Shown here: positions 1 through 64,000 of the stretch, one piece after another
Layout of the letters: every line of letters begins with the position of its first letter
How positions within the stretch are numbered: position 1 is the stretch's first letter
Source of the DNA: Bacillota bacterium
GTDB taxonomy: Bacteria > Bacillota > Sulfobacillia > JAJYWN01 > JAJZPE01
Reading direction: 5' to 3'
Assembly: GCA_021787335.1 (NCBI GenBank)
Contig: JAJYMC010000014.1
Location: 35,401-99,400 of the forward strand
Length of the DNA stretch: 64,000 nucleotides
The notes under the pieces: model-generated
What the model was told of the DNA's origin: nothing
What the model saw: only the letters and a program-made list of their open reading frames with translations
Database searches by the model: none
Made by a program: the position numbers and the translations under genes

Positions 1-31
1 TGACTACCACGCTCCTTCTCTGCAAAAAGAT

Positions 32-58
32 GTGCCGCCGGCGGTCCGCTGGCGGCAC
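32..58 (+). terminator. Small GC-rich hairpin
   Basis: An 8-bp perfect inverted repeat (GTGCCGCC at 32-39, GGCGGCAC at 51-58) encloses an 11-nt loop. It is followed by GTTTAGG rather than a real T-run, so termination is uncertain. The first three bases of the window are TGA and could be the stop of a plus-strand gene lying outside the window, which would make this its terminator; that part cannot be shown. Confidence 0.35.
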
Positions 59-103
59 GTTTAGGAACCTTTTGTCTCAGTGAGCCGGTGAGGTGTAAGG
101 GCC

Positions 104-147
104 GGGTGGCCAGGCCCCGGGACAGCCCCGGGGCCTGACCACCCTTT
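104..147 (+). terminator. Strong rho-independent-type hairpin
   Basis: A long inverted repeat (GGGTGGCCAGGCCCCGG at 104-120 against its complement at 128-144, one mispaired position) is followed by TTT. This is a stable terminator-like stem. It lies beyond the 3' end of the minus-strand gene ending at 260 and downstream of whatever precedes the window on the plus strand, so it probably insulates the two. Confidence 0.6.
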
Positions 148-259
148 GTTGGGAGGGTACCCCGGGGAGTGGGGCAACAGTCATTATGCCACTTATTTCC
201 AGGAAGTCAAGGGGGTTGCCAAGATTTTTTTGCCGCACTCGCCTGAACGGATTTCCCGC

Positions 260-622
260 TTAACGACGGGGTCTGGCAGGAGCGAGGGCGGGCCTTCCCG
301 GCCCGGCTCGGGCCTTCGTAACGCCTGGCCCGAGCGCCAACCGCAGCTCTTCCCTGATGACCTTGGTGACGCCGGCCCGGGCGGTCGGCGGGGCAGTCAC
401 GTGTACCTCCAGCCGTCCCGCGAACTCAGTGAGGTCGAACGCCGCGTTCGAACCCAACTTGACCCCGCGGACCCCCGAAATGGCCGTCCGGATCCGGTCC
501 ATCAGCCACTCGCCGAAATTCGGGAGGAGGATCAGGTTCGGCTGCAGGTGGTGGATAAGGAGGAAGGCCTTCGCGGGCCTGTGGCCGGTCGAAGAAACCC
601 TCGGCTCTCTCGTAACGGTCAA
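260..622 (-). CDS. Hypothetical protein coupled to upstream membrane protein
   Basis: A 120-aa reading frame I do not recognise. It starts at a TTG whose first bases overlap the TGA stop of the upstream gene (TTGA overlap at 619-622), typical of translational coupling. The central part (about residues 35-95: FGEWLMDRIRTAISGVRG, then a hydrophobic-alternating segment ending EELRLAL) looks like a folded domain. The last 20 residues are Pro/Ala/Arg-rich and may be unstructured. No signal peptide or membrane segment is seen. The overlap is the main evidence that it is real; GC-rich DNA yields spurious frames, so confidence is moderate. Confidence 0.45.
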   Translation of the reverse strand: MTVTREPRVSSTGHRPAKAFLLIHHLQPNLILLPNFGEWLMDRIRTAISGVRGVKLGSNAAFDLTEFAGRLEVHVTAPPTARAGVTKVIREELRLALGPGVTKARAGPGRPALAPARPRR

Positions 623-1149
623 AGCGCGGCCCGGGCCATGAGCGCCACGGCGGCAATCAGGCCGGCCGCCGCCCCCACGACGAGCTTCCTCTTTTCAGAT
701 TTTACCTCGGCGGTGGCTTCTCGGCCCGGCCGGCCCGCGGCCTTGCTTATCTGGCCCTGCTGGTAAAAGACGAAGAGACCAGTTGCTACTAGCGCCGCTA
801 TGGAGGTCAGGGCGCGGAGCTGTATCGCTGCGTACCCGGCGGCCGGCCCTGACTGGTGGGCAAGGGCGGAGTAAAAAGCCCACCAGTAGGCGATGGCAAT
901 CGACCCGACTATGAGGAGTGCGCCCATAGTCCAATGTTGGAGCTTGTAGGCCCGGTCGATCCTGTCTTCGGCGGCCTGCCAAGACGGAAGTACAGAGGCC
1001 CCACCAATCTGCGCCAGAACCGCCTGGACTCGTTGGTTTGAAAAGACGGCGAACAGAGCCCAGGCCGAGACTGCCACGGCTGCCACCCCTAGAAGGATCG
1101 CCGACCAGCGGACGAAGTTCAGGACCTCGGCGGAAAGGATACCGTTCAT
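619..1149 (-). CDS. Small integral membrane protein, family unknown
   Basis: A 176-aa protein with about four membrane segments: residues ~12-37, ~72-98, ~110-132 and a C-terminal one ~155-175. Between segments 1 and 2 is a soluble, charged loop (QAAEDRIDRAYKLQHW). The start is the ATG at 1149, preceded at good spacing by AAAAAGGAGCGG; the open frame extends to 1224 but without a ribosome site. The 3' end overlaps the start of the next minus-strand gene, so the two form a small operon. No catalytic motif is visible and I cannot assign a family. Position in an accessory region suggests an element-borne function, which is inference. Confidence 0.6.
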   Translation of the reverse strand: MNGILSAEVLNFVRWSAILLGVAAVAVSAWALFAVFSNQRVQAVLAQIGGASVLPSWQAAEDRIDRAYKLQHWTMGALLIVGSIAIAYWWAFYSALAHQSGPAAGYAAIQLRALTSIAALVATGLFVFYQQGQISKAAGRPGREATAEVKSEKRKLVVGAAAGLIAAVALMARAAL

Positions 1150-1344
1150 CGGAACCGCTCCTTTTTCGGCCCGGTCGGTGCCGGGCTTGAATGTCTCCCA
1201 CCCCGCTGAGGTCCCCATGCACAAAAGGGACGGCCAGCGCCGGCTTGACCATGGTCAAGACCCGCGTGACCCTCCCTTGTTTGGCCCGGGCTTCGGCGTT
1301 ACCGCCGTGGCCCGAGAGCATTATAGCATCGGGTGAAACCCGTG

Positions 1345-1836
1345 TCAAATGTTGGATGCGGGTCCCCGCCCAGCCGCAACCCACCTGCCGTCCGTGGGTG
1401 AATGCGCTGGCCCCGGCATCCTCCCGACGGCTTCGCCAAGCCACGGGCCAAAGTCGTTCAGGTCCATCACGGACCTGTTCCCATCACTGGCTACGGCCGC
1501 GGCCATCGCGACAAAGCTGCCATCTGCCTTAATGACCACTTCATACACCACTGCCACCCACGGAGGTAACAGGTTCACCGATAGCTCGGCCATGAAGTCG
1601 GCTTCGGCCTGGCCACGTTTCCTCCCGTTCGGCTCGGGATTGAACACCGAGACGCCCTGCCCCCTAAGCCCCTGCATTTCTACGCCTTCCATCTCTTCCG
1701 GGAACAAGAAGAAGTCCATCCTACCCGCCTTCCCCGTTACCGGCTTGAGCTTCCAGACCATGCAGAGGTTTTCGAACGCCCTCATATCTTTGACCCGGAA
1801 CAGGTTTGAGCGGACCACTGAGATTCGCCTAGACAT
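1345..1836 (-). CDS. Accessory protein, paralogue of the 2527-3006 product
   Basis: A 163-aa soluble protein of unknown function. The ATG at 1836 is selected by a near-perfect site (AGGAGGTGCTGATG). The N-terminus (VVRSNLFRVKDMRAF, then C-x2-W-x-L-x-P) matches the N-terminus of the product at 2527-3006, and the similarity continues: a G-x-G-(V/L)-S-V segment, then an F-(M/L)-x-E-L-S-x2-LL helix, then a hydrophobic V-V-x2-E-V strand. The pair are therefore full-length paralogues. There is no signal peptide, membrane segment or obvious DNA-binding motif. The C-terminal ~30 residues look disordered. Confidence 0.65.
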   Translation of the reverse strand: MSRRISVVRSNLFRVKDMRAFENLCMVWKLKPVTGKAGRMDFFLFPEEMEGVEMQGLRGQGVSVFNPEPNGRKRGQAEADFMAELSVNLLPPWVAVVYEVVIKADGSFVAMAAAVASDGNRSVMDLNDFGPWLGEAVGRMPGPAHSPTDGRWVAAGRGPASNI

Positions 1837-2084
1837 CAGCACCTCCTCGGATTTTTGTTGCCCCCCGGGACTCCGCGCGGAAGACGCGTCGCCAGGGTCT
1901 GCGGGCCATTTTACCACGGAACATCGCGGGGTCAAGGGGAAATCGGACTCTTCTGAATCAAGGCGAGTGATCGGGGGCTCGGAGGAGCCGGGAACTCGCC
2001 GGAGAAGGTTCCTATCGGCTCCTGCCTCAGAGAGCCGGTAAGGCTCTTCGCGTGCCGACGGTTACACAAGAGGGGGTTAAGAGG

Positions 2085-2411
2085 ATGAGTCTCTGGGACA
2101 GGTATGGCGTTGAGGCCGACGTTCGAAGGGTCCTTGCCGGTGCAACAGGTCGCCGGGGTCCAGGGCACCACTTTGACGCCCCATACCTCAGCGCATACCA
2201 GCTTGTGATTGAGCTCTCCCAGATGGGAGCGCCGATTGCCGTGCACTACGGTCGCCGGCTGGGCGGGAAAGGGCTTAACGAGCATAGCTCACTCGCGCAG
2301 TACGTCGCCAACCAGCTTTCGAAGAGGATCAAGTCCGGGCAGATTTCGGATATAGAGGGAGCTTTCATATCCTCAAAGCATCTGGTCGGGATGACCTACC
2401 GCACGACGTAA
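2085..2411 (+). CDS. Small hypothetical protein of the accessory region
   Basis: A 108-aa protein starting at the ATG at 2085 (MSLWDRYGV), with GAGGGGG eight bases upstream; an in-frame GTG at 2052 is less likely. A notable core is GHHFDAPYLSAYQLVIEL followed by LGGKGLNEHSSLAQYVAN and IKSGQISDIEGAF. This reads as a compact alpha-helical domain with conserved His and Gly-Lys-Gly positions. I have an impression of similar proteins near mobile elements in high-GC Bacillota but cannot name a family. It is flanked by the two paralogous minus-strand genes. Confidence 0.6.
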   Translation: MSLWDRYGVEADVRRVLAGATGRRGPGHHFDAPYLSAYQLVIELSQMGAPIAVHYGRRLGGKGLNEHSSLAQYVANQLSKRIKSGQISDIEGAFISSKHLVGMTYRTT

Positions 2412-2518
2412 GGCCCGCTGGAGTCTTCTATGGTGGGCAAGAGCTCCGATCTTTCGATGTACCGGTTGAAGGCCCAGGCAACGGACCGCGATGTTGCCGC
2501 GAGGTAATCCGGCTTCAC
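2396..2518 (-). CDS. Possible 40-aa small ORF
   Basis: Just beyond the 3' end of the gene at 2527-3006, a different minus-strand frame encodes a protein-like peptide (GTG at 2518, VKPDYLAATSRSVAWAF, ending SSGPYVVR and TAG at 2396). Composition and hydrophobic pattern look like real protein, but there is no Shine-Dalgarno site and it runs convergently over the last codons of the plus-strand gene ending at 2411. It could be a remnant, a frameshifted C-terminal extension, or chance. Confidence 0.2.
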   Translation of the reverse strand: MKPDYLAATSRSVAWAFNRYIERSELLPTIEDSSGPYVVR

Positions 2519-2526
2519 GCCGAGAG

Positions 2527-3006
2527 TCAGATTTCCATCTGGTGTGCGAGGCTTGACGCCTCAGCGGCCGACATCCCGTTGGCCGCCATTTTCGCAAAGA
2601 GGCGCGCTCTAGAAATCCCGTCGAAGTCATCCTCCACCATGAACACGCCCTTCTCTCCGCGGCCGTTAACAACGGCCGATGCTCCTCGCACGCGTGCAGT
2701 AGGCGTTATGCCCACTTCGTCGATCAGGACCACTTCCTCGTCCAGCAGGTGCTTTGAAAGCTCATCCAGGAAATTCGACCGGTCGGTCCCGCCAGAGACG
2801 CCGAGCGCTTCAAGCACGCTGAGGCCTTCTCCGGTGAAGCTGTAAGGGGCAGGGCTGCCCGTTCCCTCGGAATCGAGGGGTTGCGCGTCGCCGCTGGCCG
2901 GGTCGGGGATGGGCGTGAGATGCCAGGATGCGCAGAAGGCGAGGAAGGCTTCCTTATCTTTGACATGGAACGTGTTTGAACGGACAAGGGCAAGGGTCTG
3001 GTTCAT
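2527..3006 (-). CDS. Accessory protein, paralogue of the 1345-1836 product
   Basis: A 159-aa soluble protein. The ATG at 3006 has an excellent site (GAAGGAGGAAACG). The N-terminal signature LVRSNTFHVKDKEAFLAFC, then W-x-L-x-P, aligns without gaps with the paralogue at 1345-1836. The middle contains GEGLSVLEALGVSGG and FLDELSKHLLDEEVVLIDEVG. The C-terminal half (FMVEDDFDGISRARLFAKM) is acidic then helical. No function is recognised. Two diverged copies about 0.7 kb apart, each with its own strong ribosome site and separated by an oppositely oriented gene, suggest an old duplication with both copies kept. Confidence 0.65.
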   Translation of the reverse strand: MNQTLALVRSNTFHVKDKEAFLAFCASWHLTPIPDPASGDAQPLDSEGTGSPAPYSFTGEGLSVLEALGVSGGTDRSNFLDELSKHLLDEEVVLIDEVGITPTARVRGASAVVNGRGEKGVFMVEDDFDGISRARLFAKMAANGMSAAEASSLAHQMEI

Positions 3007-3244
3007 TCGTTTCCTCCTTCTTGGGGTTGGTCCCCGGATGATTGTTGGCACTGATTCGTCAGTGCCCCTCGCGGGTGGTTATACATCGGTCACCAACCGA
3101 CGTCAACCGAAAACGGAACGTTTTTCGGACCTGCCTATGGCCGGCCAACGGCTTGGGTTCGAAGGCGGCGGCCGGGAGCGAGGGCATGAGCCGTGCCCGG
3201 CCGCTGCAATCTGAGGATTTCATGGGCACGGCTGGCCTACAGCA

Positions 3245-3829
3245 CTATTGGCCCTTCGCGTGGGCAGAGGGGAGCTCGGCGAGCGCGGACCTGAGGACAG
3301 AAGCCAACCAGAGGACCTGACTACCTTCGAAGAACTCATGCGGGGTGTCGATGTCCACCCGTGTCCGGTCTGAAAGGTCGCTGTTGAGAAGCCGCATGAT
3401 CTCGCCGAGCACCCGCTTCATGTCTCCAAGCGAAAGGCATATCCTCGTGGCCCAAGGGTCCCGCTTCTCGATGAACAGATGGTCGCCGACCAGCTCTGCA
3501 TCCCGCGTCCAGCCATGCTCGTCAGCGAATGCTCAAGACTTCTCCCCATTGGTTTCCTCGGGGAGGTCTGTGGGCGAGAGATTGCTGTGGAGCTTCGCCA
3601 CACGTATCGATAGGCTGGGAAACAGGTCCACCTCCGGGGTCCCCCAAACATCCGGGCGCAGCCGGCTCATCTTCTCCCTGTACCGTTCCAGAGCCTCATG
3701 GAACGCCTTCATCTCCCTGTCTGCCCTTAAGAAATGCCGATTCGCCCTCTTCAGGTGCTTACGCGTGTTCCTTGCGATGCTCTTCTTCTCCGCTGTCGTG
3801 AGGGCCTCTGGATCATCCAAGTTCCTCAT
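3245..3829 (-). pseudogene. Hypothetical gene interrupted by an in-frame TGA
   Basis: From the ATG at 3829 (AAAGGA upstream) the frame encodes a charged helical N-terminus (ARNTRKHLKRANRHFLRADR) and reaches TGA at 3533-3535. Reading on in the same frame gives 95 further protein-like codons (AFADEHGWTRDAELVGDHLF, then IEKRDPWATRICLSLGDMKR, then RTRVDIDTPHEFFEGSQVLW) to TAG at 3245. The second part has no convincing start of its own. The simplest reading is a 194-codon gene broken by one nonsense change. A sequence error, or translation of the 98-aa N-terminal part alone, are the alternatives. The family is not recognised. Confidence 0.55.
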
Positions 3830-4198
3830 GATACCAATCCTTTCCCGGCCGTCTGGCCGCTTAAGTTTACCCGGGATGACCCGGGTGCGGACATCCTACC
3901 ACCGGGTCCGCAGGGATGCAAATCGTTTCCAAAGGTTTTTTCAGACCAGTTAGGCAAAGGGAGCCTTGGCGGAATCCTCGGCCGGTCCGCCGATTAGGAC
4001 CAGGTCCCAATATTCCCATACTCCTGGACTGGTACCGAGAGGGCCTTGGGCCGATCCGGGCGAGTGGCGGGTTTCGTTTGTCTGCCGCGCGCGTGGGTCT
4101 GTCCTAGATTCCCAGCGGCTTATGGTAACCGCAAGGGGGAATGCCCGGCGCGGGGCGAGAAAGCTTCGCCAAATGCTAAGAGGGAGTGGAGGGCGGCC
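3830..4198. other. Intergenic region without a supported gene
   Basis: About 370 bp between the minus-strand interrupted gene and the small plus-strand gene at 4199. The open frames here are Arg/Gly/Pro-rich and lack ribosome sites. It contains a short repeat of CCCGGG (two copies four bases apart near 3871-3884) and should hold the promoters of both divergent genes, but I see no good -35/-10 pair. Confidence 0.4.
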
Positions 4199-4405
4199 AT
4201 GCTAGAGGCTCAGGACGGGGATGAGTCAGCTGTTGAGTTCACGGTTCGGGTCTGGCGCGACCCGACGGCCCAGGTCATCCGCGTCGCAGGGCCTGAGGGC
4301 ATGGGCGTGGACGGATCTGTGTCCGACCACCCGGCATCCCTTAGCTTTCACCCTGAGCTCTTTCAGCAGCTGAAGGCCATTCTCGTGAGATTCAGTTGCT
4401 GGTGA
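4199..4405 (+). CDS. Small hypothetical protein (68 aa)
   Basis: Begins at the ATG at 4199 behind GTGGAGGGCGGCC. The N-terminal half forms an obvious beta pattern (VEFTVRVWRDPTAQVIRVAG). The C-terminal half (LSFHPELFQQLKAILVRF) is a single amphipathic helix. The short beta-then-helix layout with a V-R-V-W-R motif resembles small element-borne proteins I have seen without a name. No catalytic residues are evident. It is the nearest gene upstream of the restriction-modification operon but separated from it by 600 bp and a terminator. Confidence 0.5.
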   Translation: MLEAQDGDESAVEFTVRVWRDPTAQVIRVAGPEGMGVDGSVSDHPASLSFHPELFQQLKAILVRFSCW

Positions 4406-5009
4406 TAAGATACCGGCGGCCCCGACAGGTGGACTCCTGAAGGTGACAGCCCCGCAAGGGGCCGCGAATCCCGTGGGCCTTTCTTTTGGTCGGGACCTTC
4501 TGTTGTCCATGGCACGCCAGCCTTCATAACACCGCCCCGGGTCGTATCCAAATCGTCGCCGGGGCGTTTGTTCACGCTGCTGGTCGCCGCCGGCCGGAGC
4601 ACCGCCGCGGGCTGAGCTGAAGAGCGCCCGTGACTAGATAAGTAGACCGCCCCAGGAGACGGGGACCAGTCGGCCCTTTTGTCGCAGTCCGGAGGAGCCC
4701 GGGATCTTGCGACAATGCCACCTTCGTTAGACGGCGTTCGGAGGGTGCTAGACGTGAACCGGCAGGGATCAGTGCCCTATTTTGTTGCCGGGCAAAGCTC
4801 CCTTGAGCTGCTTTGGATAGGACGGGCCGCTGTCGTTGGTAGCCCGCACCCGAGGCAGCACGGGGGTCGGGCAACAAGCCATTGGAGCGCTGAGTGCTCT
4901 CCGACACCCTTATGGAGCCTGGCCGTGTCGGAACTAGGAGGACTTGGCCGCTACCGGGCGAACATTTCTGGTGTCCCGCAGCTGTCGGCTCGATCGGGGG
5001 AGTGGTGGG
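4406..5009. other. Structured 600-bp intergenic region upstream of the R-M operon
   Basis: No supported gene. It contains a GNRA-type hairpin (GCCCC-GCAA-GGGGC at 4449-4462), a terminator (4533-4571), and two perfect 8-bp inverted repeats: TTGTCGCA/TGCGACAA at 4679-4686 and 4708-4715, and TCCGACAC/GTGTCGGA at 4900-4907 and 4925-4932. The second repeat lies about 80 bp before the methyltransferase start and could be an operator for operon control. No C-protein gene is visible. Confidence 0.4.
4533..4571 (+). terminator. Terminator hairpin
   Basis: CGCCCCGG (4533-4540) pairs with CCGGGGCG (4559-4566), followed by TTTGTT. It would end transcription of the small gene at 4199-4405 before the R-M operon. 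Confidence 0.5.
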
Positions 5010-6221
5010 GTGGAGGGTTCCGGTAAACTCGGATTTTATGAGTTCTTCGCTGGCGTGGGCCTTGCGCGCGAGGGCCTTGGACCCGCCTGGAAGTGCCTGT
5101 GGGCGAACGACATCGAGGCGCGCAAGAGGGATGTATATATCGCCAACTTCCCTGGCGAGGAGTTTGTTCTGGACGACATCGCGAAGGTCAAGGCCGATGA
5201 CCTACCTAAAGAGGCCAGCTTGGCTTGGGCGTCATTCCCGTGCCAAGACCTGTCCCTCGCCGGATGGAGAAGAGGTATGTCGGCAGAACGAAGCGGCACC
5301 TTCTGGCCCTTCTGGCGATTGATGCGCGACCTTTACGACGCAGGCCGCCGCCCTCCGATCATAGTCCTCGAAAACGTTGTAGGGCTCTTGTACGGCCATG
5401 ACTTCGTCGGACTCTGTGAAGCATTGGCGGCCATTGGAATGAAGTTTGGGGCTGTGGTCATCGACGCGAGGCATTTTGTGGCCCAGTCGAGGCCAAGGGT
5501 TTTTGTCGTCGCCGTCGACCTTTCAGTCGAAACAGCCGGGTTCAGCCTTGGAGGCCCCATACAATCCCCCTGGTTCCCAAAGGTATTGCTTTCTGTCTAT
5601 GAGCGGCTGCCGGCCGATTTGAAGGCCTTATGGCGGTGGTGGAAGGTGCCAGTTCCAGCCTCCAGCCCCCGTCCGCTATCCAGCATCATCGAGGAGAAAC
5701 CTTCTAGCGTCGAGTGGAACTCCGACGCCCAGACGGACTATCTCGTGGGGATGATGTCTCCAGCGAGCCGGGAGAGGCTGAACAGGCTAGTCGAGAGCGG
5801 AACTCCCGCGGTCGGCATGCTCTATCGGCGAATGAGGAACGGCAAGCAAACTGCCGAGGTTAGGTTCGACGGCCTCGCCGGATGCCTGAGAACGCCGCGG
5901 GGGGGATCAAGCCGCCAGACAGTCGTTGTTGTTGGACCTGACGGAATCAGATCCCGACTGCTCTCTCCCCGCGAAGCCGCCCGGCTTATGGGCGTCGATG
6001 ACGGCTTTCGGCTTCCGGAACGATACAACGACGCGTATCTTGCGATGGGTGACGCCGTGGCTGTGCCGGTTGTCCGATGGCTGTCTGAAAGTCTCCTGCA
6101 GCCGTTGGCTCGGCTCTCGGCGGAAGGGTCGAGTAGAACCATCAAGCCGGGGAATACCAGAATCGGTGTGCATCGGCATCGAACGGAGGAGCGTCTGGCG
6201 GATTGGGGGGGCGGACAGTGA
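5010..6221 (+). CDS. DNA (cytosine-5-)-methyltransferase of a type II R-M system
   Basis: A 403-aa C5-cytosine methyltransferase. Motif I is FYEFFAGVGLAREGLG (residues 9-24, AdoMet binding). Motif IV is SFPCQDLS with catalytic Cys at residue 78, motif VI ENV near 121, and motif VIII QSRPRVFVV from 159. A variable target-recognition region follows, then the C-terminal motif X-like GDAVAVPVV. The GTG at 5010 is preferred because GGGGGAG lies seven bases upstream and motif I then sits near residue 10 as usual; the frame is open to 4944. The stop overlaps the next start (GTGA). With the DUF4928 protein and Vsr it forms a three-gene restriction-modification operon. The target sequence cannot be read from the protein. 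Confidence 0.93.
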   Translation: MEGSGKLGFYEFFAGVGLAREGLGPAWKCLWANDIEARKRDVYIANFPGEEFVLDDIAKVKADDLPKEASLAWASFPCQDLSLAGWRRGMSAERSGTFWPFWRLMRDLYDAGRRPPIIVLENVVGLLYGHDFVGLCEALAAIGMKFGAVVIDARHFVAQSRPRVFVVAVDLSVETAGFSLGGPIQSPWFPKVLLSVYERLPADLKALWRWWKVPVPASSPRPLSSIIEEKPSSVEWNSDAQTDYLVGMMSPASRERLNRLVESGTPAVGMLYRRMRNGKQTAEVRFDGLAGCLRTPRGGSSRQTVVVVGPDGIRSRLLSPREAARLMGVDDGFRLPERYNDAYLAMGDAVAVPVVRWLSESLLQPLARLSAEGSSRTIKPGNTRIGVHRHRTEERLADWGGGQ

Positions 6222-7186
6222 CTCCCGAGAAACTGAAAGAGTTGATGGTCAGCAACATGGAAGCATGGTACCTAGAGGAGGTCGCCAGGGATGCTGGCAG
6301 CGGTAAGCGGTATGTCGTATGTGCGGGCTTAGCCGTCCTTGAGAGGATGCGGGGAGGGCATTTTCCGCTTAGCGACGGAGATTACATCACGTCAAAGAAC
6401 CAAGTCCGAACTAGCGGGCCGCTAATCGAGAAGATTCTTGCCAGATACGGGGAGACGAGGCCATACTTACGGGAGGGCGGTCGAACGACGAGGGGAACCC
6501 GGACTGCAGCAGACGGGTTCGTTGGCCGCCTGAACGCCCTAAAGCCCGAGGACGAGATTGAGGGAGCGGATCTGGAAGACGCCATCGATGAGATGCAGCG
6601 GCGTCTTTGCGCAAAAGCCACCGAGGACTTGAACGAAGAGCACATGCGCATCGACATCGACGTCGACAAACCGGTGTCCCAGATCATCGATGACATCATT
6701 ACAGCTGCCGGGACTAAGGCCGGGGCCGTTGCCCAGCACCTCGTTGGGGCAAAGCTAGCAATCAAGTTCCCCGACCTCAGCATCGAAAACTATAGCTACA
6801 CAACGGCAGACCAGCAGCTTAGCCGTGCCGGCGACTTCCGTGTTAATGACACGATCTTTCATGTTACTGTCGCCCCGACGCTAGCTCTTTTTCAAAAGTG
6901 CGCCGAGAACCTTAGGAACGGATTCAGGGTTACCGCGTTAACGACCGCGAAGAGAATAGCACTCGCTGATTCGCTTGCCGACCAACTGGGCATAGCGAAC
7001 AGAGTTGCCGTGAAGTCCTTGGAAGGGTTCATCGGACAAAACATCGAGGAACTTGCGAGATTTGCCAAGCCGGAGGTCGGCCGGGAGCTCCGGGACCTGT
7101 TGGAGAAGTACAATGAACGGGTGGAGAGCGTGGAAACGAACCATTCGTTCATGATAGACGTTCCGGATAACCTCGGTAGGCGTTAG
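6218..7186 (+). CDS. DUF4928-family protein, predicted restriction endonuclease
   Basis: A 322-aa protein whose GTG start (6218) overlaps the methyltransferase stop. Features typical of DUF4928 proteins are the N-terminal FPLSDGDYITSKNQVR segment, then EGGRTTRGT, and a C-terminal region with AVAQHLVGAKLAI and AGDFRVNDTIFHVTVAP ending RVAVKSLEGFIGQNIEELAR. The G-D-F/H-V-T portion reads like a PD-(D/E)XK-type core (acidic residue, then a beta strand ending in catalytic-type positions); that part is inference. Genes of this family commonly sit beside C5 methyltransferases and vsr. Its place here as the only candidate nuclease supports a cutting role. Confidence 0.78.
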   Translation: MTPEKLKELMVSNMEAWYLEEVARDAGSGKRYVVCAGLAVLERMRGGHFPLSDGDYITSKNQVRTSGPLIEKILARYGETRPYLREGGRTTRGTRTAADGFVGRLNALKPEDEIEGADLEDAIDEMQRRLCAKATEDLNEEHMRIDIDVDKPVSQIIDDIITAAGTKAGAVAQHLVGAKLAIKFPDLSIENYSYTTADQQLSRAGDFRVNDTIFHVTVAPTLALFQKCAENLRNGFRVTALTTAKRIALADSLADQLGIANRVAVKSLEGFIGQNIEELARFAKPEVGRELRDLLEKYNERVESVETNHSFMIDVPDNLGRR

Positions 7187-7190
7187 CGAC

Positions 7191-7622
7191 ATGGACAAGG
7201 TGGACGCCTCGACGCGGAGCCGAGTGATGGCCAGGGTTCATTCCAAGGATACCGGCCCCGAGATCGCAGTCAGAAGAGCGTTGTTTCGGCTCGGGTATAG
7301 GTACCGACTGCATCGGCGAGATCTTCCGGGAGTGCCGGACATCTTGCTTCCCAAATACCGAGTGGCAGTCTACGTCAATGGATGCTTTTGGCATGGGCAT
7401 GGCTGCAGTCATTCCCGAATGCCATCGACCAACACTAAATACTGGAGGGCCAAAATAGACAGGAACAAAGCGCGCGACCTAAAGACGGTTGAAAAGATGC
7501 GTGAATTGGGGTGGACCGCGGTCACTATTTGGGAATGCGACATATCCGTTGGCATAAAGGAACTGCTGGCGTTGTTGGTCCCCAACGAGGGCCGGCCGAC
7601 CTCTGGGCAGCGGGGGCATTGA
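7191..7622 (+). CDS. vsr: Very short patch repair endonuclease Vsr
   Basis: A 143-aa Vsr nuclease, which nicks 5' of T in T:G mismatches produced by deamination of 5-methylcytosine. Family hallmarks: RSRVMARVHSKDTGPEIAVR at the N-terminus, LPGVPDILLPKYRVAVYVNG carrying the catalytic Asp, then CFWHGHGC with the zinc-binding and catalytic His/Cys cluster, and WEC near the C-terminus. Length matches the family (about 130-155 aa). It starts four bases after the DUF4928 stop, so it is the third gene of the R-M operon and protects the host from mutation at the sites methylated by the 5010-6221 enzyme. Confidence 0.93.
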   Translation: MDKVDASTRSRVMARVHSKDTGPEIAVRRALFRLGYRYRLHRRDLPGVPDILLPKYRVAVYVNGCFWHGHGCSHSRMPSTNTKYWRAKIDRNKARDLKTVEKMRELGWTAVTIWECDISVGIKELLALLVPNEGRPTSGQRGH

Positions 7623-7993
7623 ATCGTCTTAGCCGCCTTTCTATCAGTCGGCACACCATATGAACCAGGCTCGCGTGGTTGCCAGTGACTGGGCTCAACG
7701 GGGGTGACCTGCTGCCCATAGAATCTATGTCTTCAGCGGCCTGATTGGTACGATGCAAATCTCCGGCGGGGTCAAGGGATTCTCCTTGTGGCTCGGCCGC
7801 AGGTTGCGCGGTGAACGCCCCGCCCTCCTAGCCCTGCGGGGGACGGCGGCCCCGACCTTTATGGACTGCGAGCCCGCATCATGGCCATCTGCGGGCTGGC
7901 CAAAGCCTTCTCCGAACGGCTTAAGACTGCCACTAGCGGATTGTTCGTGATTGACAGCTCAACCGCCAATCGCTTTCCGGTATTAGTTCTGGT
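7623..7993. other. Intergenic junction between the R-M operon and the spoVG remnant
   Basis: About 370 bp with no supported gene. Plus-strand frames are short and without ribosome sites. One stretch reads MAICGLAKAFSERLKTATSG (from 7881), which is protein-like and might be the tail of a lost gene, but I cannot identify it. This is where the 5' part of spoVG should be, so it probably contains the breakpoint of the left-hand island. Confidence 0.4.
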
Positions 7994-8158
7994 ATGTTTA
8001 ACGGCCTGTTCATCGCCATGCCCAGCCGGAAGACCCCCGAAGGCACCTTCCGCGACGTGGCTCATCCCATCACCGCCGAGGCCCGGGAGATGATCCAGGA
8101 CGCCGTCATCCGGGCCTACGGGGAAGGCGTTGGCGGGCAGGTCGCCAAAGCGCAATAG
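7994..8158 (+). pseudogene. spoVG: spoVG remnant lacking the N-terminal half
   Basis: Codons from 7994 read [19 protein letters not shown], followed by [20 protein letters not shown] and a short tail to TAG at 8156. This is the conserved C-terminal half of SpoVG (B. subtilis: [23 protein letters not shown]-like). The N-terminal RNA-binding half (about 40 residues, normally MKITDVRVR...) is absent; upstream DNA does not encode it in any frame. There is no ribosome site before the 7994 ATG. SpoVG normally sits directly before glmU, so this marks the original locus, now separated from glmU by 6 kb. Confidence 0.8.
8054..8094 (+). repeat. 41-bp repeat, copy 1 (within spoVG remnant)
   Basis: The 41 bases encoding [14 protein letters not shown] of SpoVG recur at 10812-10852 with one mismatch (T/C at the ninth base). 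Similarity stops abruptly on both sides of the unit. Confidence 0.85.
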
Positions 8159-8212
8159 GCCCAGTTTACGCCGATGCATCCGTCAGCGCAACCCTCATGA
8201 CCGGAAGCGAAA

Positions 8213-8245
8213 GGCCCTCCTCGTTCGATTGGGGAGGGCTTCCTT
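8213..8245 (+). terminator. Terminator after spoVG remnant
   Basis: GCCCTCC (8214-8220) pairs with GGAGGGC (8233-8239) around a 12-nt loop, followed by TTCCTT. Probably the original spoVG terminator. Confidence 0.5.
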
Positions 8246-8293
8246 GTCGCCAAGCGAAGCAGACCCCCCTGCGGCGAAAAGCGATTCGCCTGC

Positions 8294-8452
8294 ATGATGG
8301 CCAGTCTACGTCAGTGGCTGGCCGTTGTGGCCTTGGTCGGCCTTATCGTGGCCAGTCTGTCCCCAGTCAAGGTCGAAGCGGCTGGAATCCGCGTCCTGTG
8401 CGACGGCGTGGCCGTATCATTTGACACTCCGCCGCAGGTAATCGCGGGGTGA
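8294..8452 (+). pseudogene. 5' part of the stalk/FecR gene, cut off by an in-frame TGA
   Basis: An ATG at 8294 (or 8297) opens a frame with a clear signal peptide (RQWLAVVALVGLIVASLSPV, then VEA-A cleavage region) followed by the first half of a copper-amine-oxidase-like repeat (DGVAVSFDTPPQVIAG). TGA occurs at 8450-8452, exactly where the second repeat of the same protein has Arg: PPQVVGGRTMVPLR there, PPQVIAG-stop-TMIPVR here. A single CGA-to-TGA change explains it. The remainder of the gene continues in the same frame at 8453. Without this segment the rest of the protein has no export signal. Confidence 0.75.
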
Positions 8453-8455
8453 ACG

Positions 8456-10753
8456 ATGATCCCCGTCAGGAAGGTCTCTGAGGCTCTGGGTGCGACCGTA
8501 GGTTGGGACGATCGGACGAAGAGTGCGATCATCACCCTTGACACCCGAATCGTCAAGGTGACCCTCGATTCGACCACCGCCTACGTGAACGGTGAGCCAT
8601 CCACCCTCGACGTGCCGCCGCAGGTCGTCGGTGGTCGCACCATGGTGCCACTTCGCTTCATCGGTGAGGCGCTGTTGGCGAAGATCGGATGGCACGGTCC
8701 AACACAGACCGTTTCGGTGTCCTCTCCCGGCAACGTGATGACCATCTCCAGCGGTGAGGGGACGGTCGAGGTCTTGAAGCTGGGGAGTAAAGCCTGGGAG
8801 TGGAAGTCCGTCGGAGCGATGGAGAAGGGCGAACGCTATCTCATCGCCGGCGAACGAGTCCGCACCGGTGAGCAAAGCACAGCCATTCTGACTTTGAGCG
8901 ATGGAACGTCAGTTCGTGTGGACCCCGGCTCCGAGTTATACGTGACCTCCCTGAGACAGGACAAAGCCACCCGAGTTCGTACGGTTGAACTCGAAGCCTT
9001 CAAGGGATCGGTCTGGCTCGAGGTGGCCAAGCAGATAAAGGGTTCCAGCATCAAGCTCAAGTCTGGATCCAAGACCTACACGGCCTACGGCACGGTGTTC
9101 GGGGTTGAAGCCGGCGATAACCCGCAGCTATCGGTAATCGCCGGGACAGTCCTCGCCGACCCCTCGTCGGGGCAGGGTCCGACGGTCGCCGTCCCGACGG
9201 GGACGGTCATGGCGTCGGGCGCCGACGCGCCGGCCCTCATGACTGATGCGCAGCGGGCCGCTCTCTCGGGTATGTCCGATTGGGCCATGAACGCCATCAC
9301 CGACACCGCCAAGGACACCAGCCTGGCCCAGATAGCGGCGGCCGAGGCGGTCAAGTCCCTTCCGGCTTCGGAGTCGGCGGCGCTGCAGGCCAATGCCCAA
9401 GTCCTCCAGACCGCCCAGGAGCTGTCACTGGCTTCCCAGTTCGAACTCCGTCAGTCGGCCCCCATCCTGGGCGAGGCCCCGCCGGCCGACCTCCAAAAGC
9501 TTGTCGTTCAGGCCCAACAACGGGTCCAGGACGTCGTGACCCAGCCGCCGCCGGCGGCGCAGGGGGTCCTGGGCCAGACCGATACGCAAAGAATCCTTGA
9601 ACTTCAGGCCGCAACTCTGGCCGAGGTCAGACACAACGCCGAGAGTTCGATGGCTGGAGGAGCTGAGGCCCAGCAGATCGCGACGGCCGCGAGCCAGGTC
9701 GAGGGGAAGCTGCCTTCGAACATCAGCCTGCCGCCAGAATTGGTCCCAAGCGTCCCGCTCCCTCAAGGCGTGAAGCCGGCGGACATCCCGATTCCGGCGG
9801 GCGTCAACCTGCCGCCAGGGATGGTTCTGCCGCCGGGCATTCAAATCGACGCCAAGACGTTGCTTCCCGAGGGAGTCGTTCTTCCGCCACAGGCGAACCT
9901 GGCGGCCGGGGCCTCCTTGCCGCCGGGCGTTCAGGTGCCTCCAGGCTTCTCATTGCCGGCAGGGATGACTCTGCCCCGCGACGCGGTCTTACCCCCGGGC
10001 TTCCAGATGCCCGAAGGCATGGCTCTGCCCCCTGGGGTTTCCCTACCGCGAGGCTTTGAGCTGCCGCCGGGCATGTCTCTGCCGAGTGGGGTGCAGCTGC
10101 CGCCAGGGTTCTCGTTGCCAGCCGGAGTCGAGCTGCCGCCAAACATCTCTCTGCCGCCTGGGTTTACGCCTCCTGCGGGGTGGACACCACCCCCCGGGGT
10201 GGCGATGCCTTCGGCCGGTGAGATGCCATCATGGATGAACCTCGACCCAGCGTCGTTGTCCCAGGGCCTCGGACTCGGCAACCTTCCGGCCAGTTTCCAG
10301 GCCGGCGGTCCGGGGTTCACCCCGCCTTCTGGCTGGACTCCGCCCACAGACTACGCCCCGCCACCGGGATGGACCCCACCTCCTGGTTGGGTGCCTCAAG
10401 CGGGTGAGATTCCAGCGGGCTGGACACAGCTTCGAGCGGGTCCGCAGACCTACACCGTCGATTTGCCAGGCGGCTATGCCGCGCCGCCTGGGTGGGCACC
10501 CCTTCCGGGCTGGACTCCGCCGCCCGACTGGACTCCCGTCCCCGGCGAACCGCCTCCGGGATGGTTGCAGGTAGGCACGCCGCCGCAAGACACCTCCACG
10601 GGAACCATGCCTGGAACGGGAATGCCGTCGGGAGGGAGTCCACCGGAAGGAATTCCGCCCGGAGTAATCCCGCCCGGAGTAATCCCGCCTGGAGTAATTC
10701 CACCAGGAGCAATCCCGCCGGGAGGGATTCCACCGCAACCCCCGCCGCCTTAA
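8456..10753 (+). CDS. Cell-surface protein: copper amine oxidase-like domain, FecR domain, Pro-Gly repeats
   Basis: A 765-aa frame continuing the gene begun at 8294. Residues 1-90 complete one copper-amine-oxidase N-terminal-like ('stalk') repeat and contain a second (VNGEPSTLDVPPQVVGGRTM). Residues ~95-250 resemble a FecR domain (ISSGEGTVEVLKLGSKAWEW, VRTGEQSTAILTLSDGTSVR). An Ala/Gln-rich helical part follows (~255-410). The C-terminal 340 residues are low-complexity: first L-P-P-G-x repeats (~420-590), then P-P-G-W-T-P units (~590-715), then I-P-P-G-V tandem units at the end. Such proteins are usually exported and wall-associated. An ATG at 8456 could restart translation after the TGA but the product would lack a signal peptide. 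It is framed by the two spoVG repeats. Confidence 0.75.
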   Translation: MIPVRKVSEALGATVGWDDRTKSAIITLDTRIVKVTLDSTTAYVNGEPSTLDVPPQVVGGRTMVPLRFIGEALLAKIGWHGPTQTVSVSSPGNVMTISSGEGTVEVLKLGSKAWEWKSVGAMEKGERYLIAGERVRTGEQSTAILTLSDGTSVRVDPGSELYVTSLRQDKATRVRTVELEAFKGSVWLEVAKQIKGSSIKLKSGSKTYTAYGTVFGVEAGDNPQLSVIAGTVLADPSSGQGPTVAVPTGTVMASGADAPALMTDAQRAALSGMSDWAMNAITDTAKDTSLAQIAAAEAVKSLPASESAALQANAQVLQTAQELSLASQFELRQSAPILGEAPPADLQKLVVQAQQRVQDVVTQPPPAAQGVLGQTDTQRILELQAATLAEVRHNAESSMAGGAEAQQIATAASQVEGKLPSNISLPPELVPSVPLPQGVKPADIPIPAGVNLPPGMVLPPGIQIDAKTLLPEGVVLPPQANLAAGASLPPGVQVPPGFSLPAGMTLPRDAVLPPGFQMPEGMALPPGVSLPRGFELPPGMSLPSGVQLPPGFSLPAGVELPPNISLPPGFTPPAGWTPPPGVAMPSAGEMPSWMNLDPASLSQGLGLGNLPASFQAGGPGFTPPSGWTPPTDYAPPPGWTPPPGWVPQAGEIPAGWTQLRAGPQTYTVDLPGGYAAPPGWAPLPGWTPPPDWTPVPGEPPPGWLQVGTPPQDTSTGTMPGTGMPSGGSPPEGIPPGVIPPGVIPPGVIPPGAIPPGGIPPQPPPP
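10652..10726 (+). repeat. Five 15-bp tandem repeats encoding I-P-P-G-x
   Basis: Five consecutive 15-bp units of the form ATYCCRCCNGGAGNN encode IPPGV, IPPGV, IPPGV, IPPGA and IPPGG. The first three differ only at third positions. A young slippage-prone minisatellite inside the surface-protein gene, so length variation between strains is expected. Confidence 0.9.
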
Positions 10754-10771
10754 CCACACGTTGTTGAAACG

Positions 10772-10803
10772 GGCTCCCCCGGTGGTCGGGGGAGCCTGCT
10801 TCA
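10772..10803 (+). terminator. Terminator of the surface-protein gene
   Basis: A perfect 10-bp stem, GGCTCCCCCG (10772-10781) with CGGGGGAGCC (10787-10796), and a 5-nt loop, followed by TGCTTC. Confidence 0.75.
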
Positions 10804-10811
10804 TGCGCACC

Positions 10812-10852
10812 GACGTGGCCCATCCCATCACCGCCGAGGCCCGGGAGATGAT
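10812..10852 (+). repeat. 41-bp repeat, copy 2 (second spoVG fragment)
   Basis: Matches 8054-8094 at 40 of 41 positions and, read in the SpoVG frame, encodes [14 protein letters not shown]. No other SpoVG codons surround it, so it is a stray fragment between two terminators. Confidence 0.85.
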
Positions 10853-10865
10853 TCCGGCCGTGACC

Positions 10866-10904
10866 AACGAAAAGCCCCTTCCGGGTGGAAGGGGCTTCGT
10901 CTTG
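10866..10904. terminator. Bidirectional terminator between convergent genes
   Basis: An 11-bp perfect stem, AAGCCCCTTCC (10872-10882) with GGAAGGGGCTT (10887-10897). On the minus strand the stem is followed by TTCG-TT, fitting an end for the four-gene membrane operon; on the plus strand by CGTCTTG. Confidence 0.7.
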
Positions 10905-10941
10905 CCGTTCGCACGTCTTGGCACGTGACGACCGTTCCTGT

Positions 10942-11592
10942 TCAGATCTTAATCTGTAGCCAGTAGGTGAACAGGAACTGGAGGCGGCCGATGAACAGAG
11001 AGATACGAGCCATGACGGTGTTGCCGAAGGCGGCGCCCAGGCCGACCATGATGACCCAGCGGCCGAACCAGGCGGGCCACCCGACCAGCTTGTTCTCCCT
11101 CTTCACGGTGAAGAAGAAGTACGAGAGCGCGGTCAGCAGGAAGACCCAAAAGAGGACGTTATTCAGCGTCTGGGTGAAGATGATGCCGCCGCCCTTGGCG
11201 GTGACGGCGAACTTCGAACCGTAGCTGTCCACGACCTGCTTGATCAGGACGGCCGGCTGGAAGGCCAGGGTATAGCCGACGCCGTAGCCGACCCAGAAGG
11301 ACATCGGGTAACGGGCCAGCCAGGACACCTTCGGGAAGTACTGCAGATAGATCATGAGACCGATGATGATGGGGATGAAGTAGATGAACTTCCCGTCTTT
11401 CATGATGTCGGTCTGGATCGTCGGCTTGATGTACTGGTCCCAGTTGCCGACAATCCCGAAGCCGGAGGCCAACCCGACGAAGATGTGCTCGGCCGCGCGG
11501 AAAACCGGGTTCTCGGCCCAGAGGTAGGTCAGGCAGGCGAACGTGGCGATCGCCCCGACCCAAGCGGCCGCAGGAGTCCAAGTCCAAGTCAC
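10942..11592 (-). CDS. Multipass membrane protein, last gene of DUF6754-type operon
   Basis: A 216-aa integral membrane protein with about six hydrophobic segments. The N-terminal AWVGAIATFACLTYLWAENP is followed by a conserved-looking EHIFVGLASGFGIVGNWDQY, then IYFIPIIIGLMIYLQYFPKV, and a late GRWVIMVGLGAAFGNTVMAR. The GTG at 11592 is chosen by GGGAGGTGACATAAA. It is the promoter-distal gene of four minus-strand genes (13983 to 10942), with gaps of 40-56 bp and a Shine-Dalgarno site before each. I know of no function; the conserved context with a DUF6754 protein suggests a membrane complex. Confidence 0.8.
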   Translation of the reverse strand: MTWTWTPAAAWVGAIATFACLTYLWAENPVFRAAEHIFVGLASGFGIVGNWDQYIKPTIQTDIMKDGKFIYFIPIIIGLMIYLQYFPKVSWLARYPMSFWVGYGVGYTLAFQPAVLIKQVVDSYGSKFAVTAKGGGIIFTQTLNNVLFWVFLLTALSYFFFTVKRENKLVGWPAWFGRWVIMVGLGAAFGNTVMARISLFIGRLQFLFTYWLQIKI

Positions 11593-11640
11593 TTTATGTC
11601 ACCTCCCGACGTGAGCTGCGGAAGACGTTCCGCGCGGTGG

Positions 11641-12462
11641 TCAGGCCCTCTTGCGAAGGACATAGCCGATGTTGCCGAGGATGATCAGCAGGATGATCAG
11701 GGCATGGCCCAGGGACTGGGCGTCCATACCCTTGATGGCGCTGCCGGGAGCCTTGCTGAGGAGCTCATACTCCGCGGCGCCGCGCATCCCGGAAAGGATA
11801 CCCGTATACTGCCCGGACTTGACGTACGGCATGGCCCCAGGGGCGGAGACGGCGGTCACGCCGACGCTCATCGGGATTTTCTTCGGCTCGGAGACATACT
11901 GGAGGTAGTCCGCGGTGCCGGGGCTGCCGGTGCTGAGGTCGAAGATCAAGGTGACGCTCGAGGCGTCGAGCTTTTTGACCCGCTCCATCAAGGGCAGATT
12001 GGACAACGGGGTGCCGTTGACGTCCACGCCGGCCGCGGCGGTCCACAGGTCGTCGGTCATCTGGCGGAGGGTGACCGGATTGTTCGGCTTCCAGCCGAGG
12101 TTGACCCAGTCGGTGCCTTCCTTCGCCCCGACTTCCTTAGAAACCAGTTCGGTCCAGTTCTTGGACATCTGGACGCCGTCCTGCCACATGGCGTAGACGA
12201 CGACCTTGACGCCCTTCTTCAGAGCGTGGCGGAAGATGGCGACGGCCATCGGGTCCAGCTCGGGGGCGCTGGAGGGGCCGTAGTCGGCGCCGATCCAGAG
12301 GATATCACCCGGCTTGAGGGCGTCGACCGCGTTGAAGGCGGTCTCACTCTCGGTGCTCGTGCTGAGCGGCAGGCCGAGGGGCTTGATCAGCGGCACGGCG
12401 ATGGCGATGGCGACCAGCAGGTAGATGACCCGCTTGTCAATGCTCATAAGCCGGTCCCACAT
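11641..12462 (-). CDS. Membrane-anchored protein with central soluble domain
   Basis: A 273-aa protein with an N-terminal membrane segment (VIYLLVAIAIAVPLIKPLGL, ~12-31), a soluble region of about 200 residues, and a C-terminal membrane segment (HALIILLIILGNIGYVL, ~252-268) ending in RKRA. The soluble part alternates strands and helices in a Rossmann-like way: KPGDILWIGADYGPSSAPEL, then KKGVKVVVYAMW, then VTLIFDLSTGSPGT. The positive C-terminus suggests both ends are cytoplasmic and the soluble domain extracytoplasmic. The start is the ATG at 12462 behind AAGGAGGTGTAACG. Third gene of the DUF6754-type operon; function unknown. Confidence 0.8.
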   Translation of the reverse strand: MWDRLMSIDKRVIYLLVAIAIAVPLIKPLGLPLSTSTESETAFNAVDALKPGDILWIGADYGPSSAPELDPMAVAIFRHALKKGVKVVVYAMWQDGVQMSKNWTELVSKEVGAKEGTDWVNLGWKPNNPVTLRQMTDDLWTAAAGVDVNGTPLSNLPLMERVKKLDASSVTLIFDLSTGSPGTADYLQYVSEPKKIPMSVGVTAVSAPGAMPYVKSGQYTGILSGMRGAAEYELLSKAPGSAIKGMDAQSLGHALIILLIILGNIGYVLRKRA

Positions 12463-12518
12463 TCTTCGTTACACCTCCTTACAGTGGGCTGAGTGACACG
12501 AGTAACGGGAACCGGCCA

Positions 12519-13154
12519 TCACTTCATCCCAGCCCCGCCGACCCCACCGAGGTGGGCCCGCTCGATTCCGAGCAGGATGCGGAGCACGGTGACGAAAGAA
12601 CCGAGGTAGGCGCCGATGAGGACGGCGCGCATGGCGGCCGTGTTCGGGAAGCGCATGATCCAGTTGGCCCAATCCGGGAAGCCCTTCCAGATGGCCTCGC
12701 CGATGGGGGCCCTACCGAGCATGACGATGGCCGCGGAAACCAGGAGAAGCGACGCCTCCACGGTCCGAACCCGGAAGGCCCGGTAGGCCGCGGAAGCGAT
12801 GTAGAAGGCCAGGAGCGAGAAGATGGTCGAGTCGAGCGACGCCAGGAGGGCGTTGTAGACCCACCGGAAGGTGACGCCCTTGTAACCGTCAATGACGCCG
12901 AGGACGGTGTAGCCCCACATGCAGACGAGCAGCAGGAGGCTGAAGATGTATCCAGCCTTGCGCCGCCTGACGTGGTTGACATGGATCCGGGTCAGGTTGA
13001 TGGCCCCGATGAGGAGGGCAACGGCCTGGCTGATACTCTGCCACTTGTCCATCGAGTTGATCAGTTGCCACTTCTCACCGATGGCGAAGTCATGACCAAA
13101 GATGACGAACAGCCCGGTCAGGATGGTCACGAGCAAGGGCAATTCCTTACGCAC
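12519..13154 (-). CDS. Multipass membrane protein of DUF6754-type operon
   Basis: A 211-aa protein with about six membrane segments, starting at a GTG (13154) preceded by AAGGGGGTGTACG. Segments include LPLLVTILTGLFVIFGHDFA, ISQAVALLIGAINLTRI, GYIFSLLLLVCMWGYTVLGV and a late RAVLIGAYLGSFVTVLRILL. A basic cytoplasmic loop (HVNHVRRRKAG) lies after segment 2. The C-terminus is a short Gly-rich tail. Second gene of the four-gene operon; no enzymatic motif is visible. Confidence 0.8.
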   Translation of the reverse strand: MRKELPLLVTILTGLFVIFGHDFAIGEKWQLINSMDKWQSISQAVALLIGAINLTRIHVNHVRRRKAGYIFSLLLLVCMWGYTVLGVIDGYKGVTFRWVYNALLASLDSTIFSLLAFYIASAAYRAFRVRTVEASLLLVSAAIVMLGRAPIGEAIWKGFPDWANWIMRFPNTAAMRAVLIGAYLGSFVTVLRILLGIERAHLGGVGGAGMK

Positions 13155-13194
13155 TCACGTACACCCCCTTTTCCCTTTGCTGTGCTTCTCGGGC

Positions 13195-13983
13195 TCACTT
13201 CATGATGAAGTTCGTGAGCGGGTTCTTCTTCGGGTCGGCGATGATGTTGGTGACCACCGTCCCGACGACTATCGTCAGGAAGACCAGGATCTTGAACCAG
13301 TCCTCCCCGACGACCGTCCCGAGCAGCACCGGGTTCTTGGAGATATACGCGCTGGCGGCGTAGATCTCTTCGCCGATCAGCGTGTAGTCGCAGGCCGCGA
13401 CGAAGAACGGGAGCTGAGCGGTGGACGTGGTGCCGGCAATCTGGATGGCGCCGATCTGGGCGCCGGCCTCGGCCAGGATCAGGGATTCGGCGTAGAAGTA
13501 GCCGATCATGATGCTGGCCGCCGGTTTCTCGCGGGCGAAGATACCCAGGATGGCCGCGGTGTACCCGAACTGGAAGCCTGACAGGTACCGGACGTCATCC
13601 CCGTTATAGGCGTCCGGGCGACCAGCCTCAAGGTAAGCCTGCTTGATGATTTCCTCGTTCACCGAGTGCACCAGGTAGTTGCGGTTGGTGTTGATGAGCC
13701 GGCAGTCGTACTTGGCGCACAACTGGGCGATGTAACCGAGGGTATTGAAGAAGGCGAAGGTCTCCGGGTCGCTGATACCACCGAGACCGGGGGTGGCGTG
13801 CACCGGGCGGCCCATTTCCGTGGCGCGCCCGATGGACTCCTCGAGGGCTTCCAGACCGGCGATCTTGCGGATCTCGGGGATCTTCATGCCGGCCCGGGCG
13901 CGGGTGATCAGAACGTACGTGACGACACCCAGCGCGACCACGAACCAGAAATCGACAACCATGCCCTTTGTCCAAAGAGCCAC
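13195..13983 (-). CDS. DUF6754-domain membrane protein, first gene of operon
   Basis: A 262-aa protein. N-terminal membrane segment VVDFWFVVALGVVTYVLI, then a soluble region with highly regular motifs: IGRATEMGRPVHATPGLGG, QFGYTAAILGIFAREKPAAS, FYAESLILAEAGAQIGAIQI, AGTTSTAQLPFFVAACDYTL and IGEEIYAASAYISKNP. A C-terminal membrane segment follows. These match my recollection of the uncharacterised DUF6754 family. A GTG at 13983 is preferred because AGGAGGTGC lies eleven bases upstream; an ATG at 13962 lacks a site. It is transcribed divergently from glmU across a 213-bp gap. Confidence 0.82.
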   Translation of the reverse strand: MALWTKGMVVDFWFVVALGVVTYVLITRARAGMKIPEIRKIAGLEALEESIGRATEMGRPVHATPGLGGISDPETFAFFNTLGYIAQLCAKYDCRLINTNRNYLVHSVNEEIIKQAYLEAGRPDAYNGDDVRYLSGFQFGYTAAILGIFAREKPAASIMIGYFYAESLILAEAGAQIGAIQIAGTTSTAQLPFFVAACDYTLIGEEIYAASAYISKNPVLLGTVVGEDWFKILVFLTIVVGTVVTNIIADPKKNPLTNFIMK

Positions 13984-14196
13984 TAGTTTTTGCACCTCCT
14001 TCCGTTGCGAAGTATTTACACAAAGGCGTATGTTTGCATTTCTCTGCCCTTTCCCCGAATCCTTCTGGGGTCGGAAAGTTCTTGGTCCCAATCGGGCTCT
14101 GGTCCACGGGGCACGCCTGGAGGGGCAGGAACGTCGCGGCAAGCGTTGAATAACTGCCGGGGCGTAGGCAACTAACTAATGTAAGGGGTTGAGGGT

Positions 14197-15588
14197 GTGC
14201 CGGAAGTCCGGTGCGTGGTCCTGGCCGCGGGCCAGGGGACGAGGATGAAGTCTGAACTGCCGAAGGCGCTGCATCCTTTGGCTGGGCGACCGATGGTCGA
14301 CTGGGTGGTCAGGGCGGCCGAGGCGGCCACCGGCCGGAAGCCTCTCGTCGTCGTCGGCTACCGGCGCGAACTGGTCCAGGCGGAACTCGGCGACCGGGCC
14401 GACTTCGCCATCCAGGAGGAACAACGCGGGACCGGCCACGCCGTCGCCACCGCCGTCTCCGCCCTGGGCGGTTTCCGCGGGACGCTGGTCATCCTCCCCT
14501 GCGACGCGCCCCTCATCTCGCCGGCCACGTTGACCGCCTTCATCGAGGCCCACGAACGCTCGGGGGCCGGGGCGACCATGCTGACCGCCCTTGTCGACGA
14601 CCCGTTCGGTTACGGGCGGGTCCTTCGGGCGCCGGACGGCCACCTTCAGGCCGTCGTCGAAGACCGCGACGCGACGCCTGAGCAGAAAGCGATCCGCGAA
14701 GTGAACACGTCCATCTACTGCTTTGACAGTCAGGCCCTGGGAGAGGCCCTCCCCAGGTTGCGCAACGAGAACGCGCAGCAGGAATACTACCTTCCTGACG
14801 TGCTTGAACTGATTCGAGCGGCCGGTCGCGGCGTCGAGGCCCACCTCACCGACGACCCTGACGAGGTCGCCGGAATCAACAGCCGCCGTCAGCTGGCCCA
14901 GGTCGAGTCGGTGGTGCGGCGGCGGACGATGGAACGGCTGATGGACGAAGGGGTCACCGTGGTCGACCCGGCCAGCACCTTCATCGACGATACGGTCGTG
15001 TTCGGTCGGGATGTCACCGTTCTTCCCTTCACCTTCGTCAGCGGGAAGAGCGAGATCGGACCGGAGTGCCGTCTCGGGCCGGGCGCCGACATCCGCGACT
15101 CGCGCCTGGGGCGGGGCTGCGTCGTCCAGCACTCGGTGGTGGAGGAGAGCGTCGTCGGGAACGACGTGACCATCGGGCCCTTCGCCCACCTGCGCGCCGA
15201 CAACCGAATCGCCGACGGGGTCCGCATCGGGAATTACGCCGAGCTCAAAAACTCCAAGGTCGGTCCGCGGTCGAAGATCTCCCATCATAGTTACATCGGG
15301 GACGCGGACATCGGCGGCGGGGTCAACATCGGGGCCGGCGTGGTGGTCGTCAACTTCGACGGCGTCAGGAAACATCGGACCGAGATCGCCGACGGGGCCT
15401 TCATCGGGTGCAACAACAACCTGGTGGCCCCGCTGAAGGTCGGTCCCGGCGCCTATACGGCGGCGGGCTCGACCCTGACGAAGGACGTCCCGGCCGACGC
15501 CCTGGCCGTGGCCCGTGAGAAACAACAGGTCCACGTCCTCGGTTGGGCCAAGCGACGCAGGGAAAAGGCGGCCGAGGACGAACCCTGA
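14197..15588 (+). CDS. glmU: Bifunctional UDP-GlcNAc pyrophosphorylase / GlcN-1-P acetyltransferase
   Basis: A 463-aa GlmU, supplying UDP-N-acetylglucosamine for peptidoglycan. The N-terminal nucleotidyltransferase carries LAAGQGTRMKSELPK (residues 9-23, UTP/metal site) and GTGHAVATA. The C-terminal half (~255-455) is a left-handed beta-helix of hexapeptide repeats with the acetyltransferase signature RIGNYAELKNSKVG, then SHHSYIGDADIG and NFDG. Length is normal for the family. Start is GTG at 14197 behind TAAGGGG. Normally preceded by spoVG; here the interval has been rebuilt and the upstream neighbour is a divergent membrane operon. prs follows after 39 bp. Confidence 0.96.
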   Translation: MPEVRCVVLAAGQGTRMKSELPKALHPLAGRPMVDWVVRAAEAATGRKPLVVVGYRRELVQAELGDRADFAIQEEQRGTGHAVATAVSALGGFRGTLVILPCDAPLISPATLTAFIEAHERSGAGATMLTALVDDPFGYGRVLRAPDGHLQAVVEDRDATPEQKAIREVNTSIYCFDSQALGEALPRLRNENAQQEYYLPDVLELIRAAGRGVEAHLTDDPDEVAGINSRRQLAQVESVVRRRTMERLMDEGVTVVDPASTFIDDTVVFGRDVTVLPFTFVSGKSEIGPECRLGPGADIRDSRLGRGCVVQHSVVEESVVGNDVTIGPFAHLRADNRIADGVRIGNYAELKNSKVGPRSKISHHSYIGDADIGGGVNIGAGVVVVNFDGVRKHRTEIADGAFIGCNNNLVAPLKVGPGAYTAAGSTLTKDVPADALAVAREKQQVHVLGWAKRRREKAAEDEP

Positions 15589-15627
15589 AGAGGGTTCGAA
15601 AATAAGAGAGACCCGGGGGGACGTCAG

Positions 15628-16584
15628 GTGGCACCGATAACCAAAGAGATGAATGTTCAGGTCTTCACCGGCTCGGCCAACCGAGCCCTGGCCGACGAGA
15701 TCGCCCAATACCTCCACATCGCGCCGGCGAGAGCCGACGTGGGGCGGTTCTCGGACGGCGAGATAAAGGTGATCATCGACGAGAACGTGCGGGGGGCCGA
15801 CGTTTTCATCGTTCAGCCAACCTCGACGCCGATCAATGACCACCTGATGGAACTGCTCATCATGATCGACGCCGTACGGCGATCGTCGGCCAAGCGGATC
15901 ACGGCCGTCATCCCCTATTACGGCTACGCCAGGCAGGACCGGAAGACCCGCGGACGCGAGCCCATCACGGCCAAACTGGTGGCCAACCTGCTGACCACCG
16001 CCGGGGTCGGCCGCATCCTCACCGTCGACCTCCACGCGGGCCAGATCCAGGGCTTCTTCGACATCCCGGTGGACCACCTGAGCGGCATCCCGATCATCGC
16101 CGACTATCTCCTGTCCAAGAAGCTCAAGGACGCCGTGGTCGTCTCCCCCGACCTGGGGGGCGTGACCCGAGCCCGGAACCTGGCCGAACGGCTGGGAGTG
16201 CCCATCGCCATCATCGATAAGCGTCGCCCGGAGCCGAACGTGGCCGAGATCATGAACGTCATCGGCAAGGTCCAGGGCAAGACGGTCATCATGATCGACG
16301 ACATCATCGACACCGCCGGGACCATCGTCCTCGGCGCCACGGCCATGCTGGAAAGGGGCGCTACTGAAATCTATGCCTGCTCCACCCACGCCATTCTCTC
16401 GGGGCCGGCGGTCGAGCGGCTGACCAAGTCGCCCATCAAGGAAGTGGTGGTCACCAACACCATCCCCCTCAGGCCGGAGGCCAAGGACCCGAAGTTCAAG
16501 GTCCTATCCATCGGGCCGATCCTGGCCGAAGCGATCAGCCGCATCGCCCAGGACCTCTCGGTGAGCGCCCTGTTCACGCGATGA
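15628..16584 (+). CDS. prs: Ribose-phosphate pyrophosphokinase (PRPP synthetase)
   Basis: A 318-aa class I PRPP synthetase making phosphoribosyl pyrophosphate from ribose 5-phosphate and ATP for nucleotide, His, Trp and NAD synthesis. Visible motifs: [20 protein letters not shown], the flexible-loop [29 protein letters not shown], and the PRPP-binding loop [14 protein letters not shown] (~215-228). Length is exactly that of the family. GTG at 15628 is used with GGGGG upstream; an internal ATG seven codons later has no site. Immediately downstream of glmU as in B. subtilis. Confidence 0.96.
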
Positions 16585-16624
16585 GACCCGCCGCGCGTCG
16601 GCGGCCCTGGGGACCAAGAAGACG

Positions 16625-16653
16625 TTGACAACGCAAGGCGTAGCGATTATCAT
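16625..16653 (+). promoter_or_regulatory. Sigma-A promoter for ctc
   Basis: TTGACA (16625-16630), a 17-bp spacer and TATCAT (16648-16653). Transcription would begin near 16660, just before a small hairpin with six Ts. Confidence 0.7.
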
Positions 16654-16660
16654 ATTACTG

Positions 16661-16688
16661 TTGCTGCCTATTGGCAGTGCTTTTTTCC
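16661..16688 (+). terminator. Short hairpin with T-run in the ctc leader
   Basis: CTGCC (16664-16668) pairs with GGCAG (16673-16677), extended by two G-U pairs, followed by TTTTTT (16681-16686). It lies within 25 bp downstream of the predicted ctc start of transcription. It may simply end read-through from prs; attenuation is possible but unproven. Confidence 0.45.
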
Positions 16689-16716
16689 TCGTCCAGAAAG
16701 GGGCAGTTGGCCAGTT

Positions 16717-17424
16717 ATGGAACAAGTACTCTTGAACGCGTCTAAGCGCGACATCGGCAAGGGCAGCGCCCGCGCCATCCGGCGTGAAGGCTACGTCCCG
16801 GCGGTCCTCTATGGCAAGAACGTCGAGGCCGTCTCGGTCAAGGTCCCGGCGCGGGACTTCTCCCGGGTCATGACGGCCGGTCGTAACAGCATCATCAAGC
16901 TGGCCATCGCCGAGAAGGGCGGGGTCGACGAGCGGACCTGCATGGTCAAGGACATTCAGCAGGACCCGATCCGCGGCGATGTCATCCACGCCGACTTCCA
17001 TCAGATCAACCTGAAGGAGAAGCTGCGCGCGACCGTCGCGGTGCGCATCATCGGTGAGGACGTCGTAATCAAGGCCGGCGGCATCCTGCAGCATCTGCTG
17101 TGGGAGGTCGAGGTCGAGTGCCTCCCGGCCGAGATCCCGGACCATCTCACCGCCGACGTCAGCAACGTGCCGATCGGCGGGCATCTCTCGGTCAAGGACC
17201 TGAAGGTCCCGGCCGGGGTCGACCTGATCACCGATCAGGACGCCGCCATCGCCTCGGTCCTCGCGCCGAAGGCCGTCGAGGAAGAGGTCAAGCCGGCGGA
17301 GGGCGAGGCGGCCGCTGACGCGGCTCAGCCTGAAGTCATCGGTCGCGGTAAGCAGGAAGAGGAAGGCGCGGCCCCGGCTCCGGGCGCCAAAGAAGCCAAG
17401 GGCAAGGCCGAGAAGGAAAAGTAA
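16717..17424 (+). CDS. ctc: Large-subunit ribosomal protein bL25, CTC form
   Basis: A 235-aa bL25 of the long Ctc type (5S rRNA binding plus TL5-like C-terminal domain). N-terminal domain: KRDIGKGSARAIRREGYVPA, then VLYGKN. The C-terminal beta domain includes LKEKLRATVAVRIIGED, AGGILQHLLWEVEVECLPAE and VSNVPIGGHLSVKDLKVP. The final ~45 residues are Glu/Ala/Lys-rich and probably disordered. In B. subtilis ctc is a general-stress gene; here a good sigma-A-type promoter is seen and no sigma-B motif. ATG at 16717. Confidence 0.94.
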   Translation: MEQVLLNASKRDIGKGSARAIRREGYVPAVLYGKNVEAVSVKVPARDFSRVMTAGRNSIIKLAIAEKGGVDERTCMVKDIQQDPIRGDVIHADFHQINLKEKLRATVAVRIIGEDVVIKAGGILQHLLWEVEVECLPAEIPDHLTADVSNVPIGGHLSVKDLKVPAGVDLITDQDAAIASVLAPKAVEEEVKPAEGEAAADAAQPEVIGRGKQEEEGAAPAPGAKEAKGKAEKEK

Positions 17425-17442
17425 GCCGCAGGTGGAATGGTC

Positions 17443-17476
17443 GGAGCGTAATCCCACGAGGGTTACGCTCCTTGTC
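17443..17476 (+). terminator. Terminator after ctc
   Basis: GGAGCGTAA (17443-17451) pairs perfectly with TTACGCTCC (17463-17471), followed by TTGTCGT. Confidence 0.6.
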
Positions 17477-17493
17477 GTATGGGGGGAATCGGC

Positions 17494-18081
17494 TTGAGGC
17501 TGCTGGTCGGCCTGGGAAACCCCGGCCGGGAGTATGCCGGGACCAGACACAACATGGGGTTCCGGGTCATCGATGAGGTCGCCGCGAGAAACGGGGTGAC
17601 CCTCTCCGGCCGGCGCTTCCACTCCCGCACGGGCCGTGGGCGCATCGGCGGCCAGGACGTGCTCCTGATGAAACCGCAGACGTTCATGAATGCTTCGGGG
17701 ACGGCCGTCCGTGAGGCCCTGGCCAAGACAGGCCTTGGCCCCTCGGATGTGCTGGTCATCGTCGACGACCTCGACCTGCCCGTCGGGCGCCTGCGGATGA
17801 AGGGCTCCGGCTCCAGCGCCGGCCACCGTGGGCTGACGTCCATCGCCGGGGCCCTCCGGGAGACCGGCTTTCCGCGGCTCCGCCTGGGCATCGGCCGGCC
17901 GGCCGACCGGTCCGAGGTCATCGACTGGGTGCTCGAGCGGCCGACGCGGGCCGAACTGGCCATCCTGGACCGGGCTGTGACGGCCGCCGCCGACTGCGTC
18001 GAGGTCTTCTTCGCGGAAGGGCTCGAGCGGGCCATGGCCATGGTCAACGGGCTGGACCTGGCCGCGCCGGACGACGCTTAG
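17494..18081 (+). CDS. pth: Peptidyl-tRNA hydrolase
   Basis: A 195-aa enzyme releasing tRNA from stalled peptidyl-tRNA. Motifs: LLVGLGNPGREYAGTRHNMG with catalytic His in RHN, LLMKPQTFMNASG, VDDLDLPVG, and the loop GSGSSAGHRGLTSI. The TTG at 17494 is preferred over the in-frame ATG at 17479: it has GGGGGGAA six bases upstream and gives the family N-terminus (M-R-L-L-V-G-L-G-N-P-G). Position after ctc is conserved. Confidence 0.95.
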   Translation: MRLLVGLGNPGREYAGTRHNMGFRVIDEVAARNGVTLSGRRFHSRTGRGRIGGQDVLLMKPQTFMNASGTAVREALAKTGLGPSDVLVIVDDLDLPVGRLRMKGSGSSAGHRGLTSIAGALRETGFPRLRLGIGRPADRSEVIDWVLERPTRAELAILDRAVTAAADCVEVFFAEGLERAMAMVNGLDLAAPDDA

Positions 18082-18110
18082 ACATCGGCCTTTCGGGCCA
18101 CAGTAACGGC

Positions 18111-18548
18111 ATGTTGACCACCGTCCTTGCACTGGCGGCCGGGCTCTCGGCCGCCTTCATCGCCCTCATCGGCAATCGCTGGGCGGTGCGAGGGGGCGAC
18201 CGCGTCGCCGTGGCCGCCCTGGTCCCGTTGGTGGAGGAGGCCGCCAAGACCGGCGCGGCCCTCGTCATCGGGGCCCCCATCCTGGCCACTCATGTCGTCT
18301 TCGGCCTCATCGAGGCCGGCTACGACATCATCAAGCCATCGCGGTTCGGTCTCTTGGCCGGGTTCGTCGGGCTCGTCGGCCACCTGGCCTTCGGGTTGAT
18401 GGCGGGGTTGGTCTATGGCCGCTTGGGGTCCGGCCCCGCGGCGGTCGCGGCGGCCACTCTGGCCCACATCTTCTTTAACGCCGTCATCATCGGGCGTTTG
18501 CCGGCCATCGGCCGTTGGCGGGGCGACGGGCGCCGAAACAGGGTTTGA
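18111..18548 (+). CDS. Small PrsW-like intramembrane protease homologue
   Basis: A 145-aa membrane protein with about four hydrophobic segments. It carries the motif series of PrsW-family glutamic intramembrane proteases: PLVEEAAKTG (E-E-x-x-K), FGLIEAGYD (F-x-x-x-E-x-x-Y like), GHLAFGLMAGLVYG (His near the start of a helix) and LAHIFFNA (H-x-x-x-N). It is shorter than typical PrsW (~215 aa), retaining the catalytic core. The ATG at 18111 has no strong ribosome site. It occupies the slot between pth and mfd where B. subtilis has fin, the anti-sigma-F regulator. Substrate unknown; an anti-sigma factor would be a natural guess, which is inference. Confidence 0.65.
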   Translation: MLTTVLALAAGLSAAFIALIGNRWAVRGGDRVAVAALVPLVEEAAKTGAALVIGAPILATHVVFGLIEAGYDIIKPSRFGLLAGFVGLVGHLAFGLMAGLVYGRLGSGPAAVAAATLAHIFFNAVIIGRLPAIGRWRGDGRRNRV

Positions 18549-18574
18549 CCGCGGTCGGTCGGGACGGCTATAAT
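18545..18574 (+). promoter_or_regulatory. Sigma-A promoter for mfd
   Basis: TTGACC (18545-18550), an 18-bp spacer and TATAAT (18569-18574). A second TATAAT occurs at 18581-18586. The leader contains a CCCCCG/CGGGGG hairpin (18620-18636) and a T5 run at 18643-18647, which could attenuate transcription. Confidence 0.65.
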
Positions 18575-18671
18575 TGGTTCTATAATGGGTTGTAACCCAA
18601 TGGCACAAAGTGTCAGGGACCCCCGGCGAGCGGGGGAGCCCCTTTTTGGCGTTGAGGAGGATGGCCGAACG

Positions 18672-22211
<3,540 letters not shown>

Positions 22212-22278
22212 CACCGCGACCGACCCGGCCCGTGGCCTTTTCACCGCCGACAGATTACGGCCGCCGAACTGGAAAAAA

Positions 22279-22309
22279 TGAATAAATGTGTTAAGCGGCC
22301 TATATACTA
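22279..22309 (+). promoter_or_regulatory. Candidate sigma-G promoter for spoVT
   Basis: TGAATA (22279-22284), an 18-bp spacer and TATACTA (22303-22309), close to the forespore sigma-G pattern TGAATA-N17/18-CATACTA. spoVT of B. subtilis is a sigma-G gene. It sits in an unusually AT-rich stretch 50 bp before the spoVT start. Confidence 0.55.
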
Positions 22310-22357
22310 TGAGCGGTACAGAAGAGGCTCTAGGGCCTGGGAAAAGGAGGGGTGCAG

Positions 22358-22921
22358 GTGAAAGCTACTGGCATTGTCAGGCGGATCGATGATCTCGGGC
22401 GGGTGGTCATCCCCAAGGAAATCCGTCGGACCCTGCGTATTCGCGAGGGCGATCCGTTGGAGATATTTGTCGACCGCGAGGGCGAGGTAATCCTGAAAAA
22501 GTACTCCCCCATCGGGGAACTCGGCGATTTCGCCAAGGAGTACGCTGACTCTCTCTATGAATCGGTCGGTCACATCGCCCTGATCACGGACCGCGACAAC
22601 ATCATCGCCGTCGCCGGGGCGCCGAAGAAGGAGTTCCTCAACAAGTCCATCAGCCTGGCCGTGGAGAAGGTGATGGAGGAGCGCAAGCCGGTCCTCATCA
22701 CCAAACCGGGAGAACACCGCTACTGCAAGGAGTGTCTCCTCGACGACGAAGAGGCGGGCTGCAAGTTCACCGCCGAGGTCATCGCCCCGATCATCTCCGG
22801 CGGCGACCCGATCGGTGCCGTCATCATCACGTCCAAGGAACCCGACGTCTCGTTCGGCGACCTCGAGCTGAAGTTGGCTGAGACCGCCGCGGGTTTCCTG
22901 GCCAAGCAGATGGAGCAGTAA
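22358..22921 (+). CDS. spoVT: Stage V sporulation transcriptional regulator SpoVT
   Basis: A 187-aa regulator of forespore (sigma-G) genes. Residues 1-50 form an AbrB-type swapped-hairpin DNA-binding domain (KATGIVRRIDDLGRVVIPKE, then IRRTLRIREGDPLEIFVD), nearly identical to B. subtilis. The rest is the GAF-like domain, ending ETAAGFLAKQMEQ as in the Bacillus protein. A CKECLLDDEEAGCKF segment adds two or three cysteines absent from Bacillus SpoVT, conceivably a ligand or metal site. GTG at 22358 is chosen by GAAAAGGAGG at seven bases; an in-frame GTG at 22352 is too close. Confidence 0.95.
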   Translation: MKATGIVRRIDDLGRVVIPKEIRRTLRIREGDPLEIFVDREGEVILKKYSPIGELGDFAKEYADSLYESVGHIALITDRDNIIAVAGAPKKEFLNKSISLAVEKVMEERKPVLITKPGEHRYCKECLLDDEEAGCKFTAEVIAPIISGGDPIGAVIITSKEPDVSFGDLELKLAETAAGFLAKQMEQ

Positions 22922-22997
22922 GCCCCGTTCCACTCCGATCCCTCGAACCCGGGCTCGGATCCATACCTCGAAACTTCTGGCCCTGACGGGCCTGGTC

Positions 22998-23034
22998 AAA
23001 AATGCGCCGGTTTTCGACTGTGCGCATTTTTGCT
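22998..23034 (+). terminator. Terminator after spoVT
   Basis: AAAAATGCGC (22998-23007) pairs with GCGCATTTTT (23022-23031) across a 14-nt loop; the Ts of the stem double as the terminator tract. Confidence 0.75.
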
Positions 23035-23057
23035 TTCAGCGGTTGATGGAGGGTCCA

Positions 23058-24668
23058 ATGTCCAGGGAATCTTTCCTCCAAGGCGCGATGGTCCTGGCCC
23101 TGGCCGGACTGGTCAGCCGGATTCTCGGGGCCGCCTACCGTATCCCCCTCTCCTGGGTCATCGGCGATGAGGGACTGGGCCTCTACGGAATGGCCTATCC
23201 CATCTACAACATGCTCCTGACGGTGTCGACGATGGGCGTTCCCATCGCCGTCTGCAAGATGATCGCCGACCGAGTGGCCCGTGGGCGGCTCGAGGACGCG
23301 CGCCGGGCGACCCGCGTGTCCGTGACTTTCCTGGCCCTTTCGGGGGCCCTTTTCTCGTTCGTGCTGTACTTCTCAGCCGGCTTCTTCGCCCGGCTCTACC
23401 ATGAACCACGGGCCTACCTGTCCATCGTCGCCGTGTCCCCGGCCATCTTCCTGGTGGCCATCATGTCCGCGCTGCGCGGATACTTCCAGGGCCTGCACCG
23501 GATGACCCCGACGGCCATCTCGCAGGTGACCGAGCAGATCGTCCGCGTGGCGACGATGGTCGTCCTGGCCCTCCTGCTGTTGCCCAGGGGCCTCGAATAC
23601 GCCGCCGCCGGGGCGACGTTCGGGGCCGTCTCGGGTGGCCTTGCCGGGCTGGCCGTCCTTCTCGTCATTTTCTGGCGGGAGGGCGGCACCCTGGGCCGGC
23701 AAGAGCGGCCGGCCCGGCAGGCAACCGCCGAGGAGCGGCGGTCGCCGGACTCGGCCCGGCGCATCCTCTCGGAACTGGTCGCCCTGGCCTTGCCGATCAG
23801 CGTGGCGGCCATCATCATGCCGCTGATGAACATGCTCGACGCGGCCATCGTTCCCATCCGGCTGCAGGCGGCGGGCGTACCCGCGGCGCGGGCCACGGCC
23901 CTCTTCGGACAGCTCTCTCAGATGGCCTTTCCCCTCGTCTTCATGCCGACCAGCATCACCTCGGCCTTCGCCCTGGCTCTGGTACCCGCGGTGTCGGAGG
24001 CGGCCGCGCTCGGCCGGCGGGAGGCCGTCAGGGAGCGGGCGGCCCTCGGGTTCCGGATGACGGTCATCCTGACCCTGCCTTGTGTGGTCGGCTTTTACCT
24101 GTTGAGCGCGGAGATTCCCCGGCTCCTCTTCGGACAGCCGATGGCCGGCGTGGCCGTCGCCGCGCTCTCCTCGGGCCTATTCTTCCTGGCCCTCCAGCAG
24201 ACATCATCAGCCGTCCTGCAGGGGCTGGGGCGGACCGCTCTCCCGGTCCGCAGCCTGGCCGTGGGGGCGGCGGTCAAGGCCGTCATCAGCTGGACGCTGA
24301 CGGCGATACCGGCGTTCGGCATCCGGGGCGCGGCCCTGGGGACGGTCGGCGGTTTCGTCGTCGCCTCGGCCATCAACCTGACCACGGTGCAGAAGCTCGT
24401 CGGCCCGGTCATCGAGCGCAACGCGCTGGTCAAGCCGGCGGCGGCGGTGGCGGTCATGGCCCTTGCCGTCGCGGGGTCCTTTGCCTGGGTCAGCCGGGCG
24501 ACCGGCTCCGTCAACCTGGCCACCGTCGCCGCCATCGGCGCCGGGGCCGTTTCCTATGTCATCGTCCTCCTGGCCATCGGAGGGATGACGGCCGGCGACC
24601 TAGAAACAATACCACGGGTCGGACCGGCGCTGTCGAGATTCCTGCGACGGTTCAGCCTCACCCGGTGA
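23058..24668 (+). CDS. MOP-superfamily flippase, SpoVB/YabM-like
   Basis: A 536-aa polytopic membrane protein of the polysaccharide-export/lipid-flippase branch (SpoVB, MurJ-like). About fourteen hydrophobic segments begin with GAMVLALAGLVSRILGAAYR and IGDEGLGLYGMAYPIYNMLL, the characteristic N-terminal motif of SpoVB-type proteins. LRGYFQGLHRMTPTAISQVTEQ is the other signature. In B. subtilis the gene after spoVT is yabM, a SpoVB paralogue, so this is probably its orthologue; a role in moving lipid-linked wall precursors during cortex synthesis is likely but not shown. ATG at 23058 has GGAGGG five bases upstream. mazG follows after 21 bp. Confidence 0.88.
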   Translation: MSRESFLQGAMVLALAGLVSRILGAAYRIPLSWVIGDEGLGLYGMAYPIYNMLLTVSTMGVPIAVCKMIADRVARGRLEDARRATRVSVTFLALSGALFSFVLYFSAGFFARLYHEPRAYLSIVAVSPAIFLVAIMSALRGYFQGLHRMTPTAISQVTEQIVRVATMVVLALLLLPRGLEYAAAGATFGAVSGGLAGLAVLLVIFWREGGTLGRQERPARQATAEERRSPDSARRILSELVALALPISVAAIIMPLMNMLDAAIVPIRLQAAGVPAARATALFGQLSQMAFPLVFMPTSITSAFALALVPAVSEAAALGRREAVRERAALGFRMTVILTLPCVVGFYLLSAEIPRLLFGQPMAGVAVAALSSGLFFLALQQTSSAVLQGLGRTALPVRSLAVGAAVKAVISWTLTAIPAFGIRGAALGTVGGFVVASAINLTTVQKLVGPVIERNALVKPAAAVAVMALAVAGSFAWVSRATGSVNLATVAAIGAGAVSYVIVLLAIGGMTAGDLETIPRVGPALSRFLRRFSLTR

Positions 24669-24689
24669 AGGTCAGGAGAGGTCGAGGGG

Positions 24690-25535
24690 ATGGCTAAGCG
24701 TTCGGGTCGGGGCGGGACGAAGTCGGACAAGCATGAGGCGGGCGGGGGCTTCGAGCGTTTCGTCGAGGTCGTCCGCCGCCTCCGGGGCGAGGGCGGCTGC
24801 CCGTGGGACCGCGAGCAGACCCACCGGTCGCTCAAACCGTATTTCATCGAAGAGACCTACGAGGCCGTTGAGGCCATCGACGACTCGGCCCCGGCTCGGC
24901 TCCGGGAGGAACTAGGCGACGTCCTTCTCCAGGTCGTCCTGCACGCCGTCATCGGCGAGGAGGAAGGGGCCTTCACGCCGGCGGAGGTCGTCGACGGCAT
25001 CACAGAGAAGATGATCAGGCGCCACCCGCATGTCTTCGCCGGCGTCAAGGTGGCCGACAGCGGCGAGGTCCTGCGGCGTTGGGAGCGGATCAAGCGCGGC
25101 GAGAAGGGCTACGCCGAGGCGGCCGCGACGTCGCTGACCGAGGGCATCCCACGCGGGATCCCCTCGCTGATGCGGGCTTACAAGGTCCAGGAGCGCGCGG
25201 CCAGGCGAGGTTTCACGTGGTCGACCTCGCAAGGCGCGCTGGACAAGGCTCAGGAGGAACTGGCAGAGCTGGTTGCGGAATACGGGCGTGGGGACAAGGT
25301 TAGAATAGGTGAGGAAATCGGCGATCTCCTGTTTGCCGTCGTCAACCTGGCCCGGTTCGCGGGGGTGGAGCCAGAGGAGGCTCTGACGCGGACCGCGAGC
25401 AAGTTTGCCGGCCGTTTCGCGGCAATAGAGGAGGAAGCCCGAATGGCGGGCCGCCGGGTCGAGGACCTGGAGCTGTCGGAGATGCTCAGGCTCTGGGAGA
25501 AGGCCAAAGGCGACGCCGGAAGACGGGGGGATTGA
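24690..25535 (+). CDS. mazG: Nucleoside triphosphate pyrophosphohydrolase MazG
   Basis: A 281-aa enzyme hydrolysing NTPs to NMP and PPi, thought to clear non-canonical nucleotides. Two MazG modules are present. The first has [20 protein letters not shown] and the metal-binding E-E-x-x-E / E-E-L-G-D pairs ([25 protein letters not shown]). The second has [20 protein letters not shown]. Unlike Bacillus YabN there is no N-terminal tetrapyrrole-methylase domain. ATG at 24690 behind GGAGAGGTCGAGGGG. It is followed after one base by the HU gene, so the two are co-transcribed. Confidence 0.94.
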
Positions 25536-25536
25536 T

Positions 25537-25815
25537 TTGAACAAGACGGACCTGGTGAACAGCGTGGCCGAGAAGGCCGGGCTGAAGAAGCAGGAAGCCG
25601 AGAAGGCCGTCAACGCGGTCTTCGAGGCCATCGAGGACGCTCTGGGAAAAGGGGACAAGGTGGCCCTGGTCGGGTTCGGGACCTTCGAGGTCAGGAGACG
25701 CTCGGCCCGGACCGGCCGGAACCCGCAGACCGGGGAGGCCATCAGCATCGCCGAGGCCAAGGTGCCCGCCTTCAAAGCCGGGAAGTCCCTCAAGGACACG
25801 GTCCAAAAGAAGTGA
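25537..25815 (+). CDS. hup: DNA-binding protein HU
   Basis: A 92-aa histone-like HU, a homodimeric nucleoid protein that bends DNA. Starts at TTG (25537) with GGGGGGA upstream: [23 protein letters not shown]-binding arm motif [35 protein letters not shown] in the body. Length and residues are standard. In B. subtilis the yabN-yabO junction has no HU gene; in many other Firmicutes HU lies here between mazG and the S4-domain gene. Confidence 0.96.
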
Positions 25816-25823
25816 ACCCGAGG

Positions 25824-25862
25824 AATCAGGTCGAATAGAGAAACGACCTGATTCTTTGCTTT
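25824..25862 (+). terminator. Terminator after HU
   Basis: A perfect 10-bp stem, AATCAGGTCG (25824-25833) with CGACCTGATT (25844-25853), followed by CTTTGCTTT. Confidence 0.75.
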
Positions 25863-25880
25863 GGATGGGGGAGGACTCAA

Positions 25881-26156
25881 GTGAGGCTGGACAAGTTCCT
25901 CAAGGTGAGCCGGGTGATCAAGCGCCGGACTGTGGCCAAGCAGGCCTGCGAAGGCGGCCGGGTGACCGTCAACGGGCGGACCGGCAAGGCGGGGAGTGAG
26001 ATCGCCCCGGGTGACGTGGTCACCGTCAGCTTCGGGCCGCGCTTCCTGAAGTTCAAGGTCCTCGAGGTCCGGCCGAGCGTGCCCGCGGCGAGGGCCAAAG
26101 AGCTCTTCGAGATCCTCGAACAGAGGGGCTTCGACGACGAGGAAGACAAAGACTGA
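25881..26156 (+). CDS. rqcP: RqcP, S4-domain ribosome quality-control factor
   Basis: A 91-aa protein of the Hsp15/YabO family: RLDKFLKVSRVIKRRTVAKQ, then ACEGGRVTVNGR is the S4 RNA-binding fold, followed by GDVVTVSFGPRFLKFKVLEV. YabO is RqcP, which works with RqcH on stalled 50S subunits during Ala-tailing. The acidic C-terminus (EQRGFDDEEDKD) is typical. GTG at 25881 behind GGGGGAGGACTCAA. The short distance from the HU terminator suggests partial read-through from the mazG-hup unit. Confidence 0.93.
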   Translation: MRLDKFLKVSRVIKRRTVAKQACEGGRVTVNGRTGKAGSEIAPGDVVTVSFGPRFLKFKVLEVRPSVPAARAKELFEILEQRGFDDEEDKD

Positions 26157-26187
26157 GCCTGGCGGTGAACCCGTTGGGCAGGGAAGA

Positions 26188-26211
26188 GAAGGCCCGCGTG
26201 CGCGGGCCTTC
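26188..26211 (+). terminator. Palindromic hairpin after rqcP
   Basis: GAAGGCCCGCG-TG-CGCGGGCCTTC, a perfect 11-bp stem, but followed by GGCGTCCTC rather than Ts. It may weaken or stop transcription before the SpoIID-like gene. Confidence 0.45.
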
Positions 26212-26328
26212 GGCGTCCTCGGATAGCGGCCTGTCCGTCGCCGGATACTAGCCGCGGAGACCGACAGCGTGACCAGAGCGGTCGCCGGCTGAACGGTCAC
26301 CGCTCGAGCGTCCGAAGGAGGTAACCGG

Positions 26329-27279
26329 ATGGACGGAAAGACGAGTTCATCGAAACCGTGGTGGTGGGTCGTGGGGGCCGTCGTCCTCATCGGGGCGGTC
26401 GCCCTGGCGGTCAGAATGGGCCGCCGGCCGGCCTTGAAACCCGCCCCGATGATCGATGAGCCGACCATCTCCATCAACTACGACGCCACCGGGAAGAAAG
26501 CGACCATCAAGATGGAGGACTATCTGGCCGGGGTGGTGGCGGCCGAGATGCCCACCGACTGGCCGGCCGAGGCCCTCAAGGCTCAGGCCATCGTCGCCCG
26601 CACTTACACGATGAAGAAGATCGCCCAGGGCGGCGTGAAGAAGCTGCACGGGACCGATGTCTGCGATAACCCGGAGCACTTTCAGGCCTATGACCCGACC
26701 AAGGTCAACGATGCCGTCAGGCAGGCCGTGGCTGCCACGCGGGGCCAGGTCGTGACCTACCGCAACGACTACATCCTGGCCTGGTTCCACGCCAACAGCG
26801 GGGGGAGGACCGCCACCGCCCAGGAGGGCCTGGAGTGGCGCGGCGAAGCCACTCCGTATATCACCGTGGTCCGTGACGTCGCCGGCCCGGAGGGCTTCCG
26901 ACCGTGGACGGCGACCTTCACCAAGGCCGCCATAGCCTCAGCGGTCATCCGGGTCACCGGCAAGGACCCCGTGGACTTCAAGGACATCCGCGTGACCGAC
27001 AAGGGACCGTCCGGCCGGGCAATCACCCTGGCCATCGGGAAGGCCGCGGTCTCCGGGCCCTCCCTACGCATCGCCCTCGGCAGTGAGAAGCTGCGGTCGA
27101 CCTTGTTCACCCAGATCACCGTCTCCGGCGACACCGTGACCTTCGCCGGCGACGGGTTCGGCCACGGGGTCGGCATGGCCCAGGACGGCGCCAAGGCCCA
27201 GGCGGCCCAGGGCAAGAAGGCGGCCGAGATCGTCCGGTTCTATTACAAGGGCACCCAGGTCACGCAGCGCTGGCGCTAG
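26329..27279 (+). CDS. SpoIID/LytB-domain lytic transglycosylase-like protein
   Basis: A 316-aa protein with an N-terminal membrane anchor (WWWVVGAVVLIGAVALAV, ~11-28) and an extracytoplasmic SpoIID domain. Hallmarks: MEDYLAGVVAAEMPTDWPAE with the catalytic Glu in AAEMP, ALKAQAIVARTY, WFHANSGGRTATAQEGLEW, and a C-terminal GDGFGHGVGMAQDGAKAQA. SpoIID cleaves denuded glycan strands during engulfment. Here the gene sits in the yab cluster rather than beside spoIIQ/spoIIID, so whether it is the engulfment SpoIID or a paralogue is open. ATG at 26329 behind GAAGGAGGTAACCGG. Confidence 0.9.
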   Translation: MDGKTSSSKPWWWVVGAVVLIGAVALAVRMGRRPALKPAPMIDEPTISINYDATGKKATIKMEDYLAGVVAAEMPTDWPAEALKAQAIVARTYTMKKIAQGGVKKLHGTDVCDNPEHFQAYDPTKVNDAVRQAVAATRGQVVTYRNDYILAWFHANSGGRTATAQEGLEWRGEATPYITVVRDVAGPEGFRPWTATFTKAAIASAVIRVTGKDPVDFKDIRVTDKGPSGRAITLAIGKAAVSGPSLRIALGSEKLRSTLFTQITVSGDTVTFAGDGFGHGVGMAQDGAKAQAAQGKKAAEIVRFYYKGTQVTQRWR

Positions 27280-27291
27280 AACGATTTGGTC

Positions 27292-27317
27292 TGAATTCCC
27301 TCCTGCCGGCATAGCAT
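27292..27317 (+). promoter_or_regulatory. Possible sigma-E promoter for yabP
   Basis: TGAATT (27292-27297), a 12-bp spacer and CATAGCAT (27310-27317), resembling mother-cell sigma-E -10 elements (CATA-x-x-x-T). yabP is a sigma-E gene in B. subtilis. Transcription from here would start near 27323, which rules out the in-frame GTG at 27316 as start and supports 27358. Confidence 0.4.
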
Positions 27318-27357
27318 GGTCACCGGAACCGGAAATGGCAGAGGAGGGAAAAAGCGC

Positions 27358-27648
27358 GTGGAGGACAAGGACCTGGAGCGGGAGGACCAGCATCAACTGA
27401 CCATCGGCAACCGGGAGACGGTCAGCGTCAATGGCGTCCTCGAGATGATAAGCTTCGACGATCAGGAGATCGTCCTCAACACCGACCTTGGCACGCTGAC
27501 CCTGAAAGGCGAGGAACTCCATATCAAGACCCTCAACCTCGACCTCGGGACCCTGGACGTCGAGGGGTTGGTCAACGCCGTCAGCTACGGGCCGAAAAAG
27601 ACCGGCAAGGGGAAAGGCAAGGGGTTCATCGACCGCCTCCTCCGCTGA
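27358..27648 (+). CDS. yabP: Sporulation protein YabP
   Basis: A 96-aa YabP, needed for the mother-cell stage of spore formation; molecular role unknown. The core HQLTIGNRETVSVNGVLEMI, then SFDDQEIVLNTDLGTLTLKG and EELHIKTLNLDLGTLDVEG is the diagnostic repeated beta pattern. The C-terminus is basic (KKTGKGKGKGFIDRLLR). GTG at 27358 has AGAGGAGGG ten bases upstream and gives the normal family length. In Bacillus yabQ follows directly; here an SLT-domain gene is between them. Confidence 0.92.
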   Translation: MEDKDLEREDQHQLTIGNRETVSVNGVLEMISFDDQEIVLNTDLGTLTLKGEELHIKTLNLDLGTLDVEGLVNAVSYGPKKTGKGKGKGFIDRLLR

Positions 27649-27761
27649 CGACGGTCCCCTGAACACTGGCTAAGCAGGAAGACGCTTCCGGTTGGGCGAA
27701 ATCAGGTCGCACCGACCCAACGGGCCGCTAGGCCCGCCGTCGCTCACCGGGAGGAACGTCT

Positions 27762-28658
27762 GTGCGCCTCTTCCCAAGTCGTCGAATCTTGGTCACCGGC
27801 CGGCGCACACGGCGCCGGCCGGTCTGGTCCAGGCTGGTCCACGCGCTTCGCGCGTCCGGACGAGCCTTGGTCAGCATGGTCGCCAGTCCGGCCGTCCTCC
27901 TCGGGGACATCTTCAACCCGGAGAACCGGATCGCCCGGCGGTGGCTCCTGGGGTTCATCGCCCTGGCCACCCTGGTGAACCTCAGCGACCTCGGGGTCGA
28001 CCTCCTGGTGGACAGGCAGACTCGGGAAGCGACGGTCCTCCTGAGCGACTACTCGGCCCTGCGGGGCCAGGTCAAGCAGCTCCCCTACGCCGATACGATA
28101 AACTTCTACGCCGCCCGGTATGACCTCGACCCGGCCCTGGTCGCCGCGGTGATCAAGGTCGAGAGCAACTTCGACCCGAACGCCGTCTCGCGGGCCGGAG
28201 CCAGGGGCCTGATGCAGGTCAGCCCAGTCATCTGGCGGGCCTTCAACCCCGGTTCGAGCTGCGACGGCCAACACGACCCGCCGCCGGCGTCAAGTGATTG
28301 CGTCTTTGACCCGGCCGCCAACATTCGCACCGGGACGGCCTACCTGCGGGAGCTTCTCGACAACTTCAAGGGCGACTTCACGCTGGCCTTCGCGGCCTAC
28401 AACGCCGGCGCGGGCAGCGTCGCCCGCGCGGTGGGGGTCTCCGGCGACGGGCTGCCGCCATTCCGGGAGACGCGGGCCTTCGTCCGCGACGTCCTCAACT
28501 CGTGGTCCGGCATCCGCCTGCAGGCCCTGCCGCCCCTTCCTGTCGAGGCCCTCTTCCTCCTGCAATCCCTGCGGCGCGGGCTACCCTTCGTCAGCCTGGG
28601 GCTGTGGGGGCTGTTCGCGGTCTGGGCCGGGGTCAAGTGGCCGAAACGGCACTGGTGA
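27762..28658 (+). CDS. Membrane-anchored SLT-domain lytic transglycosylase
   Basis: A 298-aa protein with a long basic N-terminus, a membrane segment (WLLGFIALATLVNLSDLGV, ~65-83), an SLT catalytic domain (~108-250) and a hydrophobic C-terminal segment (~275-292). Catalytic-domain motifs: FYAARYDLDPALVAAVIKVE with the catalytic Glu, SNFDPNAVSRAGARGLMQVS, and AFAAYNAGAGSVARAV. A loop with two cysteines (SSCDGQHDPPPASSDC) interrupts the domain. GTG at 27762 is behind GGGAGGAACGTCT. Lying between yabP and yabQ, it probably cleaves peptidoglycan during spore development; that is inference. Confidence 0.9.
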   Translation: MRLFPSRRILVTGRRTRRRPVWSRLVHALRASGRALVSMVASPAVLLGDIFNPENRIARRWLLGFIALATLVNLSDLGVDLLVDRQTREATVLLSDYSALRGQVKQLPYADTINFYAARYDLDPALVAAVIKVESNFDPNAVSRAGARGLMQVSPVIWRAFNPGSSCDGQHDPPPASSDCVFDPAANIRTGTAYLRELLDNFKGDFTLAFAAYNAGAGSVARAVGVSGDGLPPFRETRAFVRDVLNSWSGIRLQALPPLPVEALFLLQSLRRGLPFVSLGLWGLFAVWAGVKWPKRHW

Positions 28659-28766
28659 CGGCGAATGGCGGGCGGCTAAGAAGGCGGCCCGGCGAATAAG
28701 ACTGAACGTGGAGCCTTGGCGCCGCCGGGGACCCGGGACGGCGCGGGACGCGGGGGGTAAGGCCTG

Positions 28767-29246
28767 TTGACCTCCGTCGATGTTCAGGTCGCCGTGCTGC
28801 TGGTGACGGTCCTCCTGGGGAGCGCCGTCGGTCTCGCCTACGATCTGTACCGGGGTCTGCGCCGAGCGGCCATCCGCGGCCGGGGGGCCACGGTCGTGGG
28901 CGACCTGCTTTTCTGGTCACTGGCCACCTGGTTCGTCTTTCGAGGGCTCGTCTTCGGCAACGGCGGCGAACTCCGGATGTACGTCTTCGCCGGCACGGCG
29001 GCCGGCCTATACCTGTACTTCCAACTGGCGAGCCCGACGGTGCTGTGGGCGGTGACCTGGTTCTGGCGGGCCGTCTTCGCCGTCCTCCGGTTGATCGCGA
29101 CGGGCTTCCGCACGGTTGCGCGGGGTCTCGGAGCGGCTTGGTCGGCCGTTTCCGTTGCTGGTGCCTGGGCGAAGAGCACGGCCGCACGGGTCGTCACCGC
29201 GGCCCGCCCGCCGTGGACGCACAGAGACGACTCCAAAGGGGGTTGA
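28767..29246 (+). CDS. yabQ: Sporulation protein YabQ
   Basis: A 159-aa membrane protein required for the spore cortex. It has the YabQ layout: N-terminal segment VQVAVLLVTVLLGSAVGLAY ending in the D-x-Y-R motif (YDLYRGLRRA), then DLLFWSLATWFVFRGL, then RMYVFAGTAAGLYLYFQLAS, plus an amphipathic C-terminal tail. TTG at 28767 behind GGGGGGTAAGGCCTG. Bacillus YabQ is about 210 aa; the shorter form is common in Clostridia. The cupin gene starts four bases after its stop. Confidence 0.88.
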   Translation: MTSVDVQVAVLLVTVLLGSAVGLAYDLYRGLRRAAIRGRGATVVGDLLFWSLATWFVFRGLVFGNGGELRMYVFAGTAAGLYLYFQLASPTVLWAVTWFWRAVFAVLRLIATGFRTVARGLGAAWSAVSVAGAWAKSTAARVVTAARPPWTHRDDSKGG

Positions 29247-29250
29247 TTGG

Positions 29251-29571
29251 GTGTTCTATCAGTCAGCGCGAGTCAAGTCCGTGGAGATGTCACCGGGGAT
29301 CGTCCGCCGGACCCTGGCCTGGGGGCAGGCGATGATGGGGGCGAGGTTCAGCTATACCGCCGGGGCGCTGACCGCGCCCCACGCGCACCCGCATGAGCAA
29401 TTCACCTACGTTCTCAGCGGGCACTGCCGCGTCCGCATCGGTGAAGAGGAGCGGGTCATCGGGCCCGGTGAGGGTTATCTCGTGCCGGGCGGGGTCACCC
29501 ACAGCCAGGAGGTCCAGGAAGCCGCCGAGACCATCGAACTGTGGAGCCCGCCCCGTCCGGAGTTTGAATGA
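29251..29571 (+). CDS. Small cupin-domain protein
   Basis: A 106-aa single-domain cupin. Metal-ligand motif 1 is HAHPHEQFTYVLSGHCRVRI (His, His and Glu), and motif 2 is PGGVTHSQEV (His). GEEERVIGPGEGYLVPGG is the intermotif strand region. The substrate cannot be told; small stand-alone cupins range from isomerases to binding proteins. GTG at 29251 with AAAGGGGG upstream. It is coupled to yabQ (4-bp gap) and followed by a strong terminator, so it is the last gene of the yabP-slt-yabQ unit. Confidence 0.85.
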   Translation: MFYQSARVKSVEMSPGIVRRTLAWGQAMMGARFSYTAGALTAPHAHPHEQFTYVLSGHCRVRIGEEERVIGPGEGYLVPGGVTHSQEVQEAAETIELWSPPRPEFE

Positions 29572-29581
29572 GGGATCGAGC

Positions 29582-29643
29582 GCACCCGGCTGGTTGCCGG
29601 GTGCTCGGGGGACCGGCGAGGGCCGGTCCCCTTCTCGTTTTTT
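29582..29643 (+). terminator. Double-hairpin terminator
   Basis: First stem GCACCCGGC (29582-29590) with GCCGGGTGC (29596-29604). Second stem GGGGACCGG (29608-29616) with CCGGTCCCC (29623-29631), followed by TTCTCGTTTTTT. Confidence 0.85.
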
Positions 29644-29704
29644 GCCGACCGGACCAACCCAGGAAGGAATTCTGTAAACCATGGCGAAAGGAATGACCTA
29701 CCCA

Positions 29705-29737
29705 GTTGTACACAGGTTGTACATAACTTGTGAATAA
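29705..29737 (+). repeat. Three helically phased 11-bp repeats with a DnaA-box match
   Basis: GTTGTACACAG, GTTGTACATAA and CTTGTGAATAA follow each other at exactly 11-bp steps (29705, 29716, 29727) in an AT-rich patch 40-70 bp before the HTH gene at 29776. The third unit contains, on the minus strand, TTATTCACA (29729-29737), a perfect DnaA box; the first contains TTGTACACA, one mismatch from it. Either a regulator-binding array for the gene downstream or a small DnaA-box cluster. Confidence 0.6.
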
Positions 29738-29775
29738 CACTTCTGGCCCGGGTGTTCCATGGAAGGAGAAGGCCC

Positions 29776-30027
29776 GTGCAGATAGAGATTCGTGGAGCCG
29801 AGCGCTTGAGTTTCCGTGAACGACAAGTGGTCTCGCTGCGCGAGATGGGCCACAACAACGCCGAGGTGGGTGTCCGCCTGGGATTGAGCCCGGCGACGGT
29901 GGCCACGCTCTACAACCGTGCCAGGAACAAGGGTTACCAGGTGGTCATCGTCCTCGGCGGGGACCCACTGAACCTCTTTGAGACGGATGAAACGGACGAG
30001 GGCGACCTGAAAGAACCGAAACAGTGA
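29776..30027 (+). CDS. Small helix-turn-helix protein (sigma region 4/LuxR-like)
   Basis: An 83-aa protein that is almost entirely one HTH: RLSFRERQVVSLREMGHNNA, then EVGVRLGLSPATVATLYNRA and RNKG. The pattern (F-R-E-R-Q-V-V-x-L, then L-G-L-S-x-x-T-V-x-x-L-x-x-R-A) is that of sigma-70 region 4 or GerE/LuxR output domains without any partner domain. The C-terminus is acidic (FETDETDEGDLKEPKQ). GTG at 29776 behind GGAAGGAGAAGGCCC. It is preceded by three phased repeats that could be its operator and sits just upstream of divIC. Target genes unknown. Confidence 0.82.
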   Translation: MQIEIRGAERLSFRERQVVSLREMGHNNAEVGVRLGLSPATVATLYNRARNKGYQVVIVLGGDPLNLFETDETDEGDLKEPKQ

Positions 30028-30080
30028 CCGTAAGCATCGACCGGCCGGTGGATTGACCGACCGGTCGCGCAGGAGGTAAC

Positions 30081-30473
30081 ATGAGCTACCCACTCAGCGA
30101 TGCCGGCCGCCCGCCGGTCATCGACCTCAGGACCAAGACAAAGCCCCGGCCGCGCAGGAGCGGTTTCCGGATCAGAGTGCGCTTCGGCCGTCTCCTGGTC
30201 GTGGCCTTTCTTCTTTACGGTGTCTCCGTGTTCGCCGGTCAGGAGGTCCGGGTCCACCGGCTGAAGGTCCAGGAAGCCGGGGTCCAGGCGCAGATCCGTC
30301 AACTCCAACAGGCCAATCAGGCCCTTCGCGAGCAGATCAAACAAGCCAACTCCGATGAGTACATCGAGAAGATTGCGCGTGAGCAGCTCGGGTTGGTCAA
30401 AGAGGGTGAAATACCCTATTTCAACGGTGTCCCAGGTGACCCGGGCCATCTGGAAAAAGGGCCGGGATACTGA
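30081..30473 (+). CDS. divIC: Septum formation initiator, DivIC/FtsB family
   Basis: A 130-aa bitopic cell-division protein: a basic cytoplasmic N-terminus (TKTKPRPRRSGFRIRVRFGR), one membrane segment (LLVVAFLLYGVSVFAG, ~44-59), then an extracytoplasmic coiled coil (VQAQIRQLQQANQALREQIK) ending in the conserved E-K-I-A-R-E-x-L-G-L-V motif followed by GEIPYF. DivIC acts with FtsL and DivIB at the septum, including the sporulation septum. Location before yabR matches B. subtilis. ATG at 30081 behind CAGGAGGTAAC. Confidence 0.92.
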   Translation: MSYPLSDAGRPPVIDLRTKTKPRPRRSGFRIRVRFGRLLVVAFLLYGVSVFAGQEVRVHRLKVQEAGVQAQIRQLQQANQALREQIKQANSDEYIEKIAREQLGLVKEGEIPYFNGVPGDPGHLEKGPGY

Positions 30474-30492
30474 GCATTGACATCTGAACAGC

Positions 30493-30521
30493 TTGACACG
30501 GTCTACCCCGTCTTATATAAT
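30493..30521 (+). promoter_or_regulatory. Consensus sigma-A promoter for yabR
   Basis: TTGACA (30493-30498), a 17-bp spacer and TATAAT (30516-30521). Both hexamers are perfect consensus, 44 bp ahead of the S1-domain gene. Confidence 0.85.
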
Positions 30522-30564
30522 TTTCAATTGCAGATGAAGTTAACAGGGAGGACCGGTTCTGGTT

Positions 30565-30963
30565 ATGCAGTTGGAGGTCGGCCAGGTCGTTGAAGGGGTC
30601 GTCACCGGCATCACCCATTTCGGTGCATTCGTGGAACTTCCCGGTGGAAAGACCGGCCTGGTACACATTTCCGAAGTGGCTGATGCCTATGTTAAGGACA
30701 TCAAGGACTACCTCAAAGAAAGAGATAACGTTAAGGTGAAGATCCTATCGGTCGACCCGAAAGGGAAGATCGGGCTCTCCATCAAGCAGGCCAATCCGAA
30801 CCGTCCACCGGGCGGGCGTCGGCCCTTGGGCCGTGAGTCCCGCATGTCTTTCGAAGACAAGCTGGCGAAGTTCATGAAAGACAGCGATGAGCGGCTCAGC
30901 GACTTGCGCCGCAACGCCGACTCGAAGCGGGGCGGGCGCGGGACCGGGGGCCGGGAAGCCTGA
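30565..30963 (+). CDS. yabR: S1 RNA-binding domain protein, YabR-like
   Basis: A 132-aa protein. Residues 1-72 form one S1 (OB-fold) domain: LEVGQVVEGVVTGITHFGAF, then VELPGGKTGLVHISEVAD and VKVKILSVDPKGKIGLSIKQ. The remainder is a charged tail with an amphipathic helix (FEDKLAKFMKDSDERLSDLR) and a Gly/Arg-rich end. It is the orthologue of B. subtilis YabR (general stress protein 13 type) by position between divIC and spoIIE; an RNA-binding or ribosome-associated role is likely. ATG at 30565, GGGAGG twelve bases upstream. It has its own consensus promoter and terminator. Confidence 0.9.
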   Translation: MQLEVGQVVEGVVTGITHFGAFVELPGGKTGLVHISEVADAYVKDIKDYLKERDNVKVKILSVDPKGKIGLSIKQANPNRPPGGRRPLGRESRMSFEDKLAKFMKDSDERLSDLRRNADSKRGGRGTGGREA

Positions 30964-31005
30964 TTTCCCGGACGCGAATGATTCCGATCACTGACTTGGC
31001 TTGAG

Positions 31006-31033
31006 GAGGCATTCCGTTGGAATGCCTCTTTTG
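31006..31033 (+). terminator. Terminator after yabR
   Basis: GAGGCATTCC-GTT-GGAATGCCTC, a perfect 10-bp stem, followed by TTTTG. Confidence 0.85.
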
Positions 31034-31127
31034 AGTGACGATGACGACCGCTGACGAAGCCGCGACGCCGCGCGCAACCAGTGTCCCAAAGCCCCGTGGC
31101 GACGGCCAAAATCGGTTGCGTGCAAGC

Positions 31128-31156
31128 TTGACGCTGCTCGACGATTATAATATAAT
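31128..31156 (+). promoter_or_regulatory. Sigma-A promoter of the tRNA operon
   Basis: TTGACG (31128-31133), a 17-bp spacer and TATAAT (31151-31156). The first tRNA begins about 42 bp past the expected start of transcription. Confidence 0.8.
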
Positions 31157-31204
31157 CAGTCGTGGTCGTCGGCGAGGAACATGAAGTCGGTGACAGGCGA
31201 ACAT

Positions 31205-31281
<77 letters not shown>

Positions 31282-31337
31282 AACAAACAAAGATCGGCCG
31301 GCTCGGCCGGCCGATCTTTCATCAAGACCGGACGCGA

Positions 31338-31411
31338 GGCGGCGTAGCTCAGTTGGCTAGAGCATGCGGTTCATACCCGCAGTGTCGGTGGTTCGAATCC
31401 ACCCGCCGCTA
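31338..31411 (+). tRNA. tRNA-Met (CAT), elongator
   Basis: Cloverleaf with acceptor GGCGGCG/CGCCGCT (terminal G-U), anticodon stem TGCGG/CCGCA and loop TTCATAC giving CAT; T arm GGTGG-TTCGAAT-CCACC. CCA is not fully encoded. CAT could also denote tRNA-Ile2 (lysidine-modified by TilS, encoded nearby); elongator Met is favoured but not proven. Confidence 0.9.
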
Positions 31412-31419
31412 CCGTGAAT

Positions 31420-31492
31420 GGGCCATTAGCTCAACTGGCAGAGCAGGCGACTCTTAATCGCAAGGTTGAAGGTTCGATTCCTTCATGGCCCA
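31420..31492 (+). tRNA. tRNA-Lys (CTT)
   Basis: Acceptor GGGCCAT/ATGGCCC, anticodon loop CTCTTAA (CTT), T arm GAAGG-TTCGATT-CCTTC. The discriminator base is A at 31492; CCA is not encoded. Confidence 0.94.
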
Positions 31493-31499
31493 CAACATC

Positions 31500-31572
31500 G
31501 GCCCCATGGTCAAGCGGCCTAAGACACCGCCCTTTCACGGCGGTAACTCGGGTTCGAATCCCGATGGGGTCA
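31500..31572 (+). tRNA. tRNA-Glu (TTC)
   Basis: Acceptor GGCCCCA/TGGGGTC, anticodon stem CCGCC/GGCGG around CTTTCAC (TTC), T arm CGGG-TTCGAAT-CCCG. Last tRNA of the operon. B. subtilis also has Met and Glu tRNA genes just before spoIIE. Confidence 0.94.
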
Positions 31573-31575
31573 CAG

Positions 31576-31613
31576 CCTTGTCGCTGAACGCAGGCGACAG
31601 GGTTTTTTCTTTT
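31576..31613 (+). terminator. Terminator of the tRNA operon
   Basis: CCTTGTCGC (31576-31584) pairs with GCGACAGGG (31594-31602), followed by TTTTTTCTTTTT. Confidence 0.9.
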
Positions 31614-31676
31614 TATCGCCCTTTTGTCGCTGGTGCCGTCGGTGGTGTCGCCGCGTGACGCAGGCTTGTCCAGCCA

Positions 31677-31712
31677 TTGCGACAATAACCGCCCAGGGCT
31701 CCGCGATACAAT
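31677..31712 (+). promoter_or_regulatory. Possible Spo0A-type promoter of spoIIE
   Basis: TACAAT (31707-31712) lies 35 bp before the spoIIE start. There is no -35 at normal spacing. TTGCGACAA (31677-31685) ends 21 bp upstream; its complement TTGTCGCAA is one base off the 0A box TGTCGAA. B. subtilis spoIIE has 0A boxes and an unusually long spacer, so this arrangement fits, weakly. Confidence 0.3.
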
Positions 31713-31746
31713 CACCGTGATGAAGTCGGTGGACAAGGAAGACGGC

Positions 31747-34239
31747 ATGACGACAAGTCGGTCGGCGGCGCGCGGACAGTCAGGCAAAACAATCGGTCGG
31801 GAGAGGCGGCCGCGGCCTCGCGCCCGGAGTATTTCGACTCTGTGGCCGGCGCCCACGACGGGCGGGGACCGTTGGCTCGACGTCGGCCTCACGGCGCTCG
31901 GCTTCCTCCTCGGGCGCTCCTCGGTGGCCGGGCTCCTCAACCCGTTCGGCGTCGCCTACGCCGCCGCGGTCGTCATCGCCCGGCCGGGGGCGGCCGTCAT
32001 CGTGTCGGCCGGCATCCTCCTCGGCTCATTGGCCGGGCAGAGTTGGCTGACATTGGCTCCGACCGCGCTCATCCTGATCCTCCTGCCGCCGACCCTGGGG
32101 GCTGTCGGCGCCGACCGCGGGGAGGACCGGCGAGGAGTGGTCGGGGGCCTCGTCGTCCTGGGCCTGTCGTTGCTCATCCGAGAAGCCACGGCGGCCATCG
32201 TCGCCCGCGACGGCTTCACGCTGGCGACGGAGGCCTTTGACGCCGTCCTCTCGGCGGTCCTGTCGGTGGTCTTCCTGCCGGCGGTCGAGTCTCTTGTCGC
32301 CGCTGAGCGGCGGGCACCGGCGGGCGAGACGACCCTCTTCACCGGGGTTCTCCTGGCCTCGGCCGCAGCCGGCTTATCCGGCCTGCGAATCGCCGGCTTC
32401 CCGGTCGATGCGGCCGTCGCGGCCTACCTGGTGATGTCTCTCGCCTCAGGTGGCGGGGCAGGTCTCGGCGCAGCCGCCGGGGTCCTCGTCGGCGTCGTCT
32501 CCGGCCTACGGACCGGCATCGAGCCGGCGACCATCGGCCTCGGCGCCCTCGCGGGCCTCCTCGCCAGCATGTTCTCGGGGCTCGGGAAGGTCGGCGTCAT
32601 CGCCGGGTATCTCCTGGCGCGGCTGGTCCTGGGCGGCAACGGGAGCTTGCCCGCCGACATCGCCATGGCCCTGGTGCCGGCGGCCGCCGGTGGCGTGCTT
32701 TTCCTTTTCACCCCCTGGCGGGTCATCAACCGTCTGTTCATCAGGGGTCTGGCCGATTATGAGCCGACCGGTCGGGAGACCGGGCCGGACCTGACGATGG
32801 GCCCGGGGGTCCGGGCGACCACGGGTCTCGACGACGACGACGCGGTCGCGGGCAGCGGCGCCGGACAGCCGGCCCCCACCGTGGCGACCCTTCGGCACCT
32901 GGCCGGCCTGTTCGATGACCTGGCCGAAGCGATGCAGGAGGTCGCGGCCGCCAAGGCGGCCACCGACGACCAGGTGGCGCAACTCTTCCAGGTCGTCAGC
33001 AGCCGGGTCTGCGAGCGCTGCGGCGTCTACTCGACCTGTTGGAAGGACAACTTCAAGGAGACCTGCCGGCGGCTTCTCGAGCTCTGGAGCAAGGCCGAGA
33101 TCGGGCCGCTCGGCCCGGATGATTTCCCGCGCGGCGGACGCCGCTGTCTGAAGCCGGCCGAGGTGAGCCTGGCGGTCGACTTCCTGCGGCAGAACGGCAG
33201 CCTCCGTCGCTCGTTGCAGCAGAGATTGGACTATAGCCGCGAGGCCATGGTCGACCAGTGCCGGGCGGTGGCCGGGCTCATCGCCGAGGCCGTCAGCCGG
33301 GACGGGGCGAACGGGGCGGCGGAACGGCGTCTTTCGGCGGCGGTCCGGAAGGCTCTGGCCCGTGGCTCGATCTCCCATGACGAACTCGAGGTCAAGCTCA
33401 ACGGGGAACTGCCCAAGGTCTCCCTGCGCCTGAAGAGGTGCAGCAATGGTTTGCTCTGCCGGCAGGTCCTGGCCCCGGTGGTCTCCGAGGCGGTCGGCTC
33501 GGCCCTGACCCCGCTGTGGACGGACTGCGACCGGCACGAAGGCACGCCGTCCTGTCTTCAAGTCTTCCGGCCCCGCCTGCCGCTGGCGTGTCTGGTGGCC
33601 GTCGCCGACCGCTCCAAGGACGGCCAGGCCGTGTCGGGCGACGCTCACCTGGCCAGGGAGCTCGAGGACGGGCACATGCTCCTGGCCCTCAGTGACGGCA
33701 TGGGGGCCGGCGTCCGGGCCGCCCGCGAGAGCCAGACCGCTCTGGGCCTGATGGAGCGACTGCTCGGCGCCGGCTTCCCGGCCGCCGCCGCCATTCGGAC
33801 CATCAACTCGGTCCTCTTGCTCCGCACGACGGAGGACACCTTCGCCACCATCGACCTGGCCGTCATCGACCTGGCCACTGGCGATAGTGAGTTCACGAAG
33901 ATCGGCGCCTGCCCGTCGTACCTGATTCGCGGGGACCGGCTCCTGACCGTGAGGGCCTCTTCGGTGCCGGCCGGCATTCTCGGTGACATCGAGGTCGAAC
34001 CGGAGCGCTGGCGGCTCCGTCCCGGTGACACGCTGGTCATGCTGACCGACGGCGCCTTTGACCGGGCCGGGCCGGCTGGCCGGGCCGCGGCCCATGAGGC
34101 CGAGGTCGTGCGTTGTCTGCGGGGCCACGCCCAGGAGACGCCACAGGCGCTGGCGCAAGCCCTCATCGAGACGGCCGGGGACGACGGCCGCCACCCCGAC
34201 GACCTGGTCGTCCTGGTGGCCAGGGTGCAGGCCCGCTGA
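31747..34239 (+). CDS. spoIIE: Stage II sporulation protein E, PP2C phosphatase
   Basis: An 830-aa protein that dephosphorylates SpoIIAA to release sigma-F and helps shift FtsZ to the polar septum. About ten membrane segments occupy residues ~40-340 (WLDVGLTALGFLLGRSSVAG onward). A linker region follows with cysteines (SSRVCERCGVYSTCWKDNFK). The C-terminal PP2C domain (~610-830) has LPLACLVAVADRSKDGQAVS, MLLALSDGMGAGVRAARES with metal-binding Asp, DTLVMLTDGAFD and a final DDLVVLVARV. ATG at 31747 is chosen by AAGGAAG; length then matches Bacillus (827 aa). Position after the tRNAs is conserved. Confidence 0.95.
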   Translation: MTTSRSAARGQSGKTIGRERRPRPRARSISTLWPAPTTGGDRWLDVGLTALGFLLGRSSVAGLLNPFGVAYAAAVVIARPGAAVIVSAGILLGSLAGQSWLTLAPTALILILLPPTLGAVGADRGEDRRGVVGGLVVLGLSLLIREATAAIVARDGFTLATEAFDAVLSAVLSVVFLPAVESLVAAERRAPAGETTLFTGVLLASAAAGLSGLRIAGFPVDAAVAAYLVMSLASGGGAGLGAAAGVLVGVVSGLRTGIEPATIGLGALAGLLASMFSGLGKVGVIAGYLLARLVLGGNGSLPADIAMALVPAAAGGVLFLFTPWRVINRLFIRGLADYEPTGRETGPDLTMGPGVRATTGLDDDDAVAGSGAGQPAPTVATLRHLAGLFDDLAEAMQEVAAAKAATDDQVAQLFQVVSSRVCERCGVYSTCWKDNFKETCRRLLELWSKAEIGPLGPDDFPRGGRRCLKPAEVSLAVDFLRQNGSLRRSLQQRLDYSREAMVDQCRAVAGLIAEAVSRDGANGAAERRLSAAVRKALARGSISHDELEVKLNGELPKVSLRLKRCSNGLLCRQVLAPVVSEAVGSALTPLWTDCDRHEGTPSCLQVFRPRLPLACLVAVADRSKDGQAVSGDAHLARELEDGHMLLALSDGMGAGVRAARESQTALGLMERLLGAGFPAAAAIRTINSVLLLRTTEDTFATIDLAVIDLATGDSEFTKIGACPSYLIRGDRLLTVRASSVPAGILGDIEVEPERWRLRPGDTLVMLTDGAFDRAGPAGRAAAHEAEVVRCLRGHAQETPQALAQALIETAGDDGRHPDDLVVLVARVQAR

Positions 34240-34303
34240 CTCGCGGCCGGGCTGATCAGCCCGGGCGCGGCCCAAAGTCGCATTCCTCCCCCCAACCCTT
34301 GCT

Positions 34304-34335
34304 GGTGTGGTCGTTCCGACCACACCCTCTTTTTG
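34304..34335 (+). terminator. Terminator after spoIIE
   Basis: GGTGTGGTCG (34304-34313) pairs with CGACCACACC (34317-34326), a perfect 10-bp stem with a 3-nt loop, followed by CTCTTTTTG. Confidence 0.85.
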
Positions 34336-34403
34336 TCCTCCGCAGGGATGCCTCGTGGCCTCGGCGAAATCCCTGGAAAGCCCTGGGCATAATAGGGTAG
34401 GAA

Positions 34404-35840
34404 GTGGTCAGACTGGGCTTGATCGACAAGGTGCGTTCGACCATCGAAACCAACAGGCTCCTGGCGCCCGGCGACGCCGTGGTCGTGGCCGTCTCGGGGG
34501 GGCCGGACTCCCTTGCTCTCCTGCACGCCCTGGTGGCCCTGACCTCCGAGTACGGTCTGCGCTTGGTCGTGGCCCACCTCGACCACCGGCTGCGGGGGGA
34601 AGAGGGGCGGGCCGACGCGGCCTTCGTCCGGGACGTGGCCGCGGGCCTGGGTCTGGAGGCCGTCATCGGGGAGGCCGACGTGGCCGCCCTGGCCGCCCGG
34701 CGCCGCCAGGGGACCGAGGAGGCCGCGCGGGAAGCCCGGTACGACTTCCTGTCCCGGGTCGCCGCCGAGCATGGATGCGTCAAGGTGGCCGTCGGCCACA
34801 ACCAGAACGATCAGGCGGAGACGGTCCTGATGCGGTTGATTTACGGGAGCGGCCCGGACGGGCTGGTCGGAATGGCCCCTTCAAGGCTGCTCGGAGCGGT
34901 CCGGCTGATCCGGCCGCTGTTCGATGTGACCCGCGGGGAGATCGAGGCGTATTGCGGCGAACTGGGCCTGCGACCACGTCACGACCGGACCAACGAGGAC
35001 CCGACCTATCTTCGGAACCGGGTCCGGCGGGAACTCCTGCCGCTCCTCGAGGAAAGGTACAACCCCGGGGTCGTCCGTGGTCTGGCCGGGCTGGCCGCCC
35101 GGATGGCCGACGAGAGCCAGGTCCTGCGGGCCCTGACGGCCCAAGCCTATGCCCGACTCGCCGTCGAGACGGGGGACGAAGAGGTCCGGTTGGACCTCGA
35201 TCGACTGGCCGCTGAACCGATGGCCATCCGAAGGCGCCTCATCCGAAGAGCCGTCGCCAGGGCTGGGGCCGCCCGGTTGTCGGCCGAGCGCGTGGCGGCC
35301 ATCCTCGAACTGGCCGCCGGCGGTAGGACCGGGGCAGTCGTCGAGCTGGCCGACGGGTACGGCGCCGTCCGGGAGGCATCGGCTCTCGTCATCGGGCCGG
35401 TCGCCGCGGGAACGGGGCTCTTGACCGAACACCGGCTTCCGCTGCCGGGCCGGGTCGACCTGCCGGAGGCGGGACTGGCCATCACCAGCGAGATTCTTCC
35501 GGCGGAACGGTTTCCGGGCGAAGCGGGGGTCGGCCGGGATGAAGCCTTTCTCGATGCCGAAGCGGTCGCCGCGAAGACCGGGAACGACCTCCGGGTGAGG
35601 TCGCGGCGGCCGGGGGACGCCTTTCACCCGGAGGGGGCCCCAGGAGCGAGGAAACTCAAGGATTTCCTGATCGACGCCAAGGTGCCGAGACGCCGGCGCG
35701 ACCGCGTGCCCCTGGTGGTCGGCGGGCCGGAGAACGACGTCATCGTCTGGGTCGCCGGCTGGCGCATCGACGAAGCCTTCAGGGTCGGGCCTCAGACCCG
35801 CCGAATCGTCCACTTAAGCCTGCTACGCATGGACTTATGA
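34404..35840 (+). CDS. tilS: tRNA(Ile)-lysidine synthetase
   Basis: A 478-aa enzyme converting C34 of tRNA-Ile(CAT) to lysidine so that AUA is read as Ile. PP-loop VVVAVSGGPDSLALLHAL (SGGPDS at 31-36), LVVAHLDHRLRGEEGRADAA, AVGHNQNDQAETVLMRLIYG, then DRTNEDPTYLRNRVRRELLP. The C-terminal domain has RSRRPGDAFHPEGAPGARKL, then KDFLIDAKVPRRRRDRVPLV, the tRNA-binding tail. GTG at 34404 with GTAGGAA close upstream; a downstream TTG is less likely. In B. subtilis hprT lies between tilS and ftsH; it is missing here. Confidence 0.95.
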   Translation: MVRLGLIDKVRSTIETNRLLAPGDAVVVAVSGGPDSLALLHALVALTSEYGLRLVVAHLDHRLRGEEGRADAAFVRDVAAGLGLEAVIGEADVAALAARRRQGTEEAAREARYDFLSRVAAEHGCVKVAVGHNQNDQAETVLMRLIYGSGPDGLVGMAPSRLLGAVRLIRPLFDVTRGEIEAYCGELGLRPRHDRTNEDPTYLRNRVRRELLPLLEERYNPGVVRGLAGLAARMADESQVLRALTAQAYARLAVETGDEEVRLDLDRLAAEPMAIRRRLIRRAVARAGAARLSAERVAAILELAAGGRTGAVVELADGYGAVREASALVIGPVAAGTGLLTEHRLPLPGRVDLPEAGLAITSEILPAERFPGEAGVGRDEAFLDAEAVAAKTGNDLRVRSRRPGDAFHPEGAPGARKLKDFLIDAKVPRRRRDRVPLVVGGPENDVIVWVAGWRIDEAFRVGPQTRRIVHLSLLRMDL

Positions 35841-35851
35841 GGCCCGCTGGT

Positions 35852-35880
35852 TTGTCTTTTCGGGGCCGGTGTGGTAAAAT
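35852..35880 (+). promoter_or_regulatory. Sigma-A promoter for ftsH
   Basis: TTGTCT (35852-35857), a 17-bp spacer and TAAAAT (35875-35880), giving a leader of about 175 nt before the TTG start at 36063. Confidence 0.55.
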
Positions 35881-36062
35881 AATCTGGTCATCGGTTTCCG
35901 AAAACCCAGGTGGCATCGAGATCGGGTTCGCGTGCGGCTTCAAACCCGAGCGTCCGGCGCCTTCAGACGCCGCGAAACATCGCTCTCGCGGCGGCGTAAG
36001 TTGACAGTGAAGGGACCATGAGGTGCCCTGATTCAAATCCAAACGGGAAGGAGGGTCGGTCT

Positions 36063-37967
<1,905 letters not shown>

Positions 37968-38011
37968 GGCCAGTCGGGCCAAAGGACCCCGGACGCCTGC
38001 AAATGCACGCC

Positions 38012-38046
38012 AAAAGCCGCACCCATGACGGGTGCGGCTTTCTTGT
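38012..38046. terminator. Bidirectional terminator between ftsH and the GGDEF gene
   Basis: AAAGCCGCACCC (38013-38024) pairs with GGGTGCGGCTTT (38030-38041), followed by CTTGTG on the plus strand; on the minus strand the stem ends in TTTT. Confidence 0.8.
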
Positions 38047-38082
38047 GCTCCAGAGGGCGGGACGCCGGGGAAGGGCCTGACC

Positions 38083-38110
38083 TGTCCTCAGTCTTCTGTC
38101 CTCAGTCTTC
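38083..38110 (+). repeat. 14-bp tandem duplication at the 3' end of the GGDEF gene
   Basis: TGTCCTCAGTCTTC occurs twice back to back (38083-38096, 38097-38110). The second copy contains the stop codon of the minus-strand GGDEF gene. Confidence 0.85.
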
Positions 38111-39199
38111 GGCGCCCCCGGGCGGACGGCGCTCCTCGACGGTGGACGGGACCTGGAACCCGGCCGCGACGACCTCGGCGTAGTGGCGGACCTGGTTCCG
38201 GCCCATCTCCTTGGCGTACAGCACGGCCCTCCAGGCCCGCTCGAACAGCTCGTCGGCGGTCCGGCAGTCCTGCGGGAAGCAGGCAAGGCCCAGGCTGGCG
38301 GTGATGGGCGGGACGGTCCGACCATCGGCCCAGACGGCGTGGTCGGCGACCTTCTGGCGCAGCCGGCGGGCCAGGAAATGGGCCCCGGCCGTATCGGTCT
38401 CAGGGAGGATGAGGGCGAACTCCTCGCCGCCGCAACGGGCGATGAGGTCACAGGCGCGGACGCCGGCCTTGAGCACCGCGGCCACCTCAGCCAGGGTGCG
38501 GTCGCCGGACTCGCGTCCGTGGTCGCGGTTGACCGAGGAGAAGCGGTCGATGTCGACGACGATCAGGCTGAGGGGGTGATTATAGCGAAGGGCGCGGGCC
38601 ACTTCCTCGGCCAGGCGAACCTGGAAGAACCGGCGATTGTAGACCCCCGTCAGGCCGTCGGTCGTCGACTCGGCCAGGGCCACGTTGAGTTCGCCTTCGA
38701 GCCGGCGGTGGAGGTCACCGGAGAACCGGTCACGTTCGCGGAGCGACTCGACCAGCTCGTTGAAGCCGGCGACGAGGCCGCCGAAGTCGTCCGGGCCTTC
38801 CAGTCGAAGAGGTTCCGGCAAGTCACCCTTGGCGACGCGCCGGAGCACCTTCAGCAGACGGTCAGCGGGTTCCCTGACCTGCCGGTCGACGATGAACGTG
38901 GTCAGGGCGACGAGAATGGCCAGGCCGGTCAGAGCGAGGAGGAAGAGGCGGGTGCCGATGCCGGCCGTGGCTATGAGCCGGTCGTTCTCGGGGAGGGAGA
39001 CCAGGGCTCGTCCAAGCCCCGAGAGGCCAAAAATGACAAGTCCCGCCATGACGCCGGTGAAGACCAGCGCCAGCGGGAGCAAGAAGCGGGATCGCCACGA
39101 CAATCCCCTGAACAGCCGCACCCAATGCCACCGCTTTCTATGGACGCCCTTCCGCTTCAAGGTCTCGTTTTCAACGTCGGGGCCGAAAATCCTGCTCAC
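38102..39199 (-). CDS. Membrane HAMP-GGDEF diguanylate cyclase
   Basis: A 365-aa protein predicted to make cyclic di-GMP. Two membrane segments (FLLPLALVFTGVMAGLVIFG ~40-59 and LFLLALTGLAILVALTTFIV ~85-104) bracket a very short outside loop of about 25 residues, so there is no large sensor domain. A HAMP linker follows (RQVREPADRLLKVLRRVAKG), then the GGDEF domain from ~180: DGLTGVYNRRFFQVRLAEEV, VVDIDRFSSVNRDHG, and the active-site motif RCGGEEFALI (GGEEF, catalytically competent form). No RxxD inhibitory site is obvious. GTG at 39199, weak ribosome site. It is convergent with ftsH and close behind the exchanger gene. Confidence 0.92.
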   Translation of the reverse strand: MSRIFGPDVENETLKRKGVHRKRWHWVRLFRGLSWRSRFLLPLALVFTGVMAGLVIFGLSGLGRALVSLPENDRLIATAGIGTRLFLLALTGLAILVALTTFIVDRQVREPADRLLKVLRRVAKGDLPEPLRLEGPDDFGGLVAGFNELVESLRERDRFSGDLHRRLEGELNVALAESTTDGLTGVYNRRFFQVRLAEEVARALRYNHPLSLIVVDIDRFSSVNRDHGRESGDRTLAEVAAVLKAGVRACDLIARCGGEEFALILPETDTAGAHFLARRLRQKVADHAVWADGRTVPPITASLGLACFPQDCRTADELFERAWRAVLYAKEMGRNQVRHYAEVVAAGFQVPSTVEERRPPGGAED

Positions 39200-39227
39200 G
39201 TGAGTGCCCCGGCGACCGTCTACCGCC

Positions 39228-40334
39228 TCAGGCCTCGGACTCCTGTCGGCGGAGACGCCCCTGGTGTCGCCGATGCAGGAGATAGAGGCCTCCGGCCGCG
39301 GGCAGGGTCAGCAGGTACCAGCCAATCGCGGAGGACTGGTCGGCCAGGACGGTCGAGACGAAGATGACGTAGTAGAAGCCCCCGGCCAGAAGCAGTGACG
39401 GGTGAAGGTGGTTCGTCCGGACGAGGGTGGCGAAGGCGATGGCTACCGAGAAGAGGGTCAGGGCAGCGCTGGTGAGGGCCAGGGGGTTGAGGATCCAGGG
39501 GGTGAGGAGGATGCCGACGGCCGGGATGACCGAACTCTGAAAGACCATCGCCCCGGTGATGTTGCCCAGGGCCAACGTGTCCTTGCCCCGACGGACCCAG
39601 ATGATGCTGTTGAACTTCTCCGGCAACTCGGTGGCCACCGGGACGATGATGATGGCCAGGATGAAGGCCGGCACGCCGAAGAGGGTCGAGAGGTTCTCGA
39701 TGGAGGTCACGAAGAAACGCGCCCCGACGATGATGCCGGCCAGGGCCAGAGCCACCTGCCCGAGGACCAGCCAGAGGGTGGGATTCGCCTGCCGCCGGGC
39801 CAGGTAAAGCGGATGGAGTTCGTCCTCCTCACCCAGCCGGGCGCCCGAGGTCACCGTCTGGTAGGCGTAGACGGCGTATGCCGCCAGCAGGCCGAAGGCG
39901 ATGACGACCTTCAGCCCGTGGACGGGCAGGAAAGCCGCGGCGATGGCGATGGTGTAGACGATGAGGAAGAACCGCAGATCGCGTTCCATGGTGACCGGAT
40001 CGATGAGCATCACCCGGCGCGGACGGCCGCCGACGGGGAAACTCATCGCGGCGATGCCGGTGATGCAGAGGGCCAGGGTCCCGAGCATGAATGGGGCGCC
40101 GAGGATGGCGCCGATCCCGACTTCCTGGGAGACCGCGTGCCCGCGTCCGGTGAGCAGGGCGATAAGGGGGATCATCGTCTCCGGCATGGCCGTCCCGACG
40201 GCCGCCAGAATGCTGCCGACGGCCCCCTCCGAGAGGTTCAGTTTCTTTCCCAGCCACTCGACGGAGTTGGTGAAGTACTCGGCGGCGAGAAGGATCACTC
40301 CGAAGCTCAACAGCAGGACGAGAAGATCAGCCAA
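39228..40334 (-). CDS. Ca2+/cation antiporter (CaCA) family protein
   Basis: A 368-aa membrane protein with about ten segments and the two alpha repeats of the sodium/calcium exchanger superfamily: GAVGSILAAVGTAMPETMIP in the first half, and FILAIIIVPVATELPEKFNS followed by ALGNITGAMVFQSSVIPAVG in the second. The central loop carries an acidic stretch (GEEDELHPLYLARR). Substrate (Ca2+ with H+ or Na+) is not decidable. The TTG at 40334 is preferred because GGAGG lies eight bases upstream; the GTG at 40343 overlaps that site. Own promoter upstream. Confidence 0.9.
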   Translation of the reverse strand: MADLLVLLLSFGVILLAAEYFTNSVEWLGKKLNLSEGAVGSILAAVGTAMPETMIPLIALLTGRGHAVSQEVGIGAILGAPFMLGTLALCITGIAAMSFPVGGRPRRVMLIDPVTMERDLRFFLIVYTIAIAAAFLPVHGLKVVIAFGLLAAYAVYAYQTVTSGARLGEEDELHPLYLARRQANPTLWLVLGQVALALAGIIVGARFFVTSIENLSTLFGVPAFILAIIIVPVATELPEKFNSIIWVRRGKDTLALGNITGAMVFQSSVIPAVGILLTPWILNPLALTSAALTLFSVAIAFATLVRTNHLHPSLLLAGGFYYVIFVSTVLADQSSAIGWYLLTLPAAGGLYLLHRRHQGRLRRQESEA

Positions 40335-40375
40335 CCAGGACACCTCCGGCGGTTGTCGGGCCGAAACTCGCCTTC

Positions 40376-40405
40376 ATTGTACCAGGGGAGCGGACGGTTT
40401 GTCTA
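40376..40405 (-). promoter_or_regulatory. Promoter of the cation antiporter gene
   Basis: On the minus strand TAGACA (40405-40400), an 18-bp spacer and TACAAT (40381-40376), about 40 bp before the start codon. Confidence 0.5.
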
Positions 40406-40428
40406 ATGGGGGAAAGCGCCGGAAGGGT

Positions 40429-40457
40429 TTGGGCGGGGGATGGCTAATCTGTTGTAT
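40429..40457 (+). promoter_or_regulatory. Weak promoter candidate for the CCA-type enzyme gene
   Basis: TTGGGC (40429-40434), a 17-bp spacer and TTGTAT (40452-40457). It is the best pair I can find in the divergent intergenic region. Confidence 0.3.
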
Positions 40458-40506
40458 TGCCCAAGGGCAGGGAAACATAAGGGCATGACTCTCCCGGAGG
40501 TGTCCT

Positions 40507-41913
40507 GTGAAGGACCTCTTGGTCCGGGCGCGACTGCGCTTCGTCTACAAGAGAATAGTCCCCCCGGATGTGCAGGCGGTCCTCAGACGGCTCGGCCTTC
40601 ACGGGCACCAAGCCTTCGTCGTCGGGGGTTGCGTGCGCGACCTTGTCATCGGCAATAAGCCGCAGGACTGGGACGTCACCACCGACGCCCGGCCGGAGGA
40701 GGTCATCCGCATCTTCGAGCGGACCGTCCCGAGCGGGGTCAAGCATGGGACGGTGACCGTCCTGACCTCGGCCAGGCCGGTGGAAGTGACCACCTACCGG
40801 ATCGATGTCGATTACAGTGACTACCGCCACCCGGACAAGGTCGTCTACACGCGGGACCTCCGTGAGGACCTGGCTCGTCGCGACCTGACCATCAACGCCA
40901 TGGCCCTGGGTGCCTCGGGTGAGTTGGTCGACCCTTATGGCGGCCTGCGGGACCTGGAACTGAAGGTCATCCGGGCGGTCGGCGACCCGGCCGAGCGGTT
41001 CCGGGAAGACGCCCTGCGGATGATGCGGGCGGTCCGTTTCTCGGCCCAACTGGCGATGATCATCGAGCCGGCCACGATGGCCGCCATCAAGGCTCAGGCC
41101 AATCTGCTCAGACATGTCTCGGCCGAGCGCGTCCGGGATGAGTTCAACAAGATCCTGCTGTCACCGGCCCCGGCGGCGTCGCTCGAAGTCCTCCGGGAGA
41201 CCGGTCTTCTGGTCGTCTTCCTGCCCGAGTTGCTGGAAGGGGTCGGTTTTGAGCAGAACGTCCACCATGCCTTCACGGTATGGGAGCATACCCTCATCGC
41301 CGTCGACACCATTCCGGCCGCGTTGCCCCTGCGGTTGGCCGCCCTCCTGCATGACGTGGCCAAACCACGGACGCTGACGGTCATCGCCGGCGAGCGCCAC
41401 TTCTACGACCACGAGAACCTCGGGGCCGGCATGGCCCGCAGCATCCTGCGCCGCCTGAAGTACGATAACGGCACCATCGAACGGGTCACCCATCTCATCC
41501 GTCATCATATGGCCCTACACCTGAGCCCCCAGATGAAAGACTCGGCCGTCCGGCGGCTCATCGCCCGGGTCGGTCTGGACAACATCCGGGACCTCCTGGA
41601 ACTGAGGCGGGCCGATCGGATGGGCTCGGGGAAGAAGCCGGGACCGGTCTCCCAGGGGACCCTGCGTCTCCTCAATCGCATCGAGCGCGTGCTCAAGGAG
41701 GACTCGGCCTTCGGTCTGAAGGACCTGGCCATCGATGGCAACGACGTGATGCGGGTGTCCGGGATGAAGCCCGGCCCGGCCGTTGGGCGCATCCTCCGGC
41801 AGCTCTTCGAAGAGGTCCTGGAGACGCCCGAGCTGAACCGGCGGGAACTGCTCGAGGCCCGGGCCCGGGAACTATCTGGGACCGAGGAGGCCCCGCTCGG
41901 CGAGCGGCTCTGA
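40507..41913 (+). CDS. cca: Class II tRNA nucleotidyltransferase / poly(A) polymerase family with HD domain
   Basis: A 468-aa protein. Nucleotidyltransferase motifs: FVVGGCVRDLVIG, then PQDWDVTTDARPEEV (catalytic D-x-D), RRDLTINAMALG, and the adjoining AERFREDALRMMRAVRFSAQ for base selection. A C-terminal HD hydrolase domain has HAFTVWEHTLIAVDTIPA and AALLHDVAKPRTLT (His-Asp) with later HLIRHHMALH. This layout is that of bacterial CCA-adding or A-adding enzymes. Three of the four nearby tRNA genes lack an encoded CCA, so a CCA-adding function is needed; A-only activity cannot be excluded. GTG at 40507 behind CGGAGGTGTCCT. Confidence 0.88.
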   Translation: MKDLLVRARLRFVYKRIVPPDVQAVLRRLGLHGHQAFVVGGCVRDLVIGNKPQDWDVTTDARPEEVIRIFERTVPSGVKHGTVTVLTSARPVEVTTYRIDVDYSDYRHPDKVVYTRDLREDLARRDLTINAMALGASGELVDPYGGLRDLELKVIRAVGDPAERFREDALRMMRAVRFSAQLAMIIEPATMAAIKAQANLLRHVSAERVRDEFNKILLSPAPAASLEVLRETGLLVVFLPELLEGVGFEQNVHHAFTVWEHTLIAVDTIPAALPLRLAALLHDVAKPRTLTVIAGERHFYDHENLGAGMARSILRRLKYDNGTIERVTHLIRHHMALHLSPQMKDSAVRRLIARVGLDNIRDLLELRRADRMGSGKKPGPVSQGTLRLLNRIERVLKEDSAFGLKDLAIDGNDVMRVSGMKPGPAVGRILRQLFEEVLETPELNRRELLEARARELSGTEEAPLGERL

Positions 41914-41942
41914 AGCCGCGGGGCACCCGCGACCGAGGGCAC

Positions 41943-41967
41943 GGCCACCCGCGAGGGTGGTCTTCTC
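41943..41967 (+). terminator. Terminator after the CCA-type gene
   Basis: CCACCC (41945-41950) pairs with GGGTGG (41955-41960) around a GCGA tetraloop, followed by TCTTCTC. Confidence 0.5.
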
Positions 41968-42020
41968 ATGACCCGCCCGCCGGGCTCGCGACCCACCCCC
42001 AGACCGGAGGAGGCGCGCCG

Positions 42021-43943
42021 ATGAACATCCGGGAAGTGCAGGCCGGGACCGGAAGTTCCGACCGGTCAGAATGGCTCGCCCTTCAGGAACGGGCCTTGGC
42101 CCGTTACGGCCTGGTTCGCCGGACGCTCCCGGACCTCGTCGAGCCGGATGGCCTCTGGCTTCGGCTGGTGGCCGAGGAAGGGGGCCGGGCGATGGCCGCG
42201 CTGTCCCTGCGCGTCGAGGGGGACGTCGCCGCCCTGCAGCCCTTCTGTCCGCTGGTCGACCCGGACTTCGCCTTCGATGAGACGGCCTCGGCCCTGTGGC
42301 GGGAAGCGCAGACCCGGCTGACCGAATGGGGAGTGCTCGAGGCCGCGGCGAATCTGCGCTATCCGCCGGACCACCGGTCCTCGGTGGAGCCGCTGATCAC
42401 CTGGTACCGCCGGAACGGTCTGGACGTGAACGAGCGTCTCGTAATGGCCAGGCCGCTGGATTTCCCCGATGTGGCGGCGGCCAGGAGAAGCGAGCCGCCG
42501 GGGACCACCTTTGCCACCTGGGCCGGGCGGGGCGAGGAACTGGCCGGAGTCTTCCGACAGGTCTTCGAGGGCCGCGGCGCACCGGCGGGTGAGGACCGGT
42601 CGGACGACGATCCCGGGCGGCGGCCGCTGGAGACCATGTCCGGACGGCGTGGCGCCTATGACCCGGAGCGGACCGCCCTCGCGCTCGAGGGCGACCGGCC
42701 GGTCGGCTTCGCGGCGGTGACGCTTCACCCCGATGACGCCCTTCTGGCCGACATCGGCGTGCTCCCCGGGGACCGCCGTCGCGGCCTGGGGAGCGCCCTC
42801 CTCGGTCGGGCTTACGAGGCCGCCCTGCGGGCCGGCCGCCGGCGGCTGTCGCTGGTGGTCGGGGCCGAGGACCGGATGGCCCGGGAGTTCTTCGAGCGCC
42901 GAGGATTCACCGCGCTGGCCGAGGTCGGTCTGGCCCGCTGGACGCCGGCCCGGCCGGCCACCCCGCCCCTGGCCGTCGTCACCGGGGGTACGGGCCACGT
43001 CGGGCGTGACCTGGTCCGCCTGTTGCTCGCCCGCGGCTGGCGCGTCCGCTGCCTGGTCGGTGACGCGGCACCCAAGGATGTGGCGGCCCTGACCGAGGCC
43101 GGGGCCGAACCCTGGCCCGGTGACGTACTCGACCCGGGCAGCCTGCGCGGGCTGTTCGATGGGGCGACCGACGCCTACCACCTGACGGAACTGGACCAGG
43201 GTGATCAGGCCGACATCCGGAGGTTGAACGTCGACGGGGCGGTCAACGCGGCCCGGGAGGCCTCCGGCGGGTCGCTCCGCGCCTTCGTCATCGCTTCCAG
43301 CGCCGCGGTCTACGGCGATGCCGGCGAGGCCCTCGTCGATGAACGGTCGCGGCGGACCCCCGGGACAGCCTACGGCCGGTCTAAGGCGGCCATGGAAGAC
43401 GCCCTGCGCTCCATGGCCGATGGGGGTGGCAGGCTCCCCCTGAGGCTAGCCCGCCTGGGCGTGGTCTACGGTCCCGATAGCCCGGCCCTGCCGGTGGAGG
43501 AGATCCGCCATGGGCGTTTCCGCCTCATCGGCAACGGGGAGAACTGGGGCAGCTACATCCACCGCGACGACGTCGCCCGAGCCCTGTTCTGGGTGGCCAG
43601 GCGCGGCCGGGATGGAGAGGCTTACAACCTGTGCGACGACCGGCCGATGAAGGTCGGGCGCTTCTATGAACTCGCCGCCGAGAAGCTGGGCGCCCCTAAC
43701 CTCGAATACATCTCCCCCGGCGCCGCCCGCGTGATCATGCCTTTGGCCGGGGTGGCCGGCCGCCTTGGCGGGCGGCGGCCGGCGGTTTCGATGGACGCGG
43801 TCAAGGCCATGACCGCCTCGGTCCGGATGTCCGATGCACGTTTGCGCAAAGACTTAGGAGCGGCCCTGACCTGTCCGACGGTGGACGTCGGGTTGGCCAG
43901 GACTCTCGCTGAAGGAGGATCCGACCATGCTGACAGGTCGTGA
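42021..43943 (+). CDS. Fusion of GNAT acetyltransferase and NAD-dependent epimerase (SDR) domains
   Basis: A 640-aa protein with two unrelated modules. Residues ~1-310 are GNAT-like, perhaps tandem: a degenerate first half (EWLALQERALARYGLVRRTL onward) and a second half with a clear acetyl-CoA loop, IGVLPGDRRRGLGSALLGRA near 250-268, ending FFERRGFTALAEV. Residues ~315-625 form an extended SDR: VVTGGTGHVGRDLVRLLLAR (nucleotide-binding Gly motif), IASSAAVYGDAGE, catalytic YGRSK near 451, RLGVVYGPDSPAL. ATG at 42021 has GGAGGAGGCGCGCCG. The frame is continuous, so the fusion is not an artefact of annotation. Its stop overlaps the aldolase-like start by 17 bp, so they are co-translated. Substrates unknown, possibly sugar-related. 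Confidence 0.85.
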   Translation: MNIREVQAGTGSSDRSEWLALQERALARYGLVRRTLPDLVEPDGLWLRLVAEEGGRAMAALSLRVEGDVAALQPFCPLVDPDFAFDETASALWREAQTRLTEWGVLEAAANLRYPPDHRSSVEPLITWYRRNGLDVNERLVMARPLDFPDVAAARRSEPPGTTFATWAGRGEELAGVFRQVFEGRGAPAGEDRSDDDPGRRPLETMSGRRGAYDPERTALALEGDRPVGFAAVTLHPDDALLADIGVLPGDRRRGLGSALLGRAYEAALRAGRRRLSLVVGAEDRMAREFFERRGFTALAEVGLARWTPARPATPPLAVVTGGTGHVGRDLVRLLLARGWRVRCLVGDAAPKDVAALTEAGAEPWPGDVLDPGSLRGLFDGATDAYHLTELDQGDQADIRRLNVDGAVNAAREASGGSLRAFVIASSAAVYGDAGEALVDERSRRTPGTAYGRSKAAMEDALRSMADGGGRLPLRLARLGVVYGPDSPALPVEEIRHGRFRLIGNGENWGSYIHRDDVARALFWVARRGRDGEAYNLCDDRPMKVGRFYELAAEKLGAPNLEYISPGAARVIMPLAGVAGRLGGRRPAVSMDAVKAMTASVRMSDARLRKDLGAALTCPTVDVGLARTLAEGGSDHADRS

Positions 43944-45183
43944 ACTGGCCCGCATCTTTGAGCATTGCACCCCGTTCGAAGGGGATGGGAGCCTCAAGCC
44001 CGAGCAAGAGCGGGTGAGCATCCTCGCCGCCAACGCCAACCTGCCCCTGGAGGTGCAGGCGCGGGCCTTCGCCATGGCCGCCGCGGAGGGCGAGGGTTCA
44101 CCCCTCATCGTCCAGCTGAGCCACAACGCGCTAAGCCTTATCGGGGGCGACCCGGAGGCCTTCCCCACGCCTCCGGGAGTACACCGGGACGACCAGGTCC
44201 GACCGGTCGTCGACGGCGCGGTCATCGGCAACTGGATGGTCGAGGAGTTCGCCGCCCATTACGGGGCCGAGTGGGTGGCCGTCTCCCTGGACCACTTCAA
44301 GCTGCCGCCCTATGACCCGCCGGGGCAACCGGGGAATCCCGGGCCGGGCCTTCATTTCAGCGAAGAACTCGCCCCCCTCGACATCGAGCTGGCGGAGCGA
44401 CGGATCGTCCATGCCCTGGCGGCCCTCGAGCCGGTTCACGAGAAGGGCCTCGACCGTTCCGAGGAGACCCTTCGGTCCTACGTGAGCTATCTTTGGAGCG
44501 CCCGCTACCGCCAGTTCAAACAGGATTTCATGGCCGTGGTCGGGACCATCTCACCGGCCTGGGCCATGATCGACACGGAAAAGCTGCCGCCGGTCCTGGA
44601 CTTTGCCGTGACCCGTGACGTCATCGATTCCGTCCGTGATGACATGGGCAACCACGACGTGGTCATCGAGGCCGAGTACGGGGCGACCGGCACCCGCGGG
44701 CAGGCCATCCCTTACCGGCCGACGCGGGGCCCCGAACTGGAGAGCCTGGCCCGGCAGATCGCCGCCTTCATCGCCTACACCGGCGCCGAGGCCATCGCCT
44801 ACCCCATCGGCATGGAGCACGCCGCCCGGACGGCCGACGCCCACGAGCCCGACGTCGAGCGGCTCCTGGCCGTGCAGCGCGAGATCATCACCTGGACCGG
44901 CCGGTACGTGCCCTTCGTCCAGCACGGCGGGACCGGAGCTGCCACCGTGGTCCGGGGTCTGGTCGGCAAGGACAACGTCAACACCAGGTTCCTCGTGGCC
45001 GGGGCCAACGCCCTGGCCGACCAGGTCCTGGCCAACCAACGTGACATCCGGGCCGGCGACAAGAGCGCCTGCGGGACCGGTCTCTTTACCAAGATGACCG
45101 CCGCCGTCTACGACGCCACTCTCCAGAAGCTCAAGGAGTGTGGAAGCTACGGCCTCGGGCCGACGATCGAGAGCATCCTTTGA
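43927..45183 (+). CDS. Class II fructose-bisphosphate aldolase-family protein
   Basis: A 418-aa protein with a class II (zinc) aldolase-like TIM-barrel pattern: NANLPLEVQARAFAMAAAEG near the N-terminus, VAVSLDHFKLPP (~117-128, Asp/His of the zinc-catalytic region), YPIGMEHAARTADAHEP (Gly-x-x-His ligand), and FVQHGGTGAATVVRGLVGKD followed by DNVNTRFLVAGANA (His ligand and phosphate-binding Gly/Asn-x-x-T). It is longer than FbaA (about 285-345) with an insert at ~130-200. Such long forms are poorly characterised, so the true substrate is open. ATG at 43927 with GAAGGAGGATCCGACC. Overlaps the fusion gene upstream. Confidence 0.75.
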   Translation: MLTGRELARIFEHCTPFEGDGSLKPEQERVSILAANANLPLEVQARAFAMAAAEGEGSPLIVQLSHNALSLIGGDPEAFPTPPGVHRDDQVRPVVDGAVIGNWMVEEFAAHYGAEWVAVSLDHFKLPPYDPPGQPGNPGPGLHFSEELAPLDIELAERRIVHALAALEPVHEKGLDRSEETLRSYVSYLWSARYRQFKQDFMAVVGTISPAWAMIDTEKLPPVLDFAVTRDVIDSVRDDMGNHDVVIEAEYGATGTRGQAIPYRPTRGPELESLARQIAAFIAYTGAEAIAYPIGMEHAARTADAHEPDVERLLAVQREIITWTGRYVPFVQHGGTGAATVVRGLVGKDNVNTRFLVAGANALADQVLANQRDIRAGDKSACGTGLFTKMTAAVYDATLQKLKECGSYGLGPTIESIL

Positions 45184-45223
45184 GGCCCGCCGGGCCGGCG
45201 GGAATCGTGAAGGGGGTCTTCGC

Positions 45224-46429
45224 GTGGATGAGCAGCGATTGACGGCGTTGAAGGAGACGGCGGCCAAGGCCGTCGATGACCTCGTCCCCGAACTGATCGC
45301 CCTCAGCCGGCGCATCCATGAGCATCCCGAACTCGGGTACGAGGAGGTCCAAGCGTCCGGCTGGCTCAGTGATTTCCTCGAACAGAAGGGCCTTGAGGTC
45401 GAACGAGGCTTCGATGGGATGGCGACGGCCTTCCGCGCGTCTTTCTCCGGCGGGTCCGGCGGTCCGGTGGTCGCCATCCTGGCCGAGTATGACGCCCTGC
45501 CCGAGATCGGGCACGCCTGCGGCCACAACATCATCGGTGTCTCGGCGGCCGGGGCGGGAGCCGCCCTTCGGAGCGCCCTGCCCTCCATCGCCGGGACGGT
45601 CCAGGTCATCGGCTGCCCGGCCGAGGAGACCGGGGGCAGCAAGGCCATCATGGCCAGAGACGGGGTCTTCGGGGGGGTCACCGCCGCCCTCAGCATGCAC
45701 CCCGGCAGCCAGACCGGCGGCGGGGCGGGGAGCCTGGCCATCACCCCGCTGACCTTCAAGTTCTACGGCCGCCCGGCCCACGCCGCGGCCTCCCCCCATG
45801 AGGGCATCAACGCCCTGGACGCCCTCCTCCAGATGTTCAACGGGATAAACGCGCTCAGGCAGCACGTCAAGAGCGACGTCCGCATCCACGGCATCGTCCG
45901 GCGGGGCGGGGTCGCTCCGAACATCGTCCCCGATTACGCCGAGGGCGAGTTCTACGTGCGCGCGGCCGCCCGCGAATACCTGGACGTGGTCGTGGCCAAG
46001 GTCAAGGACTGTGCCGCGGCTGGGGCCATGGCCGCCGGGGCGCGCCTCGAGGTCGAGGAGGGCGTCAGCTACGACGACATGCGTCCGAACCGCCCGCTGA
46101 TGCAGGCCTGCCTCGAGAACCTGCGCCTGCTGGGCGAGGAGTCCGAGGAGACCTTCGGCCAGCGGATCAGTGCGTCGACGGATGTCGGCAACGTCAGCCA
46201 CGTCTGCCCGACGGCGGCGCCCTCGATCGCCATCGCTCCGCACACCGTGCCAACGCACAGCCGGGAGTTCGCCGTGGCGGCCGTCTCCGACGCCGGCCAC
46301 CGGGGACTCGTCCTGGCGACCAAGATGCTCGCCCTGACGGCCATCGACGTCCTCCTTCGCCCGTCGCTGGTGGCCGCGATGGGGTCCGAGTTCGCCGCCG
46401 CCCGGGACGCGGCGGCCCAGGCACGCTGA
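45224..46429 (+). CDS. M20-family amidohydrolase (AbgB/aminoacylase-like)
   Basis: A 401-aa metallohydrolase. Motifs: SRRIHEHPELGYEEVQASGW, LAEYDALPEIGHACGHNIIG (metal ligands Asp and His), GCPAEETGGSKAIMARDGVF (Glu-Glu), a dimerisation lid with FYGRPAHAAASPHEGINALD, and TDVGNVSHVCPTAAPS near the end. The wording AEYDALPEIGHACGHN is characteristic of p-aminobenzoyl-glutamate hydrolase/peptidase M20D relatives. GTG at 45224 behind GAAGGGGGTCTTCGC. It is followed directly by an M24 peptidase gene, so a peptide- or N-acyl-amino-acid-degrading operon is likely. Confidence 0.92.
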   Translation: MDEQRLTALKETAAKAVDDLVPELIALSRRIHEHPELGYEEVQASGWLSDFLEQKGLEVERGFDGMATAFRASFSGGSGGPVVAILAEYDALPEIGHACGHNIIGVSAAGAGAALRSALPSIAGTVQVIGCPAEETGGSKAIMARDGVFGGVTAALSMHPGSQTGGGAGSLAITPLTFKFYGRPAHAAASPHEGINALDALLQMFNGINALRQHVKSDVRIHGIVRRGGVAPNIVPDYAEGEFYVRAAAREYLDVVVAKVKDCAAAGAMAAGARLEVEEGVSYDDMRPNRPLMQACLENLRLLGEESEETFGQRISASTDVGNVSHVCPTAAPSIAIAPHTVPTHSREFAVAAVSDAGHRGLVLATKMLALTAIDVLLRPSLVAAMGSEFAAARDAAAQAR

Positions 46430-46449
46430 TGGCCGGGGAGGGGCGAGGG

Positions 46450-47577
46450 GTGGACCGTTCGACGTTCGAGGATCGGCGCCGGCGACTGGCCGCGGCGGCC
46501 GAGCGGGAGGGAGTCGACGGGGTGGTCGTCCTCCCCGGCGCCAACCTGTCGTATCTCACGGGCCTCCGGATGGCTGCCAGCGAACGTCCGACCATGGCCG
46601 TCGTGTCGGGTGACGGCGGGCTGGCCATGATTGCGCCGCTCCTGGAGGCGGAGAAGGTCCGGCGCGAGACCGGTATAGAGAAGGTCCATGACTACGCCGA
46701 CGAGGACGGTCCGCTGGGGGCGGTGCGCTCGGCCCTCCGGCAGGTCTTCCCGGCCGTGTCCACCGGGCGCGCCCTGCGACTCGGGGTGGAGTACCTGAAC
46801 ATGCGGCTCTTCGAGTACCGGCTATTGGACGAGGCCGTGCCGGAATTGGTCCCGTCCGACGCCGGCCCGCTCACGGCCGAGTTGCGCGGCCGCAAGGACC
46901 CGGCCGAGGTCGCCCTGATCGAGAAGGCGGTGGCGGTCGTCGAGCGGGCCACCCGCGCGGCCCGGGCGGTCGTAAGGCCGGGCGCCACCGAACTCGACGT
47001 CGCCCGGGCCATGGAAACCGCCATCCGCGAGGATGAACTGGCGACGGGCGGCGGCAGCGTGGCTTCGGGTGAGCGCAGCGCGATGCCGCACGCCCGGACG
47101 TCAACCCGGACCATCCGCGACGGCGAGGTGGTCTGGGCCGACATCGTCGTCGTTCGCGAGGGTTATGTGGCCGACATCACCAGGACCTTCGTCGCCGGGC
47201 CGCTCGGACCGGAGCTCAACCGGGTCTACGACGTGGTCCTCGAGGCCCAGAGACGGGCGAGGGAAGGGGCGCGCCCCGGGATGACCGGCGCGGAGCTCGA
47301 CGCCATGGCCCGCGACTACATCACCGGGCAGGGCTTTGGGGAATACTTCACCCATCGGACGGGCCACGGCCTGGGACTGGAAGTACACGAGGAACCGTAC
47401 ATCATCCGCACCAACGAGCGCCCCCTCGAACCGGGCCAGGTCTTCACCATCGAACCCGGCGTCTATCTGCCCGGCAAGGGCGGCGTCCGAGTGGAGGACG
47501 ACGTCATCTTGACCGAGGAGGGGGCCCGGAGCCTGACCAGCTACCCGCGGGACCTTCGGCTGGGACGGCCCAGCTAG
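46450..47577 (+). CDS. M24-family aminopeptidase P / Xaa-Pro peptidase
   Basis: A 375-aa 'pita-bread' metallopeptidase. N-terminal creatinase-like domain (~1-125: GVVVLPGANLSYLTGLRM) and catalytic domain with all five metal ligands: WADIVVVREGYVADITRTF (two Asp), HRTGHGLGLEVHEEP (His), FTIEPGVYL (Glu) and VRVEDDVILTEEG (Glu). The start is probably the GTG at 46450, which has GGGGAGGGGCGAGG directly upstream; an ATG at 46429 overlapping the M20 stop is the alternative. Cleaves N-terminal residues before proline in the family. Confidence 0.92.
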   Translation: MDRSTFEDRRRRLAAAAEREGVDGVVVLPGANLSYLTGLRMAASERPTMAVVSGDGGLAMIAPLLEAEKVRRETGIEKVHDYADEDGPLGAVRSALRQVFPAVSTGRALRLGVEYLNMRLFEYRLLDEAVPELVPSDAGPLTAELRGRKDPAEVALIEKAVAVVERATRAARAVVRPGATELDVARAMETAIREDELATGGGSVASGERSAMPHARTSTRTIRDGEVVWADIVVVREGYVADITRTFVAGPLGPELNRVYDVVLEAQRRAREGARPGMTGAELDAMARDYITGQGFGEYFTHRTGHGLGLEVHEEPYIIRTNERPLEPGQVFTIEPGVYLPGKGGVRVEDDVILTEEGARSLTSYPRDLRLGRPS

Positions 47578-47637
47578 CGGGTCCTCCGGGATGGCCGCCA
47601 GACGATGAATCGCCCGTCCGGATGGGAGGTCGAGAGG

Positions 47638-48945
47638 ATGCCTTTCGAGCTCGCCCCGGCGGGCGATTTTCTTATGGCCGAGTTGGCCGAGGGGGTCCGC
47701 TTCTTCGGGCGCCGGCTGGACAAGTTCAAGACGATCGACCTGGGCGGGTTCGTCCACCGGCCGCTGGACAAGGACTCGGTGACGGCGACGGCTCTGGCGG
47801 CCCAACTCCTCAAGCGGGGCTCCCGGCGTTACCCGTCGACGCGCGCCCTGACCATCAGGACCGAGGAACTCTACGGGGCCGGCCTGGACAGTTACGTCAT
47901 GAAGTACGGCGAGAGCCAGTCGATCGGAGTCTCTCTCGGCGTCGTCGATCGGTCCTATCTGCCGGATTCGTCGGACGTCCTCGGGGACGGGCTGGGTCTC
48001 TTCTTCGAACTCCTGACCGACCCGGTGACCGAGGACGGCGGCTTCCGCCGGGACTACTTCGATCAGGAGCGGGACAACCTCCGCCGACGCATCGAGGGAG
48101 TCATCAACGACAAGCAGCGCTACGCCAGGTTCCGCGGCCTGCAGGAGATGTGCCCCGACGAGGGCTACGGGCTCCTGGAGATCGGGCGCTTGGAGGACAT
48201 CCCGGGCCTCGACCCGGTCGGCGTCTACGACCGGTATCGCGGGATGCTCTCGGAGCGGCCCATCGACCTGGTGGCGGTGGGCCCGACCGACCCCGGCCAA
48301 CTGGTCGGGCGGATGGCCGACCTCATCCCCCGCGGACCGGGTCGGAGGACAGCCTTCAAGGTCACCGGGGCGGCCCCGCCGCCGCCGCATCCCCGCGAGG
48401 TGGTCGAGGAGCAGGAGGTCAAACAGGGGAAGCTGGTCATGGGCTTCCGCACCGGGATCACCCAGGGCGACCCGGACTACCCGGCTCTCCTGGGCTACAA
48501 CGGCGTCCTCGGCGGGTTCGTCCACTCGAAGCTGTTCCAGAACGTGCGGGAAAAGGCGAGCCTCGCTTACTACGCCCACTCGGCGGTCAACGGGGCCAAG
48601 GGGTTCGTCGTCATCGAGTCCGGCATCGACCCCGTCAACTACGAACGGGCCAGGGAGATCATCGAACGGCAGGTGGCGGCCATCCGCGAAGGGGACATCA
48701 GCGACTACGAGTTCGAGTCGACGAAGAAGGCCCTCCACAACATCATCCGCCAGGGCGAGGACGACCCGTCGGACATGATCGCCATCCAGTTGGCCCAGGC
48801 CCGGTCGGGCCGCTTCCGGACCCTCCCACAGAGGCTGGAGGAGATCGCCGGGATCACCCGCGACGGCATCGTCAAGGTGGCCGGACTGGTCACCCTCGAT
48901 ACCGTCTACTTCCTCCGCGGACGCCAAGGGGGTGACCAGCGGTGA
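47638..48945 (+). CDS. M16-family protein without zinc motif (YmfF-like)
   Basis: A 435-aa member of the M16 (insulinase/pitrilysin) family. Where active members have H-x-x-E-H near the N-terminus this protein reads AAQLLKRGSRRYPSTRALT, so it lacks the zinc site. LYGAGLDSYVMKYGESQSIG and the C-terminal NGVLGGFVHSKLFQNVREKA, then SLAYYAHSAVNGAKGFVVIE are well conserved M16 features. It pairs with the active-type partner that starts within its stop codon (GTGA), reproducing the ymfF-ymfH arrangement of B. subtilis; the two probably form a heterodimeric peptidase. ATG at 47638 behind GGGAGGTCGAGAGG. Confidence 0.9.
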   Translation: MPFELAPAGDFLMAELAEGVRFFGRRLDKFKTIDLGGFVHRPLDKDSVTATALAAQLLKRGSRRYPSTRALTIRTEELYGAGLDSYVMKYGESQSIGVSLGVVDRSYLPDSSDVLGDGLGLFFELLTDPVTEDGGFRRDYFDQERDNLRRRIEGVINDKQRYARFRGLQEMCPDEGYGLLEIGRLEDIPGLDPVGVYDRYRGMLSERPIDLVAVGPTDPGQLVGRMADLIPRGPGRRTAFKVTGAAPPPPHPREVVEEQEVKQGKLVMGFRTGITQGDPDYPALLGYNGVLGGFVHSKLFQNVREKASLAYYAHSAVNGAKGFVVIESGIDPVNYERAREIIERQVAAIREGDISDYEFESTKKALHNIIRQGEDDPSDMIAIQLAQARSGRFRTLPQRLEEIAGITRDGIVKVAGLVTLDTVYFLRGRQGGDQR

Positions 48946-50246
48946 ACCTGCAACGCTGCCAGTACCAGGCCGTCGGTGAGACGGTCTACGCCGCCGAGTT
49001 GGACGACGGGCTCCACGTCTACGTCATGCCCAAGCCGGGCTACAACAAGAAGTACGTCACCTTCGCCACCCACTATGGTTCGGTCGACAGCCACTTCAAG
49101 GCCCCGGGCGACCCCGCGCCGGTCAACGTCCCCGACGGCATCGCCCACTTCCTCGAGCACAAGATGTTCGAGAAGGAAGAGGGCAACGTGTTCGACCGGT
49201 TCGCCGCCCTCGGGGCGATGAGCAACGCCTTCACGACCTACACCTCCACCAGCTATCTGTGCTCGGCCACGGAGAACTTCCCGGATTGCCTGGACCTCCT
49301 GGTCGACATGGTCACGAGGCCGTACTTCACCGATGAGAGCGTGGCCAAGGAGAAGGGGATCATCGGCCAGGAGATCCGGATGTATGAGGACAGCCCGCGC
49401 TGGCGGGTGCGCGACAACCTCCTGACCGCCCTGTACCAGGCCCACCCGGTACGGATCAACATCGCCGGGACCGTCGAGTCCATCCAGGACATCACGAAGG
49501 AACTCCTCTACCGGTGCTACCGGACCTTTTACCGGCCCGAGAACATGAACCTCTTCGTCACCGGGGAGATCGAGCCAGGCTGGGCCATCGACCGTGTCGC
49601 CGCCCGGATGCCGGCCCAGGGCGGCCCGCGCGGGGACATCGAGAGGCTCTTCCCGGATGAACCGTCGACCATCAACCGACCGACCGTGGACGAGGCCATG
49701 GCCGTGGCCGTGCCCCTGGTCCTGGTCGGCTTCAAGGACCGGGACGTCGGCTACGACGGGCCCCGCCTGCTCGATAAGATCGTCTACATGGACATCCTCC
49801 TCGAAGTCCTCCTGGGCAGGAGTTCGCCGATCTATGACTCGCTCTACCAGGACGGGCTCATCGACGAGCGCTTCGCCGCCGACTATGACGGGGAGCGAGA
49901 CTATGGCTACGTGGCCATCGGCGGGGAGTCGCGCGACCCGGACCTCCTCCGCGAGCGGTTGGCCGCCGCCTTCGCCGAGGCCCTGGACCGGGGGGTCGAC
50001 CCGGAGGCCTTCGAGCGGGTCCGGCGCAAGCTGACCGGCGGCTTCGTGGCCGGGTTCAACTCGCCCGAGTACGCCGCGCACAACTTCACCCTCTACCGGT
50101 TCCGCGACGTCGACATCTTCGACTACCTGACCGCCCTCGGGCGGGCCACCCCCGAGGGGGCCGACGAACGCCTGCGGGCCATCTTCGACCCCTCGGCCAT
50201 GGCCGCCTCGGTCATCCGCCCCGGAGGAATCCCCGGCCGGGCGTAG
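48942..50246 (+). CDS. M16-family zinc peptidase (YmfH-like)
   Basis: A 434-aa M16 peptidase with the inverted zinc motif HFLEH in DGIAHFLEHKMFEKEEGNVF (~64-83), followed by NAFTTYTSTSYLCSATENFP and the downstream Glu region KEKGIIGQEIRMYEDSPRWR. The C-terminal half contains SSPIYDSLYQDGLIDERFAA. In Bacillus YmfH is the catalytic partner of YmfF. GTG at 48942 overlaps the stop of the upstream non-catalytic subunit. The ymf region of Bacillus also carries short-chain dehydrogenases and pgsA; none of these is nearby here, so the pair stands alone beside other peptidases. Confidence 0.92.
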   Translation: MNLQRCQYQAVGETVYAAELDDGLHVYVMPKPGYNKKYVTFATHYGSVDSHFKAPGDPAPVNVPDGIAHFLEHKMFEKEEGNVFDRFAALGAMSNAFTTYTSTSYLCSATENFPDCLDLLVDMVTRPYFTDESVAKEKGIIGQEIRMYEDSPRWRVRDNLLTALYQAHPVRINIAGTVESIQDITKELLYRCYRTFYRPENMNLFVTGEIEPGWAIDRVAARMPAQGGPRGDIERLFPDEPSTINRPTVDEAMAVAVPLVLVGFKDRDVGYDGPRLLDKIVYMDILLEVLLGRSSPIYDSLYQDGLIDERFAADYDGERDYGYVAIGGESRDPDLLRERLAAAFAEALDRGVDPEAFERVRRKLTGGFVAGFNSPEYAAHNFTLYRFRDVDIFDYLTALGRATPEGADERLRAIFDPSAMAASVIRPGGIPGRA

Positions 50247-50276
50247 AAGATAAGGGCGGAAAGGACGTGCTGCCCT

Positions 50277-50840
50277 TTGGCGAGGACCAACCTCAAACCA
50301 TCCACCAGCCTCTACCCGCAACCGGCGGTCATGGTCAGCTGCGGCGACATCGACGGCAAGAAGAACATCATCACCCTGGCCTGGGCCGGAGTGGCCTGCT
50401 CCGAACCACCGATGGTGACCCTCGGGATCCGCCCCCAGCGTTTCTCGTATGGTCTCATCAAGGACAGCGGCGAGTTCGTGGTCAACCTACCGGGCACCCC
50501 GCTCTTGCGGGAGGCGGACTTCTGCGGTAACACCTCCGGCCGGACGGTCGACAAGTTCGCGGCCCTCGGCCTGACCCCGTCACCGAGCGCCAAGGTCAAG
50601 GCCCCGGGCATCGCCGAATGTCCGGTCAGCCTGGAGTGTTGGGTGCGGGAGGTGATCCACCTCGGCTCGCACGACCTCTTCGTCGGCGAGGTGGTCAACA
50701 TCAGCGCCGATGAACGGGCTCTCGGCGACAGCGGCAAGATCGACCTGGCTCGGATCAGCCCGCTGGTCTACGGCGGCGGCGACTACTGGGAGCTGGGCAA
50801 GAAGCTGGGTATCTACGGCTTCAGTAAGAAGAAGGCCTGA
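50277..50840 (+). CDS. Flavin reductase-like FMN-binding split-barrel protein
   Basis: A 187-aa protein of the flavin-reductase-like family: PAVMVSCGDIDGKKNIITLA, then WAGVACSEPPMVTLGIRPQR is the typical FMN-binding strand pair, RFSYGLIKDSGEFVVNLPG the second, and FVGEVVNISADERALGDSG the later strands. Such proteins bind FMN and may serve as NAD(P)H:flavin oxidoreductases or flavoredoxins. TTG at 50277 is tentative (AAAGGA lies thirteen bases upstream). A terminator directly follows, separating it from the hut genes. Confidence 0.88.
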   Translation: MARTNLKPSTSLYPQPAVMVSCGDIDGKKNIITLAWAGVACSEPPMVTLGIRPQRFSYGLIKDSGEFVVNLPGTPLLREADFCGNTSGRTVDKFAALGLTPSPSAKVKAPGIAECPVSLECWVREVIHLGSHDLFVGEVVNISADERALGDSGKIDLARISPLVYGGGDYWELGKKLGIYGFSKKKA

Positions 50841-50853
50841 ACGACCACAAAGA

Positions 50854-50881
50854 AGAAGGCGGATGAGCCTTCTCTTTTTTT
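50854..50881 (+). terminator. Terminator before hutH
   Basis: AGAAGGC (50854-50860) pairs with GCCTTCT (50867-50873), followed by CTTTTTTTT. Its T-run ends only 17 bp before the hutH start, overlapping the hutH leader. Confidence 0.75.
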
Positions 50882-50897
50882 GGGCGAGGAGGAGCCG

Positions 50898-52496
50898 ATG
50901 AGCACTGAGGTCATCATCGATGGGCATTCCCTGGACCTGGACCAGATCGAGCGGGTCGCCCATGAAGAGGCGACCGTGGCCATAGCCCCGGAGGCTCGGA
51001 GGCGCGTCGAGGCGTCCCGCCTGACCATCGAGCGGGTCATCGAACGCGGGGCCTCGGTCTACGGGGTCAATACCGGTTTCGGCCGGTTCAGCGACGTGGT
51101 CATCCCGCCGGAGGACGTCGTGCGGCTGCAGCGCAACCTGATCGTCAGCCATGCCGCCGGGGCCGGGGAACCCTTCCCCGTGCCGGTGGTCCGGGCGATG
51201 ATCCTCCTGCGGGCCAATGCCCTGGCCCTTGGGCACTCCGGGGTGCGTCCCGTGGTCATCGAGACCCTGGTCGGGATGCTCAACCGGGGTGTCCACCCGG
51301 TGGTCCCCCAGAAAGGATCCCTGGGAGCCAGCGGCGACCTGGCCCCACTGGCCCATCTGGCCCTGGTCGCCCTGGGCCTGGGCGAGGCTTACCACGGTGG
51401 GCGACGGAGCCCGGGGGCCGAGGCCATGGCCACGGCCGGTCTGCGACCTCTGACCCTCGAGGCCAAGGAAGGACTGGCCCTCATCAATGGCACCCAGACG
51501 ATGACCGCCGTCGCCGCCCTGACTCTGGCGGCGGCAGGGCGCCTCTTGATCCTGGCCGACGCGAGCGGGGCCCTGACCCTCGAAGCTTTACAGGGCATCC
51601 CGCTGGCCTTCGACCCGCGGCTGCAGGCCGTGCGCGGCCACCCCGGTCAGGAAGCCAGCGCCCGCCGTCTGCGCGGGATGCTCGAAGGGAGCCAGCTGGT
51701 GACCCGGCCCGGCGAACTCCGCACGCAGGACGCCTATGCCCTGCGGTGCATGCCGCAGGTGCACGGGGCGAGCGGGGACGCCATCGATTACGCCACCGCG
51801 GTCGTCCTCCGCGAGGCCAACGCGGCCACCGATAACCCGCTCGTCTTTCCCGACGATGAGGCCGTCATCTCCGGGGGGAACTTCCACGGGCAGCCGGTGG
51901 CCATCGCCATGGACCTGGCCGGCATCGCCCTGGCCGAACTGGGGAGCATCTCGGAACGCCGGGTCGAGCGCCTGGTGAACCCGCAGCTGAGCGGGCTCCC
52001 GGCCTTCCTGACCCGCAACGGCGGGCTCAACTCCGGCCTCATGCTCGCCCAGTACACTGCGGCGGCCCTGGTCTCCGAGGACAAGATCCTGGCCTCACCG
52101 GCGTCCGTGGACTCCATCCCGTCGTCCGCCAACCAGGAGGACCACGTCAGCATGGGGACCATCGCCGCCCGCAAGGCCGCCGAGATCCTGACCAACGTCC
52201 AGACGGTCCTGGCCATCGAGCTGCTCTGCGCGGCCCAGGCGGTCGACCTGGCGGTGGAAGCCCGGTCGCCGGCGGGGGGCGCGGGGGGCACGGCGGACGC
52301 GGTGGGTGGCCGGCCCGAAGAACTCCTCGGTCGTGGGACGAGGGCCCTCTATCAACAGGTACGGGGCCGCGTGCCCGGGCTTCAGGACGACCGGGTCCTG
52401 GCCGGCGACATCGAAGCCATCAGAAGCGGCATCACGGCCGGACGCGACCACTCGTGGTGGGCCGCCGTGGGCATTGACCCAGCAGGACCGGAATAA
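50898..52496 (+). CDS. hutH: Histidine ammonia-lyase
   Basis: A 532-aa enzyme deaminating L-histidine to trans-urocanate. The self-formed MIO cofactor arises from Ala-Ser-Gly in QKGSLGASGDLAPLAHLALV (~residues 140-160). Other motifs: SVYGVNTGFGRFSDVVIP (catalytic Tyr), VQDAYALRCMPQVHG-type sequence (TQDAYALRCMPQVHGASGDA), and SSANQEDHVSMGTIAARKA. ATG at 50898 is selected by GCGAGGAGGAGCCG. A Gly/Ala-rich patch (ARSPAGGAGGTADAVGG) near 455 is an unusual insertion. First gene of the hut run; no hutP or hutC regulator gene is nearby. Confidence 0.95.
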   Translation: MSTEVIIDGHSLDLDQIERVAHEEATVAIAPEARRRVEASRLTIERVIERGASVYGVNTGFGRFSDVVIPPEDVVRLQRNLIVSHAAGAGEPFPVPVVRAMILLRANALALGHSGVRPVVIETLVGMLNRGVHPVVPQKGSLGASGDLAPLAHLALVALGLGEAYHGGRRSPGAEAMATAGLRPLTLEAKEGLALINGTQTMTAVAALTLAAAGRLLILADASGALTLEALQGIPLAFDPRLQAVRGHPGQEASARRLRGMLEGSQLVTRPGELRTQDAYALRCMPQVHGASGDAIDYATAVVLREANAATDNPLVFPDDEAVISGGNFHGQPVAIAMDLAGIALAELGSISERRVERLVNPQLSGLPAFLTRNGGLNSGLMLAQYTAAALVSEDKILASPASVDSIPSSANQEDHVSMGTIAARKAAEILTNVQTVLAIELLCAAQAVDLAVEARSPAGGAGGTADAVGGRPEELLGRGTRALYQQVRGRVPGLQDDRVLAGDIEAIRSGITAGRDHSWWAAVGIDPAGPE

Positions 52497-52514
52497 ACTT
52501 GGGGGGGTAGGCGC

Positions 52515-54164
52515 ATGTCACCGATCGTGCGGGCCCCGCGCGGGTCTGAACTGAACTGCAAGGGATGGGCGCAGGAAGCCGCCCTCCGCATGCTCATGAA
52601 CAATCTGGACCCGGACGTGGCCGAGAAACCCGAGGAACTCATCGTCTACGGCGGGAGCGGCCGCGCCGCTCGGAGCTGGGAGGCCTTCTGGGCCATCGTC
52701 GCGGCCCTGAAGGACCTGGAGAACGACGAGACCCTGCTCGTCCAATCGGGCAAGCCGGTCGGGGTCTTCAAGACCCATCCGATGGCGCCCCGCGTCCTCA
52801 TCTCCAACGCCATGCTCGTTCCGCACTGGGCGAACTGGGAGAAGTTCTGGGAGCTTGAAGGCAAGGGCCTGACCATGTACGGCCAGATGACCGCCGGGAG
52901 CTGGATCTACATCGGCACCCAGGGGATCATCCAGGGCACCTACGAGACTCTCGCCGAGCTTGCCCGGCAGAAGTTCGGGGGCAGCCTCAAAGGCCGGCTC
53001 GTGGTCACCGCCGGGCTCGGCGGCATGGGCGGGGCCCAGCCGCTGGCCATCACCATGAACGGCGGAGTCGCCCTGGTCGTCGAGGTCGACGAGGAGCGCA
53101 TCCAGCGCCGTCTGAGGATCGGTTACTGCGACAAGATAGCCCGCACCCTTGACGAGGGGCTGGCCATGGCCCGCGAGGCCCAGGAGAAAGGTCTCCCGCT
53201 GTCCGTGGCCGTCCTTGGCAACGCCGCCGAGACCCACCCGGAGATGATCCGCCGGGGGATCGTCCCGGACGTGGTCACCGACCAGACCTCGGCCCACGAC
53301 GCCCTTCACGGCTACATCCCGGCCGGGCTGACCATGGTCCAGGCGGCCGACCTGCGCCGCCGTGACCCCAAGGAATACGTCCGGCGAGCCAAGGAGAGCA
53401 TGGCCACCCAGGTCAGGGCGATGCTCGAGTGGCAGAAGCGGGGCGCGGTCGTCTTCGACTATGGCAACAACCTTCGCCAGCAGGCCCTGGAAGCCGGGGT
53501 CGAGGACGCCTTCGCCTATCCCGGGTTCGTCCCCGCCTACATCCGGCCGCTCTTCTGCGAGGGGAAGGGGCCCTTCCGCTGGGCCGCGCTGTCGGGCGAC
53601 CCGGAGGACATCTACCGGACCGACGAGGTCATCCTGCGTGAGTTCCCCGAGAACAAGGGCCTGATCCGCTGGATCAAGCAGGCCCGCGAGAGGATCCCCT
53701 TCCAAGGGCTCCCCGCCCGCATCTGCTGGTTGGGCTATGGCGAGCGGGCCCGCATCGGGCTCATCTTCAACGACCTGGTCCGCCGGGGCGAACTCAAGGC
53801 CCCCATCGTCATCGGCCGCGACCACCTGGACTCGGGCTCGGTGGCCTCGCCCAACCGCGAGACCGAGGCCATGCGCGACGGCAGCGACGCCATCGCCGAT
53901 TGGCCCATCCTCAACGCGCTCGTCAACACCGCGGCCGGGGCGAGCTGGGTCTCGGTCCACCACGGCGGGGGAGTCGGGATCGGCTACTCCATCCACGCCG
54001 GGATGGTCATCGTCGCCGACGGCACCGATGAAGCCGCTGAAAGACTGCAGAGGGTCCTGACCACTGACCCGGGGACGGGTGTCATGCGCCACGCCGACGC
54101 CGGTTATGAGCTGGCCGTCAAGACCGCCCGGGAGAAGGGTATAAAGCTACCGATGCTTGATTGA
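52515..54164 (+). CDS. hutU: Urocanate hydratase
   Basis: A 549-aa urocanase converting urocanate to imidazolonepropionate, using tightly bound NAD+ as electrophile. N-terminal [40 protein letters not shown] (NAD-binding); [20 protein letters not shown] with the active-site Cys region; [20 protein letters not shown] near the C-terminus. Length is family standard (about 550). ATG at 52515 behind GGGGGGGTAGGCGC, 18 bp after hutH, so the two are co-transcribed. Confidence 0.96.
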
Positions 54165-54215
54165 CGGCCCGTCGCCGGCGGACGGGCGACATGGCTCATT
54201 CAAGGGGTAACCTGA

Positions 54216-55322
54216 ATGCGCGTCGCGACCGTTCGCCGGCCGCCGATGGCGGCCTTCCTCGCCGGGCTCACCTTGGTCGCCACCCTGAGCATGGTCAAGG
54301 TAGACCGGCTGACCACCTTCACCGCCGAGACGGTGATCGCCGCACCGTGGGGGTCCCAGGCCGAAGCCTTCGGCCGGGGGAAGGGCCCCGATGGCCGGGA
54401 GTTCGGACCCCGCAGCTTTGTCGTCGACCAGGACGGCCACATCCTGGTGGCCGACACCTTCAACGCCCGGGTCAAGGAGTACGACGGCCGGGGCCGCTTG
54501 CTGCGGCAGTTCGCGGTGGGCGAAGGGCTGTCCCGCAAGCCTTTCATCGAGGACCTGGCGATCACCCCGGCCGGGCACATCTACGTGGCCGACAGTGCCA
54601 ACGGGGTGGTCCTCAAGTACGGCCGGGACGGGCGTCACCTGGCCACCCTCGACCCTCGACCCGACCTCCGACGCGGTGACACCTGGCGCATCGAGGCTCT
54701 GGCGGCCGGGCCGGCCGACGGCCTTTACGTGCTGGGCCTGGTGCTCGCGGTCGACGGCTATGTCGGGTCGGTCAGGCTCTTCAGCGCCAGCGGCGCGCTC
54801 CGGGCGGTGACCACCGAAGTCAGCCTCGATGTGACCGGGGAGCCGCGCAAGAACAGGGCGGCCGCGGTCGACCGCCTCATCTCCGGCTTCGCTCCGGTCG
54901 AGGCGAGCCGGCTGGTGCTCCTGGCCGCCGGCGACACTCCGTTTCAGCGGTCGCTCTTCGTGGTCTCGGGGAACGGCGGCCAGGCCCAGCGGTGGCTCTA
55001 TGAGAGCGCCGTTTACATCGAAGACGCGGCCCTTCTGGGGGCCGATTCCGCCGGGGCCGTCTACCTGGGAGCCAACCTGACAACCACCGGCGGGTGGGTG
55101 GCCAAGCTCGACGGCGACGGTCGAGTCCTGGAATCGATCGAGGCCGGAGCGCCGGAAGCCGCTCGGGGCGGGCCGGCGGCGCTCTTCGGTGCCCGGGTCG
55201 ACCAGCGGGGAGACCTTTTCCTGGTCCGGTCGACCGCGGACCGGTTCACCATCGTCCGGCTGTCTTCAGCGCGGCACCTGGGCTTCCGGCTGAGATGGCG
55301 GGGGGCCTCCGGACGGCGGTAG
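54216..55322 (+). CDS. Exported NHL-type beta-propeller protein
   Basis: A 368-aa protein with an N-terminal hydrophobic signal/anchor (MAAFLAGLTLVATLSMVKV) followed by repeats of beta-propeller type: FGPRSFVVDQDGHILVADTF, then NARVKEYDGRGRLLRQFAVG; IEDLAITPAGHIYVADSANG, then VVLKYGRDGRHLATL; later ALAAGPADGLYVLGL and AGAVYLGANLTTTGGWVAKL. This is the NHL/SMP-30-like pattern (V-A-D-x-x-N-x-R-V). There are no enzymatic motifs. It interrupts the hut genes between hutU and hutI on the same strand with short gaps, so it is co-transcribed; a role in the pathway is unclear. ATG at 54216 behind AAGGGGTAACCTGA. Confidence 0.8.
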   Translation: MRVATVRRPPMAAFLAGLTLVATLSMVKVDRLTTFTAETVIAAPWGSQAEAFGRGKGPDGREFGPRSFVVDQDGHILVADTFNARVKEYDGRGRLLRQFAVGEGLSRKPFIEDLAITPAGHIYVADSANGVVLKYGRDGRHLATLDPRPDLRRGDTWRIEALAAGPADGLYVLGLVLAVDGYVGSVRLFSASGALRAVTTEVSLDVTGEPRKNRAAAVDRLISGFAPVEASRLVLLAAGDTPFQRSLFVVSGNGGQAQRWLYESAVYIEDAALLGADSAGAVYLGANLTTTGGWVAKLDGDGRVLESIEAGAPEAARGGPAALFGARVDQRGDLFLVRSTADRFTIVRLSSARHLGFRLRWRGASGRR

Positions 55323-55420
55323 GTCCGATGTCTCCGGGCAGCCCCGGAAGGGAAACGCGGACCGGTGGGAGAACCGTGGACAAGCCTGGACCACGACGAA
55401 ACGGGGAGGGCTGAAGACCG

Positions 55421-56851
55421 ATGGCGAGCCACAAAGAGCATATCGACCTGGTGCTCAAAGACGCGGCCGAGGTGCTGACCATGGCCACGGCCAAGCAGGC
55501 GCCGGGCGGGACCGACGCCGGCGAAGGGCTGGTCGGGTTGGTACGGGGGGCTTCAGTGCTGGTGGCCGACGGCCGGATCGTGGCCGTGGGGGACTATGAG
55601 TCGCTGGCCGACCAGTATGACCTGGCCAAGGCCGAGGTCATCTCGGCCGAAGGCCAAGTGGTCACGCCGGGCCTGGTCGACGCCCACACGCACCTGGTCT
55701 TCGCCGGGTCGAGGGAGGACGAGTTCGTCCGCCGCATCGGCGGGGCCACTTACACGGACATCGCCGCCGCCGGCGGTGGCATCAACCGGACGGTCGCCGA
55801 GACCCGCCAGGCCTCCGAGGACGACCTCTACGTGGACGCCGCCCTCAACCTGGAACGGATGATCCTGGCCGGGGCGACGACGGTCGAGGTCAAGAGCGGT
55901 TATGGTCTGACCCTCGAGGACGAGATGAAGCTGCTCCGGGTGATCGACCGGCTGCGCCGGGAAGCGCCCGTGGACATCGTCCCGACCTTCCTGGGGGCCC
56001 ACGAGGTGCCGCCCGAGTATGAAGGAAATCCCCCAAAATACGTCGAACTAGTGGCCGACGTCATGGTGCCAGAAGTGGCCGGCTCCGGCCTCGCTGAGTT
56101 CTGTGACGTTTTTTGCGAGAAGGGGGTCTTCTCGGTCGAAGACTCCCGCCGCATCCTCGGCCGGGCCAAGGAGCACGGTCTCGCCGCCAAGCTCCACGCG
56201 GACGAACTGGCCCCCTGCGGGGGGGCCGAGCTGGCCGCCGAGGTGGGGGCCGTCTCCGCCGACCATCTTCTCAAGGTCTCGGCGGCCGGCATGGACGCCC
56301 TGGCGAAATCCGGGACCGTGGCCGTCCTCCTTCCCGGCACGCCCTTCTCACTGATGCAGGAAGGCCAGGCCCCGGCCCGCGAGCTCCTGCGACGTGGGGT
56401 GACGGTGGCCCTGGGGACCGACTTCAACCCCGGGACCAGCCCCATGCCGTCGATGGAGGCGGTCGTCGGCTTGGCCTGCCGACTCTTGCACCTGACCCCG
56501 GCGGAGGCCCTTCGGGCGGCGACCATCGGCGCCGCCAAGGCGGTCCGCCGTGATGACGAGACCGGGAGCATCGAGCCGGGGAAGCGGGCCGACCTGGTCG
56601 TCTGGGACGCGCCGACCTTTGACTACATCCCCTACTTCTTCGGTGGGCACCTGGTCCGGCACGTCATCGTCGGCGGCCGCACGGTCGTCTGGAACGGCAA
56701 GCTCGAGCCGGCCGTCAGCCTGCTGGCCGAGGAACCGGCGGCCGGGAAGGCAGCCCCCGCCAAGGGCGGCTGGCGGCAGACCCTCATCTTTTTCCTTCTG
56801 GCGGCGATCATCGGGGCCCTGACCAGGGTTGCCTGCCAGGGGCCCAAGTGA
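55421..56851 (+). CDS. hutI: Imidazolonepropionase with C-terminal membrane tail
   Basis: A 476-aa amidohydrolase opening imidazolonepropionate to N-formimino-L-glutamate. Metal site HTHLVFAGSREDEF (H-x-H), VEVKSGYGLTLEDEMKLLRV, FLGAHEVPPEY, KLHADELAPCGGAELAAEVG, SADHLLK and LGTDFNPGTSPMPSMEA (Asp ligand). Typical HutI ends near 415-420 aa. Here ~50 extra residues follow, containing a hydrophobic helix, LIFFLLAAIIGALTRVACQG, which would anchor the enzyme to the membrane. The Cys in ACQG near the end is also notable. ATG at 55421 behind GGGGAGGG. Confidence 0.94.
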   Translation: MASHKEHIDLVLKDAAEVLTMATAKQAPGGTDAGEGLVGLVRGASVLVADGRIVAVGDYESLADQYDLAKAEVISAEGQVVTPGLVDAHTHLVFAGSREDEFVRRIGGATYTDIAAAGGGINRTVAETRQASEDDLYVDAALNLERMILAGATTVEVKSGYGLTLEDEMKLLRVIDRLRREAPVDIVPTFLGAHEVPPEYEGNPPKYVELVADVMVPEVAGSGLAEFCDVFCEKGVFSVEDSRRILGRAKEHGLAAKLHADELAPCGGAELAAEVGAVSADHLLKVSAAGMDALAKSGTVAVLLPGTPFSLMQEGQAPARELLRRGVTVALGTDFNPGTSPMPSMEAVVGLACRLLHLTPAEALRAATIGAAKAVRRDDETGSIEPGKRADLVVWDAPTFDYIPYFFGGHLVRHVIVGGRTVVWNGKLEPAVSLLAEEPAAGKAAPAKGGWRQTLIFFLLAAIIGALTRVACQGPK

Positions 56852-56903
56852 TACGATAGCTTCAATTGAGGGTTGTATCGGGGAGAGCAAACGGGGGGAT
56901 GAC

Positions 56904-56981
56904 ATGAAGCAGGGGAGGGCGCGGTCGCTGATTCGCACCGCGGCGGGAACGGTCATTTTGGTTCTTCAACACAAGGAGTGA
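56904..56981 (+). CDS. Possible 25-aa leader peptide before fhs
   Basis: ATG at 56904 with GGGGGGATGAC upstream opens a 25-codon frame (basic N-terminus RARSLIRTAAG, then VILVLQHKE) whose TGA at 56979 lies within the fhs ribosome-binding region and 8 bp before the fhs start. It could be a translationally coupled leader; it could equally be chance. Confidence 0.25.
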   Translation: MKQGRARSLIRTAAGTVILVLQHKE

Positions 56982-56988
56982 GCTGGGA

Positions 56989-58677
56989 ATGAAAAGCGAC
57001 ATCGAAATCGCTCAAGCCGCAACTCTGGAACCCATCGTCCAGATCGCCAAGAAGATGGGGCTGACCGAGGACGACCTCGAGCTATACGGTAAGTACAAGG
57101 CCAAGATCTCCCTCGACGTCATTCCCCGCCTGAAAGATAAGCCCGACGCCAAGTATGTGGTGGTCACGGCCATCACCCCGACGCCGCTGGGCGAGGGCAA
57201 GACGGTCACGACCATCGGTCTCGGCCAGGCCCTGAACCGCCTGGGCAAGAAGACCATCACCGCTATCCGCCAGCCGTCCCTCGGCCCGGTCTTCGGGATC
57301 AAGGGTGGGGCCGCCGGTGGCGGCTACTCGCAGGTCGTCCCGATGGAGGACTTCAACCTCCACCTGACCGGCGACGTCCACGCCGTCAGCCTGTCCCACA
57401 ACCTGCTGGCCGCCTTCCTCGACGCCAGCCTCGACCACGACAACCCCCTGAACATCGACCAGTTCTCGATCACCTGGCCGCGGGTCCTCGATGTCAGTGA
57501 CGCCTCCCTCCGCAAGATCGTCATCGGTCTGGGCGGCGACGGAATCCCGCGCGAGACCGGCTTCGACATCGCGGTGGCTTCCGAGGTCATGGCCATCCTC
57601 GCCCTGACCAGCGGTCTGCAAGACATCCGCAAGCGGCTCGGCAAGATCGTCGTCGGCTACACGAAGGACCACAAGCCAGTCACCGCCGAGGACCTCAAGG
57701 CGGCCGGCTCGATGGCCGTCCTGATGCGGGACGCCATCAAGCCGAACCTCCTCCAGAACCTCGAGGGCGACCCGGTCCTCGTCCACGCCGGACCGTTCGC
57801 CAATATCGCCCACGGTAACAGCTCCATCCTGGCCGACCAGATCGCCATCAAGTCAGGCGACTTCGTCGTCACCGAAGCCGGGTTCGGGGCCGATATCGGG
57901 GCTGAGAAGTTCTGCAACATCAAGTGCCGCTACTCCGGGCTCAAGCCCAACGCGGCCGTGGTCGTGGCCACCGTCCGGGCCCTTAAGATGCACGGCGGCG
58001 CCGGCCGCGTCATCGCCGGCAAGGAGCTGCCGAAGGAACTGGTGGAAGAGAATTTCCCCGCCCTCGAAAAGGGCCTCGAGAACCTCGAGAAGCAGATCGA
58101 GAACATGAAGCTGCACGGGCTCGAAGTGGTCGTGGCCATCAACCAGTTCAACACCGACACCGAGAAGGAGATCCAGTTCATCCACGACCGGGCGGTCAAG
58201 GCCGGCGCGGCCGACGCGGTCCTCTCACAGGTCTGGGCGAAGGGCGGGGCCGGCGGCAAGACCCTCGCCGAAGCCATCATCAAGGCGACCGACAAGCCCA
58301 GCAACTTCCACTTCCTCTACCCGCTCGAGGCCTCCATCAAGGAGAAGATCGAGACCATCGCCACCAAGGTCTACGGGGCCGATGGCGTCGACTACTCCCC
58401 GCTGGCCGAGAAGCGGATCAAGCTCTACACCAAGCTCGGCTACGCCAACCTCCCCATCTGCATGGCCAAGACCCACCTCTCGCTGTCGCACGACCCGAAC
58501 CTGAAGGGCCGGCCGCGCGGGTTCCGGGTGCCCATCCGCGACGTCCGCGCCTCCGTCGGCGCTGGGTTCCTCTACCCGCTGCTCGGCGAGATGCGGACGA
58601 TGCCCGGGCTCCCCTCGGTGCCCGCTGGGACCAAGTACGACATCGACGAGAACGGCAAGGTTCTTGGGCTCTTCTGA
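56989..58677 (+). CDS. fhs: Formate-tetrahydrofolate ligase
   Basis: A 562-aa enzyme joining formate to tetrahydrofolate with ATP (10-formyl-THF synthetase). P-loop TPTPLGEGKTVTTIGLGQAL (~64-83), PSLGPVFGIKGGAAGGGYSQ, then VVPMEDFNLHLTGDVHAV, DVSDASLRKIVIGLGGDGIP and a C-terminal MPGLPSVPAGTKYDIDENG. Length is standard. ATG at 56989 behind AAGGAGTGAGCTGGGA. Its position after hutI suggests it processes formate or one-carbon units arising from histidine; the same enzyme also starts the methyl branch of acetogenesis and purine synthesis, so the coupling to hut is inference. Confidence 0.97.
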   Translation: MKSDIEIAQAATLEPIVQIAKKMGLTEDDLELYGKYKAKISLDVIPRLKDKPDAKYVVVTAITPTPLGEGKTVTTIGLGQALNRLGKKTITAIRQPSLGPVFGIKGGAAGGGYSQVVPMEDFNLHLTGDVHAVSLSHNLLAAFLDASLDHDNPLNIDQFSITWPRVLDVSDASLRKIVIGLGGDGIPRETGFDIAVASEVMAILALTSGLQDIRKRLGKIVVGYTKDHKPVTAEDLKAAGSMAVLMRDAIKPNLLQNLEGDPVLVHAGPFANIAHGNSSILADQIAIKSGDFVVTEAGFGADIGAEKFCNIKCRYSGLKPNAAVVVATVRALKMHGGAGRVIAGKELPKELVEENFPALEKGLENLEKQIENMKLHGLEVVVAINQFNTDTEKEIQFIHDRAVKAGAADAVLSQVWAKGGAGGKTLAEAIIKATDKPSNFHFLYPLEASIKEKIETIATKVYGADGVDYSPLAEKRIKLYTKLGYANLPICMAKTHLSLSHDPNLKGRPRGFRVPIRDVRASVGAGFLYPLLGEMRTMPGLPSVPAGTKYDIDENGKVLGLF

Positions 58678-58718
58678 GCCCCGTCGCCGCTGACACTAGA
58701 ACAGCCTAGAACAGCCGA

Positions 58719-58757
58719 GGCGGGCCAGCCCCAGATGCTGGCCCGCCCGGTGCTTTC
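58719..58757 (+). terminator. Terminator after fhs
   Basis: A perfect 11-bp stem, GGCGGGCCAGC (58719-58729) with GCTGGCCCGCC (58737-58747), followed by CGGTGCTTTCC. It abuts the nad promoter. Confidence 0.7.
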
Positions 58758-58758
58758 C

Positions 58759-58787
58759 TTGACAATGGTTGGGGCGGGGAATAGAAT
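58759..58787 (+). promoter_or_regulatory. Sigma-A promoter of the nad operon
   Basis: TTGACA (58759-58764), a 17-bp spacer and TAGAAT (58782-58787), giving a short leader of about 27 nt before the nadA GTG at 58821. No clear NiaR/NadR operator was recognised. Confidence 0.8.
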
Positions 58788-58820
58788 TTGATTGCTATCC
58801 CTCCAAGAAGGTGGACCACC

Positions 58821-59780
58821 GTGCTGACGCTGACCGCCGACCCATCGACCCCCACTGAGACCCGGCCGTTGGACCAGTCGGAACTGGTCGCCGAGGCCAA
58901 GCGGCTCAAGGCCGAGACCCGGGCCCTCGTCCTGGCCCATCTCTACCAGCGGCCGGAAATCCAGGACCTGGCCGACTTCGTCGGTGACTCCCTCGGGTTG
59001 TCCCAGCAGGCGGCGGCCACGGACAACGACTTAATCTTCTTCTGCGGCGTCCACTTCATGGCCGAAAGCGCGGCCGTCCTCTCCCCCCAGAAGACGGTCA
59101 TCCTGCCCGAGCCCAAGGCCGGCTGCCCGATGGCCGACATGGTCACTCCCGAGGGCCTGCGCGAGATGAAGGCCAAGTACCCCGGGGTTCCGGTGGTCGC
59201 TTACGTCAACACCTCGGCCGCCGTCAAGGCCGAGAGCGACATCTGCTGCACCTCCCGCAACGCGGTCAAGGTCGTCGAGTCCGTCGACGCGGATTCGGTC
59301 ATCTTCATTCCCGACCGCAACCTGGCGGCCTATGTGCAGAGTAAGACCAAGAAGAAGGTCATCCCCTGGCCGGGCTTCTGCCCGACCCACAACCGGATCA
59401 AGTCGCAGGACCTGACGAGGATGAAGGAAGCCCATCCGGAGGCCATCGTCCTCGTCCATCCGGAGACCGACCAGGCCATCATGGCCCAGGCCGACCAGAT
59501 CTTCTCGACCGAGGGCATGCGCCGGTTCGTCCGCGAGAGTCCGGCCAAGGAGTTCATCATCGGGACCGAGATGGGTATCCTTCACGCCCTCCAGAGGGAC
59601 AGGCCCGACGCCAGCTTCTACTTCCCATCGGGCGACGAGCAGATCTGCCCGAACATGAAGAGCACGACCCTCCGCAAGCTGGTTCTGGCCATGGAGCGCC
59701 GGGGGCCCGTGGTGACCGTGCCCGAGGACATCCGCCTGAAGGCCAAGCGGGCCCTCGACCGCATGATCGCCATCCAGTGA
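58821..59780 (+). CDS. nadA: Quinolinate synthase
   Basis: A 319-aa [4Fe-4S] enzyme condensing iminoaspartate with dihydroxyacetone phosphate to quinolinate. LVLAHLYQRPEIQDLADFVG; the three cluster Cys lie in IFFCGVHFMAESAAVLSPQK, SDICCTSRNAVKVVES and SGDEQICPNMKSTTLRKLVL; WPGFCPTHNR and HPETDQAIMAQADQIFSTEG are further conserved parts. GTG at 58821 is chosen for AAGAAGGTGGACCACC and because the frame's earlier TTG (58788) would begin at the promoter -10. First gene of nadA-nadB-nadC. Confidence 0.95.
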   Translation: MLTLTADPSTPTETRPLDQSELVAEAKRLKAETRALVLAHLYQRPEIQDLADFVGDSLGLSQQAAATDNDLIFFCGVHFMAESAAVLSPQKTVILPEPKAGCPMADMVTPEGLREMKAKYPGVPVVAYVNTSAAVKAESDICCTSRNAVKVVESVDADSVIFIPDRNLAAYVQSKTKKKVIPWPGFCPTHNRIKSQDLTRMKEAHPEAIVLVHPETDQAIMAQADQIFSTEGMRRFVRESPAKEFIIGTEMGILHALQRDRPDASFYFPSGDEQICPNMKSTTLRKLVLAMERRGPVVTVPEDIRLKAKRALDRMIAIQ

Positions 59781-59861
59781 AACACCACACCTACTCGGGG
59801 AACGAGAAGCTGACCGGATCGCCCGTGGTCGACGCTGGCTCCCCATACTGGAGGGAAACCA

Positions 59862-61451
59862 GTGTATCCGAGGCACCTGACCGACTTCGACCTCTCTCAG
59901 ACACCCCGTGAGTACTGCGACTTCCTCGTGGTCGGGAGCGGCATCGCCGGGCTATACACCGCTCTCAAGGCCAGCCGGTTCGGCCGGGTGACGGTCCTGA
60001 CCAAGAAGAAGATGGAGGACTCCAACACCGAGCACGCCCAGGGGGGAATAGCCGCGGCCATCGGCCGTGAGGATTCGCCCCGTTTGCATATGGAGGATAC
60101 CCTCACCGCCGGGGCCGGCCTGTGCGACGAGGATGCCGTCCGGGTCCTCGTCAACGAGGGCCCGACTTGTGTCTTGGAACTGGTCGCCCTCGGCGCCCAC
60201 TTCGACAAGCGGGGGGAAGACTTCGCCCTGACCCGTGAGGGGGCGCACAGCGAGCGGCGCATCCTCCACGCCCGGGGGGACGCCACCGGCGAGGAGATCG
60301 AGCAGGTCCTCAGCTGGAAGGCCCTGACCTCGAGCGGCGTTGTCATCCACGAGGACATCCAGGTCATCGACCTTATCATCAGCGGCGGCCGCTGCTATGG
60401 CGTCCTCGCCCGGCGTCCCGACGGGGAGGTGGTGGCCTATCTGTCCTGGGCCACTGTCCTGGCGACCGGCGGCGCCGGTCAGCTCTACAAGAACACGACC
60501 AACCCCAGCGTCGCCACTGGCGACGGGATGGCCATGGCCTACCGGGCCGGGGCCGTCATGGCCGACATGGAGTTCATCCAGTTCCACCCGACCGCCCTCC
60601 ACATCCCGGGCAAGCCCCGGTTCCTCATCACGGAGGCCCTGCGGGGCGAGGGCGCGGTCCTCGTCAACCCGGCCGGAGAGCGGTTCATGCCGCGTTACCA
60701 CCCCCGGGCCGACTTGGCCCCGCGCGACGTGGTCGCCCGGGCCATGCTCGACGAGATGCGCAAGGGTTCGGCCGATCATATCTGGCTCGACGGGACGGCC
60801 CTCGGGTCCGCCTTCGCCGAGCGTTTTCCCAAGGTCTACGAGACCTGCCGCGGGTTCGGCGTCGACCCGGCGGTGGAGCCCATCCCGGTGGCCCCCGCGG
60901 CCCATTACATGATGGGCGGTATCCGCACCGACATCGACGGCCGGACCAACCTCGAAGGGCTGTACTCATGCGGCGAGGCCGCCTGCGTCGGCGTCCACGG
61001 GGCCAACCGCCTGGCCTCCAACTCTCTGCTCGAGGGGCTCGTCTTCGGGCGGCGGATCGCCGACTCGATGAAGGGCCTCGTCGACCGAAGCTCGGCGGAA
61101 CTGCGCGACTTGGCCATGGTCGCCCGGGAGGGCCGCCGCCCCTTCGCCGGAACGGCCGCCGAGGTCCGCCGGCAGGTGCAGGAACTGATGTGGTCGAACG
61201 TCGGCATCTTGCGGGACGCCGCCGGGCTTGGCGCGGCCCTCGCCCGCCTGGCCGAACTGGCCGTCTTCACCTGGTCCGACCCATCGACGGGCGAGGCTAT
61301 CGAGACGGCCAACCTGGTGACCCTGGCCCACCTGGTCGCTCGGTCGGCCCTCATCCGCGAGGAGAGCCGCGGCAGCCATTATCGCCTGGATTTCCCGGCC
61401 CGCGACGACGAGCACTGGAGCCACCACACCATTCTTGAGTGTGAAGACTGA
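59862..61451 (+). CDS. nadB: L-aspartate oxidase
   Basis: A 529-aa FAD enzyme oxidising L-aspartate to iminoaspartate for NadA. FAD-binding FLVVGSGIAGLYTALKASRF (~22-41), NTEHAQGGIAAAIGREDSPR, substrate loop FTLTREGAHSERRILHARGD-like sequence, FIQFHPTALHIPGKPRFLIT, EALRGEGAVLVNPAGERFMP, and AAHYMMGGIRTDIDGRTNLE, then GLYSCGEAACVGVHGANRLA. The C-terminal helical domain is complete. GTG at 59862 behind TGGAGGGAAACCA. Confidence 0.96.
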   Translation: MYPRHLTDFDLSQTPREYCDFLVVGSGIAGLYTALKASRFGRVTVLTKKKMEDSNTEHAQGGIAAAIGREDSPRLHMEDTLTAGAGLCDEDAVRVLVNEGPTCVLELVALGAHFDKRGEDFALTREGAHSERRILHARGDATGEEIEQVLSWKALTSSGVVIHEDIQVIDLIISGGRCYGVLARRPDGEVVAYLSWATVLATGGAGQLYKNTTNPSVATGDGMAMAYRAGAVMADMEFIQFHPTALHIPGKPRFLITEALRGEGAVLVNPAGERFMPRYHPRADLAPRDVVARAMLDEMRKGSADHIWLDGTALGSAFAERFPKVYETCRGFGVDPAVEPIPVAPAAHYMMGGIRTDIDGRTNLEGLYSCGEAACVGVHGANRLASNSLLEGLVFGRRIADSMKGLVDRSSAELRDLAMVAREGRRPFAGTAAEVRRQVQELMWSNVGILRDAAGLGAALARLAELAVFTWSDPSTGEAIETANLVTLAHLVARSALIREESRGSHYRLDFPARDDEHWSHHTILECED

Positions 61452-61475
61452 GATGTTGCGCAGGAGGGGTGCCCC

Positions 61476-62348
61476 CTGGACATCGATTCCATCGCCCTTG
61501 ACCGCCTGATCGACCTGGCCCTCGCCGAAGACGTGGGGACCGGCGACATCACCACGAACAGCATCGTGCCGGCGGGAGACCGCAGCCCGGCCTACTTCCT
61601 GGCCAAGAGCGACGGAGTCATCGCCGGCCTGGGCGTGGCGGCGCGCGTCTTCGCCCGCCTGGACCCGTCGACGAGGCTCGAGCCCAGGGTGGCCGACGGA
61701 AGCCGGGTGAACGCGGGCGATATCGTAGCCACCGTCTCCGGGACCACGCGGGCCATCCTGACCGGGGAGCGGACGGCCCTCAACCTGCTGCAGCGGATGT
61801 CGGGCATCGCCACGGCGGCCGGCAAGGCCGTCCGGGCGGCCACCGCCACGAACCCCAAGGTCCTTGTGGTCGACACCCGCAAGACCGTTCCGGGGTTGCG
61901 CGTCCTCGACAAGTACGCCGTCCGTTGCGGCGGGGCTGCCAACCACCGCTTCGGGCTCTATGACGCGGCCCTCATCAAGGACAACCACATCGTCGCGGCC
62001 GGCGGCATCGCCGCGGCCGTGCGGGCGGTCAGGAAGTCCGTCTCGCCCTTCGTCAAGGTCGAGGTCGAAGCGCAGACCGTGGCCGAGGTGGACGAGGCGC
62101 TAGCGGCCGGGGTCGACGTGATCATGCTCGACAATATGTCTTTGGACGAGATGCGCCGGGCGGTGGCCAGGATCGGCGGCCGGGTCCTCGTCGAGGCGTC
62201 GGGCGGCGTCACCTTGGAGCGGCTGGGCGAAGTGGCCGGGACAGGCGTCGACCTCATCTCGATGGGGTCCTTGACCCATTCGGTCAAAGCCATGGACATC
62301 AGTCTCGAGATCGGCGAACCGCCGGCGACGGGGAAGGTGAGCGGGTGA
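61476..62348 (+). CDS. nadC: Nicotinate-nucleotide pyrophosphorylase (quinolinate phosphoribosyltransferase)
   Basis: A 290-aa enzyme joining quinolinate and PRPP to nicotinate mononucleotide. The family N-terminus is intact only if translation begins at the CTG at 61476: DIDSIALDRLIDLALAEDVG, then TGDITTNSIV. GGAGG lies eight bases before that CTG and no ATG, GTG or TTG is available between the in-frame TGA (61449) and the GTG at 61533, which would cut 19 conserved residues. Other motifs: LLQRMSGIATAAGKAVRAAT, DTRKTVPGLRVLDKYAVRCG, HRFGLYDAALIKDNHI, IMLDNMSLDEMRRAV, and SMGSLTHSVKAMDISLEIG. The stop overlaps the TPR gene start (GTGA). Confidence 0.94.
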   Translation: MDIDSIALDRLIDLALAEDVGTGDITTNSIVPAGDRSPAYFLAKSDGVIAGLGVAARVFARLDPSTRLEPRVADGSRVNAGDIVATVSGTTRAILTGERTALNLLQRMSGIATAAGKAVRAATATNPKVLVVDTRKTVPGLRVLDKYAVRCGGAANHRFGLYDAALIKDNHIVAAGGIAAAVRAVRKSVSPFVKVEVEAQTVAEVDEALAAGVDVIMLDNMSLDEMRRAVARIGGRVLVEASGGVTLERLGEVAGTGVDLISMGSLTHSVKAMDISLEIGEPPATGKVSG

Positions 62349-63202
62349 GCGAGGCCGAACGCGAGGCCGCGTGGCAAGAGGCGATCCTCCTGAAGGCGGA
62401 GGCTTGGGAACTCATCCGGCGCGGCTTCGCCGAAGACCGGCGCCACCTCGAAGCCGCCGACGGTAAACTGAGACAGGCCGAGGCCCTTTGCCGGTCGATC
62501 GGAGACCGCGAGGGCCTTGTTGGTATCCTCGGCGGCCGGGGCGCCATCCTCCGCAGTTCAGGGGAGAAGGGCAAACTCCTGGCAGCGATCAGCCTCTACA
62601 CCGAAGAGATCGGCATCCTCGCCGACGCCGACCGGGAGAAAGAGGTCGCCGTCTACCAGTCGAACATCGTCGCCGCATACCGCGACCTGGCCACCGTCGA
62701 CCCGGAGAAGGCGGTGGAGTACATCGGCCGCGGGCTGGAGATCGGCCAAGCCGCGCTGACGGTCAGCCAGCGGCTATCGGACCGAGCCGGGATGGCCCAG
62801 GGCTCGGCCAACCTGGCCGACCTCTGTGCCCTCCTCGCCGAGCACGACCCGGAGCTGAGCGAGAACCACCTGGCCACGGCGGCCACCCTCTATCGCACGG
62901 CCGAGGAGCTGTGGACGGAGGTCGACGACGATGGCGTGGCCCTGGCCCGGATGGGCCTGGCCGAGGTGTACATCCGGCTGGGCCGGAACCTCGATGGGGC
63001 CGAAGCCCTCCTGGACCAGGCGGAAGAGTTCTACGGTCGGTCCGGCACCCAGTCGATCGGCTATCAACAGTCACAGATCCACGCCCTTCGCGCTCGGCTC
63101 CGCGAGGCCGAGGGGCGCCCGGAGGACGCCGCCGAGGAACGGCGCAAGGCCGTCGAGATCCTGGACCGCATGGGGTTCGGACCGGGGGGACCCGGGCGAT
63201 GA
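62345..63202 (+). CDS. TPR-like helical repeat protein
   Basis: A 285-aa all-helical protein, probably built of tetratricopeptide-like repeats: ADGKLRQAEALCRSIGDREG, then LVGILGGRGAILRSSGEKGK; LLAAISLYTEEIGILADADR; YIGRGLEIGQAALTVSQRLS; DGVALARMGLAEVYIRLGRN, then LDGAEALLDQAEEFYGRSG. No signal peptide or enzymatic residues. It is locked between nadC and birA by 4-bp overlaps on both sides, so it is made in fixed ratio with them; a scaffolding role is guesswork. Confidence 0.82.
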   Translation: MSEAEREAAWQEAILLKAEAWELIRRGFAEDRRHLEAADGKLRQAEALCRSIGDREGLVGILGGRGAILRSSGEKGKLLAAISLYTEEIGILADADREKEVAVYQSNIVAAYRDLATVDPEKAVEYIGRGLEIGQAALTVSQRLSDRAGMAQGSANLADLCALLAEHDPELSENHLATAATLYRTAEELWTEVDDDGVALARMGLAEVYIRLGRNLDGAEALLDQAEEFYGRSGTQSIGYQQSQIHALRARLREAEGRPEDAAEERRKAVEILDRMGFGPGGPGR

Positions 63203-63957
63203 CCCCGGCCAGGCTGGGGCGTCCCCTCATCCGGCTCGAGACGGTCGATTCGACCAACCGCGTGGCCGCCGAGCTGGCGGGCCAGGGGGCGGCCGAGGGG
63301 ACGGCGGTGGTCGCCGAGGTCCAGACCGGCGGCCGCGGACGGCTGGGACGGGCCTGGTCGTCACCCCGCGGCGGGCTCTGGCTGACCACCATCCTGCGAC
63401 CGCCGGCGACGGCCGGCGAGACCGTCGCCACGTTGGCCCTCGTCGGCGGGGTCGCGGTGGCTGAGGCGGTCGGCCGGTTGACCGGCGGGCTCGACCGGCC
63501 GCCCGAGGTCCGCGTCAAGTGGCCCAACGACGTCCACCTGAACGGGCGCAAGTTGGCCGGGATTCTCGGCCAGGTCTGCCCGCCCGCCGCCGTCCTCTTG
63601 GGCATCGGCCTGAACCTCAACTTGTCTCCGGACGACCTGCCGTCCGATGTCCGAGCGCTGGCGACCTCCCTCGGCCGTGAGGCGGGCCGGTTCATGGACC
63701 CTTCCGCCTCGCTCGAGGTCCTCTTCGCCGAACTCAGCCACTGGTACGGGCGATGGCTCGGCGAGGGCTTCGCCCCGATCCGCCGGCGCTGCTTGGACCT
63801 GAGCGCCACCATCGGGCGACCGGTGCGGGTCAGCGGTCCGGACCTCGAGATCGAGGGTGAGGCCCTGGACATCATGGACGACGGCGCTCTGCTGGTGCGG
63901 GCCGGCGGGCGGGACGTGGTCGTCCGGTCGGGGGACGTCTCCGTCAGGACCCAATAG
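63199..63957 (+). CDS. birA: Biotin-[acetyl-CoA-carboxylase] ligase, catalytic domain only
   Basis: A 252-aa biotin protein ligase. Biotinoyl-AMP motifs: VDSTNRVAAELA, VAEVQTGGRGRLGRAWSSPR (GRGRLGRAW) and GGLWLTTILRP, VRVKWPNDVHLNGRKLAGIL (KWPNDV), GIGLNLNLSPDDLP. A C-terminal SH3-like domain follows (SATIGRPVRVSGPDLEIEGE). It lacks the N-terminal winged-HTH of bifunctional BirA, so it cannot act as the biotin repressor. ATG at 63199 overlaps the TPR stop (ATGA). Confidence 0.95.
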   Translation: MTPARLGRPLIRLETVDSTNRVAAELAGQGAAEGTAVVAEVQTGGRGRLGRAWSSPRGGLWLTTILRPPATAGETVATLALVGGVAVAEAVGRLTGGLDRPPEVRVKWPNDVHLNGRKLAGILGQVCPPAAVLLGIGLNLNLSPDDLPSDVRALATSLGREAGRFMDPSASLEVLFAELSHWYGRWLGEGFAPIRRRCLDLSATIGRPVRVSGPDLEIEGEALDIMDDGALLVRAGGRDVVVRSGDVSVRTQ

Positions 63958-63982
63958 GTCTCCGCTTTAGGGGGAGTTCACG

Positions 63983-64000
63983 GTGCTGTGCGCCATTGAC
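63983..64000 (+). CDS. coaX: Start of probable type III pantothenate kinase (partial)
   Basis: A GTG at 63983 behind AGGGGGAGTTCAC opens M-L-C-A-I-D, matching the CoaX N-terminus (M-L-L-x-I-D-x-G-N-T). The gene is cut by the window end after six codons. birA next to coaX is a common arrangement. Identification rests on few residues and context. Confidence 0.5.

Follow-up and report, generated by a model that had tools for sequence, protein, structure and literature searches.

A four-gene DUF6754 membrane system shared by distant bacterial phyla and its genomic linkage to MutL, E5 and c9

The window (the whole 64,000-nucleotide stretch of Bacillota DNA that was analysed) carries a quartet of consecutive minus-strand genes, A to D, that encode predicted membrane proteins. 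Their standing as a four-gene unit, the breadth of its distribution, the co-evolution of its members and its genomic linkage to the genes of three further proteins, MutL, E5 and c9, are established. We infer with high confidence that A, B, C and D form one obligate complex, and a functional link between the quartet and MutL-E5 is probable. The best overall explanation, which we put forward tentatively, is an ABCD complex that works with MutL-E5-c9 in substrate-specific transport.

The quartet and its chromosomal position

The genes and their surroundings are as follows.

13195..13983 (-): gene A, DUF6754 protein, 262 aa; from PF20539, AlphaFold2 and hydropathy
12519..13154 (-): gene B, 211 aa; about 6 TM helices, without known family
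11641..12462 (-): gene C, 273 aa; from AlphaFold2 and topology, without Pfam or PDB sequence relative
10942..11592 (-): gene D, 216 aa; about 5-7 TM helices, without known family
14197..15588 (+): glmU; divergently transcribed, conserved context, outside the system
7994..8158 (+): spoVG 3'-end remnant; context
~10811..10860 (+): second spoVG 3'-end remnant; shares 92% identity with the first across 50 nt

Read in the order A-B-C-D, the quartet spans 13983 to 10942, and successive genes are separated by 40, 56 and 48 nt. The first-pass annotation described four minus-strand genes with Shine-Dalgarno sites, and all four open reading frames and ribosome-binding sites are indeed seen. Gene A has a GTG start with AGGAGG 11 nt upstream, B a GTG start with the site GGGGGTG, C an ATG start with AAGGAGGTG, and D a GTG start with GGGAGGTGA. 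Codon-usage gene calling recovers all four, extending A slightly at its start; this recovery and the conservation of the quartet across phyla mark them as genes rather than chance open reading frames.

Gene A is a full-length member of DUF6754 (PF20539; E 6.7e-95, 317.5 bits against a cut-off of 27, profile positions 11-249 of 257). The annotation had named a member of this family and described the family as uncharacterised, in agreement with Pfam, which gives it no function. The profile searches that it proposed place B, C and D in no Pfam family above cut-off and in none of NCBIfam; members of the B, C and D alignments show scattered weak Pfam matches only, and a PDB sequence search with these alignments gave no noteworthy relative.

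The quartet had also been described as an insertion between spoVG and glmU. glmU does adjoin it, but spoVG is not intact in the window: two 3'-end remnants are present, with no intact copy beside the quartet. The remnants flank a Cu_amine_oxidN1/FecR gene (8294-10753) that seems to start in a different frame. In a genus relative (L088) the layout is intact spoVG, D-C-B-A, glmU, and an order relative (L092) has the same layout. Because the position is common to both, we regard it as ancestral in the order and reject a recent insertion. Downstream of glmU, the plus strand continues with prs, a ctc-like gene and pth (named by eye). A mobile element or phage origin was likewise rejected, as gene A gave no match to plasmid and phage records.

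Conservation and predicted architecture

The neighbourhood survey suggested by the first-pass annotation, with genes in related loci called by a codon-usage script, yielded consistent co-occurrence across distant genomes. It comprises 142 complete A-B-C-D quartets in one order and on one strand, with median gaps of 18, 12 and 11.5 nt; some loci of one genome are counted twice, so that distinct quartets are somewhat fewer. The order and strand hold in nearly all related loci. A contig scan returned at least 550 relatives (>550), the best 80 of which come from many phyla. The quartet is found in at least 15 phyla, including Bacillota, Zixibacteria, WOR-3/Stahlbacteria, Latescibacterota, Gemmatimonadota, Planctomycetota and Riflebacteria. 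Both monoderm and diderm lineages carry it, with an unchanged set of subunits. Scattered single homologues, which would have spoken against a unit, were not seen apart from a few divergent stand-alone C relatives without A, B and D (L174:8570-9487, L175:8994-9947 and L176:8732-9571). Those in L175 and L176 lie a few kb from methylmalonyl-CoA mutase- and propionyl-CoA carboxylase-like genes.

The host genome has three quartets (three DUF6754 loci), and gene A is present in 20 of 249 sampled genomes of its own phylum. Within the class it occurs in 24 of 61 genomes at 1 to 27 copies each, and C in 25, namely the same 24 and one with a quartet whose A lies past the contig end (Fisher p 4e-16, which, like the other co-occurrence statistics here, ignores the kinship of genomes). 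Copy numbers of A and C across class genomes correlate with r 0.996. One relative (G016, which includes L074-L086) has 27 DUF6754 and 29 C-gene matches, and one of its contigs (L075) bears a tandem pair of quartets. The pairwise distances of the four proteins are correlated (r 0.68-0.83, against at most 0.08 when permuted), also among paralogues within one genome (0.59-0.76). The idea of a dedicated, undescribed membrane complex in the first-pass annotation is strengthened by these ordered quartets.

Single-chain AlphaFold2 models of A and C each contain a Rossmann-like domain between two TM segments. In A these are TM ~9-30, domain 41-216 and TM 218-250 (pLDDT 94, pTM 0.88), and in C TM ~10-31, domain 37-237 and TM 241-272 (pLDDT 97, pTM 0.91). 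B, with ~6 helices, and D, with ~5-7, are multipass by hydropathy. The two multipass proteins and the double-anchored one with an outer Rossmann-like domain (C) had been recognised earlier; the second such domain, in A, had been missed. The domain of A is predicted to be cytosolic and that of C extracytoplasmic, on the basis of charge patterns and of a signal peptide (by eye) and an FN3-like N-terminal extension that precede the first TM segment of A in other phyla. The extension is called FN3-like from a profile-PDB match only, and single proteins have no Pfam fn3 match.

Fold searches with A return Sir2 (Z 11.8), transhydrogenase dIII (~9.4) and RCK (9.3-9.8, rmsd ~3-4), and with C an SDR at Z ~9.3. 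These are generic Rossmann matches, and assignment of function from fold was therefore rejected. A and C as paralogues were rejected too, their profiles being unrelated. Pairwise identity is highest in the cytosolic domain of A (53-63%) and lowest in the outer domain of C (33-39%). Judged from sequence, a variable exterior and a constant interior would be the pattern expected of variable recognition with a constant partner. The domain of A has near-invariant polar residues at E49, R53, E56, E166, D199, E205 and E206; neither a dinucleotide-binding glycine motif nor a metal or Fe-S motif was seen in A.

Linkage to MutL, E5 and c9, and other neighbours

In many phyla the quartet adjoins genes for MutL (an ASKHA-type ATPase), E5 (a barrel-sandwich/KOW protein) and c9 (a small protein). 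The first-pass annotation identified the four-gene set and missed this wider unit. The MutL partner (600-640 aa) matches the full PF13941 profile (E 4.8e-120, 401.8 bits against a cut-off of 27). The MutL/GlmL family is named after the glutamate mutase accessory protein and is unrelated to mismatch repair. A cross-phylum alignment of MutL shows 60% conservation per column, and a PDB sequence search gave no solved structure among its sequence relatives. E5 combines an RnfC_N-like barrel with a weak KOW match. PADLOC models produced no match for A-D, MutL, E5 or c9, and a defence system was rejected on this ground.

Symbiobacteriales-like genomes have one master locus, c8-A-B-C-D-MutL-E5-c9-MutL-E5, preceded by M20, M55 peptidase, DmpA-like peptidase, DUF4438 and other genes (names partly by eye). 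For DUF4438 (L004:64-927), no paper was found in the literature searched. The order c9-MutL-E5-A-B-C-D or a similar one is found in Gemmatimonadota, Aegiribacteria, Riflebacteria, Phycisphaerae and others. Further MutL-E5 pairs lie outside quartet loci, at L177:6073-9392, L178:7079-9933 and L186:11953-14977, the last of them adjoining histidine kinase-like and response regulator-like genes.

E5 is present in 25 of 25 quartet genomes of the class versus 4 of 36 others (two of the four weakly). Outside the class, 14 of 15 quartet-bearing genomes of other phyla have it, one of the 14 as broken pieces only. Against the overall explanation stand these few quartet-less genomes with E5, as well as the quartet genome G066, which is without it. 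The numbers of quartets and of E5 genes follow each other only loosely. Genomes of the Bacillota class have 1-27 quartets against 4-11 E5 matches, fragments included (Spearman 0.49), and six non-Bacillota genomes combine 2-6 quartets each with one full-length E5.

Around the quartets of 49 Bacillota loci that lack the master genes, 16 genes are found on the same strand at a distance of no more than 200 nt. Amide- or ester-hydrolase families account for 9 of these 16, versus 22 of 431 other genes; amidohydrolases, M20/M24 peptidases and beta-lactamase-like hydrolases are common among these close neighbours. This enrichment is a hint only and biased upwards, because the families were chosen after the neighbours were seen. 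Outside Bacillota the close neighbours are mixed and include polysaccharide-export and capsule genes, with SLBB/Wza-like genes adjoining quartets in WOR-3/Stahlbacteria and Wzi in Latescibacterota. Most quartets are without a same-operon enzyme. A constant enzyme partner beside stand-alone quartets was rejected, none being found at the examined loci.

Proposed function and alternatives

In the proposed mechanism, A-D would be subunits of one obligate inner-membrane complex with B and D as its multipass core. C would display a variable Rossmann-like domain outside and A a strongly conserved one inside. A cytosolic unit of MutL, E5 and c9, usually encoded once or a few times and common to all quartets of a cell, would work with the complex. 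The most likely role would be substrate-specific transport, perhaps the import of small molecules of amide- or peptide-like nature: C would bind the solute outside, B and D would form the path, and A would couple or gate inside with MutL-E5. Four features place transport ahead of the other readings: two subunits are multipass, the outer domain is variable, the quartet has expanded in copy number, and hydrolase genes lie nearby. Against it count the missing transporter match by fold or sequence, the generic nature of the Rossmann matches, the biased hydrolase enrichment, the mixed neighbours outside Bacillota and the scarcity of same-operon enzymes. Transport, ATP coupling and substrate class are all inferred, and we hold transport as a tentative assignment that falls short of an even chance.

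Comparison with known systems provides partial parallels. No member of the quartet matches a known transporter (fold searches of A and C, profile searches of all four); the first-pass annotation had named a confident structural match of one member to a known transporter, with the others unrelated, as an outcome that would refute its proposal. In group II ECF transporters, one common cytosolic ATPase unit serves several separately encoded substrate modules. The likeness to one shared ATPase unit with many modules is proposed from copy number and linkage, not homology. Here, however, the module has four subunits and MutL is ASKHA-type rather than ABC; no member of the B, C and D alignments has a Pfam match to S- or T-component families. 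At the loci examined, genes for ABC ATPases were seen beside ABCD in L048-L050 only. Trk/Ktr systems place a cytosolic Rossmann-like domain on a membrane path, and the fold of A matches RCK, a generic match that is tied with transhydrogenase dIII and lies below Sir2. In contrast to Trk/Ktr, A is itself membrane-anchored and an extra outer Rossmann subunit (C) is present. No RCK_N/TrkA sequence family was found in A, whose only Pfam match above cut-off is DUF6754, and B and D have no TrkH/KtrB-type match. The partner ATPase is a MutL/GlmL member by profile, but its length of 600-640 aa and its linkage to E5, c9 and ABCD set it apart; by inspection, no B12 or glutamate mutase subunits stood out among the neighbours of L004, L047, L051 and L187. 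No paper on DUF6754 or PF20539 was found in the literature searched, which omits most subscription journals, and searches for MutL and GlmL gave mismatch repair or unrelated papers only. The system of A with B, C, D and MutL-E5-c9 is undescribed in that literature.

Sensing, a possible reading, is nearly as likely as transport. C would detect a ligand, B and D would relay the signal, and A would control the MutL-E5 ATPase or another output. The large copy-number expansion, the variable outside and constant inside, the many quartets that stand alone, the FN3-like extension that A carries outside in other phyla and the MutL-E5 pair beside kinase-like and regulator-like genes in L186 are all consistent with a transmembrane sensor. 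A has no fused output domain, however, no regulator is regularly linked, and two multipass subunits of 5-7 helices each exceed the normal need of a receptor.

An envelope assembly or scaffold role, in which MutL would be an actin-like or FtsA/PilM-like ATPase that organises surface polymers or proteins from the cytosolic face, appears improbable. It would suit the FN3-like outer domain, the SLBB/Wza-like and Wzi genes beside quartets and the glmU gene beside the window quartet, but such neighbours are a minority with none seen in Bacillota, E5 and c9 are unlike any known scaffold, and monoderm and diderm lineages share the same subunits. Lowest of the alternatives we place a membrane enzyme, with the conserved polar residues of A as an active site, possibly for redox or amide-bond chemistry, and MutL as a reactivating ATPase, a role that has been proposed for GlmL. 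The many near-invariant polar residues and Rossmann-like fold of A, the mutase-derived name of the MutL family and the match of E5 to the RnfC N-terminal barrel point this way; the lack of a dinucleotide-binding glycine, metal or Fe-S motif in A does not, and up to 27 diverged copies suit recognition modules better than one enzyme.

In the widest reading, the system would be a new class of ATP-driven membrane system in bacteria, in which one shared ASKHA-type MutL-E5-c9 unit energises or controls many interchangeable ABCD modules, each with its own outer recognition domain. We regard this as an unlikely outcome. A set that stays together in many phyla, most of them uncultured, and reaches up to ~27 copies in a genome represents a sizeable blank in bacterial physiology, and it is linked to an ATPase-like family that is 60% conserved and without solved structure. 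The linkage to MutL-E5-c9 makes its function directly testable with a defined set of seven proteins.

Follow-up and report, generated by a model that had tools for sequence, protein, structure and literature searches.

An 11-bp repeat array with embedded DnaA-like boxes is conserved beside a sigma-H-type promoter upstream of a small helix-turn-helix gene and divIC

The analyzed window, a 64-kb stretch of DNA from a draft bacterial genome, contains a gene for a small helix-turn-helix (HTH) protein followed by divIC, which encodes a septum formation initiator. Both genes had been noticed in a sequence-only reading of the window, which also described three head-to-tail 11-bp repeats upstream of the HTH gene, the last of them with a perfect DnaA box on its minus strand. 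The repeats were present exactly as described, and the two genes and the box were confirmed. The features of the locus are listed below.

29607–29643, plus strand: intrinsic-terminator-like hairpin (11 pairs, 9 of them G-C) with a T-run, 3′ of the cupin gene
29663–29688, plus strand: sigma-H-type promoter, −35 GAAGGAATT, AGGA-N17-GAA, −10 GGCGAAA
29705–29715, 29716–29726 and 29727–29737: the 11-bp repeats of the sequence-only reading, GTTGTACACAG, GTTGTACATAA and CTTGTGAATAA
29706–29714, plus strand: array copy 1, TTGTACACA, in the TTGTNNANA register; doubles as a forward TTRTNCACA DnaA-like box
29717–29725, plus strand: array copy 2, TTGTACATA, 11 bp past copy 1
29728–29736, plus strand: array copy 3, TTGTGAATA, 11 bp past copy 2
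29729–29737, minus strand: consensus DnaA box TTATTCACA, beginning 23 bp after the forward box
29776–30027, plus strand: HTH gene, 83 aa, GTG start, identified by Pfam search and orthologs
30081–30473, plus strand: divIC, beginning 53 bp past the HTH stop codon
30493–30521: sigma-A-type promoter, perfect TTGACA-17-TATAAT, preceding the S1-domain gene

The HTH gene and divIC probably form one transcription unit, since they are flanked by the hairpin of the cupin gene, which probably separates them from yabQ and the cupin gene, and by the sigma-A-type promoter of the S1-domain gene. No terminator-like site was found on the plus strand between the two genes. A weak sigma-70-like match (9/12) lies directly before divIC (30053–30082), so divIC may have a promoter of its own and its co-transcription with the HTH gene is only presumed. 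When the window proteins were compared with the HTH loci by tblastn, yabP and divIC were each found at 65 of 94 loci, yabQ at 36 and the S1 gene near the HTH gene at 60 (twice on the other strand), with divIC at a median position of +354; these numbers are probably underestimates, because some loci are truncated and divIC is divergent. The small cupin gene, which in the window lies between yabQ and the HTH gene (29251–29571), was detected by the same approach at only three of the 94 loci.

In the HTH protein, beta strands flank an HTH of the sigma-70 region 4/GerE type, and the tail is acidic. It exceeded the Pfam cut-offs of Sigma70_r4_2 (30 bits; cut-off 25.7), GerE (25.3; 23.5) and Sigma70_r4 (24.6; 24.1). 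The structure model (mean pLDDT 86.9) shows a strand-HTH-strand arrangement and a low-confidence tail, and the flanking strands recur across the orthologs together with a C-terminal GD.L.LF segment. The nearest folds retrieved by Foldseek were an archaeal factor (8hno), GerE (1fse), NarL (1je8) and sigma region 4. NF003054 (putative transcriptional regulator), which we take to be a Tfx-like model, scored 16.9 bits against a cut-off of 239, and the protein was not assigned to the Tfx/EnfR family. Its HTH core is thus similar in fold to GerE/LuxR-type proteins, sigma-70 region 4 and archaeal Tfx/EnfR (8hno and 8hnp would be EnfR, judging by their titles), but it differs from all of these in its own flanking strands and GD.L.LF segment, and neither a Foldseek match at E ≤ 0.001 nor an NCBIfam model above its cut-off was obtained. 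Members of the Tfx family are described as combining a basic HTH with an acidic C-terminal part (PMC10570040), as in the HTH protein.

At E ≤ 0.001 the protein was found in 54 of 61 genomes, including that of the window (the match in genome G028 is weak and that in G025 is in two pieces), and at 1e-10 in 155 of the 398 genomes sampled from the phylum. The 64 HTH loci include those of Moorella, Desulfofundulus, Carboxydothermus and Syntrophomonas. A tight tie between the HTH gene and Spo0A was not supported: seven of the 20 genomes listed among 53 Spo0A-less ones carry the HTH gene, which is therefore not strictly a sporulation gene.

Merging of identical 200-bp upstream regions reduced 94 sequences to 89; with 30 phylum loci the set comprised 107, and these were further clustered to 73. 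The phylum loci represent 30 of the 155 matching genomes, so this sample leans to the best-scoring orthologs. The evidence is sequence comparison throughout, and many of the records are draft metagenome assemblies.

In the TTGTNNANA register the three copies in the window start at 29706, 29717 and 29728. Both copy 1 (plus strand, 29706–29714; TTGTACACA) and the minus strand of 29718–29726 (TTATGTACA) have one mismatch to TTATNCACA. Within the 64-kb window, two in-phase copies of TGTNNANA occur at the array site only, and none of 100 dinucleotide-shuffled sequences contained any.

One half of the outcome that the sequence-only reading had named as speaking against it, loss of the repeats where relatives retain the HTH gene, is not what the comparison revealed. 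A tandem array with an 11-bp period and the core nTGTNNANA, defined as a chain with at least two exact copies, is retained across the phylum, in 88 of the 107 distinct HTH upstreams (mean in shuffled sequences, 0.05 loci), among them that of Moorella thermoacetica (locus L052). Most arrays have three to four copies and the longest has seven; a strict chain of three copies is present in 56 of the 107 upstreams. Several of the 19 upstreams that failed the array definition contain weaker TGT repeats. A spacing of exactly 11 bp was shared by 83 TTGT pairs in the 89 distinct upstreams (shuffles, 0.3); harmonics appeared at 22 bp (46 pairs) and 33 bp (15 pairs), and every other distance between 5 and 35 bp had three pairs or fewer. 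Related sequences do not yield independent counts, a dependence that clustering to 73 reduces without removing; in these non-redundant clusters TGTNNANA pairs numbered 94 at 11 bp versus 3 at 12 bp, and 49 of the 73 hold one or more strict pairs 11 bp apart.

Individual positions of the unit are conserved to different degrees. In copies that the search had not selected, each placed one repeat 5′ of a match, T2 (80%), G3 (79%), T4 (85%), A7 (70%) and A9 (79%) predominate, with C6 at 58% and C8 at only 39%. Positions 5–6 depend on the place of the copy in the array: the last copies favour GG (60 and 61 of 84) and the third-from-last CC or AC.

The strict three-copy pattern was found in 66 of 121 related genomes, in the newly added of which matches were taken genome-wide irrespective of the position of the HTH gene, and in none of the 121 when the pattern was read backward. 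When two mismatches were allowed, 38 of 61 genomes contained the pattern (backward control: one match, in G007). In 36 of these 38 it sits at the HTH gene, and none of the seven genomes without the HTH gene has it. Matches in four of the 36 are confined to the strand opposite to the HTH gene, because the array units are near-palindromic. The array is a site conserved with the HTH gene and nearly exclusive to it, with few matches elsewhere.

The window shows no enrichment of DnaA-box-like 9-mers: allowing one mismatch at most, 7 were counted against an expected 6.6. The genome-wide count of boxes proposed in the sequence-only reading likewise gave no enrichment (24 TTRTNCACA; 32 in the backward control), whereas close pairs are rare: two TTRTNCACA within 30 bp occur in the draft genome of the window only at the dnaA promoter and at the array site. 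The clustering of boxes at the array site, not their number, is what is unusual in this genome.

The base composition of the boxes was compared between the 73 non-redundant HTH-upstream clusters and 38 oriC regions (one of 30 dnaA loci, L142, without a DnaA signature, was left out and nine were added). Forward boxes at the HTH gene have a TTGT:TTAT ratio of 54:6, compared with 12:57 at dnaA promoters (Fisher's test, 1e-17), while the TTAT:TTGT ratio of the reverse boxes (44:12) is indistinguishable from that of oriC (76:27; p = 0.57). The box type of the lineage's own oriC was therefore not found at every copy: forward copies deviate from it and reverse boxes conform. Box pairs at the HTH gene are always convergent (47 forward-reverse, no reverse-forward), and at dnaA promoters the ratio is 20 to 1. 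This order is no general rule of oriC, as dnaA-dnaN regions have no forward-reverse and three reverse-forward pairs. Across the 107 upstreams, 44 forward-reverse pairs have the 23-bp spacing seen in the window.

TTRTNCACA is absent from the last 200 bp of 20 of the 107 HTH upstreams, several of which hold near-miss boxes (e.g. L008, L010 and L073). Nevertheless, 17 of the 20 keep TGT pairs at 11 bp, and TGT[ACG] pairs at this distance number 37 in the 20 upstreams versus 0.4 in shuffles. Since the phase is kept without TTRTNCACA, DnaA boxes alone do not carry it. DnaA-box-like TGT pairs are also found upstream of dnaA (10 at 11 bp and 10 at 12 bp in 29 genomes), so the 11-bp phase alone cannot exclude DnaA. 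A simple account would be that G3 of the forward copies is set by the TGT rule of the array, while the equivalent base of the reverse boxes is free and shows the preference of DnaA. The array thus shows the signatures of two sequence codes that overlap, an 11-bp TGT..A.A direct repeat and DnaA boxes.

The sigma-H-type promoter, absent from the sequence-only reading, is the best functional clue at the locus. The sigma-H consensus is RNAGGAWWW at −35 and RNNGAATWW at −10 (PMC8510167), and the window site fits it except for GAAA in place of GAAT. A conserved element at fixed spacing, reading (G)CAGGA...GAA, lies 5′ of the array in many relatives: AGGA-N17-GAA was counted 72 times in the 107 upstreams (1.5 in shuffles) and is present in 40 of the 73 non-redundant clusters, or 48 when N17 or N18 is allowed. 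Among 70 arrays with the element near, 59 begin 5–23 bp 3′ of GAA, a distance which, from sigma-H spacing, we take to be the expected region of the transcription start. With such a promoter just 5′, the array therefore covers the expected start or follows it closely, a position that would suit repression by a bound protein. The GAA-array distance varies, and no fixed helical phase between array and promoter was found, the distance modulo 11 covering all residues unevenly (1–12 each).

The SigH model TIGR02859 scored above its cut-off in 57 of the 61 genomes, including that of the window (contig C17). Two of the four genomes without SigH, G018 and G053 (loci L010 and L006), still have the promoter element, which could reflect a gap in their assemblies or the use of a different sigma factor. 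Because of these two genomes and of 18 of the 88 arrays that have no AGGA-N17..19-GAA nearby, the use of sigma-H is not certain. Family f8 (L014, L028 and L029) has no AGGA...GAA and carries a TATAAT about 80 bp before the HTH gene, and its array is kept; the array is therefore not merely part of a sigma-H promoter. This family represents a natural promoter swap, and one of its genomes, G009, has SigH and no Spo0A_C match. In total, five sigma-H-like sites were counted in the 64-kb window (0.47 expected; none of 100 shuffles reached five). The four further sites are:

14040–14065, minus strand: sigma-H-like site near the start of a minus-strand ORF
17412–17437, plus strand: sigma-H-like site preceding a peptidyl-tRNA hydrolase-like gene (named by eye)
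39170–39195, minus strand: sigma-H-like site near the start of a minus-strand ORF
50223–50248, plus strand: sigma-H-like site preceding a flavin-reductase-like gene (named by eye)

We tentatively favour, at a little less than an even chance, a composite operator on the sigma-H-type promoter, in which the HTH protein would regulate its own gene through the phased repeats and DnaA would read the embedded boxes. The array would lie over or just downstream of the start of this promoter, which would drive the HTH gene and probably divIC. The HTH protein would bind the 11-bp nTGTNNANA repeat cooperatively, its subunits aligned along one face of the DNA with one for each helical turn, and would thereby repress its own promoter. 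DnaA would bind the convergent boxes in the same array and so tie HTH-divIC expression to the replication state. The HTH protein is the best candidate for binding the direct repeat, as DnaA is for the embedded boxes, and a link to division is plausible. We infer the identity of the binders, repression, transcription by sigma-H, joint transcription of the two genes and the biological purpose from the comparisons described above. Of the two alternatives in the sequence-only reading, autoregulatory operator and DnaA site, the results favour the combination over either alone, as the unit has box features embedded in it without being a simple DnaA box.

A site for DnaA alone is possible but somewhat unlikely. 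Head-to-tail low-affinity forward TTGT boxes and a final high-affinity reverse box would form an orisome-like half-array that represses or activates the promoter. Exact TTATNCACA is present in 54 of the 88 arrays and is one mismatch away in 30 more, and the box order is convergent, as at dnaA promoters. The high-affinity DnaA boxes of both M. tuberculosis and S. coelicolor are given as TTGTCCACA, and the low-affinity box arrays of E. coli oriC are described as having high-affinity anchors alongside (PMC4285127). DnaA of T. maritima is reported to prefer a 2-bp gap between boxes of the same direction (PMC10316083), which is the gap between 9-mers placed at 11 bp. However, the forward copies are TTGT in a ratio of 54:6 though oriC of the same lineages is mostly TTAT, 5′ copies such as TTGTACTAA and TTGTAGTAA are poor DnaA boxes and yet keep phase and TTGT, and same-orientation TTRTNCACA at dnaA promoters are more often 12 bp than 11 bp apart (8 versus 2).

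An operator of the HTH protein alone, whose likeness to DnaA boxes would be a by-product of the HTH preference (a TTGT-NN-AYAA near-palindrome) and of the dyad symmetry of the array, would agree with the persistence of the 11-bp phase in upstreams without DnaA boxes, with the sigma-region-4/GerE-like fold and with the placement of the relaxed pattern (at the HTH gene in 36 of 38 genomes, in none of seven HTH-less relatives). We consider it unlikely, as the bias at positions 5–6 (GG in the last copy, CC or AC in the third-from-last) is not expected of a protein that simply binds direct repeats and the base ratio of the reverse boxes equals that of oriC. It is improbable that the array serves a third factor, either another regulator or a 5′ UTR structure formed by the RNA. 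Located downstream of the −10 element, the array is probably part of the transcript, and by inspection base pairing between its forward and reverse copies is conceivable in RNA; however, copies vary without compensation (forward TTGTACACA occurs with last copies TTGTGGATA or TTGTGAATA), no Rfam family reached its gathering score in 29500–30100, where matches remained far below these scores, and a strict 11-bp phase over two to seven copies better fits DNA binding.

The composite operator that we favour can be compared with several known systems. In B. subtilis, sda and other genes have several DnaA boxes upstream, and DnaA is a transcription factor there (PMC4447404); divIC is absent as a word from the main text of this genome-wide study. 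The locus resembles such DnaA-regulated promoters in having several DnaA boxes before a small regulatory gene, but differs in the strict 11-bp TGT repeat with G3, the sigma-H-type promoter and the HTH gene. It shares the RNAGGAWWW...RNNGAATWW organization of sigma-H (Spo0H) promoters, e.g. that of spoVS (PMC8510167). Unlike these, the window promoter has GAAA at −10 and an operator array directly after it. The low-affinity boxes of E. coli oriC are separated by 2-bp gaps. Both the HTH array and E. coli oriC (PMC4285127) line up weak boxes that end in a strong one, but the HTH array is located at a promoter away from oriC and its weak boxes have a single TTGT core in common.

Sda was identified in 11 of the 398 phylum genomes, none of which carries the HTH gene; this mutual absence may reflect phylogeny only, the 11 genomes spanning four families. 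It is a speculative and decidedly unlikely possibility that recognition of a DnaA-box-like word by the small HTH protein is no accident and that the protein acts as a lineage-specific competitor or partner of DnaA at its own sigma-H-type promoter, and in some species at oriC, in the manner of an Sda-like checkpoint of non-Bacilli spore formers that would join replication state, entry into sporulation and septum formation. To our knowledge, the coupling of sporulation and replication in Sda-less spore formers is largely open. No paper treating divIC, yabQ and helix-turn-helix together, or DnaA, sda and DnaA boxes in Clostridium sporulation, was found in the open-licence PMC literature. The HTH regulator is highly conserved and has no curated name in the Pfam and NCBIfam libraries searched, its control logic can be read from sequence, and in spore formers without Sda the array would connect sigma-H and DnaA to a division gene in a concrete way that can be tested.

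A regulon of further HTH-bound arrays was not supported, off-site three-copy matches being few. Five were looked at, in G001 (oriC), G044, the window genome, G025 and G033. Binding of the HTH protein at oriC in general was not supported either, as the strict three-copy array is present in one of 38 oriC regions, that of G001. In this sister species, four TGT repeats 11 bp apart, three of them strict, lie just after dnaA in the dnaA-dnaN region (L185), and the same region of the window genome (L148, 1790–1826) contains a degenerate version of them. An off-site 11-bp TGT array of one genus lies near a thiolase-like ORF (L194, ~1322, G044:C17; also G449:C77). The sole other strict three-copy match of the window genome, TGTTGAAAGGATGTCGAGAGGATGTCGAAA (L195, 1243–1272; G000:C58:84242–84271), is located just before a beta-lactamase-like ORF (named by eye), and its TGTCGA words look, by eye, more like Spo0A boxes than like the HTH array. 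The matches in G025 and G033 have no clear link to DnaA or the HTH protein. Two HTH upstreams, L068 and L163, carry a different many-copy 11-bp tandem repeat (CTTGGGGTAAC and CTTGGGATAAG) nearer the HTH gene, and in L068 the usual TTGT repeats lie further upstream than this variant.
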